Positions 1 through 64,000 of a DNA stretch of 64,000 nt are shown piece after piece; position 1 is the stretch's first letter, and each line of letters begins with the position of its first letter. The position numbers were made by a program, and so were the translations under genes. Below the pieces are notes generated by a model that was not told where the DNA came from, ran no database searches, and saw only the letters and a list, made by a program, of their open reading frames with translations. The DNA comes from Streptomyces sp. P3 (lineage in GTDB: Bacteria; Actinomycetota; Actinomycetes; Streptomycetales; Streptomycetaceae), in assembly GCF_003032475.1 (NCBI RefSeq), contig NZ_CP028369.1, positions 992,001 through 1,056,000 on the forward strand, in the 5' to 3' direction.

Positions 1-912
1 TCACCGGTGGCGTGGTAGCTGGCCGCCAGGCCCGTACGGGCGGCGAAGTCCCGGGTGCGGGCGGCCAGTTCGGGCAGGACGTCAATTCCCCGAGCGGAGC
101 CCTCCGGTTCCTCGCGGCGCAGGTCGGTGAGGAGTTCGCGGGACTCCGCGGCGGCCTGACGTGAGGCGCGCGCGATCAGTTCGGCGTGCCGGCGCACCTG
201 GGCGGGGTCCGTGTCGGGCGAGCCCGCGGAGCGGGCCAGGGCATCCGCGGCGAGCGCCACGCCGTGCAGCGTCTTGGCCACCGAGTCGTGCATCTCCCGG
301 GCCAGCCGCGCACGTTCCTCGGCGACCGCCTCGGTGACGGCGAGGCGTGCCTTGACCTCGGTCAGGGCGAGCGTCGCCGCGCCGAAGCGGAGCATCAGCC
401 CGCGCAGGGTGGAGCCCATCGCCCCCGTGATGACGCAGAGGCCGGGCAGCAGCAGCCGTTCCGCCACGCTCACGTCCGGCCCGTGCCGCAGCGCCGCGTG
501 GACGATCAGCAGGATCAGCGACTGGAGAGAGGCGAAGCAGGCGGCGCCCCGCCAGCCGTAGACGATGCCTGCCAGCAGGGGGGTGCAGACGCTGACGTAG
601 GCGAGCGTCGTGCCGGGGCCCGCGGAGACCAGCAACAGAGCCCCGAGGAGGGTGTCCGCGACGAGCAGTGAGGGGTGCTTCAGCAGGAGGGGGCCGAAGC
701 GTTCCCAGTCGCGGAAGAGGACGTACGAGCCCATGAAGGTGACGACGACCGCCGCCCCCACCAGTCGGACGCCCATTCCCGGGGCCGCGTTGAGAAGGGC
801 TGCCGGGGCCGCGACGGCGATCATGGCCAGCCGGAAGCCGAAGACCTGCCGGGACATCGCCTGCAACGCGTTGACCTGGATCGGGATGGGAGTGGGCGGA
901 TCCGTCGGCGGC

Positions 913-920
<8 letters not shown>
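1..920 (-). CDS. Sensor histidine kinase, C-terminus beyond the window
   Basis: Membrane sensor kinase of the HisKA_3 (NarL/DesK-like) class. The N-terminal half has four to five hydrophobic segments. It is followed by a dimerisation and phosphoacceptor motif, REMHDSVAKTLHGVAL, with the histidine of MHDS as the expected phosphorylation site. The ATPase domain lies past the left edge, where a partner response regulator would also be expected. The GTG start was chosen because AGGAGG lies just before it, although the gap is only 3 nt. An in-frame ATG at 945-947 has no ribosome site. The start overlaps the end of a small Asp/Gly-rich ORF, so coupling to the Tad operon is possible. The ligand is unknown. 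Confidence 0.85.
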
Positions 921-1131
<211 letters not shown>

Positions 1132-1134
1132 CCG

Positions 1135-2022
1135 CTAGTCGCCCGTGAGGGGGCTGAAGTCCGTGCCGGAGCCGAGGAGCAGGCCCGCGCCGAGCAGAAG
1201 CATCGTCGCCGGGACCATGAACGTGGTGATCATCAATGTGGCCCTCGGGACCGCCCGGGCGGCCTTGCGACGGGCGTTCTGGGCGTCGGTGCGGCGCATG
1301 TCCTTGGCGATCGACACGAGCGTGTCCACGATCGGCGCTCCGAGCTCCTCGCCCTGCTGGAGCGCGGTGACGAACATGGCCACCTGCTCGGAGTCGTTGC
1401 GTCGGCGCAGTTCGGCGAAGGCCTGCCGCCGGCTCACCCCGAGGTCCATCTGCCGCAGGGTGATGCGGATCTCGTCCGCCCAGGGCCCTTCGTACTTCGA
1501 CGCGACGCGGTCGAGGGCCTGCCGGAAGCCCAGCCCGGCGCTCACCACGACGGCGAGGACGTCCAGGAAGTCGGGCAGCGTCCGTTCGATCACGTCCTTG
1601 CGGATACGGATCGCCGCCCAGATGCCGACCTCGGTCCAGAACGCGGCGAACGCGAAGAGCAGCAGGGCCACGACGATCCTGCCCTGCAGCAGGAAGATGA
1701 GCCCGCCGAAGCCGCCGAGAGCGCCGTACACCGCGCGGCGCGCCGCGTAGCGGTCGATGGTCAGACCGCCCGGGTTGCCCGCCAGGTCGATCTTGCGGCG
1801 GTACCTGGCGACCTGCTTGGGGCCCATCAGGCGCAGTACGGCGGGCGCGTACCGCATGCCGAGCCGGTCCACGACGGAGTCGACCGCGCCGGTGCGGGTC
1901 GCGCCGACCTCCAGGGCCAGGGCCAGGTCCGGCGGAAGCTTGGCATCCGCCCGGTACATGCGGATGCCGGCGAAGGCTCCCCAGACGGCGAGGCCCATGA
2001 CGAGTGCGAGCAGCAGTTCCAT
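1135..2022 (-). CDS. TadC-like type II secretion system F-family membrane protein
   Basis: Inner-membrane platform protein of a Tad/Flp-type pilus or secretion machine, 295 residues. It has an N-terminal membrane segment (about residues 1-20), a pair of hydrophobic helices around 95-140, a T2SSF-type cytoplasmic domain (about 150-260) and a C-terminal hydrophobic helix. This is the usual TadC layout. The T2SSF domain is recognisable by TLPDFLDVLAVVVSAGLGF and by a later GEELGAPIVDTL segment. It lies 23 bp downstream of the TadB-like gene and is the last recognisable Tad component before the kinase. Actinobacterial pairs of such proteins act together with the TadA ATPase. Confidence 0.9.
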   Translation of the reverse strand: MELLLALVMGLAVWGAFAGIRMYRADAKLPPDLALALEVGATRTGAVDSVVDRLGMRYAPAVLRLMGPKQVARYRRKIDLAGNPGGLTIDRYAARRAVYGALGGFGGLIFLLQGRIVVALLLFAFAAFWTEVGIWAAIRIRKDVIERTLPDFLDVLAVVVSAGLGFRQALDRVASKYEGPWADEIRITLRQMDLGVSRRQAFAELRRRNDSEQVAMFVTALQQGEELGAPIVDTLVSIAKDMRRTDAQNARRKAARAVPRATLMITTFMVPATMLLLGAGLLLGSGTDFSPLTGD

Positions 2023-2045
2023 GTCGCGCGCTCCTTCCCGGCCGC

Positions 2046-2990
2046 TCAGACGTCGATGCGGGACATGCGGCGGATGAGGACGAAGCCGACCGCGTACAGG
2101 GCGAACGCGATGATCACGGCGCCCTGGCCGACCGGGGAGCCGGTCATGCGCTCCAGGGCGCCGTCCTTGACGCCGTTCATGAGGAAGAGGGAGCCGACCC
2201 CCAGCACCGGCACCGCGTACGACGTCATGTTCACCTGGGACAGTTGGGTGCGCACCTCGCGTCGGGTCTCCTTGCGTTCCTCCAGTGTCTCCGTCAGGTT
2301 GCGCAGCGCCCCGACGACCTGGCCGCCGGCCCGGTTGGAGAGGACCAGGGTGGTGACGAGGACGACCAGCTCGCGGGAGGGCAGCCGCTCGGCGAGTTCA
2401 CCGAGGGCGTCGTCCATGGAGTGGCCGACGGCCAACTGGTTGGCGACCTTGGCCAGTTCTTCACCGGCCGGTGCTTCCAGCTCCTCCGCCGCCATGCCGA
2501 TCGCGGTGCGCAGCGCCAGTCCGGCATGGGTCGCGTTGGCCAGGATGCGGGCCAGCTCGGGGAGTTGGCTGATGAACTTCTCGATGCGTTTCTGACGCTG
2601 CCAGGTCAGGAACTGCCAGGCCGCCCAGACTCCGAGCAGGCCGGCGATCGGCCCGAAGAAGGGGGCGAGGGTGGCCTGGCCGACGAGCCACAGGCCGGCC
2701 ACCGCGGCCAGCAGGTAGACGGCGAACTCGCCCGGTGTCATGTCCAGACCCGTCGCCGCGAGCTTCAGTTCCAGCCTGCGGCCGGTGCCGGTGCGGCGCA
2801 GCCGCCGGTCCAGGGTGTGGAAGCGCCGTCGGCGGGCGCTGCCGGACACCTGGCCCGCGGAGGTCAGGCGTTCCACCAGTTCGGCGCGCTGGGCCCGGCC
2901 CCGGGTGTAGGCGTGCAGGCCGGCGACGGCCAGGGCGCAGGTCAGCAGGGCCACACCGGTGGTGAGGGCGGTGAGGGTGTCGAGGTCCAT
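2046..2990 (-). CDS. TadB-like type II secretion system F-family membrane protein
   Basis: Second inner-membrane platform protein of the Tad machine, 314 residues. Membrane segments lie near the N-terminus (about 8-28), as a pair at about 92-130, and at the C-terminus (about 262-305). A T2SSF domain sits between (about 140-260, ISQLPELARILANATHAGL and NRAGGQVVGALRNL). It starts 5 nt after the TAA stop of tadA and lies 23 bp upstream of the TadC-like gene, so the three are surely cotranscribed. By analogy it anchors the TadA hexamer at the membrane. Confidence 0.9.
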   Translation of the reverse strand: MDLDTLTALTTGVALLTCALAVAGLHAYTRGRAQRAELVERLTSAGQVSGSARRRRFHTLDRRLRRTGTGRRLELKLAATGLDMTPGEFAVYLLAAVAGLWLVGQATLAPFFGPIAGLLGVWAAWQFLTWQRQKRIEKFISQLPELARILANATHAGLALRTAIGMAAEELEAPAGEELAKVANQLAVGHSMDDALGELAERLPSRELVVLVTTLVLSNRAGGQVVGALRNLTETLEERKETRREVRTQLSQVNMTSYAVPVLGVGSLFLMNGVKDGALERMTGSPVGQGAVIIAFALYAVGFVLIRRMSRIDV

Positions 2991-2995
2991 CAGCG

Positions 2996-4333
2996 TTACC
3001 GGGCTTCCCTTGTGGTCAGTTCGAGTGCGTCACGCGCGACCCCGAACGCCTGCGGGATCGGCTGGCTCGCCATGTAGAGCCGGTCCGCGGTGCGGCGCGG
3101 GAGGGGGAAGTACTCGAAGGCGCCGTCGATACGGCCGTCGGCGCTCATCGGCCGGGCGTTGAAGCGGGCGATCGTCGCCAGCCGGTACGGCTCTCCGCCG
3201 TGGCTGTCCAGCAGGGCGATCTCGGTGACGCGGCGGGCGCCGTCGGCGAAGCGGGTGAGCTGGACGACGACGTCCACCGCGCTGTTGATCTGGTCGTGCA
3301 GCGCGACGAAGGGGATCTCGACGTCCGACATCGAGGCGAGGGTCTGCAGCCGCATCAGCGCGTCCTCGGCGCTGTTGGCGTGGACGGTGGCGAGGGAGCC
3401 GTCGTGGCCCGTCGACATCGCCTGGAGCATGTCGAGGGACTCGCCGCCGCGGACCTCGCCGACGACGATCCGGTCGGGGCGCATCCGCAGGGAGTTGCGG
3501 ACCAGGTCGCGGATGGTGATGCGGCCGTTGCCCTCCACGTTCGGCGGGCGGGACTCCAGGCGGATCACATGGGACTGCTGGAGCTGGAGTTCCGCGGAGT
3601 CCTCGATGGTGATGATGCGTTCGCCGTCCGGGATCAGGCCGGAGAGCGCGTTCAGCAGCGTCGTCTTGCCGGTGCCGGTCGCGCCCGAGACGATCACGTT
3701 GAACTTCGCCTGCACCAGTCCGGCGAGCAGGTACAGCATCTGTTCGTCCAGCGAACCGAAGCCGACCAGTTCGTGCAGGGTGAAGGAGCGCGGGAAGCGG
3801 CGGATGGTGAGGATGGGGCCGGTGAGCGACAGCGGGGGGATGATCACGTTGACGCGTTCGCCGGACGGGAGGCGGGCGTCGACCATCGGGTTCGTCTCGT
3901 CCACCCGTCGGTTGACCGTCGAGACGATGCGTTCGATCGTCTGCATCAGTTGGTCGTTCGACGCGAAGCGGAGGGGAAGCTGCTCCACCCGGCCGCCGCG
4001 TTCGACGAAGATCGCGTCCGGTCCGTTGACCATGATCTCGGTGATCGACGCGTCCTCGAGCAACGGCTCCAGGATGCCGAGGCCGAGCGCCTCGTCGACG
4101 ACCCGGCGGATCAGCTGCGCGCGTTCCCCCGTGGACAGCACCGGGCCCTCGCGGCTGATGATGTGCCCGAGGACCCGCTCCAGCCGCGCCCGGCGTTCGG
4201 CCGCCGCCAGCGCGCTCATCTCGGCGAGGTCGATCTCCTCCAGGAGTTTGGCCCGGTAGGACGTGACCAGGTGGCCGTCCTCGCCGCGCCCGCCGTGCTC
4301 GTCGGGGGAGGTGATGCGCGCCCGCAGGCTCAT
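2996..4333 (-). CDS. TadA/CpaF-family secretion ATPase
   Basis: Cytoplasmic hexameric ATPase that powers assembly of Tad/Flp-type pili, 445 residues. Walker A GATGTGKTT is at about residues 217-225, the Walker B region RIVVGEVRGGE at about 288-298, and the His-box motif GHDGSLATVHAN at about 309-320. The N-terminal domain carries the CpaF signature EIMVNGPDAIFVERGG. The ATG start follows GGAG. The reading frame stays open far upstream without an in-frame start near the TadE gene, so this ATG is preferred. The C-terminus meets tadB with a 5-nt gap. Confidence 0.95.
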   Translation of the reverse strand: MSLRARITSPDEHGGRGEDGHLVTSYRAKLLEEIDLAEMSALAAAERRARLERVLGHIISREGPVLSTGERAQLIRRVVDEALGLGILEPLLEDASITEIMVNGPDAIFVERGGRVEQLPLRFASNDQLMQTIERIVSTVNRRVDETNPMVDARLPSGERVNVIIPPLSLTGPILTIRRFPRSFTLHELVGFGSLDEQMLYLLAGLVQAKFNVIVSGATGTGKTTLLNALSGLIPDGERIITIEDSAELQLQQSHVIRLESRPPNVEGNGRITIRDLVRNSLRMRPDRIVVGEVRGGESLDMLQAMSTGHDGSLATVHANSAEDALMRLQTLASMSDVEIPFVALHDQINSAVDVVVQLTRFADGARRVTEIALLDSHGGEPYRLATIARFNARPMSADGRIDGAFEYFPLPRRTADRLYMASQPIPQAFGVARDALELTTREAR

Positions 4334-4454
4334 CTCCGGTTCCTCCTCGTGGACTTCGTCGATCTCGTGGTGTTCGTCGATCTCGTGGACTGCGTGGGGC
4401 TCGTGGACGGCGTCGATGGCGGGGTCCGCATGGATGGCGGGGTCCGCGTCGGCC
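4334..4454 (-). other. Codon-periodic spacer between tadE and tadA
   Basis: A 121-bp gap with imperfect tandem repeats. On the minus strand, in the frame of tadA, it would encode a His/Asp/Glu-rich string such as HEIDEHHEIDEVHEEEP, with C or G in most third positions. No ATG, GTG or TTG lies in that frame within the gap. Either it is an unstable spacer, or the tail of a formerly longer coding sequence. Confidence 0.5.
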
Positions 4455-4961
4455 TCAGTGGTCGAGTGGCATGGTGGCTGTCCTGTGGGCCTCGCCGAAG
4501 TCCCCGATGCCGGGGATGACGGACGGGATGACGACGGTGGAGGTGACCCGGACCTCCTTGTCGGAGTACGCGGGCGCGTCGCAACTGGCGTCGAGCCAGT
4601 CGCTGACCGCCCGCGCGCAGTCCCCGGCGTAGTCCTCACGCAGGGACGCGCTGCGCGCCCCCGTGCGCGCCGCGGTCCCGGCCTGCTGCGCGGCGTACGC
4701 GACCAGCCCGAGCTGGACGGCGGCCAGGGCGACGGCGAGGAGGACGGGCAGGAAGCCCAGGTACTCGATGGCCGCCTGGCCCCGGTCCCGCCCGCCGTCC
4801 CGCCCGCGCCCGCACCCGCGCACTCGGTCCCGACCCCGCTCCCCCGCTCCCCACCGGTGCGGTGAGAAGTCCCGCGCCGGCCCTCGCTCCCGTGAGGGTT
4901 CCCGCTCCGGCCGTCCCTCCCGTGAGGGGTCCCGCTCGCGTCCGCGCCGTCGGTACGCCAT
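4455..4961 (-). CDS. TadE-like pseudopilin
   Basis: A 168-residue minor pilin-like protein. An unusually long Arg/Glu/Gly-rich basic head (residues 1-60) precedes the class III prepilin-like motif RGQAAIEYLGFLPVLLA. That motif has the conserved Glu and opens a single transmembrane helix (about 62-90). The remainder is exported and holds two Cys residues that may pair. The head contains repeats of Arg-Glu-Pro/Gly-Ser-type units. The start lies 1 nt after the stop of the other TadE-like gene. It probably forms part of the fibre or its base. Confidence 0.85.
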   Translation of the reverse strand: MAYRRRGRERDPSREGRPEREPSRERGPARDFSPHRWGAGERGRDRVRGCGRGRDGGRDRGQAAIEYLGFLPVLLAVALAAVQLGLVAYAAQQAGTAARTGARSASLREDYAGDCARAVSDWLDASCDAPAYSDKEVRVTSTVVIPSVIPGIGDFGEAHRTATMPLDH

Positions 4962-4962
4962 C

Positions 4963-5361
4963 TCAGTCGCCGTCCTCTTCCTCGACCGCGCCGGCGTGGG
5001 CGTGCACCGGGAACGGGAAGTCGATCAGGCCCGGGACCAGGACGGGGACGTGCAGCGTGACCTCGGCCGTCACGAAGCCGCTGCCGCCGCAGCTCACCTC
5101 GGCGCCGCCCTCCCACGCGTCCCCCAGCTTGTCCTTGCCCGCCTGCGCGCAGGCCGCCGACCGCGCCCCCGGATGCGCCGCCGTGCCCGCCCGCACCGCC
5201 TCGTCGGCAGCATTCCCCGCGAGCGTGTACGTGTATCCCAGGAGGACGAACTGCCACACCACCACCAGGGTCACGATGATCGTCGGGAGCATGCCGAGGA
5301 ACTCGACGGTGACCTGGCCCCGGTCGCCCGCGAGGAACGCCCTCGTCCGCCGTGCGGTCAT
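4963..5361 (-). CDS. TadE-like pseudopilin
   Basis: A 132-residue protein with a short basic head, then RGQVTVEFLGMLP, whose Glu is the conserved TadE position, opening a transmembrane helix. The outer part has two Cys residues and an acidic C-terminus ending EEEDGD. The ATG at 5361 was chosen because GGAAGGAG precedes it. Its codon lies just beyond the TGA of the upstream CpaE-like gene, which implies tight coupling. A longer reading starting at 5427 would overlap that gene and is less likely. Confidence 0.88.
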   Translation of the reverse strand: MTARRTRAFLAGDRGQVTVEFLGMLPTIIVTLVVVWQFVLLGYTYTLAGNAADEAVRAGTAAHPGARSAACAQAGKDKLGDAWEGGAEVSCGGSGFVTAEVTLHVPVLVPGLIDFPFPVHAHAGAVEEEDGD

Positions 5362-5362
5362 C

Positions 5363-6619
5363 TCACTCCTTCCGCCGCCGGAACCCGGCCGGCCCCCGGT
5401 CCGCGCCGCGCGCGCGTCCGCCGCCACGGCGCACCAGGGCCGTCTCCGTCGCCTTGACCAGCCCGAGTTCCCCCGCGAGCGCCCAAAGGGCCTGCCGGAC
5501 GGCGCCCTTGGCGTCGAGAGCGTCCACCCGGCCGGCGTCGACCGCGGCCTGGAGTTCGCGGAAGTTGGCGGGCACCGTGGTCGCGGCGACGGCCGTGCCG
5601 GTGATCTTCTGGATGAGCGGGGGCTGGATCTCCGTGTTGCGGCTGTTGCGGTTGACGACCACGGTCGTCTCCTCGGCCTTGCGGATCTGCAGCCGGTCCC
5701 ACATGCGCACGGTGCGTTTGGCGCCGCGCACGGCGACCACGTCGGGGGTGGTGACGAGCAGGGCGCGGTCGGCGAGTTCGACGGCGGCGGCGCCGGCGCC
5801 GGCCAGCTGGGCGCCGCAGTCGACGACGACGACCTCGTAGCGGGAGCGCAGCGCGCCGAGGATCTGGCGGGCGGCCCGGTCGGTGACCTCCTCGCCGCGT
5901 TCGCCCTCGCCGGGGGCGAGCAGGAGCGCCACGCCGCTGTCGTGGCGGAAGACCGCTTCGGCGAGGATGCGGGGCGAGATGTCGGCGATGGCGGCGAGGT
6001 CGACGACCGAACGGCGGAACTGGACGTCCAGGTAGGAGGCGACGTCGCCGGCCTGGAGGTCGAGGTCGACGAGGGCGGTGGGACGGCCGGACGCCTGGGC
6101 GGCGAGGGCGAGCTGGACGGCGGTGAGGGTCGCGCCGACGCCTCCCTTCGCGCCGCTGACGGTGACGACGGTGCCGCCCACGCCGGTGAACACGTCGCCG
6201 CCGTGGCCGAGATGACGCCGTACGCCGACCGACCACGTGGCGACGGCCTGCACGCGGTTCGCGAGGTCCTCGTAACTCAGCGGCAGGGTGACCAGGCCGC
6301 GCGCGCCGGCGTCCATGGCGGCGGCGAAGAGGCCGGGCCCCGCGTCGGTGGTGACGAGGACGACGCCGACCGCCGGAAAGCGCAGGGCGACCTCGCGGAC
6401 GAGTTCCAGCGCCGGCACCGGGCCGATGCGCTCGTGGACGACGACGACCTCGGGGAGCTCGTCGACCGACTCGGCCGCGAGCCGGGCGAGGGTGTCCACC
6501 AGCTGGGTGGAGTCGGCGACCGGAGCGACCGGCTCGGCGTCGGGGAGCTGGCTGAGCAGGGTGGTGAGGGAACGGACCGCGTCCGCGTCGCCGACGGCCG
6601 GGAGGATCCTCGTGGGCAT
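5363..6619 (-). CDS. CpaE/TadZ-like ParA-family ATPase
   Basis: A 418-residue localisation ATPase of the Tad system. Residues 1-120 resemble a receiver-like (atypical response regulator) domain. A deviant Walker A SGAKGGVGAT lies at about 155-164, with ALVDLDLQAGD at about 182-192, as in MinD/ParA proteins. The C-terminal 100 residues are basic and Gly/Arg-rich. Proteins of this family place the Tad apparatus in the cell. The ATG at 6619 was preferred over an upstream in-frame start, which would overlap cpaB. The gap to cpaB is 13 nt. Confidence 0.9.
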   Translation of the reverse strand: MPTRILPAVGDADAVRSLTTLLSQLPDAEPVAPVADSTQLVDTLARLAAESVDELPEVVVVHERIGPVPALELVREVALRFPAVGVVLVTTDAGPGLFAAAMDAGARGLVTLPLSYEDLANRVQAVATWSVGVRRHLGHGGDVFTGVGGTVVTVSGAKGGVGATLTAVQLALAAQASGRPTALVDLDLQAGDVASYLDVQFRRSVVDLAAIADISPRILAEAVFRHDSGVALLLAPGEGERGEEVTDRAARQILGALRSRYEVVVVDCGAQLAGAGAAAVELADRALLVTTPDVVAVRGAKRTVRMWDRLQIRKAEETTVVVNRNSRNTEIQPPLIQKITGTAVAATTVPANFRELQAAVDAGRVDALDAKGAVRQALWALAGELGLVKATETALVRRGGGRARGADRGPAGFRRRKE

Positions 6620-6632
6620 GGGCGGCGGCCTC

Positions 6633-7340
6633 TCACTTGTCCGTGGCGAGTTCGTACGTACGGTCCTTGTCGGGGACCGTGGCGCTGCCGCCGGGCGCGA
6701 CAAGAGCGAGGCGGACGCGCTTGGCGAACGACTCGGCGTACGTGATGCGCTGGGCGTCGAGGGTCGACAGCGCGAAGGTGATGGGCACCGCGTCCCTGGG
6801 CGACTGGCTGCGGTTCTTCTCGTCCGGCTCGAGGGCGGTCAGCTCGCCGACGTCGAGGACCCGGGCGTTGGTGACGATGATCTTCGACTGGTCGGGATCG
6901 CTGTCGCGGGCGCCCTCGAAGGTGGCGTAGACGTTGACGGACGAACCCGGGGTGATCTTGCCGGCCACCCCGGTCGCCGCGTCGATCATGATGGCGACCT
7001 CCTGCTGACCGGGCTGGAGCGCGGGCTGGTCGACGATCATGTCGCTCTGCAGCAGGGAGCCCTTCCGCAGCGTCGTCACGGCGATCTTGCCGCGGATGCC
7101 GGCGAGGTCGGTGACGGCGTTCGCGGACAGCCAGCGCTCCGGCATCTCTATCTTCTTGAACTGGCCGGCGCTCAGGGCGGTGTAGGGCGCGACGTCGGCA
7201 CGCAGCTCGTACGCGGTGACCTCCGGTCCGACCTTGGACTTCACGTCGTCCATCACGGAGAGGACGCCGGCGAAGGCGCCGAGGGCGCACACGATCGACA
7301 GGATGAGCAGAATCACGCCGCGGCGCTGACGGGAGTTCAT
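6633..7340 (-). CDS. CpaB/RcpC-like SAF-domain Flp pilus protein
   Basis: A 235-residue membrane-anchored protein: a basic N-terminus, one transmembrane helix (about 8-29) and an extracytoplasmic SAF domain followed by an RcpC-like region (about 45-200). In Gram-negative Tad systems CpaB/RcpC is periplasmic. In this monoderm it would sit in the wall zone. It lies directly upstream of cpaE and about 126 bp downstream of the zinc-ribbon gene. That gap contains a GACG tetranucleotide run. Confidence 0.88.
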   Translation of the reverse strand: MNSRQRRGVILLILSIVCALGAFAGVLSVMDDVKSKVGPEVTAYELRADVAPYTALSAGQFKKIEMPERWLSANAVTDLAGIRGKIAVTTLRKGSLLQSDMIVDQPALQPGQQEVAIMIDAATGVAGKITPGSSVNVYATFEGARDSDPDQSKIIVTNARVLDVGELTALEPDEKNRSQSPRDAVPITFALSTLDAQRITYAESFAKRVRLALVAPGGSATVPDKDRTYELATDK

Positions 7341-7466
7341 GAGCCGTACAACCTCGTCGGGAGTCGGGTCGGGCGGACGGACGGACGGACGGAATGAAGG
7401 GAACGAACGGGCGGAGCAGGCCGAGCTGAGCGGGCCGTGCGGGCGGGGCGGTCGGGCGGTGCCGTC

Positions 7467-8336
7467 TCAGCCGCCCGCGGTGAGCTCGCGGGCGGGACGG
7501 ACGGCGAGTTCGGAGGCGGACGGCGGGGTGGCGGAGCAGAAGACGCAGCGGTCGCCGATGACGTCGATGCCGCACCAGTGGCACACGCACTGCCGGACCG
7601 AGGCGACCAGTTGGTAGAGGACGGACAGGTCGGGGAGGTAGGCGCAGAACTCGATCGCCTTGCCGGTGCCCCACCAGTCGGCGGACTCGGCGGGCAGCTC
7701 CGTCTCCCGCAGCCCCTGCACCCGCCAGGCGGGGGCCAGCACGTCCGTGACCCAGTCGGACTGCAGGTGTCCACGGGCGACGAGCAGCCAGGTGCCGAAC
7801 TCGGGCCCCGGCAGGACGGTTTCGGGGGTGGCCTTCACGACTTCCGGCTTGGGGTGGGCCAGCACGCCGAACTGGCTGCCGGGCACCCATGACCGGGCGT
7901 GCGACTTCAGGCCGACGCCGGGCACCCGGTCGAGCCGGGCGACCGAGCCGAGGAGGGCGCCCGCGTGGAGGTAGTGGGTGAGCAGCCGGCCCGCGGAGGC
8001 GAGCACGCCGGGGCCGAGATCGCAGGAGGCGAGCTGACGCAACTGGCGGACCAGGACGGCGACGGCGAGCGGCGGGAGGTCGGGGCGGAAGAGGGCGATG
8101 CGGTCGCTCTCGAGGAGGGAGCGGATGGTGTGCAGCCGCTGCTCCACGACGGTGGGCACGGCCCGCGAGTACACGACGATCAGATGCCCGTGCTGGTCGA
8201 CGAGCGACTGGACGGCGGCGAGGGCGTCCTCCAGCGGCTGCTGGTCGAGGCCGGCCAGCACGGCGGCGGGCAGGGTGCGTTCGTCCTGCGGCGACAGCGC
8301 CAGGTCGGCTCCGGTCACGGCAATGGCTGTTGGCAC
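7467..8336 (-). CDS. Conserved hypothetical protein with C-terminal zinc ribbon
   Basis: A 289-residue soluble protein heading the Tad operon. No family is recognised. Residues 1-190 look like an alpha/beta regulatory fold with segments such as ESDRIALFRPDLPPLAV. The C-terminal region has two Cys pairs, CHWC and CVFC, spaced like a small zinc ribbon. The GTG start at 8336 follows GGGGAG. An alternative in-frame ATG at 8402 would add 22 residues. Position and orientation suggest a regulator or assembly factor of the pilus system, which is inference only. Confidence 0.75.
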   Translation of the reverse strand: MPTAIAVTGADLALSPQDERTLPAAVLAGLDQQPLEDALAAVQSLVDQHGHLIVVYSRAVPTVVEQRLHTIRSLLESDRIALFRPDLPPLAVAVLVRQLRQLASCDLGPGVLASAGRLLTHYLHAGALLGSVARLDRVPGVGLKSHARSWVPGSQFGVLAHPKPEVVKATPETVLPGPEFGTWLLVARGHLQSDWVTDVLAPAWRVQGLRETELPAESADWWGTGKAIEFCAYLPDLSVLYQLVASVRQCVCHWCGIDVIGDRCVFCSATPPSASELAVRPARELTAGG

Positions 8337-8597
8337 GCGCAGCTCCCCGATTCCCGCGGTCCGGCCCACCGGCGTTACTCCGGTGCACCGGGGTGACTTC
8401 ATTGCGTGACTACCTCAGCACTGTATCCACGCCCCTGTGGCCGGAGAACAGCTTTCCGTAGCTGCCGGGCAACTCTTCGTCGCGCAAGTCACGCCAAAAC
8501 GGGGCAGGTTGCGCACACCGGCCCTGCGCAAGCGGACCTGGTGACGATCTCTTGGCAACGCCTCGTCCACGGCCCGGACGACTGCGGGGGCGGCGAC

Positions 8598-8814
8598 CCC
8601 GCTCCCACGTTCCCGTCCGCATCGACGGGCCTGACCGTCTCGGGGACGACGTTGCCGGTCTCCCCGGCCCGGAACGCCGTCTCCGGCGCGAGCGGATACC
8701 GCGTCTACCGCGCGGGCACGCAGGTGGCCGCGGTGACCGGCACGACCGCCCCGGACCGCGGCACGCTGCCCCGGCACGCCGTGACCGGCTACCGGGATGC
8801 ATTCGCAGTACTCC
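8598..8814 (+). pseudogene. Fibronectin type III domain remnant
   Basis: One open frame reads like the linker domain of secreted Streptomyces hydrolases: TGLTVSGTT, then ASGYRVYRAGTQVAAVTGTT. The strand that normally carries the conserved Trp is garbled, and the 3' half degrades quickly. There is no start, signal peptide, catalytic domain or ribosome site. The upstream piece (8403-8597) shows nothing recognisable. It is best read as debris of a lost chitinase- or glucanase-like gene. Confidence 0.5.
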
Positions 8815-9139
8815 GGCCGTCAAGCCGGGGGTGAAGCGAATCTTCTACAGCAAGGTTCATCGTCCCAGGTCTGGAAGGCAATTTCGCGTTTCTTCCCCAC
8901 CAGCCGCAACCAAGTGAAACGGCGAGGCCAGGGGCTTCGTCACCATGATTCGCAATTTCCGTGGACGGACCCGTCGGTGACCAAGTAGCGTCTGGCCCCG
9001 GACCACGCCGCGTGAGACGAACGGAAGGAGGCGAGTGCCGTGCAGTTCTCAACCATCCAGCGCTCCCTCCCCGCTACCCCGGTGTGGCACCTCTGATCCG
9101 ACCGGGAGCGCTCCTGCCGTACGCATCCCGGAGGAACCC
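8815..9139. other. Intergenic region upstream of the GNAT gene
   Basis: About 325 bp of lower GC than its surroundings, with no convincing ORF on either strand. It must hold the promoter of the acetyltransferase gene. I cannot place a -10/-35 pair with confidence. Confidence 0.5.
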
Positions 9140-10051
9140 ATGACCGATACGGTCATCCGCGCGCTCGACGAGAGCGACGCCCATCTGTTCGACGCACACC
9201 CCGACCCACTGAACGCCCGTGCCGCGCACCAGCGGACCACGCACCGACCCCACTGGAAGCGGGTGGCCCTGCGCGATGGCGTCGTCGTCGCCCGCGGCGC
9301 CTGGTGGGGCGGTTCCGATGACGAGGAACCCGTCAACCTCAACTGGTTCGACGTCGCCGAGGGGGAGGTCGAGGCGGGGGCCGAACTCCTGCGCTCCGCC
9401 CCCTGGCAGGTCGAACTCGAGCTCAACCTGCCCGGTGACTGGCGCGAGCACCCCGCCCTGGCCGCGGCCGCCGAGACGCGCTTCGCCGCCGCCCGGGCCG
9501 CCGACTACGAGTTCCTGGTGGAACGCTTCCTGTACCGCTGGACCCCGGAACGCGGGCTGCCCGAGCGGCCCGGACGTCTCGTCTTCGGCCCCGAGCCCGA
9601 CGACGCGGTCTTCTTCGACGCGCTGCGCCGCATCCACGCGGCCACGCTGGATGCCCACACGCTGAAGGCCATCGAGGAGGGCGGCCTCGACCAGGCCGCG
9701 CGGGAAGAACTGGAATTCTTCCACTGGTGCCCGTCCCCGCGGGAATGGTGGCAGCTCGCCCGCACCCCGGAAGGCGAACTGGCCGGCATCCACATCCCGG
9801 CACACAACCCCTCCGGACCGACCATCGGATTCATCGGCGTCCTGCCGGAACACCGCGGCCACGGTTACGCCTACGACCTCCTCGCCGAATGCACCCACTT
9901 CCTGGTGGAACAGGGCGCGGAGGTCGTCACCGGAGCCACGGACCGGGGCAACTTCCCCATGGCCGCGAACTTCACCAAGGCCGGTTTCCCCGTGGAGCGC
10001 GAACGCATCAACTTCCACCCCCTCGCCCGGACCGCCTCCAGTGCCCGCTGA
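9140..10051 (+). CDS. GNAT family N-acetyltransferase
   Basis: A 303-residue cytoplasmic acetyltransferase. The C-terminal GNAT fold has the acetyl-CoA binding pattern IGVLPEHRGHGYAYDLL (about residues 232-248), with the RGHG pyrophosphate loop. The N-terminal half probably holds a second, degenerate GNAT domain, as in tandem GNAT proteins. The substrate is unknown. The ATG follows GAGGA. The gene stands alone between two decayed regions. Confidence 0.88.
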   Translation: MTDTVIRALDESDAHLFDAHPDPLNARAAHQRTTHRPHWKRVALRDGVVVARGAWWGGSDDEEPVNLNWFDVAEGEVEAGAELLRSAPWQVELELNLPGDWREHPALAAAAETRFAAARAADYEFLVERFLYRWTPERGLPERPGRLVFGPEPDDAVFFDALRRIHAATLDAHTLKAIEEGGLDQAAREELEFFHWCPSPREWWQLARTPEGELAGIHIPAHNPSGPTIGFIGVLPEHRGHGYAYDLLAECTHFLVEQGAEVVTGATDRGNFPMAANFTKAGFPVERERINFHPLARTASSAR

Positions 10052-10192
10052 CACCACCGGCTGACACCAAAACCCGGCGGTCGTGGGCGATGGCGAACCT
10101 GCACGGCAGCCCTGGTCCTATCGACCGTGAGGGTGGTTCTGGTCGAACAGGTTGCCTGGTCAGGTGATTCCGGCCAGGTGGGCGCATGAAGG

Positions 10193-10251
10193 CAGGACCT
10201 CCGGTGCAGCACGAGGGTTGCGAAGCCAACCCGTCTGCCCCGGAGGTCCTG
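10193..10251 (+). promoter_or_regulatory. Stem-loop that covers a ribosome binding site
   Basis: Perfect 12-bp arms CAGGACCTCCGG (10193-10204) and CCGGAGGTCCTG (10240-10251). The right arm contains GGAGGT, placed 6 nt before a GTG at 10254. In readthrough transcripts the hairpin would hide the ribosome site, a device known from insertion sequences. Confidence 0.45.
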
Positions 10252-10253
10252 TT

Positions 10254-10411
10254 GTGTCGCAGTTCTACGCCGTACCGCACCGCCGGTTGTCTTCAACTCG
10301 GCGCGTTCTTCGTGCGATTGCCTCGCTCACCGGTTCGGGAACGCAGCCGACCGCCCGGACCGGGTCCCGGTCGGCTCGGACATGACGGACGCGCAGTGGG
10401 CGGTGGTGCGG
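10254..10411 (+). pseudogene. Insertion-sequence-like transposase fragment
   Basis: A GTG with a strong GGAGGT site opens a frame of only 43 codons. In the next frame (about 10350-10411) the reading GSDMTDAQWAVVR matches the N-terminal signature of IS5-family DDE transposases (SDxTDAQW). The fragment breaks off at about 10411 into unrelated sequence. Only the extreme 5' end of a transposase-type gene is left, probably with a frameshift. Confidence 0.45.
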
Positions 10412-10417
10412 CTCGAG

Positions 10418-10584
10418 AACAGGCGGCGACCGTCAACGGCCGCCCCGGCGTCATCTCCTGGAGCGAAGACGCCACCCCGCTCTCCGTCCTCGCCTTCACC
10501 GTCACTGCCGGCCACATCACGCAGATCACCGCCGTGATCGACCCGGCCAAACTCGCGCTGATGGACCCCCCGAACCCGGTGTGA
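10418..10584 (+). pseudogene. SigJ-like ECF sigma factor, C-terminal fragment
   Basis: About 55 codons that read like the SnoaL-like tail of SigJ-type sigma factors: VNGRPGVISW, then PLSVLAFTVTAGHITQI and DPAKLALM before the stop. The sigma-2 and sigma-4 domains are missing. In their place, in another frame, lies the transposase fragment. The rest of the gap to 10856 has lower GC and no gene that I can support. Confidence 0.6.
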
Positions 10585-10856
10585 ACCCCTACCGGCGACA
10601 CGCGTTCCGGACAGCAACGAGGGCGATATCTATAGGATATTTCCGGTGACCTCGTAGCCGCTTCGCGTGAGTTCTGCGGGAATCTCATCGACGACATAGT
10701 TCGAAAGTGCCCGACATTCCAGAGGAACCCCCCTCTTCCCGAAGCTGCAGAAGATGCAAGCCGAGCTGGGTTGCGGCTGTTGGGAAGACGTTTGGCGGAG
10801 AGGACGTCTCGGCGTCGGGAAACGCCTACGCCGAGGTCTGTTCCGGCCGCGGTCGG

Positions 10857-11222
10857 TCATCCCGTCGGGCGGTAGTGGCCGAGGACCCAGGCCAGTTGGG
10901 GGAACCAGGACTGGAGGCGGTCCTTCGGCCTGGCCGTGACGACGCACTCGTAGACCTGGCCGTCGACGTGGACCACGGCGACCATGAGCGCCTTGCCGTT
11001 GGGGCTCGGCTTGTAGTGGACGCTGCGGATCTCCGGCCAGGGGAAGTCGACGGTGATGTCGTACATCTCGAAGGCGACGCCGGCCGCGTCCACGACGATC
11101 GCGTTGTGCTTGTCGACAGCGGTGAAGTCCGGGCCGGCCGGCTGCTGCGGGGCGTACTGCGGCGGAGGCGGGCCGAACCCCGGCGGGGTGGACGGCGGCG
11201 GGGGCGGCGGCTGCTCTGTCAC
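10857..11222 (-). CDS. Conserved hypothetical protein with proline-rich N-terminus
   Basis: A 121-residue protein. The first 35 residues are Pro/Gln/Gly-rich (PPPPPPSTPPGFGPPPPQ), followed by a compact domain of about 85 residues (HNAIVVDAAGVAFEMYDITV, then WPEIRSVHYKPSPNG). It has no membrane helix, so it is probably cytoplasmic. The GTG at 11222 is preferred over an upstream ATG in the divergent promoter region, although its ribosome site is weak. It is divergent from the SigE-family gene. No function is known to me. Confidence 0.7.
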   Translation of the reverse strand: MTEQPPPPPPSTPPGFGPPPPQYAPQQPAGPDFTAVDKHNAIVVDAAGVAFEMYDITVDFPWPEIRSVHYKPSPNGKALMVAVVHVDGQVYECVVTARPKDRLQSWFPQLAWVLGHYRPTG

Positions 11223-11342
11223 AGCGGAAAACCTACCCGGCGGGGCCGAGCACCCCACTTTCGGTCCCCCCTGAAACATTTGGCGTGCCCCACCGCATCA
11301 GTGAAGTGAGGGCGGTACGGCAAGCGACACGGGGGCACACAC

Positions 11343-11852
11343 ATGGGGCAGGTCCGCGCGGACGAGTACGCAGAGTTCGCGGCGGCGCGCGCCCGGCATC
11401 TGTACCGGTCCGCGTGTCTGCTCACCGCCGGGGACACGCACCTCGCCGAGGATCTGGTTCAGGAGACCCTCGGCAGGCTGTACGTCCGCTGGGGGCGGGT
11501 GTCGCGGGTCGACAACCCGGCCGGGTACGCGCAGACCGTCCTCACCCGCACCTTCCTCGCTCACCAGCGCAAGCGAAGCAGTCGGGAGCAGGCCGTGGAC
11601 GTGTTCCCCGACCTGCCCGACCGCAGGGGCACCGACGCCTCGCTGCGGCTGACGCTGGTGCAGGCCCTGGGGCGGCTGCCCGCCAAGGACCGGGCCGTCG
11701 TGGTGCTGCGGTACTGGGAGGACCGCTCGATCGAGGAGACCGCCGACGCGATGAACGCCAGCTCCGCCGCCGTGCGGACCCGCTGCTCCCGTGCCCTCGG
11801 ACGGCTGCGGCAGCTGCTCGGCGAGGACATGAGCGAGTACGCCCGGCCCTGA
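11343..11852 (+). CDS. SigE-family ECF RNA polymerase sigma factor
   Basis: A 169-residue extracytoplasmic-function sigma factor. Region 2 (about residues 10-75) includes LYRSACLLTAGDTHLAEDLV. Region 4 (about 98-155) includes LGRLPAKDRAVVVLRYWEDR and a helix-turn-helix ending in AAVRTRCSRALGRL. It directs polymerase to promoters not identifiable here. The downstream membrane protein, 94 bp away, is a plausible regulator or target. It starts at ATG 11343. Confidence 0.93.
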   Translation: MGQVRADEYAEFAAARARHLYRSACLLTAGDTHLAEDLVQETLGRLYVRWGRVSRVDNPAGYAQTVLTRTFLAHQRKRSSREQAVDVFPDLPDRRGTDASLRLTLVQALGRLPAKDRAVVVLRYWEDRSIEETADAMNASSAAVRTRCSRALGRLRQLLGEDMSEYARP

Positions 11853-11946
11853 ACCGCCCGCCCTGAACCGCCCGGCCCGCCGGGGCGGGTCGCCTCGCCC
11901 GCTCCACCCCTCACTCGGTACTTCACTCCATCCCACGCGGAAGACG

Positions 11947-13224
11947 GTGTTCACCATGCCCGTAGACCAGCACAGCGATCCCTTCGAGGAGCAGCTCTCC
12001 GCCGCCCTGCACGAGGCCGGCGGCGCCTTCGACCATCCGGGCAGCGCACTCGCCGCCGCCGGTCAGGCCCGTGGGCACCGGCTGCGGCTCCGGCGCAGGG
12101 CCGCCGTCGCGGGCGGCGTCGCCGGTCTGGCCCTCGTGGGGGTCGGCGGGACGCTGCTGGCGCCGTGGGACGGCTCGCCCGCTCCGAACCCCTCCTCCCT
12201 CGCCGCGAGCGGCAGGGCCAGCGCCAGCGCCAAGCCGGCGTCCGCCGACGACGTGTTCCGCACCCTCAGGAAGCTGCTGCCGAAAGGCCGGTTGACGAAG
12301 ACGGAGGCGCGCGGCACGAACGAGGATCTGCCGCCGCTCGCCCTCGGGGTGTTCGACGACGGCAAGGGCGAGGGGGCCGTCTCCGTCGGCCTGGACCGCG
12401 TCCGGACCGACGCCCCGGGGAAGTTCGATCCCGTCACGGCCGTGATGCCCTGCTCGGACGGCGGGCAGACGGGATTCGACAGCTGCCGGACCGACGTGCT
12501 GCCCGACGGGTCGGCGGTCACCGTCTACCAGGGCTACGAGTACCCCGACCGTCGTGAGGACACCAAGGCGTGGGGGGCCGACCTGGTCACTCCCGCCGGG
12601 CACCATGTGAGCGTCATCGAGTGGAACGCCGCGGCGGAGAAGGGCAAGCCGGTCACCCGTCCCGAACCCCCGCTGTCGACGGCGCAGTTGAGGACGCTCG
12701 CCGCGGCCCCGGAGTGGCGCCGGATCGTGGACGCGATCCCCCGGGAGCGGCAGAAGCCGTCCGCCGCCGCGAGCGCGTCCACGCGGCCCGCGGAGATGGC
12801 CGGCTGGGTCATCCTGCGCAAGCTCAGCCTCCTGCTGCCGGACAGCCTGAAGCGCGTCTCGTACGGCAGCCAGGAGACCGGGTTCGGCTACATGGTCGTC
12901 GACGACGGCAAGGGCAGGAGCCTGGTCCAGGTCAACGTGCAGCCGGGCATGTCCGACGTCGCCGACGAGCTGTACGGCGAGGGCTCCGAGACCCTGAAGG
13001 ACGGCACCCGGGTCGCCGTCCACCAGGGGCCGGGTGAGAAGGGCGGGGCCGGGGTCGTGATGTGGACCGTCGACACCATGCGCAAGGACGGCCTGCGGGT
13101 GGTGGTCAGCGCCTTCAACACCGCCGACCAGAACAAGGCCGCCACCCGCGCCGAGCCGGCTCTCACCATCAAGCAGCTGCGGACGATCGCACTCAGCCCA
13201 CGCTGGCGCAGCGCCGTGGACTGA
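11947..13224 (+). CDS. Membrane protein encoded after a SigE-family sigma factor
   Basis: A 425-residue protein with a cytoplasmic N-terminus of about 55 residues, a single transmembrane helix (about 56-75, VAGGVAGLALVGVGGTLL) and a large exterior region. The exterior has two similar halves, each holding an LRKL-LLP segment and ending with a related motif (QLRTLAAAPEWRRIVD and QLRTIALSPRWRSAVD). This implies an internal duplication. The one-helix topology and position suit an anti-sigma factor or signal sensor. However, the N-terminal part has no clear zinc anti-sigma motif. GTG start after GGAAG. Confidence 0.75.
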   Translation: MFTMPVDQHSDPFEEQLSAALHEAGGAFDHPGSALAAAGQARGHRLRLRRRAAVAGGVAGLALVGVGGTLLAPWDGSPAPNPSSLAASGRASASAKPASADDVFRTLRKLLPKGRLTKTEARGTNEDLPPLALGVFDDGKGEGAVSVGLDRVRTDAPGKFDPVTAVMPCSDGGQTGFDSCRTDVLPDGSAVTVYQGYEYPDRREDTKAWGADLVTPAGHHVSVIEWNAAAEKGKPVTRPEPPLSTAQLRTLAAAPEWRRIVDAIPRERQKPSAAASASTRPAEMAGWVILRKLSLLLPDSLKRVSYGSQETGFGYMVVDDGKGRSLVQVNVQPGMSDVADELYGEGSETLKDGTRVAVHQGPGEKGGAGVVMWTVDTMRKDGLRVVVSAFNTADQNKAATRAEPALTIKQLRTIALSPRWRSAVD

Positions 13225-13355
13225 CGGGCGCCCCGGTCCGCCACAGACCGCCACGTGCCCCGGCCGGGAACGTCCCGGCAGGGGCGTGGTGGGGCCCGGG
13301 GGCCCGGTCGTGGCTCCGCGGGGTTCAACGGGGGCTCCGCGGGGCCCGGTCGGGG

Positions 13356-14690
13356 TCAGAAGAACTCCGACCAGGGCTGGTCCCAGATCTGCTTGACGCA
13401 CAGCACGAGGAACAGCAGCCCCGCCAGCACCAGCATCGCGTTGCTCAGCGGCCCGTTGCGCCATTCGCGGGGCGTGCGGGAGGAGTTGAGCAGCCACAGC
13501 AGTGTTCCCGCGAGGAACGGCAGGAAGGCCGCGCCCAGCACGCCGTAGAGGATGACCAGGCGGAACGGCTGGCCCTGGAAGAGCAGCACGATCGGCGGGA
13601 AGGTCAGCCAGAGCAGGTACGCCCGGAAGGGCCAGGAGCGTTCCCGCTCGCCGGAGGCGACCTCCGTGCCGGTCGTGTCGCTGCCGCCGCGCAGGCGGGC
13701 GTAGAAGTCGGCGAACATCAGGCTCACGCCGTGCCAGACGCCGATCAGGGAGGTGAAGGACGTCGCGAAGAAGCCGATGAGGAAGAACTTGGCCGTCGCC
13801 GCGCCGTACTTCGCCGCCAGGATGTCGCTGAGCTGGACGAGCCCCTTGTCGCCGCTCGCGATCGACACGTTCGCCGAGTGCAGCAGCTCCGCGCCGACGA
13901 AGAGCATGGCGACGACGAAGACACCGGTCGTGAGGTACGCGACGCGGTTGTCCAGCCGCATGACCTTCATCCAGCCCGTGTTCGTCCAGCCCTTGGCATT
14001 GACCCAGTAGCCGTACGCGGCCAGCGTGATGGTGCCGCCCACGCCGCCGATCAGGCCGAGGGTGTTGAGGACGGAGTCCTTCTCGTCCGGCAGGACCGGC
14101 AGCAGGCCGGCGAAGGCGTCGCCGAGGTTCGGGGTGACGCGGACCGCCAGGTACACCGTGACCACGAACATGACGCCCACCAGGACCGTCATGACCTTCT
14201 CGAAGACGGCGTACTTGTTGAACCAGACGAACACCAGGCCGACCAGACCGCAGGCGACGGCCCACGACTTGAGGCCCATCACGTCCGGGAACAGCGCCTG
14301 CAGGGGCAGCGCGCTCGACGACATCGCCGCCGCGCCGTAGACGAAGCCCCAGACGACGAGGTAGAAGCCGAAGAACCAGGTCGTCCAACGGCCGAGCCCC
14401 GCCCAGCCGTCGAAGAGCGTGCGGCCGGTGGACAGGTGCCAGCGGCCGGCCGCCTCGGCGAGGGAGATCTTGACCAGGCAGCCGACGACCGCCGCCCAGA
14501 GCAGGGTGTAACCGAAGTTGCTGCCCGCGATGAGGGTGGCCACGAGGTCGCCGGCGCCGACGCCGGTCGCCGCGACCACGATGCCGGGTCCGATGTACTT
14601 CCAGCTGGACTTTCCGGGGGTCTGGTCGGTGCCGGAGGGAGCCTCGGTGTCCTTGGTGTGTCCCGTGGGGGGTTCCGTGGTGTCCGCCAT
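13356..14690 (-). CDS. Nramp (SLC11)-like metal ion transporter
   Basis: A 444-residue polytopic membrane protein with about 11 hydrophobic helices, preceded by a hydrophilic head of about 35 residues. The first helix, PGIVVAATGVGAGDLVATL, aligns with the Nramp signature, but the canonical DPGN metal ligand motif reads GAGD. I also find no MPH motif in the expected sixth helix (TITLAAYGYWVNAKG). It is therefore a divergent clade and its ion is uncertain. The ATG at 14690 is preferred over an upstream GTG at 14747, although neither has a good ribosome site. It is monocistronic. Confidence 0.85.
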   Translation of the reverse strand: MADTTEPPTGHTKDTEAPSGTDQTPGKSSWKYIGPGIVVAATGVGAGDLVATLIAGSNFGYTLLWAAVVGCLVKISLAEAAGRWHLSTGRTLFDGWAGLGRWTTWFFGFYLVVWGFVYGAAAMSSSALPLQALFPDVMGLKSWAVACGLVGLVFVWFNKYAVFEKVMTVLVGVMFVVTVYLAVRVTPNLGDAFAGLLPVLPDEKDSVLNTLGLIGGVGGTITLAAYGYWVNAKGWTNTGWMKVMRLDNRVAYLTTGVFVVAMLFVGAELLHSANVSIASGDKGLVQLSDILAAKYGAATAKFFLIGFFATSFTSLIGVWHGVSLMFADFYARLRGGSDTTGTEVASGERERSWPFRAYLLWLTFPPIVLLFQGQPFRLVILYGVLGAAFLPFLAGTLLWLLNSSRTPREWRNGPLSNAMLVLAGLLFLVLCVKQIWDQPWSEFF

Positions 14691-14970
14691 GAAGGTCAAG
14701 AAATCCCAAAGCGGCCGGTCCGGCAAGAGGGCCTGACCGATCTCCACCCGATGTGCCCAGCCCGCCCGCGCGTGTGATCACTATCGGTCGGTGCGTGCGC
14801 AATTACACTTCGCGGCCGGTCATGCGCCGTTTTTCGCATGGTTCCGGCCATCACCCCTTTGTCACTCCATGCCCTATTGACCTGTTCATGCCATGCATCG
14901 ACGATGTGCGGCAGTCGCACCACGGCACCACCGCACCCCCACACACTCCGACTCCCCACTAGGAGCGTTC

Positions 14971-16311
14971 ATGCGACTGCGCATCCGCAGGAGCGGTGCG
15001 AGAAGCACCGTCCTCGCCGCACTGCTGGCCCTCGCCCTGGCCGCGCCGTTCTCGGCCGTCACCGACGCGTCGGCGGGCGGCGCCCGGAAGCCGGCGCCGT
15101 CCGCCGACGACATCCGCCAGTACGAGATCCACGTCCACCACAGCACCCCGCAGCTGCGCACCGCGATCGCCGCCTCCGGGGTGAGCGTGGACGAGGCCGA
15201 CGAGGAGACCGTCGTGGTCTCCGGCCGGGCCGAGCAGATCGGGAAGCTGCGCGCGCAGGGGTACGCGGTCTCGCCCCTGGGCGCGGCGCCGGACCGGGTC
15301 GCCGAGGACGAGGTACGGCTCTTCGACTTCCCGTCCGCCGACGCGAAGTACCACAACTACGCCGAGATGACGGCGGAGATCGACCAGCGCGTCGCCGCCC
15401 GCCCGGACATCATGAGCAAACGGGTCATCGGCAGGTCGTACCAGGGCCGGGACATCGTGGCCGTCAAGATCAGCGACAACGTGGCCGTCGACGAGGCCGA
15501 GCCGGAGGTGCTGTTCACCCACCACCAGCACGCCCGCGAGCACCTCACCGTCGAGATGGCCCTCTACCTGATGCGCGAGCTGAGCGCCGGGTACGGCACC
15601 GACTCCCGGATCACCGACATGGTCGACAAACGCGAGATCTGGATCGTCCCCGACCTGAACCCGGACGGCGGAGAGTACGACATCGCCACCGGCTCCTACC
15701 GGTCGTGGCGCAAGAACCGGCAGCCCAACTCCGCCTCCTCGTACGTCGGGACGGACCTCAACCGGAACTGGGACTTCAAGTGGGGCTGCTGCGGCGGCTC
15801 TTCGGGCACCAAGTCGTCGGAGACCTACCGGGGCGCGTCAGCCGAGTCCGCGCCCGAGGTGAAGGTCGTCGCCGACTTCGTGCGCGGCCGGGTCGTGGGC
15901 GGCAGACAGCAGATCACCGCCGGGATCGACTTCCACACCTACAGCGAGCTGGTGCTGTGGCCGTTCGGCTACACGTACTCCGACACGGCGACCGGGATGA
16001 CCGCGGACGACAACGCCGCGTTCAAGGCCGTCGGCCGGAAGATGGCCGCGAGCAACGGGTACACCGCCGAGCAGTCCAGCGACCTGTACATCACCGACGG
16101 CTCGATCGACGACTACCTCTGGGGAACGCAGAAGATCTTCTCGTACACCTTCGAGATGTACCCGTCGTCCGGTTCGGGAGGCGGTTTCTACCCGCCCGAC
16201 GAGGTCATCGAGCGGGAGACCTCCCGTAACCGGGACGCGGTCCTGCAACTGCTGGAGAACGCGGACTGTATGTACCGCTCGATCGGCAAGCAGGCGCAGT
16301 ACTGCAGCTAG
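14971..16311 (+). CDS. Secreted M14-family zinc carboxypeptidase
   Basis: A 446-residue exported metallopeptidase. A signal peptide (about residues 1-36) ends near TDASAGG. A propeptide-like region (about 45-115) precedes the peptidase domain. Zinc ligands are H187 and E190 in THHQHAREH, and H322 in [10 protein letters not shown]395 in YTFEMYP is the catalytic base. N264-R265 in TDLNRNWDF match the substrate carboxylate-binding pair of carboxypeptidase A. Paired Cys residues occur at CCGG and at the C-terminus. The ATG follows AGGAG with ideal spacing. Probably an extracellular scavenging enzyme. Confidence 0.93.
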
Positions 16312-16329
16312 CGCCGTGACCGGAACCGG

Positions 16330-16977
16330 CTAGTCGGCGTCCTTGGCTTCGTCCTTGGCCTTGGCCGGCTCGGCCGCCTCGGCGTCGTCGGGGTCCGCGG
16401 GCTCGGCCTCGCCGTCTTCGAAGTAGGCGTCGAGGACCGCGTCCAACTGGTCGTCCCACTCCTGGAAGCGCGCCCTGGCCGTCGCCTCGATCTCGATCGG
16501 GTACCAGCGGCGGTCGGGGGTGTGCACGGTGACGGTGTACCGCTTGCCGAAGCGCGGCGTCTCGGTCTCGACGGCGCCGATCTCGTCCCAGCGGAACTCG
16601 CACTCCTCCTCGTCGAGGCGGAGCCGGACGCCCCTGGCGTCGGCGGCGATCCGCGCACGGCGGTCCGAGGCCTCGAAGACGGGGCCCTCGGCGGGCACGT
16701 CCGGCTCCTCCTCTCCCCCGTCCTCGGCGTCGGTCCCGGCCTCCGCCCCGGCGTCGGTCTCCGCGCCGCGCCCGGTCTTCTCCACCTCCTCGGAGTCGAC
16801 GACCGTCTCGGCGTCGTCGGCCTCGGCCGGCTTCGCGTCGGACGGCTCCGCGGTCACGGGCGACGTGAGCCCGGGGACGAATGCCGGGTCGAATCCGGCG
16901 CCCTCCAGGGGCTGGCTGCTCGAACCTATGCGCTGCTCCACAGCGGGCAGTATGGTCGAAGATCCTGTGCCGGACAC
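16330..16977 (-). CDS. Conserved hypothetical protein, acidic
   Basis: A 215-residue soluble protein. Residues 1-100 are an acidic Glu/Asp/Ala-rich disordered region. Residues 100-190 form a compact domain (RRARIAADARGVRLRLDEEE, then RRWYPIEIEATARARFQEWD), followed by a charged tail. No signal peptide or membrane segment is seen. The GTG start at 16977 has no strong ribosome site. Streptomyces-type conserved protein, function unknown. Confidence 0.7.
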   Translation of the reverse strand: MSGTGSSTILPAVEQRIGSSSQPLEGAGFDPAFVPGLTSPVTAEPSDAKPAEADDAETVVDSEEVEKTGRGAETDAGAEAGTDAEDGGEEEPDVPAEGPVFEASDRRARIAADARGVRLRLDEEECEFRWDEIGAVETETPRFGKRYTVTVHTPDRRWYPIEIEATARARFQEWDDQLDAVLDAYFEDGEAEPADPDDAEAAEPAKAKDEAKDAD

Positions 16978-17077
16978 AGCCAGCCCCTACTTCGTTACGG
17001 GAGTTCCGCACGGCGTTCCGTCAGAGACCCAGACGAAGGCGCTCAATACGGCCGCCCTCGCGCGGCCGCGGCTGGTG

Positions 17078-17488
17078 TCAGCCGAGGACGGCCAGCGCGT
17101 CGATCTCGACGAGCAGGCCCGCCGGCAGACCGACGTAGACGGTGGTGCGGGCGGCCGGCGGGGCGGTGAGGGCCTGCTCCTCGAAGTACGCGTCGTACAC
17201 CTCGTTGAACTCGGCGAAGTGGCCGGTGTCGGTCAGGTGGACGCGGATCATCATGACGTCGTCCCAGCCCGCGCCGCCCTCGTTCAGGATCGACCTGACG
17301 TTGGCGAGGGTCTGCAGGGTCTGCTCGCGCAGACCGGGACCGGCCGGGGTCGGGGGCTTGCCCGGCTCGGCGGGCAGGAAGCCGACCTGGCCCGCCACCT
17401 GGAGGATGTTCCCCTTCCGCACGCCGTGCGAGAACCTCGCGGGCGGGGTGGTGTGGGTGCCGGGGGTGAGTGCGGTCTTCTCGGTCAT
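17078..17488 (-). CDS. RidA/YjgF-family imine deaminase
   Basis: A 136-residue RidA-family protein. These proteins hydrolyse reactive enamines and imines, such as 2-aminoacrylate, released by PLP-dependent dehydratases. The family signature is present near the C-terminus (ARTTVYVGLPAGLLVEIDAL), with the substrate-carboxylate Arg. It is the last gene of a kinase-IclR-RidA operon, and its ATG overlaps the TGA of the IclR gene (ATGA). The divergent genes encode a PLP-dependent D-amino acid deaminase and a D-aminoacylase, so it likely detoxifies their imine products. Confidence 0.92.
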   Translation of the reverse strand: MTEKTALTPGTHTTPPARFSHGVRKGNILQVAGQVGFLPAEPGKPPTPAGPGLREQTLQTLANVRSILNEGGAGWDDVMMIRVHLTDTGHFAEFNEVYDAYFEEQALTAPPAARTTVYVGLPAGLLVEIDALAVLG

Positions 17489-18258
17489 ACGGTGTCCTTG
17501 TCCGGAGCTGATACGGGGCTCCTGCCGGAGTACTCGCCGCTGACGGCGTCCGCCGCGCGGCGCACCAGCGGGAGCAGGGCGAGGAGTTCGTCGGCGGTGA
17601 CGACGACGTTCGGCGCGGAGATCGACAGCGCGGCGACCACCCGGCCGTCGGCGCCCCGGACGGGCGCGGCGACGCAGTTGATGGACTCCTCGTGCCCGCC
17701 GAGGTCGGTGGCCCAGCCCTGCTCCCGCACCTTCCGCAGCTCCCGCAGGAAGGCGGGGGCGTCGGGCGTCGAACGAGCCGTGTAGAGGGGGTAGTCGAGG
17801 CTCTCGGCGACGGCCCGCCGCTCGGGTTCGGGCAGGTCGGCGAGGAGCAGCTTGGCGACGGCGGCGACCGTGACGGCGACCGGCCTGCCGATGCGCGAGT
17901 ACATGCGCACCGGGTAGCGGCTCTCCACCTTGTCGATGTAGAGGACCTCGCCGTCCTCGTACACGGCGAGGTGGACGGTGTGGCCGCAGGCCTCGCCCAG
18001 CCGGACCAGGTGGGGGTGGGCGATCTCGCGGACGTCGAGGTTCTCCATCGCCTCCTGGGCGAGGGCGAACAGGCGGGCGCCCAGGCGGTAGCGCTGGTCG
18101 GACTGGCGGTAGACGAGGCCGTGCTCGTGCAGGGTGCGCAGCAGCCGCAGGGCGGTCGACTTGTGCACGTCGAGGCGGTCGGCGACCTGCCCGAGGCCGG
18201 CGGGGCCCTCGGCGAGCAGCGGCAGGATGCTCAGGGCGCGGTCGACGGTCTGGCTCAT
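17485..18258 (-). CDS. IclR-family transcriptional regulator
   Basis: A 257-residue regulator. An N-terminal winged helix-turn-helix (about 1-65, GLGQVADRLDVHKSTALRLL) is followed by an IclR effector-binding domain (about 80-250, HEESINCVAAPVRGADGRVV). The start at 18258 follows AGGAGG and overlaps the kinase stop (ATGA). The downstream overlap with ridA is also ATGA, so the three genes form a tightly coupled operon. Its probable operator is in the divergent gap at 19425-19452. Confidence 0.93.
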   Translation of the reverse strand: MSQTVDRALSILPLLAEGPAGLGQVADRLDVHKSTALRLLRTLHEHGLVYRQSDQRYRLGARLFALAQEAMENLDVREIAHPHLVRLGEACGHTVHLAVYEDGEVLYIDKVESRYPVRMYSRIGRPVAVTVAAVAKLLLADLPEPERRAVAESLDYPLYTARSTPDAPAFLRELRKVREQGWATDLGGHEESINCVAAPVRGADGRVVAALSISAPNVVVTADELLALLPLVRRAADAVSGEYSGRSPVSAPDKDTV

Positions 18259-19340
18259 GGGGTGCGTACCTCCTCGGGGGCGGCCGGGGACTGCGTCCAG
18301 CCCGGGCCGAGTCGAAGTCTCCCCCACGCGGTGTCGTCGAGGGCGGCGAGCCGGTCGGCGTGGTCGCGGGCCGGGGGGACGGCGAGGTCGCCGGGGACGG
18401 TGAGGGCGGCGGCGGCCGTCAGATGCCCGTGCCGCAGCCGGTCGCGGGCGGGCAGCCCGCGCAGGGTGGCGGAGAGGAAACCGGCGGCGAAGGCGTCACC
18501 GGCGCCGACGGCGGCGACGACGTCGACCCGCGGGGCCGGGACGTGCAGGACGCGTTCCCCGTCGAAGAGGGTCGCCCCGTGCGCGCCCTGTTTGACGACG
18601 AGCACCTCGGGTTCGGGGATCGCGGCCCGTACGGCGTGGACGCCGTCCAGGCCCCACACCTCGGCGGCCTCGTCCTCGCCGACGAACACCAGGTCGGCGC
18701 CGCGGGCCAGTTCCCGCAGGATCCGGGGGCCGTCGCCGTCCGTCCACAGCCGGGGCCGGTGGTTGACGTCGAAGGAGACGAGCGGCCGGCCGGGCCGGGG
18801 GGCGGTCAGTTCGCGCAGCAGGTGGAGGCAGTCCGCGGAGAGGGCCGCGGTGATCCCGGTGAGGTGCAGGACCCGGCCGGCCCGTACGGCGTCGAGGCCC
18901 ACGGTGTCGACGGACATCGCGCAGGCGGCGGACCCGGCCCGGTAGTAGGCGACCTCGTGGGCGTCGCCTGACCGGTCTCCGGCGGTGCGGAAGTAGACGC
19001 CGGTCGGACGGTGCGGGTCGCGTCGCACGCGGCTGACGTCGACGCCGTAGGAGCCGATGGTCCCGACGAGGTGGTCGCCGAAGCCGTCCGCCCCGACCCG
19101 GCCGACCCAGCGGGCCGTGTGGCCGGCCGCCGCCAGTGCGCAGACCACGTTGGACTCCGCGCCTCCGACGCCCCGGTCGAAGGAGGGCACGTCGGCGAGG
19201 CGACCGGGGCGGGAGGGCCGGAGGGCGATCATGGACTCGCCGAGCGCGACGACGTCCACGATGTCCACGGCCCGCGAGGCCTCGCAGGCGTCGGACGCGC
19301 CGGGGGCGTCGGGGGCGTTGCGGGGTCCGGTGGCGGTCAC
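18255..19340 (-). CDS. PfkB-family sugar kinase, KDG kinase-like
   Basis: A ribokinase-fold kinase of about 361 residues. Signatures are the sugar-binding start GGAESNVVCALAAAGH, the KdgK-like motif FDVNHRPRLW, and the catalytic loop VGAGDAFAAGFLSATL with its Asp base. It probably phosphorylates a keto sugar acid or related carbohydrate, but the substrate cannot be read from sequence. The GTG start at 19340 is a choice. A later GTG, before DIVDVVALGES, is also possible. It leads the kinase-IclR-RidA operon. Its link to amino-acid catabolism is unclear. Confidence 0.88.
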   Translation of the reverse strand: MTATGPRNAPDAPGASDACEASRAVDIVDVVALGESMIALRPSRPGRLADVPSFDRGVGGAESNVVCALAAAGHTARWVGRVGADGFGDHLVGTIGSYGVDVSRVRRDPHRPTGVYFRTAGDRSGDAHEVAYYRAGSAACAMSVDTVGLDAVRAGRVLHLTGITAALSADCLHLLRELTAPRPGRPLVSFDVNHRPRLWTDGDGPRILRELARGADLVFVGEDEAAEVWGLDGVHAVRAAIPEPEVLVVKQGAHGATLFDGERVLHVPAPRVDVVAAVGAGDAFAAGFLSATLRGLPARDRLRHGHLTAAAALTVPGDLAVPPARDHADRLAALDDTAWGRLRLGPGWTQSPAAPEEVRTP

Positions 19341-19424
19341 GATCGTCGTGGCTCCCGTGCTGGTGAGAGGCGGCGGATCCGTTGACCCCGCGTCGGCGGC
19401 GATGTTAGACAGCGGTCGGCGACA

Positions 19425-19452
19425 TACGCAATGGACGTTGCAGCTTACGCAA
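19425..19452. promoter_or_regulatory. Probable IclR operator in a divergent promoter region
   Basis: Two direct copies of TACGCAA (19425-19431 and 19446-19452) lie 21 bp apart, about two helical turns. A central TTGC (19438-19441) makes overlapping inverted repeats with each of them. IclR proteins often bind such GCAA/TTGC half sites. The site lies 23 bp before the plus-strand deaminase gene and could control both directions. Confidence 0.5.
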
Positions 19453-19474
19453 CGCTCCTGATCAGGGAGGTTCC

Positions 19475-20749
19475 ATGAGTACCGAGGAGTTCGCGGCACT
19501 CGCCCGACTGGCCGAGGAGCGTGTCGACCACCGCTTCAAGGGCCTCCCGCCGGACGCCGACGGCCTCACCGTCGGCGAGCTGGCCGCCCAGCGCCGCAAC
19601 CTCTTCACCGGCGGCTTCTCCACCCCCGTGCTGGCGCTCTCCGCCGAACGCCTCGAGCACAACCTCGCGCTCATGGAGACGTACGCGACCCGGCACGGTC
19701 TCGCCTTCGCGCCGCACGGCAAGACCTCCATGGCCCCGCAGCTCTTCAGGCGCCAGCTCGACCGCGGCGCCTGGGGCATCACCCTCGCGGTCCCGCACCA
19801 GGTGCGGGTGGCGCGGGCGTACGGCGTCCGGCGGATCTTCCTCGCCAACGAAGTGGTGGACCCGGCGGCCCTGCGCTGGATGTCCGCCGAACTCGACGCC
19901 GACCCCGGGTTCCGCCTGGTCTGTTACGTCGACTCCGTGCGCGGTGTCCAACTGATGGACGCGGCCCTGCGCGGCGCCGCCCGTCCCCTCGACGTCGTGG
20001 TCGAGCTGTCCGCCGGTGACGGCGCGCGCACCGGCGTGCGCACGCGGGAGGAGGGCGCGGCGGTCGCGGACGCGGTGGCGGCCGTCCCGACGCTGCGGCT
20101 GGTCGGGGTCGCGGGCTACGAGGGCGAGGTGCCGGGGGCCGACCCGGAGCGGGTGCACGCCTGGCTGCGCCGGCTGGTCGCCCTGGCCGCCGGCTTCGAC
20201 GGGGCGGGGCGGTTCGCGGGCGTCGAGGAGATCGTCGTCAGCGCCGGCGGCAGCGCCTGGTTCGACACGGTCGCCGACGTCTTCGCCGCGGTCCCCGAAC
20301 TCTCCCTCCCCGTGCTGAAGTTGCTGCGCTCGGGGGCGTACGTCTCGCACGACGACGGGCACTACCGCAAGCTCACGCCGTTCAACCGGGTCCCCGGGGA
20401 GGGCGCGCTGCGGCCCGCGTTCCGGCTGTGGACCCAGGTCGTCTCCCGCCCCTCCCCCGACCAGGCGTTCGTCAACGCGGGCAAGCGCGACGCCGCCTAC
20501 GACCTCGACCTGCCCTTCGCCCAGGTGATCCGCCGTGACGGCCGTGAACGCCCCGCGACCGGCGTGTCGCTGACCGCCCTGTCCGACCAGCACGCCTGGC
20601 TGCGCACGACGGACGAGGCGGACCTCGAGGTCGGCGACTGGGTGGGCCTCGGCCTGTCCCACCCGTGCACGTCCTTCGACAAGTGGCCGCTGATCCCGCT
20701 GGCCGAGGCGGACGGCACGGTGATCGACTACATCCGCACGTACTTCTGA
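19475..20749 (+). CDS. D-serine dehydratase-like amino acid deaminase
   Basis: A 424-residue PLP enzyme of the alanine racemase fold (fold type III) with a D-serine dehydratase-like C-terminal domain. K83 in APHGKTSMAP is the expected Schiff-base lysine. H396 and C398 in LSHPCTSFDKW match the metal ligands of D-threonine aldolase and eukaryote-type D-serine dehydratase. It would release ammonia from D-amino acids through an imine. GGGAGG precedes the ATG. The D-aminoacylase gene follows after 22 bp. Confidence 0.9.
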   Translation: MSTEEFAALARLAEERVDHRFKGLPPDADGLTVGELAAQRRNLFTGGFSTPVLALSAERLEHNLALMETYATRHGLAFAPHGKTSMAPQLFRRQLDRGAWGITLAVPHQVRVARAYGVRRIFLANEVVDPAALRWMSAELDADPGFRLVCYVDSVRGVQLMDAALRGAARPLDVVVELSAGDGARTGVRTREEGAAVADAVAAVPTLRLVGVAGYEGEVPGADPERVHAWLRRLVALAAGFDGAGRFAGVEEIVVSAGGSAWFDTVADVFAAVPELSLPVLKLLRSGAYVSHDDGHYRKLTPFNRVPGEGALRPAFRLWTQVVSRPSPDQAFVNAGKRDAAYDLDLPFAQVIRRDGRERPATGVSLTALSDQHAWLRTTDEADLEVGDWVGLGLSHPCTSFDKWPLIPLAEADGTVIDYIRTYF

Positions 20750-20771
20750 CCCGTCCGAGCGGAGGCCGACC

Positions 20772-22397
20772 ATGGAAGAACTCGTCATCCGGGACGCCGA
20801 CGTCGTCGACGGCACGGGCGCGGACTCCTACCGCGCGGACGTGGTGATCGACGCCGGCAGGATCGTCCGAATCGTCAAGGAGGCGGCGGCCGCGGGCTGT
20901 CAGCGTCCGAGAGCCGTGCGGAAGCTGGACGCGGAGGGGCTGGTCCTCTCCCCCGGTTTCATCGACATGCACGCCCACAGCGACCTGGCGCTGCTGCGCG
21001 ACCCGGACCACAGCGCGAAGGCGGCGCAGGGCGTGACGCTCGAGGTCCTGGGCCAGGACGGTCTGTCGTACGCCCCGGTCGACGACCGCACCCTCGAAGA
21101 GGTGCGCCGCGCCATCACCGGCTGGAACGGTCCCGGCGACGACGTCGACTTCGACTGGCGCTCGGTGGGCGAGTACCTGGACCGGCTGGACCGCGGTGTC
21201 GACGGACGGGGCATCGCCGTGAACGCGGCGTACCTCGTCCCGCAGGGCACGGTCCGGGCCCTCGTCGTCGGCTGGGAGGACCGCCCCGCCACGCCGCGGG
21301 AGCTGGACCGGATGCGGCGGCTGGTGGCGGAGGGCCTGGAGCAGGGTGCCGTCGGCCTGTCGTCCGGGCTGACGTACACGCCCGGGATGTACGCCGGGAA
21401 CGCCGAACTGGAGGAGCTGTGCCGGGTGGTGGCGCGGTACGGCGGCTACTACTGCCCCCACCACCGCAGTTACGGCGCCGGTGCGCTGGAGGCGTACGCG
21501 GAGATGGTGGAGCTGGCCGGGAAGGCCGGCTGCGGCCTGCATCTGGCGCACGCCACCATGAACTTCGGCGTGAACGAGGGGCGCGCGCCCGAGCTGCTGG
21601 CCCTGCTGGACGAGGCGCTCGACGCGGGCGCCGACATCACCCTCGACACCTATCCCTACACCCCCGGCTGCACCACGCTCGCGGCCCTGCTGCCCAGTTG
21701 GGCGAGTGAGGGCGGCCCTTCGGAGGTCCTGCGCCGGCTCGCGGACGACGAGAGCGCCGAACGCATCCGCCACGATCTCGAGGTGAGGGGCGCGGACGGC
21801 TGCCACGGGGTGCCGGTGGACTGGGAGACGATCGAGATCTCCGGCGTGACCGACCCGGCGCTGGGCGACTTCGTGGGCCGCACGATCGGCGCGTCGGCCG
21901 CGCGTCTGGGCGAGGCTCCGTGGGCGACGGCGCGCCGGCTGCTGGTCGAGGACGGACTCGGCCCGACGATCCTGCAGCACGTGGGCCACGAGGAGAACGT
22001 CCGCGCGATCATGCGCCATCGTGTCCACACGGGCGGCTCGGACGGCGTCCTGACCGGCGCCCGGCCGCACCCGCGCGCCTACGGCACGTTCCCGCGCTAT
22101 CTCGGCCACTACGTGCGCGAGTCGGGGCTCCTCACCCTGGAGGAGTGCGTCGCCCACCTGACCGGCCGTCCGGCGGCCCGGCTGCGCCTGCCGGACCGGG
22201 GCGTGATCCGTGAGGGCCACCGCGCCGACCTGGTGCTCTTCGACCCGGCGACGGTGGCGGCGGGCTCGACGTACGAGTCCCCGCGCACCCTGCCCACGGG
22301 CATCCCGCACGTCCTGGTCGACGGCCGGTTCGTCATCGAGGACGGCCGGCGCACGGACGTGCTGGCGGGGCGGGCGGTCCGTCGCGGTCCCACGTGA
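20772..22397 (+). CDS. N-acyl-D-amino-acid deacylase (D-aminoacylase)
   Basis: A 541-residue zinc amidohydrolase that removes acyl groups from N-acyl-D-amino acids. The metal-binding motif FIDMHAHSDLALL lies near residue 65. Further conserved histidines are in PHHRSYGAGALEAYAEM and LHLAHATMN, and a late active-site region is TGGSDGVL. Beta-sandwich segments flank the barrel at both ends. It forms one transcription unit with the deaminase: the acyl group is removed first, and the free D-amino acid is then deaminated. Confidence 0.93.
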   Translation: MEELVIRDADVVDGTGADSYRADVVIDAGRIVRIVKEAAAAGCQRPRAVRKLDAEGLVLSPGFIDMHAHSDLALLRDPDHSAKAAQGVTLEVLGQDGLSYAPVDDRTLEEVRRAITGWNGPGDDVDFDWRSVGEYLDRLDRGVDGRGIAVNAAYLVPQGTVRALVVGWEDRPATPRELDRMRRLVAEGLEQGAVGLSSGLTYTPGMYAGNAELEELCRVVARYGGYYCPHHRSYGAGALEAYAEMVELAGKAGCGLHLAHATMNFGVNEGRAPELLALLDEALDAGADITLDTYPYTPGCTTLAALLPSWASEGGPSEVLRRLADDESAERIRHDLEVRGADGCHGVPVDWETIEISGVTDPALGDFVGRTIGASAARLGEAPWATARRLLVEDGLGPTILQHVGHEENVRAIMRHRVHTGGSDGVLTGARPHPRAYGTFPRYLGHYVRESGLLTLEECVAHLTGRPAARLRLPDRGVIREGHRADLVLFDPATVAAGSTYESPRTLPTGIPHVLVDGRFVIEDGRRTDVLAGRAVRRGPT

Positions 22398-22422
22398 CGG
22401 AACGCCCCGCCGCCCTGCTCGA

Positions 22423-22444
22423 GGGGCTGTCGGCGGACAGCCCC
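22423..22444. terminator. Bidirectional stem-loop terminator
   Basis: GGGGCTGTC and GACAGCCCC form a perfect 9-bp stem with a 4-nt loop, between two convergent genes. The right arm touches the stop codon of the protease gene. Confidence 0.75.
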
Positions 22445-23337
22445 TACGGCTTGGGCAGGGTGCACCCGCTCTTGTTCAGGTTGATCTGGTTGCCGGTCGT
22501 GAAGCAGGCCGGGATCTGGTAGATCTCCTGGGCGTAGTTGATGCCCTTGCGGACGGTGACGTTGCCGTTGGCGTCGACCTCACAGGGGTTGTTCTCGGTG
22601 CAGCGCTGGCCGTCCTCGTTGCCGGTGTTGTTGACGGCGACGACCTTGCCGGTGGCCTGGTCGATCACCGGCGAGCCGGAGGTGCCGCCGATGGTCTGGC
22701 AGGCGGAGGTGTAACGGACCGAGTCCTTCCAGGTCCAGTCGCCCTCCTTCATCCGGTAGACGAACCCGTCGATGTTGCAGCTGTAGAGCCGCTTCCAGTA
22801 GCCGGACGCCACGGTGATGGCGGTGCCGGCGACCGGGTGCGTGTCCTGCACGGTCAGCGCCGAGATCCCGTACGAGTTCTTGATCGACGCGTAGGTGCTG
22901 GTGAGCTGGTAGATCGAGACGTCGGTGTCGGTCATCGTCCCGTAGGCGAGCTTGCTGGCGCGCAGGGTCGCGACCCGGGTGCCGGCGGAGTTGAGCAGGC
23001 CGAAGGTGCGGCTGGAGGCCTGGTTGACGAGCACCTCGCCGGGCTCCGGGAACCCGGTCGACAGGCAGTGGCCGTTGGAGAGCACCAGCGCCGGGTCGGT
23101 GTCCAGGGAGCCGGGGAAGCGGACGACCGAGCCGGAGCAGTTGCTGAGCGCGACGGTCCCGGCGAGGTTGACGGCCCGCAGCGTCGGCGCGGCGGCCCTG
23201 GTCTCCGCCTTGGCCACGGGCGTCGCGCTCACGGCGGCGGCGGCCGGCTTCGCGCTCACCGGCGCGGCGACCGCGGGCGCCGCGCCCGCCCCGGCGATGG
23301 CCAGGGCGAAGACGGCGGCGACGAGAGGCTTTCTCAT
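22444..23337 (-). CDS. Secreted trypsin-like serine peptidase
   Basis: A 297-residue S1-type protease. The Sec signal peptide (about 1-25) ends at AVAAP. A short Ala/Lys-rich propeptide follows. The catalytic triad is H90 (SNGHCLS), D139 (TDTDVSIY) and S220 (IGGTSGSPV). Several Cys residues could form disulphides. Closest in style to glutamyl endopeptidase-like secreted proteases of Streptomyces. Monocistronic, with a strong terminator at its 3' end. Confidence 0.9.
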   Translation of the reverse strand: MRKPLVAAVFALAIAGAGAAPAVAAPVSAKPAAAAVSATPVAKAETRAAAPTLRAVNLAGTVALSNCSGSVVRFPGSLDTDPALVLSNGHCLSTGFPEPGEVLVNQASSRTFGLLNSAGTRVATLRASKLAYGTMTDTDVSIYQLTSTYASIKNSYGISALTVQDTHPVAGTAITVASGYWKRLYSCNIDGFVYRMKEGDWTWKDSVRYTSACQTIGGTSGSPVIDQATGKVVAVNNTGNEDGQRCTENNPCEVDANGNVTVRKGINYAQEIYQIPACFTTGNQINLNKSGCTLPKP

Positions 23338-23507
23338 GTGGGGGGTCCCCTCTCATGACAAGGCGACCGGAGATCTTCCGGCCGCCACTGATTTGTCATG
23401 CGCATTGTTGGTGCCGAGGGGGCGGAGGACAAGGGGCGCTTTTCGGCCGCGGGGCCTCGTCGGACGGCGGCGAGGGGCTCAGGAAGCGTCCTCGCCCACG
23501 CTCTCGC

Positions 23508-24155
23508 CTACCTTCCGCCTTTTCGCAGCCCGCGCCCCTTCCCGGCGTTGCTCCTCCCGGGCTCGGACGTCGCGGCGGAGGGCTCGTCACCCACCACCTG
23601 GCCGACGCCGGTTCCGGCACCGGTTCCCGCACCGGCAGACGACCCGGCCGACGGCGTCCTCGACGGCGTGACGCCCGGGGACGGCGTCGCACCGGCCGAG
23701 GCGGACGGAGTCGGCCGCGCGGGCTCGGCCGGGCCGCTCGCCGAGTCGGCCGGCCCGGCCGGGGAGCTCACCGCGCCGTCCGACGCCGAGCGTGTGCCCC
23801 CCTGCCTGCGCTGCTGGTCACCGCCCGGATCCCCGGCGAAGGACAGCCCCGCGACCACCGCGGCCAGCGCCACCGTGCCGACCGCCCCGGCGGCGGTCAG
23901 CACCCGCCGCTCGCGCCACCCGCCCGCCCGGCGGGCGGCACGCCGGCGGTCCGCCCGGCCGCCCTCCGGGCCCTCGGCCGGGGACCCGGCAAGGGGGACC
24001 CGAGGCAGCTCGGTCGTCTCGTCGTAGGCGTTCTCCCACCCGTGCGCGGCCGCCGGATCGGCGTACCGCTCGTACGAGGGCTGATCGATCTCGGCGTACG
24101 GGTGGTACACGATCGGCCGCACCGGGGGCACGCCATTCTCACCTGGCCTGGACAT
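23508..24155 (-). CDS. Hypothetical single-pass membrane protein
   Basis: A 215-residue protein. A cytoplasmic head of about 80 residues, with Tyr and acidic residues (YHPYAEIDQPSYERY), is followed by one transmembrane helix (about 85-107, VLTAAGAVGTVALAAVVAGL). The exterior tail is low complexity, rich in Ser, Pro, Ala, Thr and Gly. This looks like a wall-spanning anchor protein. It is divergent from the aminotransferase gene. No homologous family is recognised. Confidence 0.7.
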   Translation of the reverse strand: MSRPGENGVPPVRPIVYHPYAEIDQPSYERYADPAAAHGWENAYDETTELPRVPLAGSPAEGPEGGRADRRRAARRAGGWRERRVLTAAGAVGTVALAAVVAGLSFAGDPGGDQQRRQGGTRSASDGAVSSPAGPADSASGPAEPARPTPSASAGATPSPGVTPSRTPSAGSSAGAGTGAGTGVGQVVGDEPSAATSEPGRSNAGKGRGLRKGGR

Positions 24156-24280
24156 GGCCGTGCATTCTAGGGACCTGTGCGCCCGACGGGACAGCTACCG
24201 TCGATAACCGTCCAAACCACCCTTCTCGCGTGGCGGAAAACACGCCCCACGGAGCGTTACCGGGCCGTAAGCTCCCAGAC

Positions 24281-25492
24281 ATGCAGGTGATCCAGTCGAC
24301 CAAGCTCGCCAACGTCTGTTACGAGATCCGGGGCCCGGTTCTCGAGGAGGCGATGCGGCTGGAAGCGGCCGGTCACCGCATCCTCAAGCTGAACACCGGC
24401 AACCCGGCCGCCTTCGGCTTCGAGGCCCCGCCGGAGATCCTGGAGGACATCCTCCGCAACGTCTCCACGGCGCACGGTTACGGCGACGCCAAGGGACTGC
24501 TGGCGGCGCGCCGGGCCGTCGTGATGCACAACCAGACGCTCGGCATCGAGACGGACGTCGAGCACGTCTTCATCGGCAACGGCGTCTCCGAGCTGATCGT
24601 CATGGCGATGCAGGGCCTGCTGGACGACGGCGACGAGGTACTGGTCCCGGCCCCGGACTACCCGCTGTGGACCGCCGCCGTCTCGCTCTCCGGCGGCACC
24701 GCCGTGCACTACCGCTGCGACGAGCAGGCGGACTGGATGCCGGACCTCGCCGACATCGAGCGCAAGGTGACCGACCGCACCAAGGCACTCGTCATCATCA
24801 ACCCGAACAACCCGACCGGGGCCGTCTACGAGGAGGCGATGATCCGGGGGCTCACGGACATCGCGCGCCGCCACAACCTGCTGATCTGCTCGGACGAGAT
24901 CTACGACAAGATCCTCTACGACGGCGCCACGCACACCCCGACCGCCAAGATCGCCCCCGACCTGCTCACCCTCACCTTCAACGGAATGTCGAAGGCGTAC
25001 CGGGTGGCCGGCTACCGGGTCGGCTGGATGTCGATCTCCGGCCCGCGCGCGCACGCCGACTCCTACATCGAGGGCCTGACGATCCTGGCGAACATGCGCC
25101 TGTGCGCGAACATGCCGGGACAGCACGGGGTGGTGGCCGCCCTGAGCGGACGCCAGACGATCGACGACCTGGTGCTGCCGGGCGGACGGCTCAAGGAGCA
25201 GGTGGACACGGCGTACGAGCTGCTGACGCAGATCCCGGGCGTCACCTGCGTACGGCCGAAGGGGGCGCTGTATCTCTTCCCGCGCCTCGACCCCGCGGTC
25301 TTCAAGATCAGGGACGACCGGCAGATGGTCCTCGACCTGCTGCGCCGGGAGAAGATCATGGTGGTCCAGGGGACCGGCTTCAACTGGCCGGAGCCGGACC
25401 ACTTCCGGGTCGTCACCCTGCCGACGGCGACGGATCTACGGGACGCCATGGGCCGGATCGCCCGCTTCCTGGACGGCTACAGCCAGACTTAA
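24281..25492 (+). CDS. PLP-dependent aminotransferase, alanine transaminase-like (AlaA type)
   Basis: A 403-residue class I/II aminotransferase. NPNNPTG is at about 174-180, SDEIYDKILYDG at about 204-215, and the PLP lysine is K238 in NGMSKAYRVAGYRVGW. The overall pattern, including the N-terminal IRGPVLEEAMRLEAAGHRIL, is that of AlaA/AlaT enzymes that make alanine from pyruvate and glutamate. Start at ATG 24281, as the open frame upstream of it has no coding character. Single gene. Confidence 0.92.
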   Translation: MQVIQSTKLANVCYEIRGPVLEEAMRLEAAGHRILKLNTGNPAAFGFEAPPEILEDILRNVSTAHGYGDAKGLLAARRAVVMHNQTLGIETDVEHVFIGNGVSELIVMAMQGLLDDGDEVLVPAPDYPLWTAAVSLSGGTAVHYRCDEQADWMPDLADIERKVTDRTKALVIINPNNPTGAVYEEAMIRGLTDIARRHNLLICSDEIYDKILYDGATHTPTAKIAPDLLTLTFNGMSKAYRVAGYRVGWMSISGPRAHADSYIEGLTILANMRLCANMPGQHGVVAALSGRQTIDDLVLPGGRLKEQVDTAYELLTQIPGVTCVRPKGALYLFPRLDPAVFKIRDDRQMVLDLLRREKIMVVQGTGFNWPEPDHFRVVTLPTATDLRDAMGRIARFLDGYSQT

Positions 25493-25523
25493 ACATCATC
25501 CGGGCAACGACTTCCCCAACCCC

Positions 25524-25552
25524 TCAACTTTAGACGAAATCCAAGCTAGGAT
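25524..25552 (+). promoter_or_regulatory. Possible sigma-70-type promoter
   Basis: TCAACT and TAGGAT are separated by 17 bp in an AT-richer stretch, 31 bp before the ATG of the next gene. The -35 box is a weak match. Confidence 0.3.
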
Positions 25553-25582
25553 GGTTTCCTGACAGCACGGGAGGCCATCCTC

Positions 25583-26026
25583 ATGTACGAGCCGATCCAC
25601 ACAGCTTCTTCCCGTAGGTCCGTCCACACCGCGATGGCCGGCACGCCCTCGGACTTCCCCCACCGTTCCCGCGAGGAGGAGCTGGACATCCAGCTCGCAG
25701 GTCACCTCGCGGCGCTGCTCGCCGTCACCGACGAGCTGCGCGCCACCGCGCCGTCCGCGGAGCTGGACGCCGCGGCCACCCGGCTCGCACAGCAGGTGAC
25801 CCGGCTGCGCGGCGCGCGGGCGCAGGTCCGCTCCGACCTCGCCGCCCACGCGCCGGCCGCGCCGCACCTCGCGGCACTGCACGACCGGGCCCACGCCCTG
25901 GCGGGCCGGGCCCTCCTCGTCGCCGCGTCCCGGGCGGACACCGCCGTGGCGATCCTGGCGGCCCAGCGCATGGACGCGCACGCCGCCGGCCAGGCCGAGC
26001 AGCAGGAACTGAGCGCCGCCGGCTGA
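25583..26026 (+). CDS. Conserved hypothetical protein, helical
   Basis: A 147-residue protein, mostly Ala-rich amphipathic helix from residue 30 onward (ELDIQLAGHLAALLAVTDEL, LDAAATRLAQQVTRLRGARA), likely a small helical bundle. No signal peptide or membrane segment. The ATG follows GGGAGG. The promoter-like stretch just upstream is AT-rich for this genome, and a terminator-like hairpin follows, so it is probably monocistronic. No function is recognised. Confidence 0.75.
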   Translation: MYEPIHTASSRRSVHTAMAGTPSDFPHRSREEELDIQLAGHLAALLAVTDELRATAPSAELDAAATRLAQQVTRLRGARAQVRSDLAAHAPAAPHLAALHDRAHALAGRALLVAASRADTAVAILAAQRMDAHAAGQAEQQELSAAG

Positions 26027-26034
26027 CCCCCTCC

Positions 26035-26051
26035 CCGGGGGACTCCCCCGG
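26035..26051 (+). terminator. Short stem-loop after the helical protein gene
   Basis: CCGGGGG and CCCCCGG form a 7-bp stem with a 3-nt loop, 8 bp after the stop. The remaining gap to 26347 has no ORF that I can support. It should contain the promoter of the glycosyltransferase fusion. Confidence 0.45.
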
Positions 26052-26347
26052 CGGGGACCTCGAACGGCCCCGGTCCGCGTGCACCCGCAGCGACGCGCGG
26101 ACCGGGCGCCATCACCGCGTCACGTCCACGCGGCCGGCGGCGCCGGCGCCGCCTCTCACGACGTCCGCCCGCGGTCCGCCCATTCGGGTGATCTGTACAC
26201 CACAAGTGCCTGCCGGACGGTGGCGTTCTCCCGACCGGCTCGTAACGTCGGCGCACATGACGGTGGTCGACTCCGGCACGTCGGCACGCCCGCGATCCGC
26301 TCGAAGTCGGCCTCCCGACGACCATCGAGCCGAGCAGGGAGCACCAG

Positions 26348-27622
26348 ATGACGTCGACGGCCACCCCGAGGTTCTCCGTCTTCACCCCCAGCCACCGAAC
26401 CCGCTTCCTCGACGAGTGCCTGGCGACCCTGCGGGCGCAGACCTGTCCGGACTGGGAGTGGATCGTCCTGCTCAACAACGGCGCCCGCTGGCGGCCGGAG
26501 CACCCCGACGACCGGGTCCGGATCGAGATCGCGGACGACGTCACCGGCGTCGGAGCGGCGAAGCGCAGGGCCTGTGAACTGGCCCGCGGCGAGATCCTCG
26601 TCGAACTCGACCACGACGACCTGCTGGCGAAGGCGTGCCTGGCGGAGCTCGGCAAGGCGTTCGACGAGAATCCCGACGCGGTCTTCGTCTACAGCAACAC
26701 CGCGCAGATCACCGAGGACGGGAAACGGGACGACAGCCGTTTCAACGAGTCGCACGGCTGGCACTACGAGGACGTACGCGTCGACGGCCAGACTCTGCTG
26801 CAGGTCAGGGCGATGGCGCCGACGCCGCACAACATCGCGTACATCTGGTACGCGCCCAACCACGTACGGGCGTTCCGCCGGGACGCCTACGAGAGGGCCG
26901 GCGGGTACGACGCCGCCCGCTCGGTCCTGGACGACCAGGACCTGATGTGCCGTCTGTTCCACGTCGGCGACTTCCACCACATCCCCCGCTGCCTGTACCT
27001 GCAGCGGATGCACCCGGCGAACACCCAGCGCGACCCGGAGACCAACGCGCACATCCAGAGCGAGACGATCGCCCTGTACGACAAGTACATCGAGGCCAAC
27101 GCCCTCGCCTGGACCTACCGAAGGGGACTGCTCGCGCTGGACCTCGGAGCGGCGCACCGCAAGCCGCCCGGCTACCTGGGCGTGGACCAGTACCCGGGCG
27201 AGGGCGTCGACATCGTCGCGACCCTGCCCGGCAGGCTGGACCTGCCCGACGACTCCGTCGGTCTGATGCGGGCCGTGGACTTCCTGGAGCACGTGCCCGC
27301 CAAGATTCCCCTGATCAACGAGCTGTACCGGCTGCTGGCGCCCGGCGGGATGCTCCTCAGCACGACCCCCAGCTCCGACGGCCGTGGCGCGTACCAGGAC
27401 CCGACCCACGTCGCCTACTACAACGAGAACTCCTTCTGGTACTACACGGACGACCAGTACCGCGCCTTCGTGCCCGAGATCGAGGCCAGGTTCCAGAGCT
27501 CGCGGCTCACCACGTGCTTCCCGTCCGCGTGGCACTCCGAGAAGAACATCTCCTATGTGATCGCCAACCTCATCGCGATGAAGGACGGCGCCGATCGCTG
27601 CGGCGGCCCGCTGCTGGTGTAG
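26348..27622 (+). CDS. Glycosyltransferase family 2-methyltransferase fusion protein
   Basis: A 424-residue two-domain protein. Residues 5-225 form a GT-A glycosyltransferase: FSVFTPSHRTRFLDECLATL at the start, the metal and sugar-nucleotide motif ELDHDD at 86-91, and a later DDQDLMCRLFHVG acceptor region. Residues of about 255-424 form a SAM-dependent methyltransferase-like domain (LDLGAAHRKPPGYLGVD, later LLAPGGMLLSTTPSSDGRG), with a shortened glycine loop. It faces the Rml operon across a shared terminator. A role in adding and methylating a sugar such as rhamnose is inferred from context. Confidence 0.85.
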   Translation: MTSTATPRFSVFTPSHRTRFLDECLATLRAQTCPDWEWIVLLNNGARWRPEHPDDRVRIEIADDVTGVGAAKRRACELARGEILVELDHDDLLAKACLAELGKAFDENPDAVFVYSNTAQITEDGKRDDSRFNESHGWHYEDVRVDGQTLLQVRAMAPTPHNIAYIWYAPNHVRAFRRDAYERAGGYDAARSVLDDQDLMCRLFHVGDFHHIPRCLYLQRMHPANTQRDPETNAHIQSETIALYDKYIEANALAWTYRRGLLALDLGAAHRKPPGYLGVDQYPGEGVDIVATLPGRLDLPDDSVGLMRAVDFLEHVPAKIPLINELYRLLAPGGMLLSTTPSSDGRGAYQDPTHVAYYNENSFWYYTDDQYRAFVPEIEARFQSSRLTTCFPSAWHSEKNISYVIANLIAMKDGADRCGGPLLV

Positions 27623-27652
27623 GTCCCGCGCGGACTCGGGCCGGTGCGCGTG

Positions 27653-27690
27653 AGGCGCCCCGCGGGACTCCCGGGTCCCGCGGGGCGCCT
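27653..27690. terminator. Strong bidirectional stem-loop terminator
   Basis: Arms of 15 bp, AGGCGCCCCGCGGGA (27653-27667) and TCCCGCGGGGCGCCT (27676-27690), pair perfectly with an 8-nt loop between the convergent fusion gene and rmlD. Confidence 0.85.
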
Positions 27691-27697
27691 GGTCGGT

Positions 27698-28606
27698 TCA
27701 GGGCCGTCGCGTGGTGCGGGCCCGGGCGGCCAGTGCGGCGAAGACGGGCCGCCTCACGGCCGTGGCCAACTGGTCGTCCCACGGGGGAAGGGGCGCAAGG
27801 CCGGCCCGTAGCCAGCTGCCGTGGCCCAGCACGCCGAACACCGGGCGCGCGGCCGGCCGGGGGAACTTGTCCGAGCCGACGGGCCGGATCCGCTCGGGAT
27901 CGAGACCGCTGAGCCGGAAGGTGTCGCGCGCCAGGCCGCACCAGGTGGTGCGGCCCGCCGACGTGCCGTGGTAGATGCCGGCCGGGGCCCGGCCCGTGAG
28001 CGCGGCGCGGCCGAGGGCGGCCAGCTGCCGGGCGAGCGCCCGGGTCCAGGTCGGCTGACCGTGCTGGTCGGCCACCACGTCCAGGGACTCGCGGCGGGCG
28101 GCGAGTTCGAGCACGGTGGCCACGAAGTTGGGACCGTGCTCGCCGTAGAGCCAGGCGGTGCGCACGACGTAGCCGGTGTCCGGCAGCAGTTCGACGACCG
28201 CCCGCTCGCCCGCCAGTTTGCTCCGGCCGTACGCGTTGACGGGGCCGGTCGGCGCGTCCTCGGGGTACGGCCCGCGGGCGTCGCCCGGGAACACGTAGTC
28301 GGTCGACAGGTGCAGCAGGATCGCGCCGCCGTCCGCGCAGGCGGCGGCGAGGTGCCGGACGCCGGTGCCGTTCACGGCCGTGGCCGCCGCTTCGGACCGC
28401 TCGGCGCCGTCGACGTCCGTCCAGGCGGCGCAGTTGACGACCACGGAGTGGCCGGGGACGGCCGCCCGCACCGCGGCCGGGTCGGTGATGTCGAGCCGGT
28501 CGCGGCCGAGGCCCGTCACCACGGCGTCCGGATCGGCGGTGAGCTCGGCCAGCACGTCCCGGCCGAGGAGCCCGTGGGCGCCGGTGACCAGCCACCTCGT
28601 GGTCAT
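27698..28606 (-). CDS. rmlD: dTDP-4-dehydrorhamnose reductase
   Basis: Last step of dTDP-L-rhamnose synthesis: NAD(P)H reduction of dTDP-4-keto-L-rhamnose. The protein has 302 residues and a Rossmann short-chain reductase fold. It shows the nucleotide motif VTGAHGLLGRDV, the active-site region STDYVFPGDARGPYPEDAP and the catalytic Tyr-Lys pair in NAYGRSKLAGE. Its ATG overlaps the stop of rmlB (ATGA), so the two are translationally coupled. It ends at a strong terminator. Confidence 0.95.
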   Translation of the reverse strand: MTTRWLVTGAHGLLGRDVLAELTADPDAVVTGLGRDRLDITDPAAVRAAVPGHSVVVNCAAWTDVDGAERSEAAATAVNGTGVRHLAAACADGGAILLHLSTDYVFPGDARGPYPEDAPTGPVNAYGRSKLAGERAVVELLPDTGYVVRTAWLYGEHGPNFVATVLELAARRESLDVVADQHGQPTWTRALARQLAALGRAALTGRAPAGIYHGTSAGRTTWCGLARDTFRLSGLDPERIRPVGSDKFPRPAARPVFGVLGHGSWLRAGLAPLPPWDDQLATAVRRPVFAALAARARTTRRP

Positions 28607-29577
28607 CGCGACCCGGCCCTCTCCTTCAGCGGCTCCCACCAGGAGCGGTGGGCGCGGTACCAGGCGACCGTGTCCGCCAGCCCCTGGGTGAAGTCCGTCC
28701 GCGGGACGTAGCCGAGTTCTTCGCGGAGCTTGCTGTCGTCCAGCGAGTAGCGCAGGTCGTGCCCCTTGCGGTCGGGTACGTGCTCGACCCGGTCCCAGTC
28801 CGCCCCGAGGGCGTCCAGCAGCAGACCCGTGAGCTTGTGGTTGCTCAGCTCGGCGCCTCCGCCGATGTGGTAGACCTCCCCGGCCCGGCCGCCGCGCAGG
28901 ACGAGGTCGATGCCCCGGCAGTGGTCGGAGACGTGCAGCCAGTCGCGGACGTTGCGGCCGTCCCCGTACAGGGGGACCGGCTTCCCGTCGAGCAGGTGGG
29001 TGACGAAGAGCGGGACGACCTTCTCGGGGAACTGGTACGGCCCGTAGTTGTTGGTGCAGCGGGTGACCACCACGTCCAGGCCGTGGGTTCGGTGGTGGGC
29101 GAGCGCCAGCAGGTCCGCCCCGGCCTTCGACGCGGAGTACGGGGAGTTCGGGGCCAGCGGACGGCCCTCGGTCCACGACCCCTCGCCGATCGAGCCGTAC
29201 ACCTCGTCCGTGGACACCTGGACGAAGCGGCCGACACCGTGCCGGAGGGCCGCGTCGAGCAGCACCTGCGTACCCAGCACGTTGGTGCGGACGAACGGGC
29301 CGGCGCCCTCGATCGACCGGTCGACGTGCGACTCGGCGGCGAAGTGCACCACCGCGTCCTGGCCCGCCATCACCTGGTCGACGACGTCCGGGTCGCAGAT
29401 GTCGCCCCGCACGAAGGTGTAGCCGGGGGCCCCGGCCACCGATGCCAGGTTGGCCTCGACCCCTGAGTAGGTGAGCTTGTCGAGGACGGTGACCCGTGCT
29501 GCGGGATCCGCGTCGAACTGCCGCCGGACGTATTCGGAACCGATGAATCCGGCACCGCCGGTCACCAGGACGCGCAT
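28603..29577 (-). CDS. rmlB: dTDP-glucose 4,6-dehydratase
   Basis: Second step of dTDP-L-rhamnose synthesis. The protein has 324 residues and is an extended short-chain dehydrogenase. It carries the NAD motif VTGGAGFIGSEYVRR near the start, VDRSIEGAGPFVRTNVLGT and the active-site run QVSTDEVYG. The catalytic Tyr-Lys is in NSPYSASKAGADLL, with NNYGPYQFPEK following. The ATG at 29577 follows GGAGAG. A 160-bp gap separates it from the collagen-like gene upstream, so it may have its own promoter as well. Confidence 0.96.
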   Translation of the reverse strand: MRVLVTGGAGFIGSEYVRRQFDADPAARVTVLDKLTYSGVEANLASVAGAPGYTFVRGDICDPDVVDQVMAGQDAVVHFAAESHVDRSIEGAGPFVRTNVLGTQVLLDAALRHGVGRFVQVSTDEVYGSIGEGSWTEGRPLAPNSPYSASKAGADLLALAHHRTHGLDVVVTRCTNNYGPYQFPEKVVPLFVTHLLDGKPVPLYGDGRNVRDWLHVSDHCRGIDLVLRGGRAGEVYHIGGGAELSNHKLTGLLLDALGADWDRVEHVPDRKGHDLRYSLDDSKLREELGYVPRTDFTQGLADTVAWYRAHRSWWEPLKERAGSR

Positions 29578-29737
29578 GGCTCTCCGAGTTCTCTCACTGC
29601 CCGGCGCTCGGCACCGGGTCGGTCGGACGGACGGGTCCTCGTGCGGCGGCGCCCCCCGAAGCCGAAGCCTCGAAGGGCGCGCGCCGTACAGGTCCGGTGA
29701 GACCGGCGGCCGGTACCGCACCGCCGCTCACGAAGGA

Positions 29738-30667
29738 CTACGGCGTTACGTCGGCGCAGACCACGAAGACCTGGATGGAGTTGTTGGCGGTGACGCCGGC
29801 CTTCCATCCCGTGGGCGGCGACGTGGGCGTGCCGCCGACCGGGGAGTTGTCCACGAGATTGCCGTCGCTGATCGTGGCCCCGCCGCCGGTGGAGACGTCT
29901 CCGAGATCACAGGTGACAATGGCGGATCCCGTCCCCGTCACGGTCTTGACGTACAGGTTGCTGCCGACTCCGCCCGTGGCGCCCTGAGAGCCTTGTGCAC
30001 CCTGGTTGCCCTGGGATCCTTGGTTGCCCTGGACGCCCTGAATGCCCTGGGTTCCCTGGGTTCCCTGCGCGCCGTCGGCACCCTGGAACCCCTGAGTCCC
30101 CTGAGTCCCCTGCGCGCCGTCAGCACCCTGGAACCCCTGAGTTCCCTGGAACCCTTGAGTCCCCTGCGCACCGTCGGCACCTTGGAACCCCTGGGTTCCC
30201 TGGGTTCCCTGCGCGCCGTCGGCACCCTGGAACCCCTGGGCTCCCTGGAACCCCTGGGCTCCCTGGAATCCCTGCGGTCCTCGCGGCCCCTGCGGGCCCT
30301 GGGGTCCTCGCGGCCCCTGCGGGCCCGGCTTCCCGGGCTTGCCCTCGTGCCCCTGAGGGCCACGCGGCCCTCTTGGGCCGACGTGATCACGGCCGTCGCC
30401 GTGCCTGTCCGCGGGAGTCATCGTGGTGCGGTCGGGCTGCACCACCGCCTGACCCTCGGCGCCGGCCCTGCGGATCGCGTCGGCGATGGCCGCGGAGGGC
30501 TTCTCGATCGGGCGCAGTCGGTTCACGGCGCTGTCGACGCCGGGTCGGCCCGCCACGTCGGCGACGGCCACGGCGCTGGGGACGACACTGAGCGCCACGG
30601 CGACCGCGCCGGCCGAGACCAGCGTGGCGGATTTCAGGCGCGAGATTCGGATCGTTCTACGGTTCAA
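29738..30667 (-). CDS. Secreted collagen-like repeat protein
   Basis: A 309-residue exported protein. The TTG start was chosen because GAGGAAGG sits 5 nt before it. A basic N-terminus and hydrophobic segment form a signal peptide (about 1-37). After a linker, residues of about 97-233 are uninterrupted Gly-X-Y triplets, first Pro/Arg/Lys-rich (GPRGPQGHEGKPGKPG), then Gln/Thr/Ala/Phe-rich (FQGADGAQGTQG repeated). A non-repeat domain of 76 residues (about 234-309) with two Cys may start trimer folding. The gene sits inside the rhamnose operon between rmlC and rmlB, so glycosylation is plausible. Thr-rich triplets could be acceptors. Confidence 0.88.
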   Translation of the reverse strand: MNRRTIRISRLKSATLVSAGAVAVALSVVPSAVAVADVAGRPGVDSAVNRLRPIEKPSAAIADAIRRAGAEGQAVVQPDRTTMTPADRHGDGRDHVGPRGPRGPQGHEGKPGKPGPQGPRGPQGPQGPRGPQGFQGAQGFQGAQGFQGADGAQGTQGTQGFQGADGAQGTQGFQGTQGFQGADGAQGTQGTQGFQGADGAQGTQGTQGIQGVQGNQGSQGNQGAQGSQGATGGVGSNLYVKTVTGTGSAIVTCDLGDVSTGGGATISDGNLVDNSPVGGTPTSPPTGWKAGVTANNSIQVFVVCADVTP

Positions 30668-30907
30668 GTGAACCTTCCTCACAATGGGGAGGGGATCAGA
30701 CAGCAAGCGCGCACTGAGTGAGTTTCAAGGCGCTCGCATGCCACTTCACCTACGGTCACGAACAACGACGATATTCTTTACCTTTTGTGCAAGGACTATG
30801 AATGATCGTCCGATATAGTGGCCTCGGATCACCCGGGCGGCGTCCATACCTTTGCCGTCCCCGCACCATTCCGCCGAAAGAGTGGAACTTGCCGGGCGGC
30901 AGCCGCG
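30668..30907 (-). promoter_or_regulatory. AT-richer intergenic region before the collagen-like gene
   Basis: A 240-bp gap between rmlC and the collagen-like gene, with much lower GC around 30740-30850. It probably contains a promoter for the collagen-like gene. TTGCAC on the minus strand (near 30789-30794) is a weak -35 candidate, with no clear -10. Confidence 0.35.
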
Positions 30908-31507
30908 CTAAGCGCCGCTGCCGAGAATTCCGCGATACGCGACGCAGTCCTCGAACGACGGCAGCAGCCCCTGCCGCTCCGCCTGTTCCAGCGTGGGCGC
31001 CGCCGCGTCCTTTGCGGAAAGGAGCGGCACGAGGCCGTCGGGCCAGGCGATGCCCAGTGCCGGGTCGAGCGGATGGATCCCGAACTCGCGTTGCGGCGCG
31101 TATCCCCGCGAACACAGATAGACGACGGTGGAGTCGTCCTCCAACGCCATGAAGGCGTGCCCGAGCCCTTCCGAGAGATAGACGCAGCGGTGCGTCGTGT
31201 CGTCGAGCCGGACCGCCTCCCACGTCCCGAAGCCCGGGGAGCCGACGCGGATGTCGACCACCACGTCGAGGACGGCGCCGCTGACACAGGTGACGTACTT
31301 CGCCTGTCCCGGCGGGACCGCCGCCGCGTGGACGCCACGGAGCGTCCCGCGAACGGAGCGTGAGCAGTTGGCCTGCTCGAGCCGGAGTCCCTGGCCGACG
31401 ACGTCCCGGAACACGTCGGACCGGAACCACTCGTGGAAGCGGCCCCGGTCGTCCGTGAACACCGCCGGCGTGTCCACCCAGGCCCCTTCGATGCCGAGCG
31501 GTCTCAT
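30908..31507 (-). CDS. rmlC: dTDP-4-dehydrorhamnose 3,5-epimerase
   Basis: Third step of dTDP-L-rhamnose synthesis. The protein has 199 residues and a cupin fold. Key segments are [15 protein letters not shown], with the catalytic His of RGVH, then [20 protein letters not shown] and the later [15 protein letters not shown]. The usual HFQ after RG(L/V)H reads HAA, a mild deviation also found in sugar-epimerase relatives. Its ATG overlaps the rmlA stop (ATGA). Confidence 0.92.
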
Positions 31508-32451
31508 ACGACCGCCTCCTTCCGCCCGCTCAGCGCGCTCGCGTCACGCGGGGGGTGTCCGCCCGGCGGGGACGCGACGACCTGCCGGGAGTCCTCCAGC
31601 AGTTCCAGCAGGTACCGGCCGTATCCGCTCTTGAGGAGCGGCCGGGCCAGTTCGCGGAGCCGGTCGTCGTCGACCAGGCCGGCCCGCCAGACCGCTTCCT
31701 CGAGGCAGCCGATCTTGAATCCCTGACGCTCCTCGATCACCCGGACGAACTCCGAGGCCTGCACCATGGAGCCGAAGGTGCCGGTGTCGAGCCACGCGGT
31801 GCCCCGGTCGAGCCGGGTGACCTGCAGCGCCCCGGCCTCCAGATAGACGCGGTTGAGGTCGGTGATCTCCAACTCGCCCCGGGCGCTGGGCCGCAGGCCC
31901 CGGGCGATGTCCACGGCGCGGTTGTCGTAGAAGTACAGTCCGGGCACGGCGTACCGGGACCTCGGCCGGGCGGGTTTCTCCTCGATGGAGACCGCCCTGC
32001 CCATGTCGTCGAACTCCACGACGCCGTAGGCCGACGGATTGGCGACCTGATAGGCGAACACCCGGCCGCCCTGAGGGTCGCCGTGCAGAGCCAGCCGGGT
32101 GCCGAGGCCGCTCCCATGGAAGATGTTGTCGCCCAGAATGAGGGCGACGGATTCGTCGCCGAGGAAATCGGCCCCCAGCAGGAAAGCCTGGGCGATGCCC
32201 TCCGGGCGTTTCTGGGCCGTGTAATGCAGCCGTAGCCCCAGTTCACCGCCGTCGCCGAGCAACCGGCTGAACTGGCCCTGGTCTTCGGGAGTGGTGATGA
32301 TCAGAATGTCCCGGACGCCGGCCATGACGAGGGTGGAAAGCGGATAGTAAATCATGGGTTTGTCGAAGACCGGCAGCAGTTGCTTGGACACCGAGCGGGT
32401 CAACGGCCAAAGTCGCGAGCCGGTGCCTCCGGCCAACAGGATTCCGCGCAC
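31504..32451 (-). CDS. rmlA: Glucose-1-phosphate thymidylyltransferase
   Basis: First step of dTDP-L-rhamnose synthesis, making dTDP-glucose. The protein has 315 residues. The nucleotidyltransferase signature [14 protein letters not shown] lies at the N-terminus. It is followed by [20 protein letters not shown], the metal-binding region [11 protein letters not shown], and a C-terminal helical part. GTG start with a poor ribosome site. It leads the run rmlA-rmlC-collagen-like-rmlB-rmlD. The last 25 residues are Pro/Ser/Arg-rich and extend beyond the usual fold. Confidence 0.95.
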
Positions 32452-32620
32452 GGCATCACCATAGGCCGACCGGACGGGAAACCCGGTTCTTCACCGCTCC
32501 TGGCGTGTAGGACGTCGGATTCTCCGGGGCTCCTCCGGGGCTCGTCCGGCGATTCCCCGGGCCTTTTCCGGGCTTCCCCCGGGGATTCGTCGGGGGTTCC
32601 TCGGGAAACACCCCGCGACA

Positions 32621-32662
32621 CGGCACCCCCACGACAGGCGAAAGCCTCTCGTGGGGGTGCCG
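32621..32662. terminator. Strong stem-loop terminator after PEP carboxykinase
   Basis: CGGCACCCCCACGA pairs with TCGTGGGGGTGCCG (14 bp) around a 14-nt loop, downstream of the PEP carboxykinase stop and upstream of rmlA. The flanking 32520-32620 holds degenerate CCGGGG-type repeats and no gene. Confidence 0.85.
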
Positions 32663-32738
32663 GTACTGCACCGCGGCCGGTCGTGACGATCGCTGGTCAG
32701 GGCATCCCCATACCGGCCGCGGAGTCCACGGACGGGAG

Positions 32739-34562
32739 TCAGCCCAGGCGCTTCACCAGCGCGCGGTACTCGTCCCACAGTTCCTTCGGGGTGTGGTCGC
32801 CGAAGGTGTTGAGGTGCTCGGGGACCAGGGCGGCCTCCTCGCGCCAGATCTCCTTGTCGACGCTGAGGAGGAAGTCGAGGTCCTCGTCGTCGAGTTCGAG
32901 GCCCTTGGTGTCGAGGGCCTCCTTCGTCGGCAGGATGCCGATCGGGGTCTCGACGCCCTCGGCGTGGCCGTCCAGGCGCTCCACGATCCACTTCAGGACG
33001 CGGCTGTTCTCACCGAAGCCGGGCCAGACGAACTGCCCCTCGTCGTTCTTGCGGAACCAGTTGACGTAGTAGATCTTCGGGAGTTTCGCCGGGTCCTTGC
33101 CCTTGGCGACATCGACCCAGTGGCCCATGTAGTCGCCCATGTTGTAGCCGCAGAACGGCAGCATGGCGAACGGGTCCCGGCGCAGCTCACCGACCTTGCC
33201 CTCGGCGGCGGCCGTCTTCTCGCTCGCCACGTTCGCGCCGAGGAAGACGCCGTGGTTCCAGTCGAAGGACTCGGTCACCAGCGGGACCGCGCTCGCACGG
33301 CGGCCGCCGAAGAGGATCGCCGAGATCGGCACGCCCCTCGGGTCCTCCCACTCGGGCGCGATGATCGGGCACTGCGCTGCGGGCGTGGTGAAACGGGCGT
33401 TGGGGTGGGCGGCCGGGACACCGGACTCCGAGGTCCAGTCGTTGCCCTTCCAGTCGGTGAGGTGCGCCGGGGTCTCCTCCGTCATGCCCTCCCACCAGAC
33501 GTCGCCGTCGTCGGTGAGGGCGACGTTGGTGAAGACCGAGTTGCCCCACAGCGTCTTCATCGCGTTGGCGTTGGTGTGCTCACCGGTGCCGGGCGCGACG
33601 CCGAAGAAGCCGGCCTCGGGGTTGATGGCGTACAGCCGGCCGTCCTCACCGAAGCGCATCCAGGCGATGTCGTCGCCGATCGTCTCGACCGTCCAGCCGG
33701 AGACGGTGGGCTCCAGCATGGCGAGGTTGGTCTTGCCGCAGGCGCTCGGGAAGGCGGCGGCGACGTACTTCGACTCGCCCTGCGGCGGGGTGAGTTTGAG
33801 GATCAGCATGTGCTCCGCCAGCCAGCCCTCGTCGCGGGCCATGACGGAGGCGATGCGCAGCGCGTAGCACTTCTTGCCGAGCAGCGCGTTGCCGCCGTAG
33901 CCGGAGCCGTAGGACCAGATCTCGCGGCTCTCGGGGAAGTGTGAGATGTACTTGGTCGCGTTGCAGGGCCACGGCACGTCGGTCTCGCCCTCGGCCAGCG
34001 GCGCTCCGAGCGTGTGCACGGCACGCACGAAGAAGCCGTCGGAGCCGAGCTCGTCCAGGACCGGCTGCCCCATGCGGGTCATGGTGCGCATGGACACGGC
34101 GACGTAGGCGGAGTCGGTGATCTCGACGCCGATCGCGGACAACGGCGAACCGAGCGGGCCCATGCAGAAGGGGACGACGTACATCGTGCGACCGCGCATC
34201 GAGCCGCGGAACAGGCCCTTCTCACCGGAGAAGATCTCCCGCATCTCGGCGGGGGCCTTCCAGTGGTTCGTGGGGCCGGCGTCCTCCTCCTTCTCCGAGC
34301 AGATGAAGGTGCGGTCCTCGACCCGGGCGACGTCGGTCGGGTCGGAGGCCGCGTAGTAGGAGTTGGGGCGCTTGATCGGGTCGAGTTTGCGGAACGTGCC
34401 CTGCTCGACGAGCTCCTCGCACAGTCGCTCGTACTCGGCCTCGGATCCGTCACACCAGACCACGCTGTCCGGCTGCGTCAGTTCGGCGATCTCGTTCACC
34501 CAGGAGACGAGTTCCTGGTGCTGGGTGGGAATGACGGGGGGAGCCGCGATGTCGCGCGCCAC
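32739..34562 (-). CDS. pckG: Phosphoenolpyruvate carboxykinase (GTP)
   Basis: Converts oxaloacetate and GTP to phosphoenolpyruvate for gluconeogenesis. The protein has 607 residues, the normal size for the GTP enzyme. The P-loop (kinase 1a) [10 protein letters not shown] is at about 271-280, with the reactive Cys typical of GTP-type enzymes. [13 protein letters not shown] follows, and the substrate region [15 protein letters not shown] lies at about 222-236. The GTG start is set by TTAGGAG 5 nt upstream. Monocistronic, with its own terminator. Confidence 0.97.
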
Positions 34563-34878
34563 GATTGCTCCTAAAAGAGGGATTTTTTGTTGGAGGCCCC
34601 GTGGGGGCTGCGACCCGGATGCTTCACGGTGGTGGACCCTGGCGCTCATCCGGTGTCGACCGCACTCATTTGATCATCCGACTGTCGTGCCCATATGTCC
34701 AGAGGGCCTCACAAGTGAGCGGAGTGAGGATGGCCACGTGTACGGACGCCACTTTGCGTTCCCGTGACGTTCACGCGGCCGACCGTTGACCCGAACCCCG
34801 TGAGACGATGGCCACTCTTCACTCGCGGCCACGTCGTACTGACACGTAACTTACGGTTGCGTAGGTACGCTTCACCCC
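34563..34878. other. Divergent intergenic region, pckG and hemolysin III genes
   Basis: 316 bp between two divergent genes. It includes a T-run near 34583 and, before the hemolysin gene, a lower-GC stretch (GTAACTTACGGTTGCGTAGG) that may contain a promoter or operator. No ORF there is convincing. Confidence 0.5.
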
Positions 34879-35592
34879 ATGACTGCGTCCGCCCCCGACG
34901 CGCCCACGGACTCGCCGGCCGCCGGCCCCACGTCCCTCGCGCACTCCTTGTCGGAAGAGATCAAGCCCAAGCTCCGCGGTTGGCTGCACCTCGGCATGTT
35001 CCCGGCAGCCCTCGTCTCCGGACTGGTCCTCACCGCCCTGGCGGACTCCACCCGCGGCCGCGTCGCCTGCGGCATCTTCGCGCTGACGGCCTGCCTGCTG
35101 TTCGGCGTCAGCGCCCTCTACCACCGGGGCGACTGGAGCCCGCGGATGGACGGCGTCCTGCGCAGACTCGACCACGCGAACATCTTCCTGATCATCGCGG
35201 GCACCTACACGCCGCTGACCCTGCTGCTCCTGCCCGGCAGCAAGGGGCGGTGGCTGCTGTGGAGCATCTGGGCGGCGGCCCTCGCCGGGATCGCCTTCCG
35301 GGTCTTCTGGGTCGGCGCTCCGCGCTGGCTCTACACCCCCTGCTACATCGCGATGGGCTGGGCGGCCGTCTTCTTCCTGCCCGACTTCATGCGCACCGGC
35401 GGCATCGCCGTCCTGGTCCTGGTCGTCGTCGGCGGACTCCTCTACAGCGCGGGCGGCGTGATCTACGGCATCAAGCGACCCAACCCGTCACCGCGCTGGT
35501 TCGGCTTCCACGAGGTGTTCCACTCCCTCACGCTCGCCGCGTTCGTCGTGCACTACGTCGGCATCTCCCTGGTGGCGTACCAGCACGGCTGA
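34879..35592 (+). CDS. Hemolysin III / TrhA (PAQR)-family membrane protein
   Basis: A 237-residue seven-helix membrane protein. Family residues are visible: the Ser/His pair in SALYHRGDW near helix 2, DHANIFLIIAGTYTPL in helix 3, and the C-terminal HEVFHSLTLAAFVVHY with two His that would bind zinc. The family is linked to membrane homeostasis. True hemolytic activity is unproven. It is followed by a near-perfect intrinsic terminator. Confidence 0.92.
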   Translation: MTASAPDAPTDSPAAGPTSLAHSLSEEIKPKLRGWLHLGMFPAALVSGLVLTALADSTRGRVACGIFALTACLLFGVSALYHRGDWSPRMDGVLRRLDHANIFLIIAGTYTPLTLLLLPGSKGRWLLWSIWAAALAGIAFRVFWVGAPRWLYTPCYIAMGWAAVFFLPDFMRTGGIAVLVLVVVGGLLYSAGGVIYGIKRPNPSPRWFGFHEVFHSLTLAAFVVHYVGISLVAYQHG

Positions 35593-35609
35593 CCCCCTGC
35601 CCCCTTCGT

Positions 35610-35640
35610 CGGCCATGGCGTCCCCGCCATGGCCGTTTTT
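35610..35640 (+). terminator. Rho-independent terminator with T-tract
   Basis: CGGCCATGGCG and CGCCATGGCCG form an 11-bp stem with a 3-nt loop, followed by five Ts, 18 bp after the hemolysin III stop. One of the few terminators here with a real T-tract. Confidence 0.9.
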
Positions 35641-35663
35641 CATGCCCCCGGGAGAACCAGATA

Positions 35664-35694
35664 TTGACATGAACTACTTTTTGACAGCTACTCT
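35664..35694 (+). promoter_or_regulatory. Possible promoter of the MFS-TetR unit
   Basis: A low-GC stretch with TTGACA at 35664-35669 and again at 35681-35686, and TACTCT at 35689-35694 as a possible -10 for the first (19-bp spacing). The two TTGACA copies 17 bp apart could also be repressor half sites. Confidence 0.4.
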
Positions 35695-35712
35695 CATTTC
35701 ATTGTTACTTCC

Positions 35713-36360
35713 ATGAACGCATCCGGCGCGGGGCCCGACCCCCGCCGCTGGTGGGCCCTCGCCGCCCTGGTCACGAGCATGCTCACGCTCGGCTTCGACA
35801 CGACGATCCTCAACGTGGCGCTCCCGACCATGGCGGAGCGGCTCGGTGCCACCACCGGGGAACAGCAGTGGATGGCCGACTCCTACGTCGTCGTGTTCGC
35901 GGCGCTGATGCTCCCGGCCGGGCTCCTCGGCGACCGCTTCGGCCGCCGCCGGATGCTCGTCGCCGGCCTCGGGATCTTCTTCGCCGGCTCACTCCTCGGC
36001 GCCCTCGCCGGGGACGTCGCCTCGGTCGGTATCGCCCTGCTCGGCAGCCTGCTCGCCGGGACCTTCCGAGACCGCCTCGACGTCACCGGGCTGCCCGCCG
36101 GGGCCGCCGACACCGCCGGGGACTCGGTGGTCGCCACCCGCCTGATCGCCGAGCGGACGCAGCTGACCACTCTCGCCGGATCCGCCGACGACGCCTACGT
36201 CCACGGCATGGGACTGGTCCTGCTGGTCTGCGCGGCGGCCGCACTGGCCTCGGCGCTGCCGACGGCGGCGTTCCTGCCGGGGAGTCCGCGCGTCGAGGAC
36301 GCCGGCCCCCGGGACGCCGGTCCCGACGTGGTCGCGCCGCGGAGCGATGCCCGACAATGA
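35713..36360 (+). pseudogene. MFS drug transporter with the middle deleted in frame
   Basis: A 215-codon frame. Residues 1-100 are the N-terminal helices of a 14-helix DHA2 transporter (FDTTILNVALPTMAERLG, GDRFGRRRMLVAGLGI). After GDVAS the reading jumps directly to the last part of the same kind of protein (VGIALLGSLLAGTFRDRLDV, HGMGLVLLVCAAAALAS). Roughly 250-300 residues are missing. Only about 5 helices remain, so transport is very unlikely. There is no ribosome site before the ATG. The TetR gene overlaps the stop (ATGA). Confidence 0.75.
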
Positions 36361-37103
36361 GCCCCATGACGGCCGCACGCATCAGCTCCCCCGCCGACCG
36401 CCCGCGACTCGGTCTGCGTGAGCGCAAGAAGATCAAGACCCGCGAGGCCATCCGCACCGCGACCTACGCGCTCGTCAGGGAGCAGGGGTACGACGCCACG
36501 ACGGTCGACCAGATCGCCGAGCGCGCCGAGGTGTCGCCGTCGACGGTCTTCCGCTACTTCCCGACCAAGGAGGACATCGTCCTCACCGACGAGTACGACC
36601 CGGTCCTCCTGGAGGAGCTGCGCGCCCGTCCGGCGGACGAGCCGTGGCCGGAGTCCATCCGCCAGGTGATGCTGTCGGCCGCCCGCACGGGCATCGAGGA
36701 CGACATCGAGGTGGCAAGACTGCGCACCCGCCTGCTGGTCCAGGTCCCGGCGGTGCGCTCGCGGATGATGGAGAGCATGTCGGTCACCGGCCGGATGCTC
36801 TGCGTCGCGATCGCCGAGCGCACCGGCCGCGACCCCGGCAGTCTGGAGGTCCGCGTCCACGCGATGTCGCTCATCGGGGGCCTGATGGAGACGTCCATGT
36901 ACTGGGCGGAGAACGGCCACCAGGGCGACTTCCCCGCCCTCCTCGGCCGTGCTCTGGAAGTCCTCGAACACGGCCTGGAACACGGACCTGAACACGGCCG
37001 CGCGGGCGGGTCGGCGGACGGCGGGGAGCGCCGGTCGGCGGACGGCGGCGAGTACCGCGGCAAGCCCGGCGGGGAGCAGGCTCCGGGCAGGGAAAACCCC
37101 TGA
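36357..37103 (+). CDS. TetR-family transcriptional regulator
   Basis: A 248-residue repressor. Its N-terminal helix-turn-helix (about residues 22-70) reads KIKTREAIRTATYALVREQG, then TTVDQIAERAEVSPSTVFRY. The C-terminal domain is all-helical. The last 40 residues are low complexity, with repeats of EHG and SADGGE. ATG 36357 overlaps the stop of the damaged MFS gene. ATG 36366 is an alternative. It presumably controlled the transporter and itself. Confidence 0.9.
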   Translation: MSPMTAARISSPADRPRLGLRERKKIKTREAIRTATYALVREQGYDATTVDQIAERAEVSPSTVFRYFPTKEDIVLTDEYDPVLLEELRARPADEPWPESIRQVMLSAARTGIEDDIEVARLRTRLLVQVPAVRSRMMESMSVTGRMLCVAIAERTGRDPGSLEVRVHAMSLIGGLMETSMYWAENGHQGDFPALLGRALEVLEHGLEHGPEHGRAGGSADGGERRSADGGEYRGKPGGEQAPGRENP

Positions 37104-37136
37104 ACCACCACCGCTCCCCCATGCCATCCTGACCGG

Positions 37137-37862
37137 GTGAACGCACCCGAGATCCGCGTCGAAGTCGCCCCCGAGCTGGCCCTGTTCGTCCCGCACGCCC
37201 GGCGCGCCGGCGCCACCGCACTCGCCGTCGACGGTGTGTCGACGCTCGGTCACGTCGTCGAGTCCCTCGGGGTGCCCCTCACCGAGGTCGGCGCCCTCGT
37301 CGTCGACGGCCGCGAGGCACCGGTCTCGCACATCCCCGCCGACGGCGAGTCCGTCGAGGTCCGCCCGGTCAGCCGCCCCCAGCGCGTCCCCGGCGCCCCG
37401 CTGCGCTTCCTCCTGGACGTCCACCTCGGCACCCTCGCCCGCCGGATGCGCCTGCTCGGCGTGGACACGGCGTACGAGTCGACCGACATCGGCGACCCGG
37501 CGCTCGCCGCCCGCTCGGCCGCCGAGCGGCGCGTCATGCTCAGCCGCGACCGGGGCCTGCTGCGCCGGCGCGAACTGTGGGCGGGCGGCTACGTGTACAG
37601 CACCGACCCCGCCGAGCAACTGCGCGACGTCCTCGACCGGTTCGCGCCCGCACTGCGTCCCTGGACCAGGTGCACCGCCTGCAACGGCGAGCTGCGCCAG
37701 GCCACCAAGGACGAGGTCGCCGACCAGCTGGAACACGGCACCCAGCAGAACTACGACGTCTTCGCCCAGTGCCGCTCCTGCGGACGCGCGTACTGGAAGG
37801 GCGCGCACCACGACCAGCTGGAGGCCATCGTGGAACGCGCCCTCGCCGAGTTCCCGGGCTGA
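37137..37862 (+). CDS. Ubiquitin-like/Mut7-C RNase-domain protein
   Basis: A 241-residue protein. Residues 1-85 form a ubiquitin-like beta-grasp domain (Ub-Mut7C). Residues of about 88-235 are a Mut7-C PIN-like RNase domain, with LRFLLDVHLGTLARRMRLLG carrying the catalytic Asp, and LSRDRGLLRR. A zinc-binding set of four Cys is seen in CTACNGEL and CRSCGRAYW. Cellular target unknown. GTG start shortly after the TetR gene. It may have its own promoter. Confidence 0.88.
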   Translation: MNAPEIRVEVAPELALFVPHARRAGATALAVDGVSTLGHVVESLGVPLTEVGALVVDGREAPVSHIPADGESVEVRPVSRPQRVPGAPLRFLLDVHLGTLARRMRLLGVDTAYESTDIGDPALAARSAAERRVMLSRDRGLLRRRELWAGGYVYSTDPAEQLRDVLDRFAPALRPWTRCTACNGELRQATKDEVADQLEHGTQQNYDVFAQCRSCGRAYWKGAHHDQLEAIVERALAEFPG

Positions 37863-37917
37863 CCCGCCGGGCTTCCGGCCGGCCCGTCGGCCTACCCGGC
37901 CCGTCGGCCTGCGGGTC
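37861..37917. terminator. Possible terminator between convergent genes
   Basis: GACCCGC (37861-37867) and GCGGGTC (37911-37917) can pair around a loop made of a direct repeat of GGCCCGTCGGCCT. It is a weaker structure than the other terminators. Confidence 0.4.
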
Positions 37918-37919
37918 CC

Positions 37920-39971
37920 CTACCCCGCCGGCTGTTCCCGGCCGCCCAGCGCGGTGCGCAGGCGCTCCGGGTCGGTGGTGGGGGCGTCGCAGGTGAAGTC
38001 GCGGCAGACGTACGCGGTCGGTGCGCCGTCCCGCAGCGGGCGGTCGGCCAGCAGCGGGAACTCGTCGCCGCCGGGGACGCCGAAGGCGACCACCGCGCCC
38101 GGGGCGCTGCCCAGCAGCGCCGTGCGGTGCAGGGCCTTCGACGCCGGGTCGTCCGTGCCGGGGCCGACGACGGCGACCTCGCGCGGGCCGTCGAGCAGCG
38201 CCTCGGCCACGGCCAGCCCCCACCCGATGAACCGCGGCACCCGTGGCCCGAGCGCCTTCACCACGCCCAACGCCCGCTGCGCGGCGGTACGGTGCGGCTC
38301 GGAGCCGGTGTGGGCCGCGTAGCTCAGCAGCGCGCCCGCCGCGGCGGTCCAGCCGGACGGCACGGCGTTGTCGGTCGGGTCCTGCGGACGCCGGATGAGC
38401 CGCTCGGCGTCCGCGGCGGTGTCGAACAGCGTGCCGGACTCCGGGTCGGCGAAGCGGGCGAGGACGTGGTCGAGCAGGAACCCGGCGAACTCCAGCCAGA
38501 CGCCCTCCCCGGTGACCGAGGCCAGTGCGAGGAATCCCTCGGCGACATCGGCGTAGTCCTCCAGGACGCCCGCGTTGGCGCCGGCCTGACCGTCCTTGCT
38601 GGTCCGCGCCAGACGTGCCTGGTCGTCCAGGTGCAGCCGGACCAGGAGGTCGGCGGCGGCGACGGCCGCGTCCACCAGGTCGGGACGGTCGAAGTAGGCG
38701 CCGGTCTCGGCGAGCGCGGCGATCGCGAGCCCGTTCCACGCGGCGACGACCTTGTCGTCCCGGCCGGGCGCCGGGCGCAGCGCGCGCTCACGCAGCAGCC
38801 GCTCCTTGATGCCGGCGACCCGCTCGGCGTCGAACACGCCTTCCTGCTGCGGGAGTTGAAGGACGGAGGCACCGTGCTCGAAGGTGCCGTCCTCGGTCAC
38901 GCCGAAACAGCGGGCTGCGAGTTCGGCGTCCTTCGGGCCGAGCGCCGCCGCGAGCTGCGCGGGCGTCCACACGTAGTACGCGCCCTCGACGTGGTTGCCC
39001 TCGCCGTCATCACTGTCGGCGTCGAGCGCGGAGGCGAACCCGCCCTCGGCGGTGCGCAGTTCGCGCACCATGAAGTCGGCGGTCTCCAGCGCGACCCGAC
39101 GGGCCTGTTCGCTCCCGGTGGCCCGCCAGAGGTGGGCGTAGACACGGCACAGCAGGGCGTTGTCGTAGAGCATCTTCTCGAAGTGGGGCACCACCCAGTC
39201 ACGGTCGACGGAGTACCGGGCGAACCCCCCGCCGAGCTGGTCGTAGATCCCGCCGCGCGCCATCCGCTCGCAGGTGTCCCGCGCCATCTGCAACGCGCCC
39301 TCGGCGCCGGTCCGCGCGGCGTGCCGCAGCAGGAACTCCAGCACCATCGACGGCGGGAACTTCGGCGCGCCGCCGAAGCCGCCGCGCTGCGCGTCGTACT
39401 CCCGGGTCAGCCCGAGGAGCGCCTGGGACAGTTCCTGTTCGCCGGGGGCCCGGCTGTCCCCGTAGGAGATCTCCCGTCCGGCGAGGTCCCGCACGATCTT
39501 CCCGGCGACCTCGGCCACCTCGTCCCGGCGCTCCGTCCACGCCTGGTGCACCCCCTCCAGCACCTGCCGGAAGGAGGGCATGCCGTTCCGTGGGGCGGGC
39601 GGGAAGTACGTCCCGAAGTAGAACGGCTCGGCCTCGGGCGTCAGGAACACGGTCATCGGCCACCCGCCCTGCCCGGTGGCCGCCTGCACGGCTTCCATGT
39701 AGACGGCGTCGACGTCGGGACGCTCCTCCCGGTCGACCTTGATGTTGACGAAGTGGTCGTTCATGTAGGCGGCCACGGCTTCGTCCTGGAAACTCTCCCG
39801 CGCGAGGACATGACACCAGTGGCAGCTGGAATAGCCGACGCTCAGATGTACGGGGACACCTCGCCGTCGCGCCTCCTCGAAGGCCTCCGCCGACCAGGGC
39901 CACCAGTCGACGGGGTTGTCGGCATGCTGGAGCAGGTACGGAGACGTCTCATGGGCCAGTCGGTTCGCCAT
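37920..39971 (-). CDS. Thioredoxin-domain protein of the YyaL/DUF255 family
   Basis: A 683-residue cytoplasmic protein. An N-terminal thioredoxin-like domain contains the family signature [17 protein letters not shown], with a CxxC pair at about residue 50. The long C-terminal part is an (alpha/alpha) barrel like N-acylglucosamine epimerases and glucoamylases, with [20 protein letters not shown] and [13 protein letters not shown]. The biochemical role is not settled. The start was set at ATG 39971, after GGAG. ATG 39980 is an alternative. Confidence 0.92.
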
Positions 39972-40001
39972 GAACTCCATCCTGCCGCAGGTCCCGGCCG
40001 G

Positions 40002-40169
40002 TCAGGCGGCAGGCAGGTCCCGGACGGTGACGTCGAGCCTGCCCTGGCCCGTGCTCGGCGCGGTGACGGCACGCAGGCAGGCGACGTGCCCCCGGCCGGT
40101 CAGCAGGCAGAAGCGGTCGCGGAGAACGCCCTCACGGGAACGAGGATCCCGACAACCCGACAGGCCCAC
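40002..40169 (-). CDS. Short ORF, possible C-terminal remnant
   Basis: A 55-codon frame reading LRDRFCLLTGRGHVACLRAV and ending DVTVRDLPAA before the stop, with strong C/G third positions. The same frame continues upstream as a Pro/Ala-rich stretch to a stop near 40272, without a start other than the GTG at 40169. It looks like the tail of a larger, perhaps membrane-anchored, protein whose N-terminal part is gone. No family is assigned. The rest of the gap to 40424 holds nothing recognisable. Confidence 0.35.
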   Translation of the reverse strand: MGLSGCRDPRSREGVLRDRFCLLTGRGHVACLRAVTAPSTGQGRLDVTVRDLPAA

Positions 40170-40424
40170 CGCGGCTGTCGGGGCGTCGGAGGCGGCTGGC
40201 GGTGCGGCGGCCGGGGCGGTCAGGGCTGGTGGGGGCCCTGCGGCGGACCCGCCGGCCCCCGTTGCACGCGCTCACGCAACTTCCCCCGCCGTCCTCGTCG
40301 GTTCCGTGATCACGAGAGTGACGGCGACGCCCCGTGCCGCAACGCCTCCTGCCCCCTCGCGCCGCGGAGCCGCCCGCCGCACACTTGACCGAGCACAACT
40401 GGTGCCGCCGGAGGGGGACGGGAC

Positions 40425-43400
40425 ATGCGGGACGGCCATAGGGCGGAAGCCGAGCGGTTGTTGGCGCGGGCCGTGGAGGAGGAGGTGCGGCGGTCCGGCG
40501 GCCGTGCCGACCGCCAGGCGCTGCTGACGCGGGCACGCGGCGCGCTCGACGCGATGGCGCAGACCGCCGCCGAGGAGTACGAGGCGTACGCCCGCGCCCT
40601 GGAGGAGTCGGAGGCCGCCCGGATCACCTTCGGACAGCGCTACGCACGCGAGGGCGGCCGGACTCCGCTGCTGGTGGCGGGCGTCGCCGCCCTGACGACG
40701 GCGGTCGCCGACCTCGCGCTCGGCACGGGCCCGGGCACGGCGCTCGGCGCCGGGGTCGCCGTCGGGGTCGTCGGGGCGGCGGCGACCGTGGTGAAGGTGG
40801 CGGGGTCGCACCTGCCCGCCGCGCACCACCGGGCCGGCGCCGCCGGGCAGCCCGGCGGCGCCGAGCAGTTGCGGTTGCAGTGGCTCACGGCGCTGGAGGT
40901 GCGCGGCATCCGGCCGTTCCTGGACCAGCAGCGGGTGTTGAGCGCGACGACCGGTCCGAAGAAGGCGGCGGGGCCGCAACTGCGCGGCGCCGACAAGAGC
41001 GCGGCGGCACGCGGGCGGACGGTGCTGCAGCAGTCCTTCGCACAACTACCCGAACCCGTCGGTCCGTTCGCCGGGCGCAGGACGGAACTCGCCCGGATCC
41101 GGCAGTGGGTGCAGGCGGCACGGGCCAGCACGCAGACCCGGCCCACCGTGGTCGTGCTGCACGGCGACCCCGGCAGCGGCCGTACCGCGCTGGCGGTGCG
41201 GGCCGCGCACGATCTGCGCGACCAGTTCCGCGGCGCCTGCGTGGTGGATCTGCGCGGCGACAGCGGCGGCGAGGCCCCGCTGCCCACCCGGGACGCCCTG
41301 CTGCATCTGCTGAACCGGCTGGGCGCGCCCCGTGAGCAGCTCCTCTTCCGTGAGCGTTCCTCGGCGGAGCAGCAGCTCAAGCGGCTGGGCGAGCTCTACC
41401 ACCAGCACCTGACGGGCCTTCCGGTGACGGTGGTCCTGGACGACGCCTCGGATGTCGAGCAGGTCCGCGCGCTCGTCCCGGAACGCTCCGACAGTCTGGT
41501 CCTCGTGACCGCCCGGACGGCGCTCGCCCTGCCGGCCGGACTGTCCGCGTGGGTGCACGAACTGGCGGTCCGTCCACTGGAGGCGGCGGGCGCGGAGGAA
41601 CTGCTGGGCGCGGCGGCGCAGGACGCCTCGGGTCCCTACGACGCCGAGGCCGCGGACCGGATCATCGAGCTGTGCGGCGGGCTGCCGCTCGCGCTGCGGG
41701 TCGTGGGCTCCTCGCTGGGCCCGCGCTCGCCGCGTGCCCTCGCCGCGGACCTCGCGGCGTACGGTCCGGTGGAGCCGGTGGAGCGCGCGCTGTGGCTGCG
41801 CTACACCGACCAGCCGGAGACGACCCGCCGGCTGCTGCGCCGGCTGGCGCTGGCCGGACGGGCCTCGCTGGGTACGGCCGCGGCGGCCGCGCTGCTCGCG
41901 ACGGACCGTCCGGAGGCGGCCCGTCTCCTCGCGGCCCTCGCCGACGCGGGTCTCGTCGACCGGGTCCGGGGCGACCGCTACCGTCTGCACGACCTGGTCC
42001 GCGGTTTCGCGCAGGCCCGCCTGCTGGACGAGGAGGACCCCGCCGAGCGTTCGGCGGCGCAGGAGCGGCTGCTGGTCAGCTACGCGGAACTCGCCGACTC
42101 CGTGCTGCGGCTGGTGGACGGCAACATGTCGACCCGCTCCGACCGGTTCACCCCGCACGGCTTCACCTCGCTCGACGAGGCGCTGCGCTGGCTGGACGAC
42201 GAGTCGAGCTTCATCACGGCGACGCTGCGGCACGCGGAGGGCGTGGACCACAACGCGGTGATGAGTCTGCTGGGCGCGCTGTGCGACTACTGCCTGCTGC
42301 GCGGCGACCTGTACCGGCTCGGCGAGATCAGCGAGCTGGCGCAGTCGGTCGGGCAGGACCTGCTGGTGCGGTCCGTGCAGTGGCGCACCGGCATCGCGGC
42401 CCGTCAGTTGGGCGAGCTCGACAAGGCGCGCACCACGCTCAGTTCGGTCGTCGACCTGTATCTGCAGGCCCATCACGACGCGGGAGCCGCACGGGCGCTG
42501 TGCTCGCTGGGCATCACCCTGCACCACCAGGGCCAGCTCACGGAGGCGTCGGCGAAACTGCGGGAGGCGATGGCCCTGCAGGCCGCGCCCGAGCTGGCCA
42601 CCGACCGCGCCTGGACGATGCACGCGCTGGCGGCGGTGGAACGGGACCGGGCCCATCTCGCCGAGGCGCTGGACCTGCTGACCCGTTCGCTGCTGCTGCA
42701 CCGCGAGGGCGGCTCCGTGCACGGTGAGGCGTGGGCGCACTTCCAGCTGGGGCAGCTGCATCTGCGGCGGGGGGACGTGCCGCAGGCCGAGTCCGAGCTG
42801 CGGCAGGCTCTCGACCTGTACGGCCGCACCCGCGACGCACGGGGTGAGGCGTGGGCGATGACCCAGCTGGCGCGGGCCCGTCTGATCGACGGCGATCCGG
42901 GGCCGGCCGCGGAGGACCTGCGCCGGGCGTCGGCCCGGCACCGGGACAACGAGGACGCGCGCGGCGAGGCCTGGACGGTGTACTACCTGGGCCTCGCGCT
43001 GGAGGAGACGGGTGACCTGAACCACGCGGTCCGCGAGCTGGAACGCTCCCGCACCCTCTTCTCCCGCATGCGGGACGTCTACGGGCTGGCCTGCGCCCGG
43101 CACCACTCGGCGCGGGTGACCCGGGACCAGCGCGCCGCCCAGACCGGTTCGCTGCGCAACTCGGGCTTCGCCCGGCAGCTCCTCGTCGACGCCCGCGCCG
43201 ACTTCCAGCGCATCGGCGTCGCCCATGGCGAGGCCTGGACATGCGTCGAGCTGGCGATCGTGGACGCGGGCAACGCCCGTACCCAGGCGGCCCTCGCGCT
43301 GTGCGAGGAGGCGGCGGCCCTGTTCACGTCGTACGGCGACCGGCGCGGCGAGGACTGGGCCCGCTTCCTGCGCTGCACGCTCCTGCCGTACGCGGCACCG

Positions 43401-43625
43401 GGCGGCGTGGAGGTGGGCACCGCGGTGGCCCAGGAGGACCTGGCGGAGCTGCGGCGGGCGCACCATCCGCTGCGCGACGACCGGCTGACCGAGTGCCTGG
43501 AGGCCTACGGCCTGCTGCTGGAACGCGGCGTGCGCCTGGAGTCGGGCTGGCAGGCCTGGCGCCTGGGGCTGGTACCGGGCAGGCACGGCCGGGAGGTCAT
43601 GGGGGTGGACGTCGGCGCGGGCTGA
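40425..43625 (+). CDS. STAND/NB-ARC-type ATPase with TPR repeats
   Basis: A 1066-residue signal-transduction ATPase. In order: a helical head (1-75), two hydrophobic helices (about 80-126), an NB-ARC NTPase domain (about 215-470), a winged-helix region (about 470-560) and TPR-type repeats (about 600-1000, many with DARGEAW or HGEAWxxxxLG). The P-loop GDPGSGRTAL (about 247-256) has Arg where Lys is usual. Walker B-like VTVVLDD and the GLPLA motif (GGLPLALRVVGSSL) are intact. The ligand is unknown. Such proteins act as regulators or as defence sensors. GGAGGGGG precedes the ATG. Confidence 0.9.
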   Translation: MRDGHRAEAERLLARAVEEEVRRSGGRADRQALLTRARGALDAMAQTAAEEYEAYARALEESEAARITFGQRYAREGGRTPLLVAGVAALTTAVADLALGTGPGTALGAGVAVGVVGAAATVVKVAGSHLPAAHHRAGAAGQPGGAEQLRLQWLTALEVRGIRPFLDQQRVLSATTGPKKAAGPQLRGADKSAAARGRTVLQQSFAQLPEPVGPFAGRRTELARIRQWVQAARASTQTRPTVVVLHGDPGSGRTALAVRAAHDLRDQFRGACVVDLRGDSGGEAPLPTRDALLHLLNRLGAPREQLLFRERSSAEQQLKRLGELYHQHLTGLPVTVVLDDASDVEQVRALVPERSDSLVLVTARTALALPAGLSAWVHELAVRPLEAAGAEELLGAAAQDASGPYDAEAADRIIELCGGLPLALRVVGSSLGPRSPRALAADLAAYGPVEPVERALWLRYTDQPETTRRLLRRLALAGRASLGTAAAAALLATDRPEAARLLAALADAGLVDRVRGDRYRLHDLVRGFAQARLLDEEDPAERSAAQERLLVSYAELADSVLRLVDGNMSTRSDRFTPHGFTSLDEALRWLDDESSFITATLRHAEGVDHNAVMSLLGALCDYCLLRGDLYRLGEISELAQSVGQDLLVRSVQWRTGIAARQLGELDKARTTLSSVVDLYLQAHHDAGAARALCSLGITLHHQGQLTEASAKLREAMALQAAPELATDRAWTMHALAAVERDRAHLAEALDLLTRSLLLHREGGSVHGEAWAHFQLGQLHLRRGDVPQAESELRQALDLYGRTRDARGEAWAMTQLARARLIDGDPGPAAEDLRRASARHRDNEDARGEAWTVYYLGLALEETGDLNHAVRELERSRTLFSRMRDVYGLACARHHSARVTRDQRAAQTGSLRNSGFARQLLVDARADFQRIGVAHGEAWTCVELAIVDAGNARTQAALALCEEAAALFTSYGDRRGEDWARFLRCTLLPYAAPGGVEVGTAVAQEDLAELRRAHHPLRDDRLTECLEAYGLLLERGVRLESGWQAWRLGLVPGRHGREVMGVDVGAG

Positions 43626-43822
43626 GGAGTTCGGTGCGGCGCGAGCGTGGGCCGGGCGGTTCGTCCGCCGGGCCCCGCTCGCGGCACACCTGTCGTGCGT
43701 CGTCGTGCACCCGCCCCGCTCTCCCGACCGGGCGCTGCCGCGTCGGCCGAGTCGGCGGACGCCGCGACGGCATGACCCTGATGGAGCAGACCGAAGCCCG
43801 GGCTCCCGGCCCCGGAAGCGAA

Positions 43823-43873
43823 CCTGCCCCGGGAGCGGTCCTGCCCCGGGAGCGGTCCTGCCCCGGGAGCGGT
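43823..43873. repeat. Tandem 17-bp repeat, three copies plus a partial
   Basis: CCTGCCCCGGGAGCGGT occurs three times head to tail, then a truncated fourth copy. The unit length is not a multiple of three, so it is not coding. The whole gap 43626-43969 has no supported gene. Confidence 0.85.
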
Positions 43874-43969
43874 CCTGCCCCTCGCCGTCGGCTCGGGGCT
43901 CGCCCGGCCTCGGCCTGAAGCCGGACCCTCAGGCCCGGCGCCACCGCCCGCCCCGGCCCGGTCGCGGCC

Positions 43970-44248
43970 TCACGTCGCCGAGGAGGGCTTCCCCGTCGTC
44001 GTCTGCGCCGCCGTGTCACGCGGGGCGTCCGCCGGCTCGCCGCCGGAGGTCCGGTCCGCGCCGCCCGCGCTCTCCTTGAAGTCGACCTTGCCCATGTGCT
44101 TGCTCATGGACCTCATCAGGCCCCACACCGCCACCGCCATCGCCGCGAAGACGATGAAGCCGAGGACGCCGGGGGTGACCTTGTTCTCGTCGACCTCCTT
44201 GGCGAGGGGGACGAGATGCGTCATTGCCAGGCTCACGCTTGCGCTCAT
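43970..44248 (-). CDS. Small conserved membrane protein
   Basis: A 92-residue protein with one transmembrane helix (about 28-48, VLGFIVFAAMAVAVWGL), a basic stop-transfer end (RSMSKHMGK) and a hydrophilic Ser/Thr/Gly tail. ATG 44248 lies just after the stop of mca. ATG 44257 overlaps mca and is possible. Cotranscription with mca is likely. Function unknown. Confidence 0.75.
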   Translation of the reverse strand: MSASVSLAMTHLVPLAKEVDENKVTPGVLGFIVFAAMAVAVWGLMRSMSKHMGKVDFKESAGGADRTSGGEPADAPRDTAAQTTTGKPSSAT

Positions 44249-44249
44249 A

Positions 44250-45131
44250 TCAGGCATTGTCGCGGATGCCCGCGAAGAGGTCGTCCTCGGGGATGGCGGT
44301 GTCGACGCGCGACTTCGCGAGCTCGTACTCCTCCGTGGGCCACACCTCGCGCTGAATCTCCATCGGGACGCGGAACCAGCCGCCGTCGGGGTCGATCTGG
44401 GTGGCGTGGGCGATCAGCGCCTTGTCGCGGATCTCGTAGAAGTCGGCGCACGGGATGTGCGTGGTGAGCGTGCGCTCCCGCTGTCCGAACTCGTCCCAGC
44501 GCTTGAGCCACTCCCCGTAGGGGGACTCCAGGCCGTTGTCGAGCATCGCCTGGTGCAGCGCCATGGTGCGCGGGCGGTTGAAGCCCTGGTTGTAGTAGAG
44601 CTTCAGCGGCCGGTAGGCGGTGCCGAACTCGCCCTCGGGGTACTTCTCGGTGTCGTCCGCGCCCTCGAACGCCACCATGGAGATCTTGTGGGTCATGATG
44701 TGGTCGGGGTGCGGGTAGCCGCCGTTCTCGTCATAGGTGGTGATCACCTGGGGACGGAAGGTGCGGATCTGCCTCACCAGCTCGCCCGCCGCCTTGTCGA
44801 CGTCCTCCAGCGCGAAGCAGCCCTCGGGGAGGGGCGGCAGCGGGTCGCCCTCGGGCAGGCCGGAGTCGACGAAGCCGAGCCACTCCTGTCGGACGCCGAG
44901 GATCTCGCGGGCCTCGTCCATCTCCTTCTTGCGCACCTCGTGGATGTGCTCCTCGATGTACGTGTCGCCCTGCAGCTTGGGGTTGAGGATGGAGCCGCGC
45001 TCCCCGCCCGTGCAGGTCACGACCAGCACGTCCACCCCCTCGGACACGTACTTCGCCATGGTGGCCGCGCCCTTGCTCGACTCGTCGTCGGGGTGGGCGT
45101 GCACGGCCATCAGTCGCAGCTGGTCAGTCAA
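44250..45131 (-). CDS. mca: Mycothiol S-conjugate amidase
   Basis: Cleaves mycothiol S-conjugates to mercapturic acids and GlcN-Ins during detoxification, a marker of actinobacteria. The protein has 293 residues of the LmbE/PIG-L fold. The zinc motif AHPDDE is at about 11-16 (H12, D15). The later NGGYPHPDHIMTH gives the third ligand. The TTG start is supported by the fixed spacing from start to AHPDDE in this family. The DUF4307 gene is divergent, as is usual in streptomycetes. Confidence 0.95.
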   Translation of the reverse strand: MTDQLRLMAVHAHPDDESSKGAATMAKYVSEGVDVLVVTCTGGERGSILNPKLQGDTYIEEHIHEVRKKEMDEAREILGVRQEWLGFVDSGLPEGDPLPPLPEGCFALEDVDKAAGELVRQIRTFRPQVITTYDENGGYPHPDHIMTHKISMVAFEGADDTEKYPEGEFGTAYRPLKLYYNQGFNRPRTMALHQAMLDNGLESPYGEWLKRWDEFGQRERTLTTHIPCADFYEIRDKALIAHATQIDPDGGWFRVPMEIQREVWPTEEYELAKSRVDTAIPEDDLFAGIRDNA

Positions 45132-45235
45132 GACTCAATCCTCGGTAAGTCGGCGCCCGGTGTGCACCGGCGCGATCGCAGGCTTCTATAGTGACCGAAT
45201 CGGGGGGCGATTAATTCCGCGCCGAGAGGACGATC

Positions 45236-45637
45236 ATGAGCACGGCCAGCACGCGACTTCCGGAGGGGCGGTACGGCCGTTCCTCGGACGAGCGCGCCGA
45301 CCACAAGCTCAAGATCGCCGGTGTGGTGCTGGGCGCCCTGCTGCTGGCGCTGATGGGCTACTTCGCCTATCACTACGTCGGCCAGAACAAGATCAGCGCC
45401 GAGGTGATCGCCTTCGAGGCGACCTCGGACGCGGCGGTGCGGGTGCACCTGGAGGTCCGCAAGGACTCGGGTACGAGCGGCTACTGTACGGTGCGCTCGC
45501 AGGCCGCCGACGGCGCCGAGGTGGGCCGGGCGGACTTCCGGTTCTCCGGTTCGGACACCCGCATCGACAAGGTGGTCACCCTGCGCACGACGGCGACGGG
45601 CACCACGGCGGAACTGCTCGGCTGTCACGCCGACTGA
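45236..45637 (+). CDS. DUF4307-family membrane protein
   Basis: A 133-residue protein with a short cytoplasmic head (ADHKLK), one transmembrane helix (about 27-50) and an exterior domain of about 80 residues (DAAVRVHLEVRKDSGTSGYC) with two Cys that could pair. The family is conserved next to mca and greA in actinobacteria. No function is known. The ATG follows GAGAGG. Confidence 0.88.
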   Translation: MSTASTRLPEGRYGRSSDERADHKLKIAGVVLGALLLALMGYFAYHYVGQNKISAEVIAFEATSDAAVRVHLEVRKDSGTSGYCTVRSQAADGAEVGRADFRFSGSDTRIDKVVTLRTTATGTTAELLGCHAD

Positions 45638-45827
45638 CGCGGGAGCCCTCAGGCGGGTGGCGCCGACGGCAATACACATCCGGTGACCTGGCCCGACGCA
45701 ATTCTGGTGGCTTATGTCCTCCCCCTTCGGCCACTGAATTGTTAGGCTCGTGGTTTCGCCCATCACCTGAGGAACATGCTTCTGGGTGGGCGATGCTTTG
45801 TATTCCCAGTACCGACGAGGAGCACCT

Positions 45828-46328
45828 GTGACCCAGACCAGCGAGTCCGTCACCTGGCTGACCCAGGAGGCGTACAACAAGCTCAAGGTCGAGCTTGAGT
45901 ACCTTACTGGTCCTGCGCGCACGGAGATCGCCGCCAAGATCGCCGCCGCACGCGAGGAGGGGGACCTGCGTGAGAACGGTGGGTACCACGCGGCCAAGGA
46001 GGAGCAGGGCAAGCAGGAGCTCCGTGTGCGCCAGCTGACCCAGCTCCTGGAGAACGCCAAGGTGGGCGAGGCACCCGCCTCCACCGACGGCGCGGTGGCG
46101 CCCGGCATGGTCGTGACCATCGCCTTCGACGGCGACGAGGACGACACCATGACCTTCCTGCTCGCCTCGCGCGAGTACGCGAGCTCCGACATCGAGACCT
46201 ACTCGCCGCAGTCCCCGCTGGGCACCGGCGTGATCGGTCACAAGGTCGGCGAGGAAGCGCAGTACGAGCTGCCCAACGGCAAGAAGGCCTCCGTGCGCAT
46301 CCTCAAGGCCGAGCCCTACAGCGGCTGA
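45828..46328 (+). CDS. greA: Transcription elongation factor GreA
   Basis: Rescues backtracked RNA polymerase by stimulating transcript cleavage. The protein has 166 residues: an N-terminal coiled coil (about 10-80) with the acidic tip intact in REEGDLRENGGYHAAKEEQG, and a C-terminal FKBP-like domain (about 90-165, ending KASVRILKAEP). The GTG start follows GAGGAG. A 190-bp leader upstream contains hairpin-forming sequence. A terminator follows at 46449. Confidence 0.96.
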   Translation: MTQTSESVTWLTQEAYNKLKVELEYLTGPARTEIAAKIAAAREEGDLRENGGYHAAKEEQGKQELRVRQLTQLLENAKVGEAPASTDGAVAPGMVVTIAFDGDEDDTMTFLLASREYASSDIETYSPQSPLGTGVIGHKVGEEAQYELPNGKKASVRILKAEPYSG

Positions 46329-46448
46329 GCCCTTTCGCGGACCTTGCGTCCCGGACCCGTCGCGGATCTTCCCGTCCCGGACCCTTGGTCCTGGATCCTC
46401 CGCCCCGGACTGTCCGTCCTGGACCATCCGTCCCGGATCTTCCGGACG

Positions 46449-46478
46449 AGCCCCCGGCGCCCCGTGCCGCCGGGGGCT
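46449..46478 (+). terminator. Stem-loop terminator after greA
   Basis: AGCCCCCGG and CCGGGGGCT pair over 9 bp with a 12-nt GC-rich loop. The preceding 120 bp consist of loose repeats of GTCCCGGA-like words and no gene. Confidence 0.7.
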
Positions 46479-46543
46479 TCGTCATCCCCGCCGTCCGTCC
46501 GCCGCGGCCGGCCCTCACTGCCGTCGGCCGCCGCGGACGGCCG

Positions 46544-47350
46544 TCACGCGGTGGCCGAACGGTACTTGCGGACGGCCAGTGTTCTGAACAGCGCGATGAT
46601 CAGGACCGAGTAGATGATCGAGGCCCACACGGGATGGGCCATCGGCCACGCGTCCGACGTCGAGACGCCCGGGTCGCCGAAGAGCGTGCGGCACGCCTGG
46701 ACGGTCGCGCTGAACGGGTTCCACTCGGCGATCGGCTGCAGCCAGGACGCCATCTGCGAGGAGTCCACGAACGCGTTGGAGATGAAGGTCACCGGGAAGA
46801 GCCAGATCAGGCCGCCGGAGGTGGCCGCCTCGGGAGTGCGGACCGACAGGCCGATCAGGGCGCCGATCCAGGTGAAGGCGTAACCGAGGAGCAGCAGCAG
46901 GCCGAAACCGGCCATGACCTTGGCGAAGTTGGTGGGCTCCGCGAAGCCGGGACGCCAGCCCACCAGGAGCGCGACGACGGCCAGGACGAGAAGGGTCAGC
47001 GCGGTCTGGACGAGGTCGGCCATGGTCCGGCCGGTGAGCACCGCGCCGCGCGCCATGGGCAGGGAGCGGAAGCGGTCGATCAAGCCCTTGTGCATGTCGT
47101 CGGCGATGCCCGCGCCGGCTCCGGCGGTCGCGAAGGTGACGGTCTGCGCGAAGATGCCGGCCATCAGGAAGTTCTTGTAGACGTCCGCGTCGGTGGAGCC
47201 GCCGATGTTCATGGAGCCGCCGAAGACGTACGTGAACAGGACCACGAACATGATCGGCTGGACCAGTCCGAAAATGATCATCTCGGGAATCCGGCTCATC
47301 CGAATCAGGTTCCTGCGGGCGATGACCAGGGAGTCGTTCAGGGCACTCAC
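46544..47350 (-). CDS. ABC-2 type (DrrB-like) export permease
   Basis: A 268-residue membrane component of a drug or lipid exporter, with six hydrophobic helices. The ABC-2 signature region runs from LADDMHKGLIDRFRSL-like residues (here IADDMHKGLIDRFRSLPMAR) to FVDSSQMASWLQPIAEWNP. The GTG start overlaps the stop of the ATPase gene (GTGA). If the ATPase is really broken, this permease may be without its motor. Confidence 0.9.
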   Translation of the reverse strand: MSALNDSLVIARRNLIRMSRIPEMIIFGLVQPIMFVVLFTYVFGGSMNIGGSTDADVYKNFLMAGIFAQTVTFATAGAGAGIADDMHKGLIDRFRSLPMARGAVLTGRTMADLVQTALTLLVLAVVALLVGWRPGFAEPTNFAKVMAGFGLLLLLGYAFTWIGALIGLSVRTPEAATSGGLIWLFPVTFISNAFVDSSQMASWLQPIAEWNPFSATVQACRTLFGDPGVSTSDAWPMAHPVWASIIYSVLIIALFRTLAVRKYRSATA

Positions 47351-48296
47351 TTCAGCGGCTCCTTGTCCTGTCCGGTCGCGTCGTCGACTTCCGCCTTCTC
47401 CTCGGCCACGTGCCCGGTCAGGGACAGGAAGACGTCGTCGAGGGTGGGGCGGCGCAGGCCGATGTCGTCGATCTCGATACCGCGGGCGTCGAGCTCGCGG
47501 ATGACCTCGGCGAGAAGCTTCGCGCCGCCGGCCACGGGCACGGTGAGTTTGCGGGTGTGCTGTTCGACGGTGGTGTCGCCCTTGCCGAAGCCGGCCAGCA
47601 CCTCCTGCGCTCCCCGCCGGTGCGGGCCTTGAGCTCGTCGGAGGTGCCGCGGGCGATGACACGGCCGTGGTCGACGACCGCGATGTCGTGCGCGAGGTGG
47701 TCGGCCTCTTCGAGGTACTGGGTGGTCAGCAGCAGCGTGGTGCCGCCGGACACCAGGCGCTTGATGACCTCCCACAGCAGCTGCCGGTTGCGGGGGTCGA
47801 GGCCGGTCGTCGGCTCGTCCATGAACATCACGGGCGGGGAGACCACCAGTGCCGCGGCCAGGTCGAGGCGGCGGCGCATGCCGCCGGAGTAGGTCTTCGC
47901 CGTGCGGTCGGCGGCATCCGCGAGGTCGAACTCCTCGAGGAGCTCGGCGGCCCGGGCCTTCGCCGCACCGGCCCTCATCTGGTACAGCTGCCCGACCATC
48001 TGCAGGTTCTCGCGGCCGGTGAGGTACTCGTCGACCGCGGCGAACTGGCCGGACAGGCCGATCGAGCGGCGCACCTCGGTGGGATGCCTGAGCACGTCGA
48101 GGCCGGCGACCACCGCGCGGCCGCTGTCGGGGCGCAGCAGGGTGGTCAGACAGCGGACCGTGGTGGTCTTGCCCGCGCCGTTCGGCCCGAGCAGGCCGAG
48201 GACCGTGCCTTCCGGGACGTCGAGGTCGACGCCGTCCAGAGCCTTTACGTCGCCGAAGGTCTTCACCAGGCCTTCGGCGTAGATGGCGCCTGGCAT
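47347..48296 (-). pseudogene. DrrA-like ABC transporter ATPase with a frameshifting deletion
   Basis: ATP-binding partner of the DrrB-like permease. The ATPase domain is complete: Walker A GPNGAGKTTT (about 37-46), signature YSGGMRRRLDLA and Walker B MFMDEPTTGLDP. After DELKARTGG, near 47612-47620, the frame breaks. The conserved C-terminal part (EVLAGFGKGDTTVEQ, LRRPTLDDVFLSLTG) continues in another frame to the stop at 47347. By family memory about 14 residues are missing at the join, so this fits a deletion of about 40 bp rather than one lost base. The left frame alone would end in an aberrant tail. Confidence 0.8.
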
Positions 48297-48409
48297 ATGA
48301 GTCTCCACGTCGTTGGGGATACTTCGGGAGGGAATCCTTCGGGAAACCCGGGATCACACCTTTCGTCCTGCCGTCGGGAACACGGACAGGTGGCGTGACA
48401 CCGACCATA

Positions 48410-48425
48410 ACGCGATGTATCGCGT
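48410..48425. promoter_or_regulatory. Perfect palindrome, probable operator of the DrrAB-like unit
   Basis: ACGCGATGTATCGCGT has two 6-bp arms around TGTA, about 115 bp upstream of the ATPase start. PadR-family repressors of drug exporters bind similar ATGTATC-type palindromes. No PadR gene is adjacent. Confidence 0.5.
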
Positions 48426-48555
48426 CTCACAACGGACTTTCCCGTACGGGTGACGCAGACCGGCCCGACCTGCGCCGACACCCGCCGCGACCGCCCTCGG
48501 ACGACCGTCGAGGGGTCCGGGGGGCCCGGAAAGGCGACCGCCGCCGGCTCCTGCC

Positions 48556-48581
48556 CCGCCGGAAGTGATCCTTTCCGGCGG
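48556..48581 (-). terminator. Stem-loop terminator after the threonine dehydratase gene
   Basis: CCGCCGGAA and TTCCGGCGG form a 9-bp stem immediately after the stop of the dehydratase gene. Confidence 0.8.
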
Positions 48582-48583
48582 CC

Positions 48584-49813
48584 TCAGCCGATGACGGTGT
48601 AACCGGCCTCGCCCAGTGCTCGGCCGACCTCGGCGCAGTGCGCCGGCCCCTTCGTCTCCAGGTGCAGCTCGACCTCCGCCTCGGTCAGCCCGAGCCGCGG
48701 ATCGGTCCGCACATGGCCCACGTCGAGCACATTGGCGTCGACCGCCGACAACACCCCGAGCATGGTGGCGAGCGCGCCCGGCCGGTCCGTCAGCCGCAGC
48801 CGAACGGCCAGGTAGCGGCCCTGCGCCGCCATGCCGTGCCGCAGCACCCGCTCCATCAGCACGGGGTCGACGTTGCCGCCGGACAGCACCGCGACGACCG
48901 GCCCCTCGAAGGCGCCCGGCTCGCTCAGCAACGCGGCCACCGGACTCGCCCCGGCCGGCTCGACCACCAGCTTGGCCCGCTCCAGGCACAGCAGCAACGC
49001 GGTGGACAGCTCACCCTCCGACACCGTGCGCACCTCGTCCACCAGGTCGCCGATGATGCCGAACGGCACGTCGCCCGGCCGGCCGACCTTGATGCCGTCG
49101 GCCATCGTCGTGGGGTTGCCGATCGACACCGGCCGCCCGGCCGCCAGTGAGGGCGGATACGCCGCCGCGCCCGCCGCCTGCACGCCGACGATCCGCACGT
49201 CCGGCCGCAGCGCCTTCACCGCGACCGCGATGCCCGCCGCCAGTCCCCCGCCGCCGATCCCGACGACGATCGTGCGCACCTCGGGGCACTGTTCCAGGAT
49301 CTCCAGCCCGACCGTGCCCTGCCCGGCGATGACGTCGGGGTGGTCGAAGGGGTGGATGAACACCGCGCCCGTCGCGACCGCGTACTCCTGCGCCGCCGCC
49401 AGCGTCTCGTCGACCACCTGCCCGTGCAGCCGCACCTCCGCGCCGTACTCCCGGGTCGCGCTGATCTTCGGCAGCGGCGCGCCCCGGGGCATGAACACCG
49501 TGGAACGCACGCCCAGCAGCGTCGACGCCAGCGCCACGCCCTGCGCGTGGTTGCCCGCGCTCGCCGCGACGACCCCGGCGGCCCGCTCCTCCGGCAGCAG
49601 CCCGGCGATCCGCACATAGGCGCCGCGCAGCTTGAACGAGCCCGTCCGCTGGAGGTTCTCGCACTTGAGGTGCACCGGCGCCCCGACGAGCTGGGACAGG
49701 TGCCTGCTGCCCTCCATCGCGGTGGTCCGGGCCACGCCCGACAGCATCTTCCGGGCGCCGCGCACGTCGTCGAGGGTGACCGCACGCAAGGAGTCAGCCG
49801 GGCTGTAGCTCAT
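48584..49813 (-). CDS. ilvA: Threonine ammonia-lyase with ACT domain
   Basis: Deaminates threonine to 2-oxobutanoate, the entry to isoleucine synthesis or threonine catabolism. The protein has 409 residues of PLP fold type II. K61 in QRTGSFKLRGAYVR binds PLP, SAGNHAQGVALAS is the substrate loop, and GIGGGGLAAGIA is the phosphate cradle. A C-terminal ACT domain (about 330-409, LTDRPGALATMLGVLSAVDA) suggests allosteric control. The short single-ACT form resembles catabolic or dual-role enzymes. The ATG at 49813 is preferred. The longer upstream frame antisense to the MarR gene is not coding. Confidence 0.94.
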   Translation of the reverse strand: MSYSPADSLRAVTLDDVRGARKMLSGVARTTAMEGSRHLSQLVGAPVHLKCENLQRTGSFKLRGAYVRIAGLLPEERAAGVVAASAGNHAQGVALASTLLGVRSTVFMPRGAPLPKISATREYGAEVRLHGQVVDETLAAAQEYAVATGAVFIHPFDHPDVIAGQGTVGLEILEQCPEVRTIVVGIGGGGLAAGIAVAVKALRPDVRIVGVQAAGAAAYPPSLAAGRPVSIGNPTTMADGIKVGRPGDVPFGIIGDLVDEVRTVSEGELSTALLLCLERAKLVVEPAGASPVAALLSEPGAFEGPVVAVLSGGNVDPVLMERVLRHGMAAQGRYLAVRLRLTDRPGALATMLGVLSAVDANVLDVGHVRTDPRLGLTEAEVELHLETKGPAHCAEVGRALGEAGYTVIG

Positions 49814-49958
49814 GACACCAGCATCGCAGTTCACAGGCGGGAACGACCGCTGTGACCAACCTCCGAGACCGGTTTCCGCAGCGCCGGTACGACCCGCCTT
49901 CCAGCCGCGTACTCTGTCCCCCATTCCAGCAGCCTCTTCATGAAGTGAGCCCCCGGCC

Positions 49959-50486
49959 ATGCCCACAACACCTGAAATGTCGATGGACATGACGACCGTC
50001 GGTGACACCGGTCTTCTCGACATGCTGCAGCACGAGGTCGCGGTGTTCGCGCGCCGGGCCGAACAGACCCGGCTCGGCGGCGTCGGACAGGTGCGCAACT
50101 CCATGGACCGCGCCGCGTACCTGCTGCTCAACCGTCTCGACAACGAAGGTCCGATGGGCGTCAAGGCGCTCGCCGCGAGCATGGGGATCGACTCCTCGAC
50201 GGTCACCCGGCAGGTGGCGCCGCTCGTCGACACCGGCCTGGTCAAGCGGACCTCGCACCCGGAGGACGGACGCGCCGTGGTGCTCCAGCTGTCGCCGCGC
50301 GGGGCATCGCGTCTCGAGGAAGTGCGCTCCTCCCGACGGCAGTTGATGGCCGAACTGACAGACGACTGGGCACCGGAGGAGCGCGAGGCGTTCTGCGCGC
50401 TCCTCACACGCTTCAACACCGCGCTGTCCTCCCGGATGGCCTCCGCGGGCGTCCCCGGCGCGGAGCAGTCACCGGCCGCCTCCTGA
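49959..50486 (+). CDS. MarR-family transcriptional regulator
   Basis: A 175-residue winged-helix regulator. The DNA-binding core lies at about 62-130, MGVKALAASMGIDSSTVTRQ then the wing KRTSHPEDGRAVVLQLSPRG. Long helices at both ends mediate dimer formation. It is divergent from ilvA, with a 145-bp gap. Ligand and targets are unknown. Confidence 0.92.
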   Translation: MPTTPEMSMDMTTVGDTGLLDMLQHEVAVFARRAEQTRLGGVGQVRNSMDRAAYLLLNRLDNEGPMGVKALAASMGIDSSTVTRQVAPLVDTGLVKRTSHPEDGRAVVLQLSPRGASRLEEVRSSRRQLMAELTDDWAPEEREAFCALLTRFNTALSSRMASAGVPGAEQSPAAS

Positions 50487-50617
50487 CCCCCGGGCACACA
50501 CCCGCGGACGACTTTCCGGCGAGCGTGCGCGGCTCTTGACCGGCGCCCTGCCCCTGGCCTCAGATGAGACCGGGGCAGATGGCCGTCCAGGGGACGCCGT
50601 CAGGCGGGAGGCTCGGT

Positions 50618-51130
50618 GTGCGAGAGAGGCGTACGACCCAGGAACACCGCAGGAACCGGGACTTCGAGGCGTTCGTCGCCGGAGCGGGCGGGCGGCTGCT
50701 GCACACCGCCACGCTGCTCACCGCGGAGGCCCCGGACGACAACCCGCGCGCGCGACGTCTGCTGACCCTGGCTCTCGCGCACACATACGCGTCCTGGGAC
50801 CGACTGCGCGGCGAGGACCCCTACGACCACGCCCGTGAGCACCTCGCGGCCCGCTTCGCACGCGGCGCCTGGCACCGGTACGGCACGCTGCCCTTCGGCC
50901 GTGCCCGCCCGCGTTCGGCCGTCGGCGCGCTGGCCCGCCTCACCCCGCGCCAGCGCCTCGTCCTCGTCCTGAGGCTGTACGAGGGCGTCGCCGAGGAACA
51001 GGTGGGGGCGCTGCTGGGGTTGCCCGAGGAGCGGGTCCACGCGGTCTGTGAACGGGCGACGGCGACGCTGCTGCACCCGCCGCGCGAACCCGCCCCCGCG
51101 GTGCGCCGGGCGAAGGCGGCGGCGTCGTGA
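50618..51130 (+). CDS. ECF sigma factor-like protein
   Basis: A 170-residue protein. The C-terminal region 4 is recognisable (ALARLTPRQRLVLVLRLYEG, then GALLGLPEERVHAVCERATA). The N-terminal half is only a faint region 2, lacking clear core-polymerase contact motifs. This resembles degenerate SigE-like regulators in streptomycetes. The GTG start follows GGGAGG. It overlaps the next gene by 4 nt (GTGA), so the small membrane protein is its likely partner. Confidence 0.8.
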   Translation: MRERRTTQEHRRNRDFEAFVAGAGGRLLHTATLLTAEAPDDNPRARRLLTLALAHTYASWDRLRGEDPYDHAREHLAARFARGAWHRYGTLPFGRARPRSAVGALARLTPRQRLVLVLRLYEGVAEEQVGALLGLPEERVHAVCERATATLLHPPREPAPAVRRAKAAAS

Positions 51131-51375
51131 ACCGGGCCGCCCGGGAGGCCGCCGTCCGGCAGATGATGGAGCGGACGGCCCCGCCCCTGCCGGCGGAGCT
51201 CTACCCGGACGTCGTACGCCGGGGGAGCCGGCTGCTGCGCCGGCGGACGCTGGCCCTGCGGCTGCTGTGGCTGCTGCTGTTCGCCGCGACCGTGGCGTTC
51301 GTCGTCTGGGCGGCGGTCGTCGAGCCGTGGGTGGAGCCGCCGTCGCAGACGACTCCACCGCTCACCGACTGGTGA
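51127..51375 (+). CDS. Small membrane protein coupled to a sigma-like gene
   Basis: An 82-residue protein: an N-terminal amphipathic, Arg-rich part of about 45 residues, one transmembrane helix (about 46-66, LWLLLFAATVAFVVWAAVV) and a short outer tail. Its GTG start overlaps the sigma-like gene stop. The layout suits a minimal anti-sigma or tether protein, but no anti-sigma motif is seen. Confidence 0.75.
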   Translation: MNRAAREAAVRQMMERTAPPLPAELYPDVVRRGSRLLRRRTLALRLLWLLLFAATVAFVVWAAVVEPWVEPPSQTTPPLTDW

Positions 51376-51392
51376 GGAACCGCCCGGGGCTG

Positions 51393-52547
51393 CTATCCGA
51401 GGGCCTGCTGCAGGTCCTCGAGGAGGTCGTCGACGTTCTCGATGCCGACGGAGAGCCGGACGAGGTCGCCGGGCACCTCGAGGGCGGAGCCGACCACGGA
51501 CGCGTGCGTCATACGGCCCGGGTGCTCGATGAGGGACTCGACGCCGCCCAGCGACTCGCCGAGGGTGAACACCTCGGCGCGGTTGCAGACCTCGACCGCC
51601 GCCTCCTCGCCGCCGGTGACCCGGAAGGAGACCATGCCGCCGAAGGCCCGCATCTGCTTGGCCGCGACCTCGTGACCGGGGTGCTCCGGCAGGCCCGGGT
51701 ACAGCACGCTCGTCACGCGCGCGTGGCGGGTCAGCATGTCGGCGATCCGGGTGGCGTTCTCGCTGTGCCGGTCCATGCGCACCGACAGCGTCTTCGTGCC
51801 GCGCAGCACCAGCCACGAGTCGAAGGGTCCGGCCACCGCGCCCATCGCGTTCTGGTGGTACGCCAGTTCCTCGCCGAGCTCCGCGTCGCCGGTGATCAGC
51901 GCGCCGCCGACGACGTCCGAGTGGCCGCCCATGTACTTGGTCAGGGAGTGCACGACGACGTCCGCGCCGAGCGACAGCGGCTGCTGCAGGTACGGCGTGG
52001 CGAAGGTGTTGTCGACGACGAGCCGGGCGCCGGCCTCACGGGCGACCTGGGCCACGGCGGCGATGTCGGTGATGCCGAGCAGCGGGTTGGACGGGGTCTC
52101 CACCCACACGGCCTTGGTCTTCGGGGTGATCGCGGCCCGCACGGCGGCGGGATCGCTGGTGTCGGCGACCGACCACTCCACCCCCCAGCGGGCGACGACC
52201 TTGGCGAACAGGCGGAACGTGCCGCCGTAGGCGTCGTTCGGGATGACCACGTGGTCGCCGGGGCTGAGCAGCGTACGCAACAGGCAGTCCTCGGCCGCCA
52301 GTCCGGAAGCGAACGCGAGACCTCGGCGACCGCCCTCGAGGGCGGCGAGGTTCTCCTCCAGGGCGGTCCTGGTCGGGTTGGCGCTGCGGCTGTACTCGTA
52401 GCCGCCGCGCAGACCGCCGACGCCGTCCTGCTTGTAGGTCGAGACCTGGTAGATCGGCGGGACGACCGCGCCGGTGAGGGGATCGGCGGTGTTGCCCGCG
52501 TGGATCGCGAGGGTCTCGAAGTGCTGACTGATGTGCCTGTCGCTCAT
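51393..52547 (-). CDS. metB: Cystathionine gamma-synthase
   Basis: PLP enzyme of transsulfuration, 384 residues. The PLP lysine is K204 in HSLTKYMGGHSDVVGG. YEYSRSANPTRTALEENLAA gives the phosphate and tetramer contacts, and VETPSNPLLGITDI follows. Cystathionine gamma-lyase is closely related, so the direction (synthesis or cleavage) cannot be fixed from sequence. It converges with the small membrane protein gene. Confidence 0.93.
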   Translation of the reverse strand: MSDRHISQHFETLAIHAGNTADPLTGAVVPPIYQVSTYKQDGVGGLRGGYEYSRSANPTRTALEENLAALEGGRRGLAFASGLAAEDCLLRTLLSPGDHVVIPNDAYGGTFRLFAKVVARWGVEWSVADTSDPAAVRAAITPKTKAVWVETPSNPLLGITDIAAVAQVAREAGARLVVDNTFATPYLQQPLSLGADVVVHSLTKYMGGHSDVVGGALITGDAELGEELAYHQNAMGAVAGPFDSWLVLRGTKTLSVRMDRHSENATRIADMLTRHARVTSVLYPGLPEHPGHEVAAKQMRAFGGMVSFRVTGGEEAAVEVCNRAEVFTLGESLGGVESLIEHPGRMTHASVVGSALEVPGDLVRLSVGIENVDDLLEDLQQALG

Positions 52548-52850
52548 GGGCCCCGAGCGTAGTCCGCTCGCGGGCCCGGTGCGGTACGGCGGCCGCAACG
52601 GCGGTCCCGCTCCGCCGTCACCGGCCCGCCCGCCGGACCCCCCGGGCCGCCCGCCCGCCGAGCCACCGTCACCGCCCCGTCCGCCCGGCGGGGGGCACAG
52701 CGGGCCACCGGTCCGGGCCACGGCGGCCGCCCCCTGCCCGGGTCCGGGGCACGGGCGGGACACCGGCTGGGCACCGGACGGCAGGGACGTTTCTCCACAG
52801 GCATGGGAGCGGGTTGGCCAATTGTCGGCGCGGTCTGGTTCGCTTGTGGC
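52548..52850. other. Intergenic region without a supported gene
   Basis: 303 bp of very high GC, with Pro/Gly-coding-like runs in several frames but no start with a ribosome site and no homology that I recognise. It contains the promoters of metB and the downstream membrane protein. Confidence 0.5.
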
Positions 52851-53969
52851 ATGGAGATTCTCTGGGTCCTGACGGCCGTCATCATGATCGGCTTCGTGCT
52901 GCTGGCACTGCTGCGGCGCAGGCGCGGCCTGGTCGGGCTGGTCCCGGCAGATCATCCGGACGCCGCGGACCCGGCGACCTACGGCTTCCTGACCACGGAG
53001 GAGCTGGACATCCGTATGCCCGGCCCCGACCAGGACCTGCTCAACGTGCTGGACGTGGTGCAGCGCACGCAGGACTACCGGGCCGCGCAGCAGCTGCTGG
53101 CCGGCACCGAGACGGAGGGCGAGCTGCGCTGGCAGCGCGTCCAGGCCTTCGCGGGCGCGGCGGCGCTGGAGCTGCAGCAGCGGCCGGGCGGGGTCGCCGA
53201 GGCGCCGGGCGGGCAGTGGCTGCGGGTGTGGCGCACGGAGGCGCCGAAGGACCCGGGCGGGGCGGCGGTGCACGCCGAGTTCCTGGTCCAGCAGGCGTGG
53301 CGCACCTCGACGCCGGGCACGGACGACTTCCGGATCATCATGGAGGAGGCGAAGGACACCTGCGGGCAGGCGGCGCTGCTGGCACCCGGTGACCCGGTCC
53401 CGTACATCGTCGAGCTGTCGGTGGCCCGCGGCATGAAGTACTCGCAGGCCGAGTTCGAGCAGCTCTGGCTGAAGATCCTGGACCGCGACCCGGCGCACAT
53501 GGGGGCGCATCTCGCGGCCCTGCACTACTGGTGCGAGAAGTGGCACGGTTCGCGCGAGCTGGCGTACGACTTCGCGGAGGCCGCCGCGGCGAGAGCCCCG
53601 CGGGGTTCCCTGCTCGCGGCGATGCCCCTCTTCGCAGTCTTCGAGCACCTTCCCGAGGTCAACCTGGTCAGGAGCTTCTACCAGAGCGAGGTCGTGACGA
53701 AGGCGGTGCACGGCGCGCTGTTCGCGGTGCACGCGGCCCGGCCCGACGACCCGATGCTGGCGCATGTCCGCCATCTGCTGGTCTTCTTCCTGGTCCGCTC
53801 CGAGCGCTGGTCGGAGGCGATGAGCCAGCTGGTCCACGTCGACGGCCACGTCGGCGCCCTCCCGTGGACGCTCTCCCCGGACCCGGCGGCGGAGTTCGCG
53901 GTCTACCGAGCGCTGGCGGTCGCGGGCTACGAGGCGAACGGCGGCAGCCCGGCGACCATGCCCCACTGA
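52851..53969 (+). CDS. Conserved hypothetical membrane-anchored helical-repeat protein
   Basis: A 372-residue protein with one N-terminal transmembrane helix (about 2-22, WVLTAVIMIGFVLLALL). A large cytoplasmic domain of helical repeats follows (LNVLDVVQRTQDYRAAQQLL, LVFFLVRSERWSEAMSQLVH), resembling TPR-like folds. No catalytic motif is visible. The ribosome site is weak. ATG 52851 is preferred because the hydrophobic helix starts there. It ends before a large stem-loop. Confidence 0.78.
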   Translation: MEILWVLTAVIMIGFVLLALLRRRRGLVGLVPADHPDAADPATYGFLTTEELDIRMPGPDQDLLNVLDVVQRTQDYRAAQQLLAGTETEGELRWQRVQAFAGAAALELQQRPGGVAEAPGGQWLRVWRTEAPKDPGGAAVHAEFLVQQAWRTSTPGTDDFRIIMEEAKDTCGQAALLAPGDPVPYIVELSVARGMKYSQAEFEQLWLKILDRDPAHMGAHLAALHYWCEKWHGSRELAYDFAEAAAARAPRGSLLAAMPLFAVFEHLPEVNLVRSFYQSEVVTKAVHGALFAVHAARPDDPMLAHVRHLLVFFLVRSERWSEAMSQLVHVDGHVGALPWTLSPDPAAEFAVYRALAVAGYEANGGSPATMPH

Positions 53970-54049
53970 CCGCCGCCCGGACGCCCCGGAGGGCGGTGGC
54001 CCGCCCCGGATTTTCCCGCCCCCCGCACACCTGCCCGACACCCGACACC

Positions 54050-54107
54050 CGACCGCCCCCTGCCCGGATCAGGCGCCCGCCCGGCGCCTGACGGCAGGGG
54101 GCGGTCG
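54050..54107. terminator. Large nested stem-loop
   Basis: Outer arms CGACCGCCCCCTGCC (54050-54064) and GGCAGGGGGCGGTCG (54093-54107) pair perfectly. Inner TCAGGCGC and GCGCCTGA pair again, giving a nested hairpin after the helical-repeat gene. Confidence 0.8.
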
Positions 54108-54176
54108 TCGGATCGGCCCGGGCAGGGGGCGGTCGTCGGATCGGCCCGGGCAGGGGGCGGTCGTCGGATCGGCCCG
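54093..54176. repeat. Three identical 28-bp tandem repeats
   Basis: A 28-bp unit beginning GGCAGGGGGCGGTCGTCGGA occurs three times at 54093, 54121 and 54149. Its first 15 bp are the right arm of the preceding stem-loop, so the left arm has three alternative partners. 54177-54304 has no supported gene. Confidence 0.9.
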
Positions 54177-54304
54177 GTCGCAGCCCGGGTGTTCCTGTGC
54201 GAGCCTGAATTCATGATCAGGAAACCGTCCGTCCACCGGCCCGTCCGGGCGGGGGCGAGGACGGTGGCCCCCGCGACGGGGGCGCTCGAGAGGAGCTGAT
54301 CGAC

Positions 54305-55018
54305 ATGAATCCGGTCGCCGGATCACCCGTGCGGATCGAGGCGTTCCTCGACCCCCGGCTGTCCAGATGGCTGTGGCTGGTGAAGTGGCTCCTCGCCGTC
54401 CCGCACTACATCGTGCTGTTCTTCCTGTGGATCGCGTTCTTCTTCGTGACCGTCGTGGCGTTCTTCGCCATCCTCTTCACCGGCCAGTACCCCCGCTCGC
54501 TCTTCGACTTCAACGTCGGCGTGCTGCGCTGGAACTGGCGTGTCGGTTACTACGCACACACCGCGCTCGGCACCGACCGGTATCCGCCGTTCACCCTGGC
54601 CGACGTGGCCGACTACCCGGCGCACCTCGACGTGGCCTACCCGGAGCGACTGTCCCGGGGCCTGGTCCTGGTGAAGTGGTGGCTGCTGGTGATCCCGCAG
54701 TACATCGTGGTGGGGATGTTCGTCGGCGACTGGGGGTGGGGCTGGGGCGAATCGGACCGCTGGCACGGCGGCGGCCTGGTCTACTTCCTGTCGCTGGTCG
54801 CCGTGATCGTCCTGGCGTTCACCGGCCGTTACCCGGTCCAGCTCTTCGACCTCCTGATCGGGCTGGCCCGCTGGGTCGCGCGGGTGGCCGCCTACGCGGC
54901 GCTGATGACCGACGTGTATCCGCCGTTCCGCCTCGACATGGGCCCCCAGGACTTCCCGCCCCCGCTGACGAAGTCCTCGGCGGGCGGCACCGGCGGCACG
55001 GGCAGCCCCGGATCGTGA
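54305..55018 (+). CDS. DUF4389-family membrane protein
   Basis: A 237-residue protein with two similar halves, each with paired hydrophobic helices followed by FTGxYPxxLFDxxxGxxRW (FTGQYPRSLFDFNVGVLRW and FTGRYPVQLFDLLIGLARW). The internal duplication is characteristic of the family, whose function is unknown. Good ribosome site (GAGGAG) and start. It lies downstream of the repeat region and is probably transcribed alone. Confidence 0.9.
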   Translation: MNPVAGSPVRIEAFLDPRLSRWLWLVKWLLAVPHYIVLFFLWIAFFFVTVVAFFAILFTGQYPRSLFDFNVGVLRWNWRVGYYAHTALGTDRYPPFTLADVADYPAHLDVAYPERLSRGLVLVKWWLLVIPQYIVVGMFVGDWGWGWGESDRWHGGGLVYFLSLVAVIVLAFTGRYPVQLFDLLIGLARWVARVAAYAALMTDVYPPFRLDMGPQDFPPPLTKSSAGGTGGTGSPGS

Positions 55019-55124
55019 CCAGCCGGCCGGCGCAGACGGCTCGGACGACGCGGACGGCGCAGACGGCTCGGACGCGCGGTATTTCGGTTGCCCATGGCGG
55101 TGCGGTGCGGGCTCAATGGCAGGC

Positions 55125-56279
55125 ATGACCGACCTTCAGGGCTCGTACGACGATCTGTTCACCGCGGTGCCCAGCGCTTTCGCCGCGCTCCTGGACGAGG
55201 GTGACGTGGGCGGATCGGTGGCCGTCTTCGTGGACGGTGAACCGGTGGTTGACGTCTGGGGCGGGTACGCCGACGCGGCTCGCGAGGTGCCGTGGCAGCG
55301 GGACACCCTCGTCAACGTCTACTCCGTCACGAAGACCATGACGGCGTTGTGCGCGCTGGTGCTGGCCGACCGCGGCGAGCTCGACCTGGACGCGCCGGTC
55401 GCCCGCTACTGGCCGGAGTTCGCCGCGGCGGGCAAGGAGGCGGTGCTCGTACGGCACACGCTCGCGCACACGGCGGGGCTGCCCGACTGGTTCGGTCCGG
55501 TCGCCGAGGTCTACGACTGGCCGGCCGCCACGGCCCGACTGGCCGCGCAGGCTCCGCTGTGGGAGCCGGGCAGCGCGGCCGGATACCACTCGCTCACCCA
55601 GGGGTTCCTGGTGGGCGAGGTCGTACGCCGGATCACCGGCCGGATGCCGGGCGAGTTCTTCGCCGACGAGATCGCGGGTCCGCTGGGTGCGGACTTCCGC
55701 ATCGGGCTGTCGGCCGAACACGACCACCGGGTGGCGCTGACGGTGCCGCCGCCGTCCCGGGACGAGGACTACACGGCGGGCGCGGCCGCCGGCGACGCGG
55801 CGACGGATGCCCCGGGGCCGGCCGCCGGCCCGGACGCGGCGCCGACGCCCGCTCCGACCGCGTTCCGGGTGCGCGACGGCAACAGCGTGGCCTGGCGCCG
55901 GGCGCAGATCCCGGCGGCCGGCGGTTTCGGCAACGCCCGTTCGGTCGCCCTCGTCCAGTCGGCGATGGCGTGCGGGGGTTCGGTCCGTGGGGTGCGCCTG
56001 TTGTCGCGGGCGGGCCGTGACCGTGCGTGGGAGGAGCAGTTCAGCGGCGTGGACCGCAGGCTCGGCATGCCGATCAGCTGGGGCCTGGGGTACGGGCGGT
56101 TCGGCGGCACGTACGGGTGGGGCGGCTGGGGCGGATCGACCGTCATGATCGAACCCGAGGCCCGCATGGTGGTCGCCTACGTGACGCAGCAGATGCGCGA
56201 ACCCGCGCAGGACACCCGGGGACTCGACCTCCTGATGGCCGCCTACGACGGTCTCCAGGGACTCCGGACCGGCGGCTGA
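55125..56279 (+). CDS. Serine hydrolase of the beta-lactamase/EstB family
   Basis: A 384-residue class C beta-lactamase-fold hydrolase. The catalytic Ser-x-x-Lys is in VYSVTKTMTA and the Tyr motif is YHSLTQGF. The third motif is WGGWGGST-like near the C-terminus (WGGWGGSTVMIEPEARM). No signal peptide, so it is cytoplasmic and more likely an esterase than an antibiotic hydrolase. An Ala/Asp/Pro-rich loop (about 210-240) interrupts the domain. ATG 55125 is preferred over ATG 55116. Confidence 0.9.
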   Translation: MTDLQGSYDDLFTAVPSAFAALLDEGDVGGSVAVFVDGEPVVDVWGGYADAAREVPWQRDTLVNVYSVTKTMTALCALVLADRGELDLDAPVARYWPEFAAAGKEAVLVRHTLAHTAGLPDWFGPVAEVYDWPAATARLAAQAPLWEPGSAAGYHSLTQGFLVGEVVRRITGRMPGEFFADEIAGPLGADFRIGLSAEHDHRVALTVPPPSRDEDYTAGAAAGDAATDAPGPAAGPDAAPTPAPTAFRVRDGNSVAWRRAQIPAAGGFGNARSVALVQSAMACGGSVRGVRLLSRAGRDRAWEEQFSGVDRRLGMPISWGLGYGRFGGTYGWGGWGGSTVMIEPEARMVVAYVTQQMREPAQDTRGLDLLMAAYDGLQGLRTGG

Positions 56280-56361
56280 GGGACCGCACCCCGGCCGCCA
56301 CGACCCCCGACCGGACCGGCGGCCCCGAGGTGGGAAGGGCCCCGGCGGACCTCGGGTTGCA

Positions 56362-56406
56362 ACGGTCCTCGCAACAACCGCGATCTGTGGGAGTCGCGAG
56401 GACCGT
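56362..56406. terminator. Stem-loop terminator between convergent genes
   Basis: ACGGTCCTCGC (56362-56372) and GCGAGGACCGT (56396-56406) form an 11-bp stem with a 23-nt loop between the hydrolase and alcohol dehydrogenase genes. Confidence 0.75.
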
Positions 56407-56417
56407 CCGGCGGACCG

Positions 56418-57458
56418 TCAGATCGTCGAGGCGTCGATGACGAAGCGGTAGCGGACGTCGCTGGCGAGCACCCGCTCGTACGCCTCGTTGATCTCGGCGG
56501 CGCTGATCAGCTCGATCTCGGCGCCGAAACCGTGCTCGGCGCAGAAGTCCAGCATCTCCTGGGTCTCCCGGATGCCGCCGATGCCGGAGCCGGCGAGGGT
56601 CTTGCGGCCGCCGATCAACGAGAACAGGTTGAGTGCGACCGGCTCCTCGGGCGCGCCGACGTTCACGAAGGCGCCGTCCGTCCGCAGCAGGGACAGGTAG
56701 GCGTCCAGCTTCAGCGGGGCCGAGACCGTGGAGAGGATGAGGTCGAAGGTGCCGCGCAGGTCCTTGAAGGTCTTCTCGTCGCTGGTGGCGTAGTAGTGGT
56801 CGGCGCCCAGCTTCAGGCCGTCGTCCTTCTTGCGCAGCGACTGCGACAGGACGGTCACCTCGGCGCCGAGGGCGTGCGCGATCTTGACACCCATGTGGCC
56901 GAGGCCGCCCATGCCGACGATCGCGACCTTCTTGCCCGGACCGGCGTTCCAGTGCCTGAGCGGGGAGTACGTGGTGATGCCCGCGCAGAGCAGGGGTGCG
57001 GCCTCGTCGAGCCCCAGTCCGTCGGGGATGCGCAGGACGTAGTTCTCGTCGACGACGATCTTCTTCGAGTAGCCGCCGTAGGTGGGCTCGCCGTCCTTGC
57101 CGACGGCGTTGTACGTGCCGACGCCACCGCCGGTGCAGTACTGCTCGAGGCCGGCCTGGCAGTTGTCGCACTCCCGGCACGAGTCGACGAGGCAGCCGAC
57201 GCCCACGCGGTCGCCGACGGCGAACTTCGTGACGCCGCGACCCACCTCGGAGACGACGCCCGCGATCTCGTGACCGGGCACCATCGGGAATATGGCCTCG
57301 CCCCAGCCCTCCCTGACCTGGTGGATGTCGGAGTGGCAGATGCCGGCGAACTCGATGTCGATCAGGACGTCGAACTCGCGCACCGGGCGGCGTTCGATCG
57401 TCGTGCGCTCCAGCGGAGCCTTGGCGGCGGATGCGGCGTACGCGGCAACGGTGGTCAT
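56418..57458 (-). CDS. Zinc-dependent NAD(P) alcohol dehydrogenase
   Basis: A 346-residue medium-chain dehydrogenase of the cinnamyl alcohol dehydrogenase/YahK type. Catalytic zinc ligands are C41 (ICHSDIHQV), H63-E64 (PGHEIAGVV) and C158. The structural zinc site has C94, C97, C100 and C108 (DSCRECDNC, then YC). The cofactor motif GMGGLGHM is at about 182-189. Probably reduces aldehydes with NADPH. It is divergent from an XRE regulator that may control it. Confidence 0.94.
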
Positions 57459-57631
57459 GCCGGGGGTTCTCCTAGCGAGGGGGTTCGTCCCGGCCTGCCT
57501 TCGGACCGGGCGTGCCGTCCAGGTTCCCCCATTCCGTCGTGCTCACCCAGGTCACGCTTCTGCGTACGACTGGCGTGCCTACCACTGGCGGGGTCAGGCT
57601 GGTGGGCGTACGACCGGGAATACTGGACGGC

Positions 57632-58537
57632 ATGGACGATCGCCCCGAAGCCCCCGGCGCCCCACTGGACCGGCGTGCCGAGCTCAGTGAGTTCCTGCGC
57701 ACCCGGCGCGCCCGGCTGAAGCCGGAGGACGTGGGGCTGCCGGACTTCGGACGGCATCGCAGGGTGCCCGGGCTGCGGCGCGAGGAGCTGGCGCAGCTGG
57801 CCGGGGTCTCGGTGGCGTACTACACACGGCTGGAGCAGGGCAACGGGCGCAACGTGTCGGCGGAGGTGCTGGACGCGATCGCCCGCGCCCTGCGGCTGAC
57901 GGACGCCGAGCACGCGCACCTCACCCACCTCGCGAAACCGAAGCACAAGAAGAAGCAGAGCGGGCCGCCCCAGCAGGTCCGGTCCGCGCTGCGCCAGCTG
58001 CTGGACGCGATGGACTCGGTGCCGGCGTACCTGGTCGGGCAGCGCGCGGAGATCCTGTGCTGGAACCGGATGGCCGCGGCGGTCTTCGGCGACTGGGCGG
58101 AGCTGCCGGTGGCGGAGCGCAACTGGGCGCGGCTCGTCTTCCTGCGCCCCGACTACCGGGACCTGTTCGTGGACTGGGAGCAGAAGGCGATCGACATCGT
58201 CTGTGCGCTGCGGATGGACGCGGGCTGCTGTCCGGACGACCCGCGGCTCTCCGCGCTGGTGGGCGAACTGTCGGTGAAGAGCGAGGACTTCCGGCGGTTG
58301 TGGGCGACCCACGACGTCAAGGAGAAGAGCCACGGCGTGAAGCGGCTGCGGCATCCGCTGGTCGGCGAGCTCTCCCTGAACTACGAGGGGTTCAGGCTGG
58401 CCGGTGACGGCGAGCAGACGATGGTGACGTACCACGCGGAGCCCGGGTCGGCGTCGGCGGAGGCGCTGCGACTGCTGGCGAGCTGGGGCGCCGACGCGCG
58501 GAAGGCGGGGGCCGGGTCGCAGTCGCCGTCCGCCTGA
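57632..58537 (+). CDS. XRE-family regulator with MmyB-like ligand domain
   Basis: A 301-residue regulator. The N-terminal helix-turn-helix (about 15-90) has RVPGLRREELAQLAGVSVAY and YTRLEQGNGRNVSAEVLDAI. The C-terminal MmyB-like ligand-binding domain (about 115-285) has DSVPAYLVGQRAEILCWNRM and WARLVFLRPDYRDLF. Such proteins often control an adjacent divergent oxidoreductase gene, here the alcohol dehydrogenase. The gap between them has repeats of GCGTACGAC. Confidence 0.93.
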   Translation: MDDRPEAPGAPLDRRAELSEFLRTRRARLKPEDVGLPDFGRHRRVPGLRREELAQLAGVSVAYYTRLEQGNGRNVSAEVLDAIARALRLTDAEHAHLTHLAKPKHKKKQSGPPQQVRSALRQLLDAMDSVPAYLVGQRAEILCWNRMAAAVFGDWAELPVAERNWARLVFLRPDYRDLFVDWEQKAIDIVCALRMDAGCCPDDPRLSALVGELSVKSEDFRRLWATHDVKEKSHGVKRLRHPLVGELSLNYEGFRLAGDGEQTMVTYHAEPGSASAEALRLLASWGADARKAGAGSQSPSA

Positions 58538-58639
58538 CGCCTGCGCCCCGGACGCCCGCCCCCGGCCGCTCACCCGGACGCCGAGCCCGCGTTCGTCCGC
58601 CGCCGCCGACGCCGAGCCCCGGGCGCCCGTCGGCCGTGC

Positions 58640-59440
58640 TCAGCCCCGGTACGGCGGGGCCGCCCCCCATCCCCACTTCGGCGCCGGCTGCTCGGCCGGC
58701 GGCTTGGCGTCCGGACCGGAGAAGTGGACGGCGAGCCGCGTGCCCCACTCCACGTAGGCGAGGAAAGCGGACCGGAACTCGGCGTCGGTCGGCAGACCGG
58801 CCTCGTCCGCGGCGTCCTGGATCAGGTTGACCCAGCGTCGGCGCTGGGGCTCGCTGATGTCGCGGCCGAAGTGCTTGGCGACCATGTGGCCGTGGCCGCC
58901 CTGGGTCGCCGAGTAGGTCTCGGGCCCGCCGAAGACCTCCGCGAGCCAGAGCGCGACGTGTTCGGCGTGCTCGGGGGCGAGGCCGGCGAAGACGGGGGCG
59001 AGGAGGTCGTCCTGGAGCACCTTGGCGTAGAACACCTCGGTGAGCCGGGTGAAGGCTTCCGCGCCCCCGGCCCACTCGTACAGCGTGGGCACGGCGGCGC
59101 CGGAGCCGTGCACCGAGGTGGCCTTGTAGTGGCGCATCTCGTCGATGTGCCCGACATAGGGGCGGATCTCGGCGAGGAAGGCGGGGAACAGGTCGGAGGT
59201 CCTGAAGCCCTCCAGGTGGTCCTCGGTGGACGTCCAGGTGATGCGCAGGACGAAGTGCTCGAAGTCCTCCTCGCAGCGGGCGAGTTCGTAGTCGACGCAG
59301 TGCGGGGAGGCCGCGAGCTGACGCGCGCCCCGGGTGTAGGCGGCGAGGAACTCCGCCGACCGCTCCTGCGGGATGCGGTAGCGGATGTACTCGACCGTGG
59401 TGGGGCCGGTGGGTGTGGTGGCTGTCTCGGCTGCGGTCAT
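58640..59440 (-). CDS. ABM monooxygenase-truncated hemoglobin fusion
   Basis: A 266-residue fusion. Residues of about 15-105 form an antibiotic biosynthesis monooxygenase (ABM) ferredoxin-like domain (YIRYRIPQERSAEFLAAY, ending near GHIDEMRHY). Residues of about 118-250 form a group II truncated hemoglobin, with the heme-ligating proximal His at about 190 (MVAKHFG) and the conserved W203 (RRRWVNLI). The C-terminal tail is Pro/Trp/Gly-rich. Role in oxygen, NO or redox chemistry is plausible. The partner substrate is unknown. Confidence 0.9.
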   Translation of the reverse strand: MTAAETATTPTGPTTVEYIRYRIPQERSAEFLAAYTRGARQLAASPHCVDYELARCEEDFEHFVLRITWTSTEDHLEGFRTSDLFPAFLAEIRPYVGHIDEMRHYKATSVHGSGAAVPTLYEWAGGAEAFTRLTEVFYAKVLQDDLLAPVFAGLAPEHAEHVALWLAEVFGGPETYSATQGGHGHMVAKHFGRDISEPQRRRWVNLIQDAADEAGLPTDAEFRSAFLAYVEWGTRLAVHFSGPDAKPPAEQPAPKWGWGAAPPYRG

Positions 59441-59496
59441 GGGGACACGCAAGCACGAACCACCCACCGGAGGCTGCTCTTCCGGCGGGCGTTCGC

Positions 59497-59625
59497 TCAC
59501 AGGGTGTGCGGGGCGCCCATGCTCTCGTCCCGCGTGCCCTCGTCGAGGTTGCCGGTCGGCTCGTCGGCGAGGAGCACCTTGGGCCGCTCGACCAGTGCGC
59601 GGGTCCTGGCGGCCGCCCGGCGACC
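59497..59625 (-). pseudogene. ABC transporter ATPase remnant
   Basis: About 40 codons reading ALVERPKVLLADEPTGNLDE, the Walker B and D-loop of a LolD/MacB-type ABC ATPase, then a short abnormal tail and a stop. The P-loop, signature motif and C-terminal end are missing. It is a single scrap of a lost exporter gene. The rest of 59441-59674 is featureless. Confidence 0.7.
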
Positions 59626-59674
59626 GAAGCCACAGCCGGGGCCGCTCCGGCCGCTGTGCCGGACCCCGGAAACA

Positions 59675-59702
59675 CCGATGCCGCCCCTCGGGGCGGCATC
59701 GG
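59675..59702 (-). terminator. Perfect stem-loop terminator after the transpeptidase gene
   Basis: CCGATGCCGCCCC and GGGGCGGCATCGG pair over 12-13 bp with a 2-3-nt loop, 42 bp downstream of the L,D-transpeptidase stop. Confidence 0.85.
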
Positions 59703-59744
59703 GAGCCTGTGGATCGGCGAAGAGCAGGGGGCGGGGCGGACGGC

Positions 59745-60992
59745 TCAGGCGGCCGAACCGGCCTTCCACTGCTCCCAGTCCATGTTCCAGCCGTTGAGGC
59801 CGTTGTCCGGGGCCACGGTCTTGTCGCCGGTGTTCTTGACCACCACGACGTCGCCGACGATCGAGTTGGTGAAGAACCAGTAGCCGGCCGTGCCGGTGTC
59901 GTTGGCGCCCTTGGTGTCGGACAGGCCCACACAGCCGTGGCTGGTGTTCACCGAGCCGAAGATGGACTTCGCGCCCCAGTAGTTGCCGTGCACGAAGGTG
60001 CCGGAGTTGGTGAGGCGGATGGCGTGCGGCACGTCCTTGATGTCGTACTCGCCCTTGCCGTCGTCGTCGGTGAAGCCCACGGTCGCGCCGTTCATGCGCG
60101 TCTCCTTGAACTTCTCCGACATCACCATCTGGCCCTCGTACGTCTTGTTGTCGGGCGAGCCGGCCGAGATCGGGATGGTCTTGATGACCGTGCCGTTGTG
60201 CGTGATCTTCATCTGCTTGGTCTTGGCGTCGACGTAGGAGACCTGGTTGCGGCCGACCTTGAAGGTGATCGTCTTCTGCTGGACGCCGATGACGCCCTTG
60301 GCGCCCTCCACACCGTCGAGCGCGAGCTTCAGCGTGACGGTGGAGTTCTCCTTCCAGTAGTCCTTGGGACGGCAGTCCATCCGCTGGCTGGAGAACCAGT
60401 GACAGGCGACCTCCTGACCGCTGGTGGAGGTGACCGTGACGCCCTTCTGGACGGCCGCCTTGTCGGTGATCTGCTTGTTGAAGGTGATCGACACGGGCAT
60501 GCCCACGCCGACGGTCGAGCCGTCCTCGGGCGTGAAGTTGCCTATGAAGCTGTTGGCCGGGGAGACCGTGGTGAAGGAGGCGTTCTCGTGGGCCACGAGG
60601 CCGCTCGAGTCCTTGGCCTCGGCCGCCACCTTGTAGGTGGTGGAGCGCTCGAGCTGCGCGTCCGGCTTCCAACTGGTCCTGTCCGCGGAGAGCGCGCCCT
60701 TGACGGCCGCGCCCTCGGCGGTGGTCATCGTCACGGCGGTGAGGGTGCCCTTGCTCACCGTGACGGCCGCGGAGTTGTTGATGGAGGCGTTGTCCGAACC
60801 GTCCGCCGGCGTGATCTTGATCTGGGCCTCGGAGGACTTCTTCGCGGCCGCCTCGTCGGCCTTGGCCTGCGAGGAGCTGCCTCCGCCGTCCGAGGCGCCG
60901 TCGCCGCCGCCGGAACACGCGGAAAGCACCAGAACACCGCCGAGCAGTGCGGACGCCGTCATCAGACCTCGGCGCCGCCTACTGTCCGTCAT
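59745..60992 (-). CDS. L,D-transpeptidase lipoprotein (Ig-like and YkuD domains)
   Basis: A 415-residue exported lipoprotein that makes 3-3 crosslinks in peptidoglycan. The lipoprotein signal ends in LVLSAC, with the lipidated Cys at 26. Two Ig-like domains (about 65-260) precede the YkuD catalytic domain (about 265-390). That domain has HGNYWGAKSIFGSVNTSHGC, whose final Cys is the nucleophile, followed by VGLS. The ATG at 60992 has GGAG at suitable spacing. ATG 61007 is possible. Monocistronic. Confidence 0.94.
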   Translation of the reverse strand: MTDSRRRRGLMTASALLGGVLVLSACSGGGDGASDGGGSSSQAKADEAAAKKSSEAQIKITPADGSDNASINNSAAVTVSKGTLTAVTMTTAEGAAVKGALSADRTSWKPDAQLERSTTYKVAAEAKDSSGLVAHENASFTTVSPANSFIGNFTPEDGSTVGVGMPVSITFNKQITDKAAVQKGVTVTSTSGQEVACHWFSSQRMDCRPKDYWKENSTVTLKLALDGVEGAKGVIGVQQKTITFKVGRNQVSYVDAKTKQMKITHNGTVIKTIPISAGSPDNKTYEGQMVMSEKFKETRMNGATVGFTDDDGKGEYDIKDVPHAIRLTNSGTFVHGNYWGAKSIFGSVNTSHGCVGLSDTKGANDTGTAGYWFFTNSIVGDVVVVKNTGDKTVAPDNGLNGWNMDWEQWKAGSAA

Positions 60993-61161
60993 CACACGCT
61001 TCTCCATCGTTGCCGATTGCCTGAACCCAGAGAGTCCCCGTCAAGACCATCAACGCTACGACCGGTTCGTCCCGTTCCCCCTGTGCACCAGGTGTGGGGC
61101 ACGCCACGTTCGCGGCGCGGAAGGTGCGGGTGTCGGTTCGTGCGCCTGCTGAGACGACGAA

Positions 61162-61189
61162 ACCCCGGCCGGCGGTTGCCGTCCGGGGT
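61162..61189 (-). terminator. Stem-loop between the acidic hypothetical and transpeptidase genes
   Basis: ACCCCGG and CCGGGGT form a 7-bp stem about 20 bp after the stop of the acidic protein gene. Confidence 0.5.
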
Positions 61190-61208
61190 CACGAGTTTCC
61201 CGGAACGC

Positions 61209-61565
61209 TCAACCGATGCGGCCTTCTTCGCCGTCCGCCCGGTCATCCTCCTCGAGATCGTCCTCGTCGAGGTCCCACTCCGGCGAATCCGGGTCGTGGT
61301 CGACCCGTTCACTGGACCAGGAGGCCTGCTGGAGCTCCACCCCGGGAACCTCTCCGAGCAGGTCGAAGGGGTCGACGAGGTAGGCGAGGGCCTCCGCGGT
61401 GTCTTCCGTCACAGCCGCCTCGGCATGCACGCGTTCGTCGTCCGGGACCTCCGGGTCGTCGGCGAGCCGCCGCAGCGCCGCCGTCGCCACGGCGTCCTCG
61501 TCGTGCACCTCGAGGAGAATCTCCACCCGAACCCGCACAAAACGTGATGTCTTTTCATCGCTCAT
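61209..61565 (-). CDS. Conserved hypothetical acidic protein
   Basis: A 118-residue soluble protein. The N-terminal 80 residues look like a small alpha/beta domain (RFVRVRVEILLEVHDEDAVA). The C-terminal third is strongly acidic (DLDEDDLEEDD). No signal peptide or membrane helix. The ATG lies 110 bp from a divergent surface-protein gene. Function unknown. Confidence 0.75.
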   Translation of the reverse strand: MSDEKTSRFVRVRVEILLEVHDEDAVATAALRRLADDPEVPDDERVHAEAAVTEDTAEALAYLVDPFDLLGEVPGVELQQASWSSERVDHDPDSPEWDLDEDDLEEDDRADGEEGRIG

Positions 61566-61674
61566 GGCCGGAGCGTACGGCTCTTGGCTCCCGCAACTTT
61601 CCCGCGACCCGCGACTTTCATTAGCATCGGGGCACACGGCCAATTCGCCAGCACCACAAGGGGATCGATATTCC

Positions 61675-62073
61675 GTGTCATCCGCTCGACGTCCGTTGCT
61701 GACCGCCACCGCCGCGGGGACCCTGCTGGGCGCCCTGTGGTTCGTCCCGTCCGCCAACGCGTCCCAGGACGCCCCGGTCAGAACGGTCACGACGACACAG
61801 GTCACGACCCAGGCGCGGGCCGCGTCGACGACCACGACCGGGACGGTGACGCGGACCGCCGACCGGAGCACGGACCGCAGCGCCACGCGGACCCTCTCCG
61901 ACGCCACGGCCGAAACCGGGGCCGAGGCCGGAGCCGGGGCCGACGACGGCGTCCGGCTCGCCGACACCGGAAGCTTCGACACCACCCCCTACGTGGTCGG
62001 CGGGACGACCCTGCTCGCCCTGGGTGCGGGATTCGTGGTTTATTCCATTCGCCGGGAACGTCTGGGTTTTTGA
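61675..62073 (+). CDS. Putative sortase-anchored surface protein (LADTG motif)
   Basis: A 132-residue exported protein. A signal peptide (about 1-29) ends at SANASQ. A Thr/Ala-rich low-complexity middle (TTTTGTVTRTADRSTDRSAT) is followed by LADTG at residues 95-99, a hydrophobic helix (about 107-125) and the basic tail RRERLGF. This is a full cell-wall sorting signal of the LAXTG type used by class E sortases in streptomycetes. The GTG start was chosen for the signal peptide. No sortase gene is in the window. Confidence 0.85.
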   Translation: MSSARRPLLTATAAGTLLGALWFVPSANASQDAPVRTVTTTQVTTQARAASTTTTGTVTRTADRSTDRSATRTLSDATAETGAEAGAGADDGVRLADTGSFDTTPYVVGGTTLLALGAGFVVYSIRRERLGF

Positions 62074-62115
62074 ATTTACTTGACTCTCCGTTGACGACTT
62101 CTTCATAGTTCGCAC

Positions 62116-62901
62116 ATGAAGAGATCATCGGGGGCCCGGCTGCGCGCCACGGCCGCAATCGGCGCGCTGTCGCTCTCCCTCCTCACCGCCTGTTCGGACG
62201 AGGGGTCGAAGGACACCGCGGACTCCAAGACATCCGCCTCCTCGTCCGCCGCCGCCTCCTCGGCTCCGGCCGCGAAGGCGCTCACCAAGGCCGAGCTCGA
62301 GAAGCTGCTGCTCGCGCAGGGCGAACTCAAGGGCTACAAGGTCGACTCGGGCGACGACACCCTGCCGGCCTCCAAGAGCGTGGTGAAGACCGACAAGCCG
62401 GCCTGCGACCCGCTCGCCTGGGCCACGGCCGCGCTCGCCCCGGGCGACACGGACGCGAGCGTCGGCAACACGGTCGCCGAGGACAAGACGTCGGCCGCCA
62501 CCGCCAAGCCGACGAACCTCGCGGACGCGTTCGACATCGACATGACGTTCGTCGGTCTCTCCTCGTACGCGGGCGACGGCGCGCAGAAGGCGATGAAGGC
62601 CGTCTCCGACGGTGTGACGGCCTGTGCCGGCGGGTACGGCCTGAAGGCCGACGGCGAGAACACCAAGGTCACCAGGGTCGCCGCGGACAAGGGCGCCGGC
62701 AAGGGCGACGAAACGGTGGCGTTCGTCGAGGACGTCGACATGGACGGTCAGGGCAAGGCCACCTTCCACGCCGAGGTGGTGCGCAAGGGCAACACCGTCG
62801 CCACCTTCTACACCGTGAACTTCGCCGGGTTCGAGAAGGGCGGCGACATGGGCGCCGTGCCGGCGGCCGTGATCGACGCGCAGGTCGCGAAGCTCAAGTA
62901 A
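62116..62901 (+). CDS. Putative lipoprotein, hypothetical
   Basis: A 261-residue exported lipoprotein. The lipobox LLTAC puts the modified Cys at 26. A Ser/Ala/Lys linker (about 28-55) leads to a globular domain (about 55-261, LTKAELEKLLLAQGELKGYK, later TFHAEVVRKGNTVATFYTVN) with two Cys. It resembles sensor-type or substrate-binding lipoproteins of streptomycetes, but no defined family is recognised. It ends at a very strong terminator shared with hutH. Confidence 0.82.
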   Translation: MKRSSGARLRATAAIGALSLSLLTACSDEGSKDTADSKTSASSSAAASSAPAAKALTKAELEKLLLAQGELKGYKVDSGDDTLPASKSVVKTDKPACDPLAWATAALAPGDTDASVGNTVAEDKTSAATAKPTNLADAFDIDMTFVGLSSYAGDGAQKAMKAVSDGVTACAGGYGLKADGENTKVTRVAADKGAGKGDETVAFVEDVDMDGQGKATFHAEVVRKGNTVATFYTVNFAGFEKGGDMGAVPAAVIDAQVAKLK

Positions 62902-62925
62902 CACCGCTCCGCCTGAGGGAACTTC

Positions 62926-62959
62926 GGGGCCCCGCCGCATCTCCGTGCGGCGGGGCCCC
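62926..62959. terminator. Strong bidirectional terminator
   Basis: GGGGCCCCGCCGCA (62926-62939) and TGCGGCGGGGCCCC (62946-62959) pair over 14 bp with a 6-nt loop, between the convergent lipoprotein and hutH genes. Confidence 0.9.
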
Positions 62960-62966
62960 GCTCGTG

Positions 62967-64000
62967 CTACCTGAGCGGTCCGGTGACCGTCTCCACCGCC
63001 GCGACGAGCCCCCCGGCACGCACGAAGGCGTCCGCCGCCGCGAGGTCGGGGGCGAGGAACCGGTCCGGGCCGGGCCCCTGCACGCCGGCCCCGCGTACCG
63101 CCTCGATGACCGCGCGCGTCGCCGGCGCCGGGGTCAGCCCCTCGCGCAGCTCCACACCGCGCGTGGCGGCGTACAGCTCGACGGCGATCACACGGGTGAG
63201 GTTGTCGACGGCGGTGCGCAGCTTGCGGGCCGCGGACCAGCCCATCGACACATGGTCCTCCTGCATCGCCGAGGACGGGATCGAGTCGGCGGACGCCGGT
63301 ACGGCCAGCCGCTTCAACTCGCTGACCAGCGCGGCCTGCGTGTACTGGGCGATCATCAGCCCGGAGTCGACGCCGGCGTCGTCCGCGAGGAACGGCGGCA
63401 GACCGTGACTGCGGTTCTTGTCGAGCAGCCGGTCGGTGCGCCGCTCGGCGATGGAGGCGAGGTCGGCGACCGCGATGGCGAGGAAGTCCAGCACGTAGGC
63501 GACCGGCGCCCCGTGGAAGTTGCCGTTGGACTCCACCCGCCCTCCCCCAGTGCCGAAAGCCTGGGAGGTGCCCCCAGGGAGCACCACCGGGTTGTCGACG
63601 GCCGAGGCCAGCTCGCGCTCGGCGACGAGCCGGGCGTGCGCCATCGTGTCCCGGCCGGCGCCGGCGACCTGCGGGGCGCAGCGCACCGAGTAGGCGTCCT
63701 GGACGCGCGGGGCGTCGTCCTGGTGGTGGCCGGTGAGCTCCGAACCGGCAAGCACGGCCAGCATGTTGGCGGCCGAGGCTCCCTGCCCCGGGTGCGGGCG
63801 GATGGCGTGCAGCTCGGGGGCGAGCACCTTGTCGGTGCCCAGCAGGGCCTCCAGCGACAACGCGGCCGTGACGTCGGCCGACTTGTAGAGCATGTCGAGG
63901 TCGGCGAGGGCCATCACCAGCATGCCGAGCATGCCGTCGGTGCCGTTGAGGAGCGCCAGGCCCTCCTTCTCGCGCAGCTCGACCGGGGCGATGCCGTGCT
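62967..64000 (-). CDS. hutH: Histidine ammonia-lyase, N-terminus beyond the window
   Basis: Converts histidine to urocanate, the first step of histidine catabolism. Visible are the C-terminal about 344 residues of the fumarase/aspartase-fold enzyme: ELREKEGLALLNGT, then IRPHPGQGASAANML, RVESNGNFHGAPVAYVLDFL and MQEDHVSMGWSAARKLR. The MIO-forming Ala-Ser-Gly is off the right edge. Between DNPVVLP and GRVESNGNFHG there is an extra GGTSQAFGTGG, normally replaced by one or two residues. This corresponds to a short DNA insertion. Confidence 0.95.
   Translation of the reverse strand, partial: HGIAPVELREKEGLALLNGTDGMLGMLVMALADLDMLYKSADVTAALSLEALLGTDKVLAPELHAIRPHPGQGASAANMLAVLAGSELTGHHQDDAPRVQDAYSVRCAPQVAGAGRDTMAHARLVAERELASAVDNPVVLPGGTSQAFGTGGGRVESNGNFHGAPVAYVLDFLAIAVADLASIAERRTDRLLDKNRSHGLPPFLADDAGVDSGLMIAQYTQAALVSELKRLAVPASADSIPSSAMQEDHVSMGWSAARKLRTAVDNLTRVIAVELYAATRGVELREGLTPAPATRAVIEAVRGAGVQGPGPDRFLAPDLAAADAFVRAGGLVAAVETVTGPLR
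63541..63577. repeat. Short interspersed repeat inserted in hutH
   Basis: About 36 bp containing AGTGCCGAAAGCCTGGGAGG, flanked by CCCCCA runs, with internal inverted segments (CTGGGAG/CTCCCAG-type). It keeps the reading frame of hutH. I recall similar GC-rich sequences scattered in Streptomyces genomes, sometimes inside genes. That recollection is unverified. Confidence 0.55.

What the first reader, a model, noticed from the sequence alone, without database searches (positions are those of the whole stretch)
26348..32451. Collagen-like secreted protein inside a complete dTDP-L-rhamnose operon
A gene for an exported protein with about 45 Gly-X-Y triplets lies between rmlC and rmlB. A glycosyltransferase-methyltransferase fusion faces the operon. 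In Bacillus, exosporium collagen-like proteins (BclA) are rhamnosylated and methylated sugars are added. A similar collagen glycosylation cassette in Streptomyces would be new to me. The physical linkage is seen directly. Glycosylation is inferred.
Basis: partly seen in the sequence, partly recalled or inferred. Interest (0 to 1): 0.75.

Follow-up and report, generated by a model that had tools for sequence, protein, structure and literature searches.

The report
Actinobacterial collagen-decorating gene cassette
Some Streptomyces and related bacteria, and some phages, carry a gene for a collagen-like protein beside a gene for one double enzyme that looks built to attach a sugar and methylate it; in this Streptomyces the genes that make the likely sugar, rhamnose, sit in the same locus.

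Summary
In detail: a secreted protein with 45 Gly-X-Y triplets (29738-30667, -) lies between rmlC and rmlB, and a GT2-methyltransferase fusion (26348-27622, +) faces the operon. The conserved unit, however, is collagen plus fusion, not collagen plus rml. Of 80 named fusion loci (Streptomyces, Kitasatospora, Frankia, Micromonospora, other actinobacterial MAGs) 77 have a collagen-like ORF within 4.3 kb; two of the three misses are contig ends. Of 20 rml loci in fusion-less genomes 0 have one. In 199 genus genomes the collagen's N-terminal family (E<1e-10) occurs in exactly the 16 that have the fusion. rml genes are optional (26 of 80 loci, 25 Streptomyces). All 50 fusion genomes tested encode RmlD, against 78 of 183 fusion-less genus genomes; in 7 of 16 the local copy is the only one over the cut-off. 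In 47 of 80 loci a TPR gene abuts the fusion gene. Phage relatives lie in structural modules, often near collagen-like ORFs. Best reading: dedicated glycosylation of the collagen-like protein, probably with (O-methyl-)rhamnose. The acceptor is unknown; nine of 77 linked repeats lack Ser/Thr. No biochemistry was seen.

The parts
26348..27622 (+). GT2 glycosyltransferase - class I methyltransferase fusion, 424 aa, no signal peptide seen by eye; GT-A domain about residues 5-257, MT domain about 260-410
   Evidence: Pfam; AlphaFold2 mean pLDDT 94.9; GT-A fold matches; match at E<=1e-40 in 16 of 199 genus genomes
27698..28606 (-). rmlD, dTDP-4-dehydrorhamnose reductase; overlaps rmlB by 4 nt; the only RmlD over the curated cut-off in this genome
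   Evidence: TIGR01214 262.8 bits, cut-off 224.05
28603..29577 (-). rmlB, dTDP-glucose 4,6-dehydratase
   Evidence: TIGR01181 431.4 bits, cut-off 365.1
29738..30667 (-). secreted collagen-like protein, 309 aa: signal peptide (by eye), linker, 45 Gly-X-Y triplets, cap of about 75 aa with two Cys
   Evidence: PF01391 82.2 bits; sequence and triplet count; N-terminal family found only in fusion-bearing genus genomes at E<1e-10
30673..30680 (-). GAGGAAGG ribosome-binding site five bases before the TTG start at 30667
   Evidence: read in the sequence
30668..30907 (-). 240-nt gap between rmlC and the collagen-like gene; room for a separate promoter
   Evidence: coordinates; no sigma-70-type match
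30908..31507 (-). rmlC, dTDP-4-dehydrorhamnose 3,5-epimerase-like
   Evidence: PF00908 189.9 bits; TIGR01221 145.3, cut-off 155.75
31504..32451 (-). rmlA, glucose-1-phosphate thymidylyltransferase (a start at 32391 is also possible)
   Evidence: TIGR01207 440.2 bits, cut-off 360.65

Best explanation
The fusion enzyme is a dedicated modifier of the neighbouring collagen-like protein. In the cytoplasm its GT-A domain transfers a sugar, most likely L-rhamnose from dTDP-L-rhamnose, to the collagen-like protein or to a glycan already on it. Its C-terminal domain then methylates that sugar with S-adenosylmethionine. The decorated protein is exported through its signal peptide and assembles as a surface or secreted fibre. 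In lineages that have it, a membrane-anchored extracytoplasmic TPR protein, translated together with the enzyme, receives or holds the fibre. In one Streptomyces clade an rmlACBD set was recruited into the locus to supply the donor; it was later lost in several branches, and where checked another rml set is present. Shown: the genes, their linkage, co-occurrence and abutting order. Inferred: enzyme activity, donor, methylation, acceptor, TPR role and fibre assembly.
Confidence: 0.58

Rival explanations
1. The fusion and rml genes build a methylated, rhamnose-containing surface polysaccharide or secondary glycan; the collagen-like protein is a co-regulated surface fibre that binds or carries it but is not the enzyme's substrate.
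For: The nearest solved folds include chondroitin and heparosan synthases and teichoic-acid GTs. Some loci carry further GTs (GT2-TPR, GT2_F18) and a DUF2079 membrane protein. I did not annotate the flanks of non-rml loci with profile searches, so a polysaccharide cluster there is not excluded.
Against: In 53 of 80 loci the pair stands with no rml gene within 8 kb. Some phage copies lie in structural modules with a head, tape-measure or tail-sheath gene and beside collagen-like ORFs, where a host polysaccharide role is less likely.
Confidence: 0.2
2. The fusion modifies the collagen with another sugar (for example GlcNAc or Gal); the rml operon serves rhamnose needs of the whole cell and sits here for reasons unrelated to the collagen.
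For: The window's rmlD is the only one over the cut-off in the genome, so the operon must meet every need for dTDP-rhamnose there. The pair exists without rml in most loci. SgtA, the characterised collagen GT, used only UDP-GlcNAc of the donors tried.
Against: rml genes enter the locus between or beside the pair (16 of 80 with the window's exact order), and all 16 fusion genomes in the genus sample keep RmlD although 105 of 183 others lack it over the cut-off.
Confidence: 0.2
3. The collagen gene is a chance insertion in an rml operon and has nothing to do with the neighbouring enzymes.
For: Collagen-model matches are common in the genus (PF01391 matches in 159 of 199 genomes, many on both strands of one repeat).
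Against: 77 of 80 against 0 of 20, and exact co-occurrence in 199 genomes at E<1e-10.
Confidence: 0.02

Closest known systems
SgtA-BclA3 of Clostridioides difficile (PMC7157674; passages and section 21 read)
   Same: A GT-A glycosyltransferase encoded beside a collagen-like protein; TPRs belong to the system; the GT is shown to modify peptides of the collagen region.
   Different: SgtA is GT+TPR with no methyltransferase named, uses UDP-GlcNAc, acts on Thr (and Ser in synthetic peptides), and belongs to a spore surface. Here a methyltransferase is fused to the GT, the TPR protein is separate or absent, rml genes may join, and repeats are Gln-rich.
BclA glycosylation in the Bacillus cereus group (exosporium tetrasaccharide of three rhamnoses and anthrose: abstract start of PMC6947953 in the listing; rml genes near bclA and methylated rhamnose are recalled, not checked)
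   Same: Collagen-like glycoprotein layer with rhamnose; recalled linkage to a rhamnose operon.
   Different: No endospore; Y position Gln rather than Thr; fused GT-MT; N- and C-terminal regions not shown to be related.
Mimivirus bifunctional lysyl hydroxylase and glycosyltransferase (a reference title shown; name L230 and details recalled)
   Same: One polypeptide with two collagen-modifying activities.
   Different: Hydroxylase plus glucosyltransferase acting on hydroxylysine (recalled); here GT plus methyltransferase. Hydroxylases were not searched for.
RmlT and SpsA (solved GT2 structures)
   Same: Fold of the GT domain; RmlT structures with TDP-rhamnose and SpsA structures with dTDP exist.
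   Different: RmlT acts on wall teichoic acid (recalled); the matches cover the GT domain only.

Membership tests
BclA-type collagen glycoprotein system | Gly-X-Y tract in an exported or surface protein | tested here: met
   45 triplets, PF01391 82.2 bits; signal peptide read in the sequence
BclA-type collagen glycoprotein system | Thr-rich Y positions (GPT repeats) as glycan acceptors | tested here: not met
   window Y: Gln 33, Thr 1 of 45; 77 collagens: Y Gln 63.1%, Thr 17.4%
BclA-type collagen glycoprotein system | rhamnose biosynthesis genes at the locus (recalled as a BclA feature) | tested here: met
   rml set in the window; but only 26 of 80 fusion loci have any
BclA-type collagen glycoprotein system | C-terminal TNF/C1q-like trimerisation domain | tested here: inconclusive
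   Pfam finds only Collagen in the protein; cap of about 75 aa with 2 Cys in 71 of 76; not folded
BclA-type collagen glycoprotein system | glycan attached to the protein | not testable with these tools
   needs mass spectrometry
SgtA-type collagen glycosyltransferase | GT-A/GT2 domain encoded next to a collagen-like gene | tested here: met
SgtA-type collagen glycosyltransferase | TPR domain fused at the C-terminus | tested here: not met
   the C-terminus is a methyltransferase; a separate TPR gene abuts the fusion in 47 of 80 loci but not in the window; a separate GT2-TPR protein matches in 11 of 80 loci, one of them at 38% identity
dTDP-L-rhamnose pathway (RmlABCD) | all four enzymes over curated cut-offs | tested here: inconclusive
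   A, B, D over NCBIfam cut-offs; C 145.3 against 155.75 in TIGR01221 but 189.9 against 27 in PF00908

The most novel reading that the evidence does not exclude
The GT2-methyltransferase fusion founds a widespread family of one-polypeptide collagen-decorating enzymes shared by Actinobacteria and phages. It puts O-methylated deoxyhexose on Gly-X-Y fibres, possibly at a residue other than Ser/Thr since some linked repeats have none. A co-translated extracytoplasmic TPR protein handles the product, and in Streptomyces a donor pathway was built into the locus.
Probability: 0.4. Interest if true: 0.85.

Novelty: new variant of a known kind. Interest (0 to 1): 0.72.

Why it matters
A review of prokaryotic collagen-like proteins says that in most cases there is no glycosylation and names only Bacillus and C. 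difficile BclA proteins as glycosylated (passages of PMC8968730). This locus points to a conserved, testable enzyme family in Streptomyces, Micromonospora, Frankia and other actinobacteria, with a substrate candidate next door and a likely donor. It would also tie bacterial collagen-like proteins to collagen-like proteins of phages through one enzyme family, and could give a bifunctional tool for making glycosylated collagen-like biomaterials.

Tried and rejected
Chance insertion was rejected. The idea that rml plus collagen is the conserved unit was rejected: 53 of 80 loci keep the pair with no rml gene within 8 kb. Conserved Thr acceptors were rejected. PF01391 as a presence test was useless: matches in 159 of 199 genus genomes, many on both strands of the same repeat. 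Of the own genome's 6 matches only 2 are in the listing: the window's gene and a GPP run (L206) whose frame overlaps two other ORFs. A first AlphaFold2 job on 35 sequences left most of the MT domain below pLDDT 50; adding viral relatives fixed it. Fold matches do not tell donors apart; the MT domain was not searched alone. A close-kin search of viral contigs with the window's RmlD found no relative. Cultured phages gave one relative at E<=1e-30, S-CRM01 at 37.9% identity, under two accessions. Literature: nine term combinations in the held PMC library showed no description of this pair in the listings or in the passages read; most subscription journals are not held, so this is no proof of absence. 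Passages were read in PMC8968730, PMC10202952, PMC10050317, PMC4750369 and PMC7157674, and section 21 of the last; the other papers were seen in listings only.

Limits: the 80 named loci are the best 80 of 109 confirmed, found through two conserved peptides of the fusion; 7 of them lie in genomes of the 199-genome sample (contigs of the same length and place). The 20 control loci were picked by me from the high rmlC matches, not strictly the top 20; one (L099) is only 9 kb. For several named loci contigs end near the fusion, so local absence of rml is not certain there. Statistics are not corrected for kinship. One search was given 50 genomes: 16 from the sample and 34 of the 54 named no-rml loci. 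L094 and L097 were left out of alignment A3. Signal peptides, membrane helices and lipoboxes were read by eye.

Full report
OBSERVATION. The window lies in a 9.85-Mb single-contig genome. The gene order rmlA-rmlC-collagen-rmlB-rmlD (minus strand), facing a GT2-methyltransferase fusion (plus strand), is as described. rmlA, rmlB and rmlD pass NCBIfam cut-offs; rmlC is clear in Pfam and 10 bits short in TIGR01221. The collagen-like protein starts at a TTG with a strong ribosome-binding site and has 309 aa, a signal peptide by eye, 45 Gly-X-Y triplets and a cap of about 75 aa with two cysteines.

THE CONSERVED UNIT IS COLLAGEN PLUS FUSION. The fusion (E<=1e-40) was found in 16 of 199 genus genomes. 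I fetched the 15 other loci; all have a collagen-like ORF near the fusion. In three of them (L013, L014, L015) no rml gene was found in the fetched stretch and the collagen gene sits directly beside the fusion. A model of the collagen's N-terminal region found the same 16 genomes and no other below E=1e-10; the next match has E=2.3e-4, and 10 fusion-less genomes match between that and 0.01. Thirteen of the 16 loci went into that model, so the positives are partly circular, but the 183 absences are not; 26 candidates per genome were scored. In G034 the match lies on another contig than the fusion, and the ORF at the fusion locus lacks the usual N-terminus.

BREADTH. A scan of named genomes with the fusion alignment kept 80 of 109 confirmed loci. 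77 of 80 have a collagen-like ORF within 4,233 bp, median 754 bp, 46 on the same strand and 31 opposite. The misses are L026 and L034, where the contig ends soon after the fusion, and L065 (Frankia sp. AiPs1), a real exception. Hosts are Streptomyces, Kitasatospora, Frankia, Micromonospora, a record labelled Saccharothrix, and MAGs labelled Solirubrobacterales, Acidimicrobiales, Frankiaceae and others. In an even sample of the phylum 6 of 396 genomes have a match at E<=1e-40, one of them only in two partial pieces. Control: 20 rml loci picked from the high rmlC matches in fusion-less genomes have 0 collagen ORFs; where an rmlA is found there (19 of 20) it is 32-37% identical to the window's. 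The fusion stays 83-97% identical to the window's across the 15 other genus loci, whereas the collagen N-termini of 12 of them are 34-79% identical.

HISTORY. A FastTree tree of the 80 loci plus the window needs 7 changes for the rml label and 2 for relative strand. The order collagen-(TPR)-fusion on one strand is spread over the deep branches; the convergent order with rml between or beside is found in one Streptomyces set (36 rows, 25 with rml), in which rml is missing again in several branches. Outside that set only L051 and L093 carry the rml label. Near the window (a 10-row set), 3 rows have rml and 7 do not, and all but the contig-end row L026 keep the collagen. The window's exact order occurs in 16 of 80 loci; 53 have the pair with no rml gene within 8 kb. 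So the rml set most likely joined an existing pair.

RHAMNOSE DEMAND. If the enzyme uses dTDP-L-rhamnose, a fusion genome must be able to make it. 50 of 50 fusion genomes tested encode RmlD over the curated cut-off; among fusion-less genus genomes 78 of 183 do (94 of 199 in all, 16 of them with the fusion). Among the 16, RmlD over the cut-off is at the locus only in 7 (window included), elsewhere only in 8, both in 1, nowhere in 0 (my reading against one search places). Where the local copy is interrupted (G101, G116) another exists. In G181 the other set lies about 9.5 kb from the fusion, so calling it elsewhere is arguable. Fisher p is 3e-6 for 16/16 against 78/183 and 0.0014 for the local-against-elsewhere table, uncorrected for kinship. 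In the window's genome the local rmlD is the only one over the cut-off, so the operon may serve other needs too.

THE TPR PARTNER. In 47 of 80 loci a TPR protein ends between 16 bases inside and 52 bases before the fusion's matched start; 23 of these overlap by exactly 4 nt, a sign of coupled translation. In those that I read, its N-terminus is either a membrane helix after basic residues (Streptomyces) or a lipobox (for example LLTGVTACS in Micromonospora). So the TPR part should lie outside the membrane. The window's 10-row set shows none. Eleven of 80 loci match a separate GT2-TPR protein, the domain plan of SgtA.

ACCEPTOR. In 5604 triplets from 77 collagens Y is Gln 63.1%, Thr 17.4%; X is Ala 37.7%, Ser 11.0%, Thr 9.8%. 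Nine collagens, one of them truncated, have no Ser/Thr in the counted repeats. All seven that I printed do have Ser/Thr in the flanking regions. The acceptor may therefore lie outside the repeat, or differ between lineages.

PHAGES. In three loci checked the fusion lies in a stretch with a major head protein (L153), a tape measure (L147) or a tail sheath gene (L133). It lies directly beside long collagen-like ORFs in L187, L153, L202 and L189, and one small ORF away in L184. Of 23 viral loci with at least 5 kb on both sides 15 have a collagen ORF within 5 kb; collapsing records with identical coordinates, by eye, leaves about 10 of 18. Over all 80, 21 have one. So in phages the pairing is frequent, not general.

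KNOWN OR NEW. The closest tested case is SgtA-BclA3 of C. difficile. The B. anthracis exosporium carries a rhamnose-anthrose tetrasaccharide (abstract start of PMC6947953). The parallel with Bacillus rml genes near bclA is recalled only. I found no description of the GT2-MT/collagen pair in nine searches of the held library. I call it a new variant of a known kind: dedicated collagen glycosylation, with a fused methyltransferase, a separate TPR partner and an optional donor operon.

Noticed in passing
L187, L153, L184, L202, L189, L147, L133 (viral contigs): Relatives of the GT2-MT fusion sit in or near phage structural modules, often directly beside very long collagen-like ORFs.
   Followed up: partly
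47 of 80 loci, e.g. L087:9384-10001, L047:9597-10004: A TPR protein with a membrane helix or lipobox (by eye) is encoded flush with the fusion gene (often a 4-nt overlap), although the enzyme looks cytoplasmic and the TPR part extracytoplasmic.
   Followed up: partly
L005:12966-14081, L035, L036, L037, L039, L067 and others: A separate GT2-TPR protein with SgtA-like architecture occurs in a subset of Streptomyces loci (11 of 80 loci match).
   Followed up: partly
L009 (rmlB, rmlD) and L006 (rmlD): Local rml genes are interrupted in two genomes (G116, G101) that hold another RmlD over the cut-off elsewhere.
   Followed up: yes
window 35713-36360: An MFS-like ORF of 215 aa with what look like only the first and last parts of an exporter, next to a TetR-like gene; read by eye, no profile search.
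   Followed up: no
A0A6J5LLV3 (BFVD), rank 1: A 1443-aa uncultured Caudovirales phage protein matches 398 columns of the fusion model at 26% identity; the other roughly 1000 residues were not examined.
   Followed up: no
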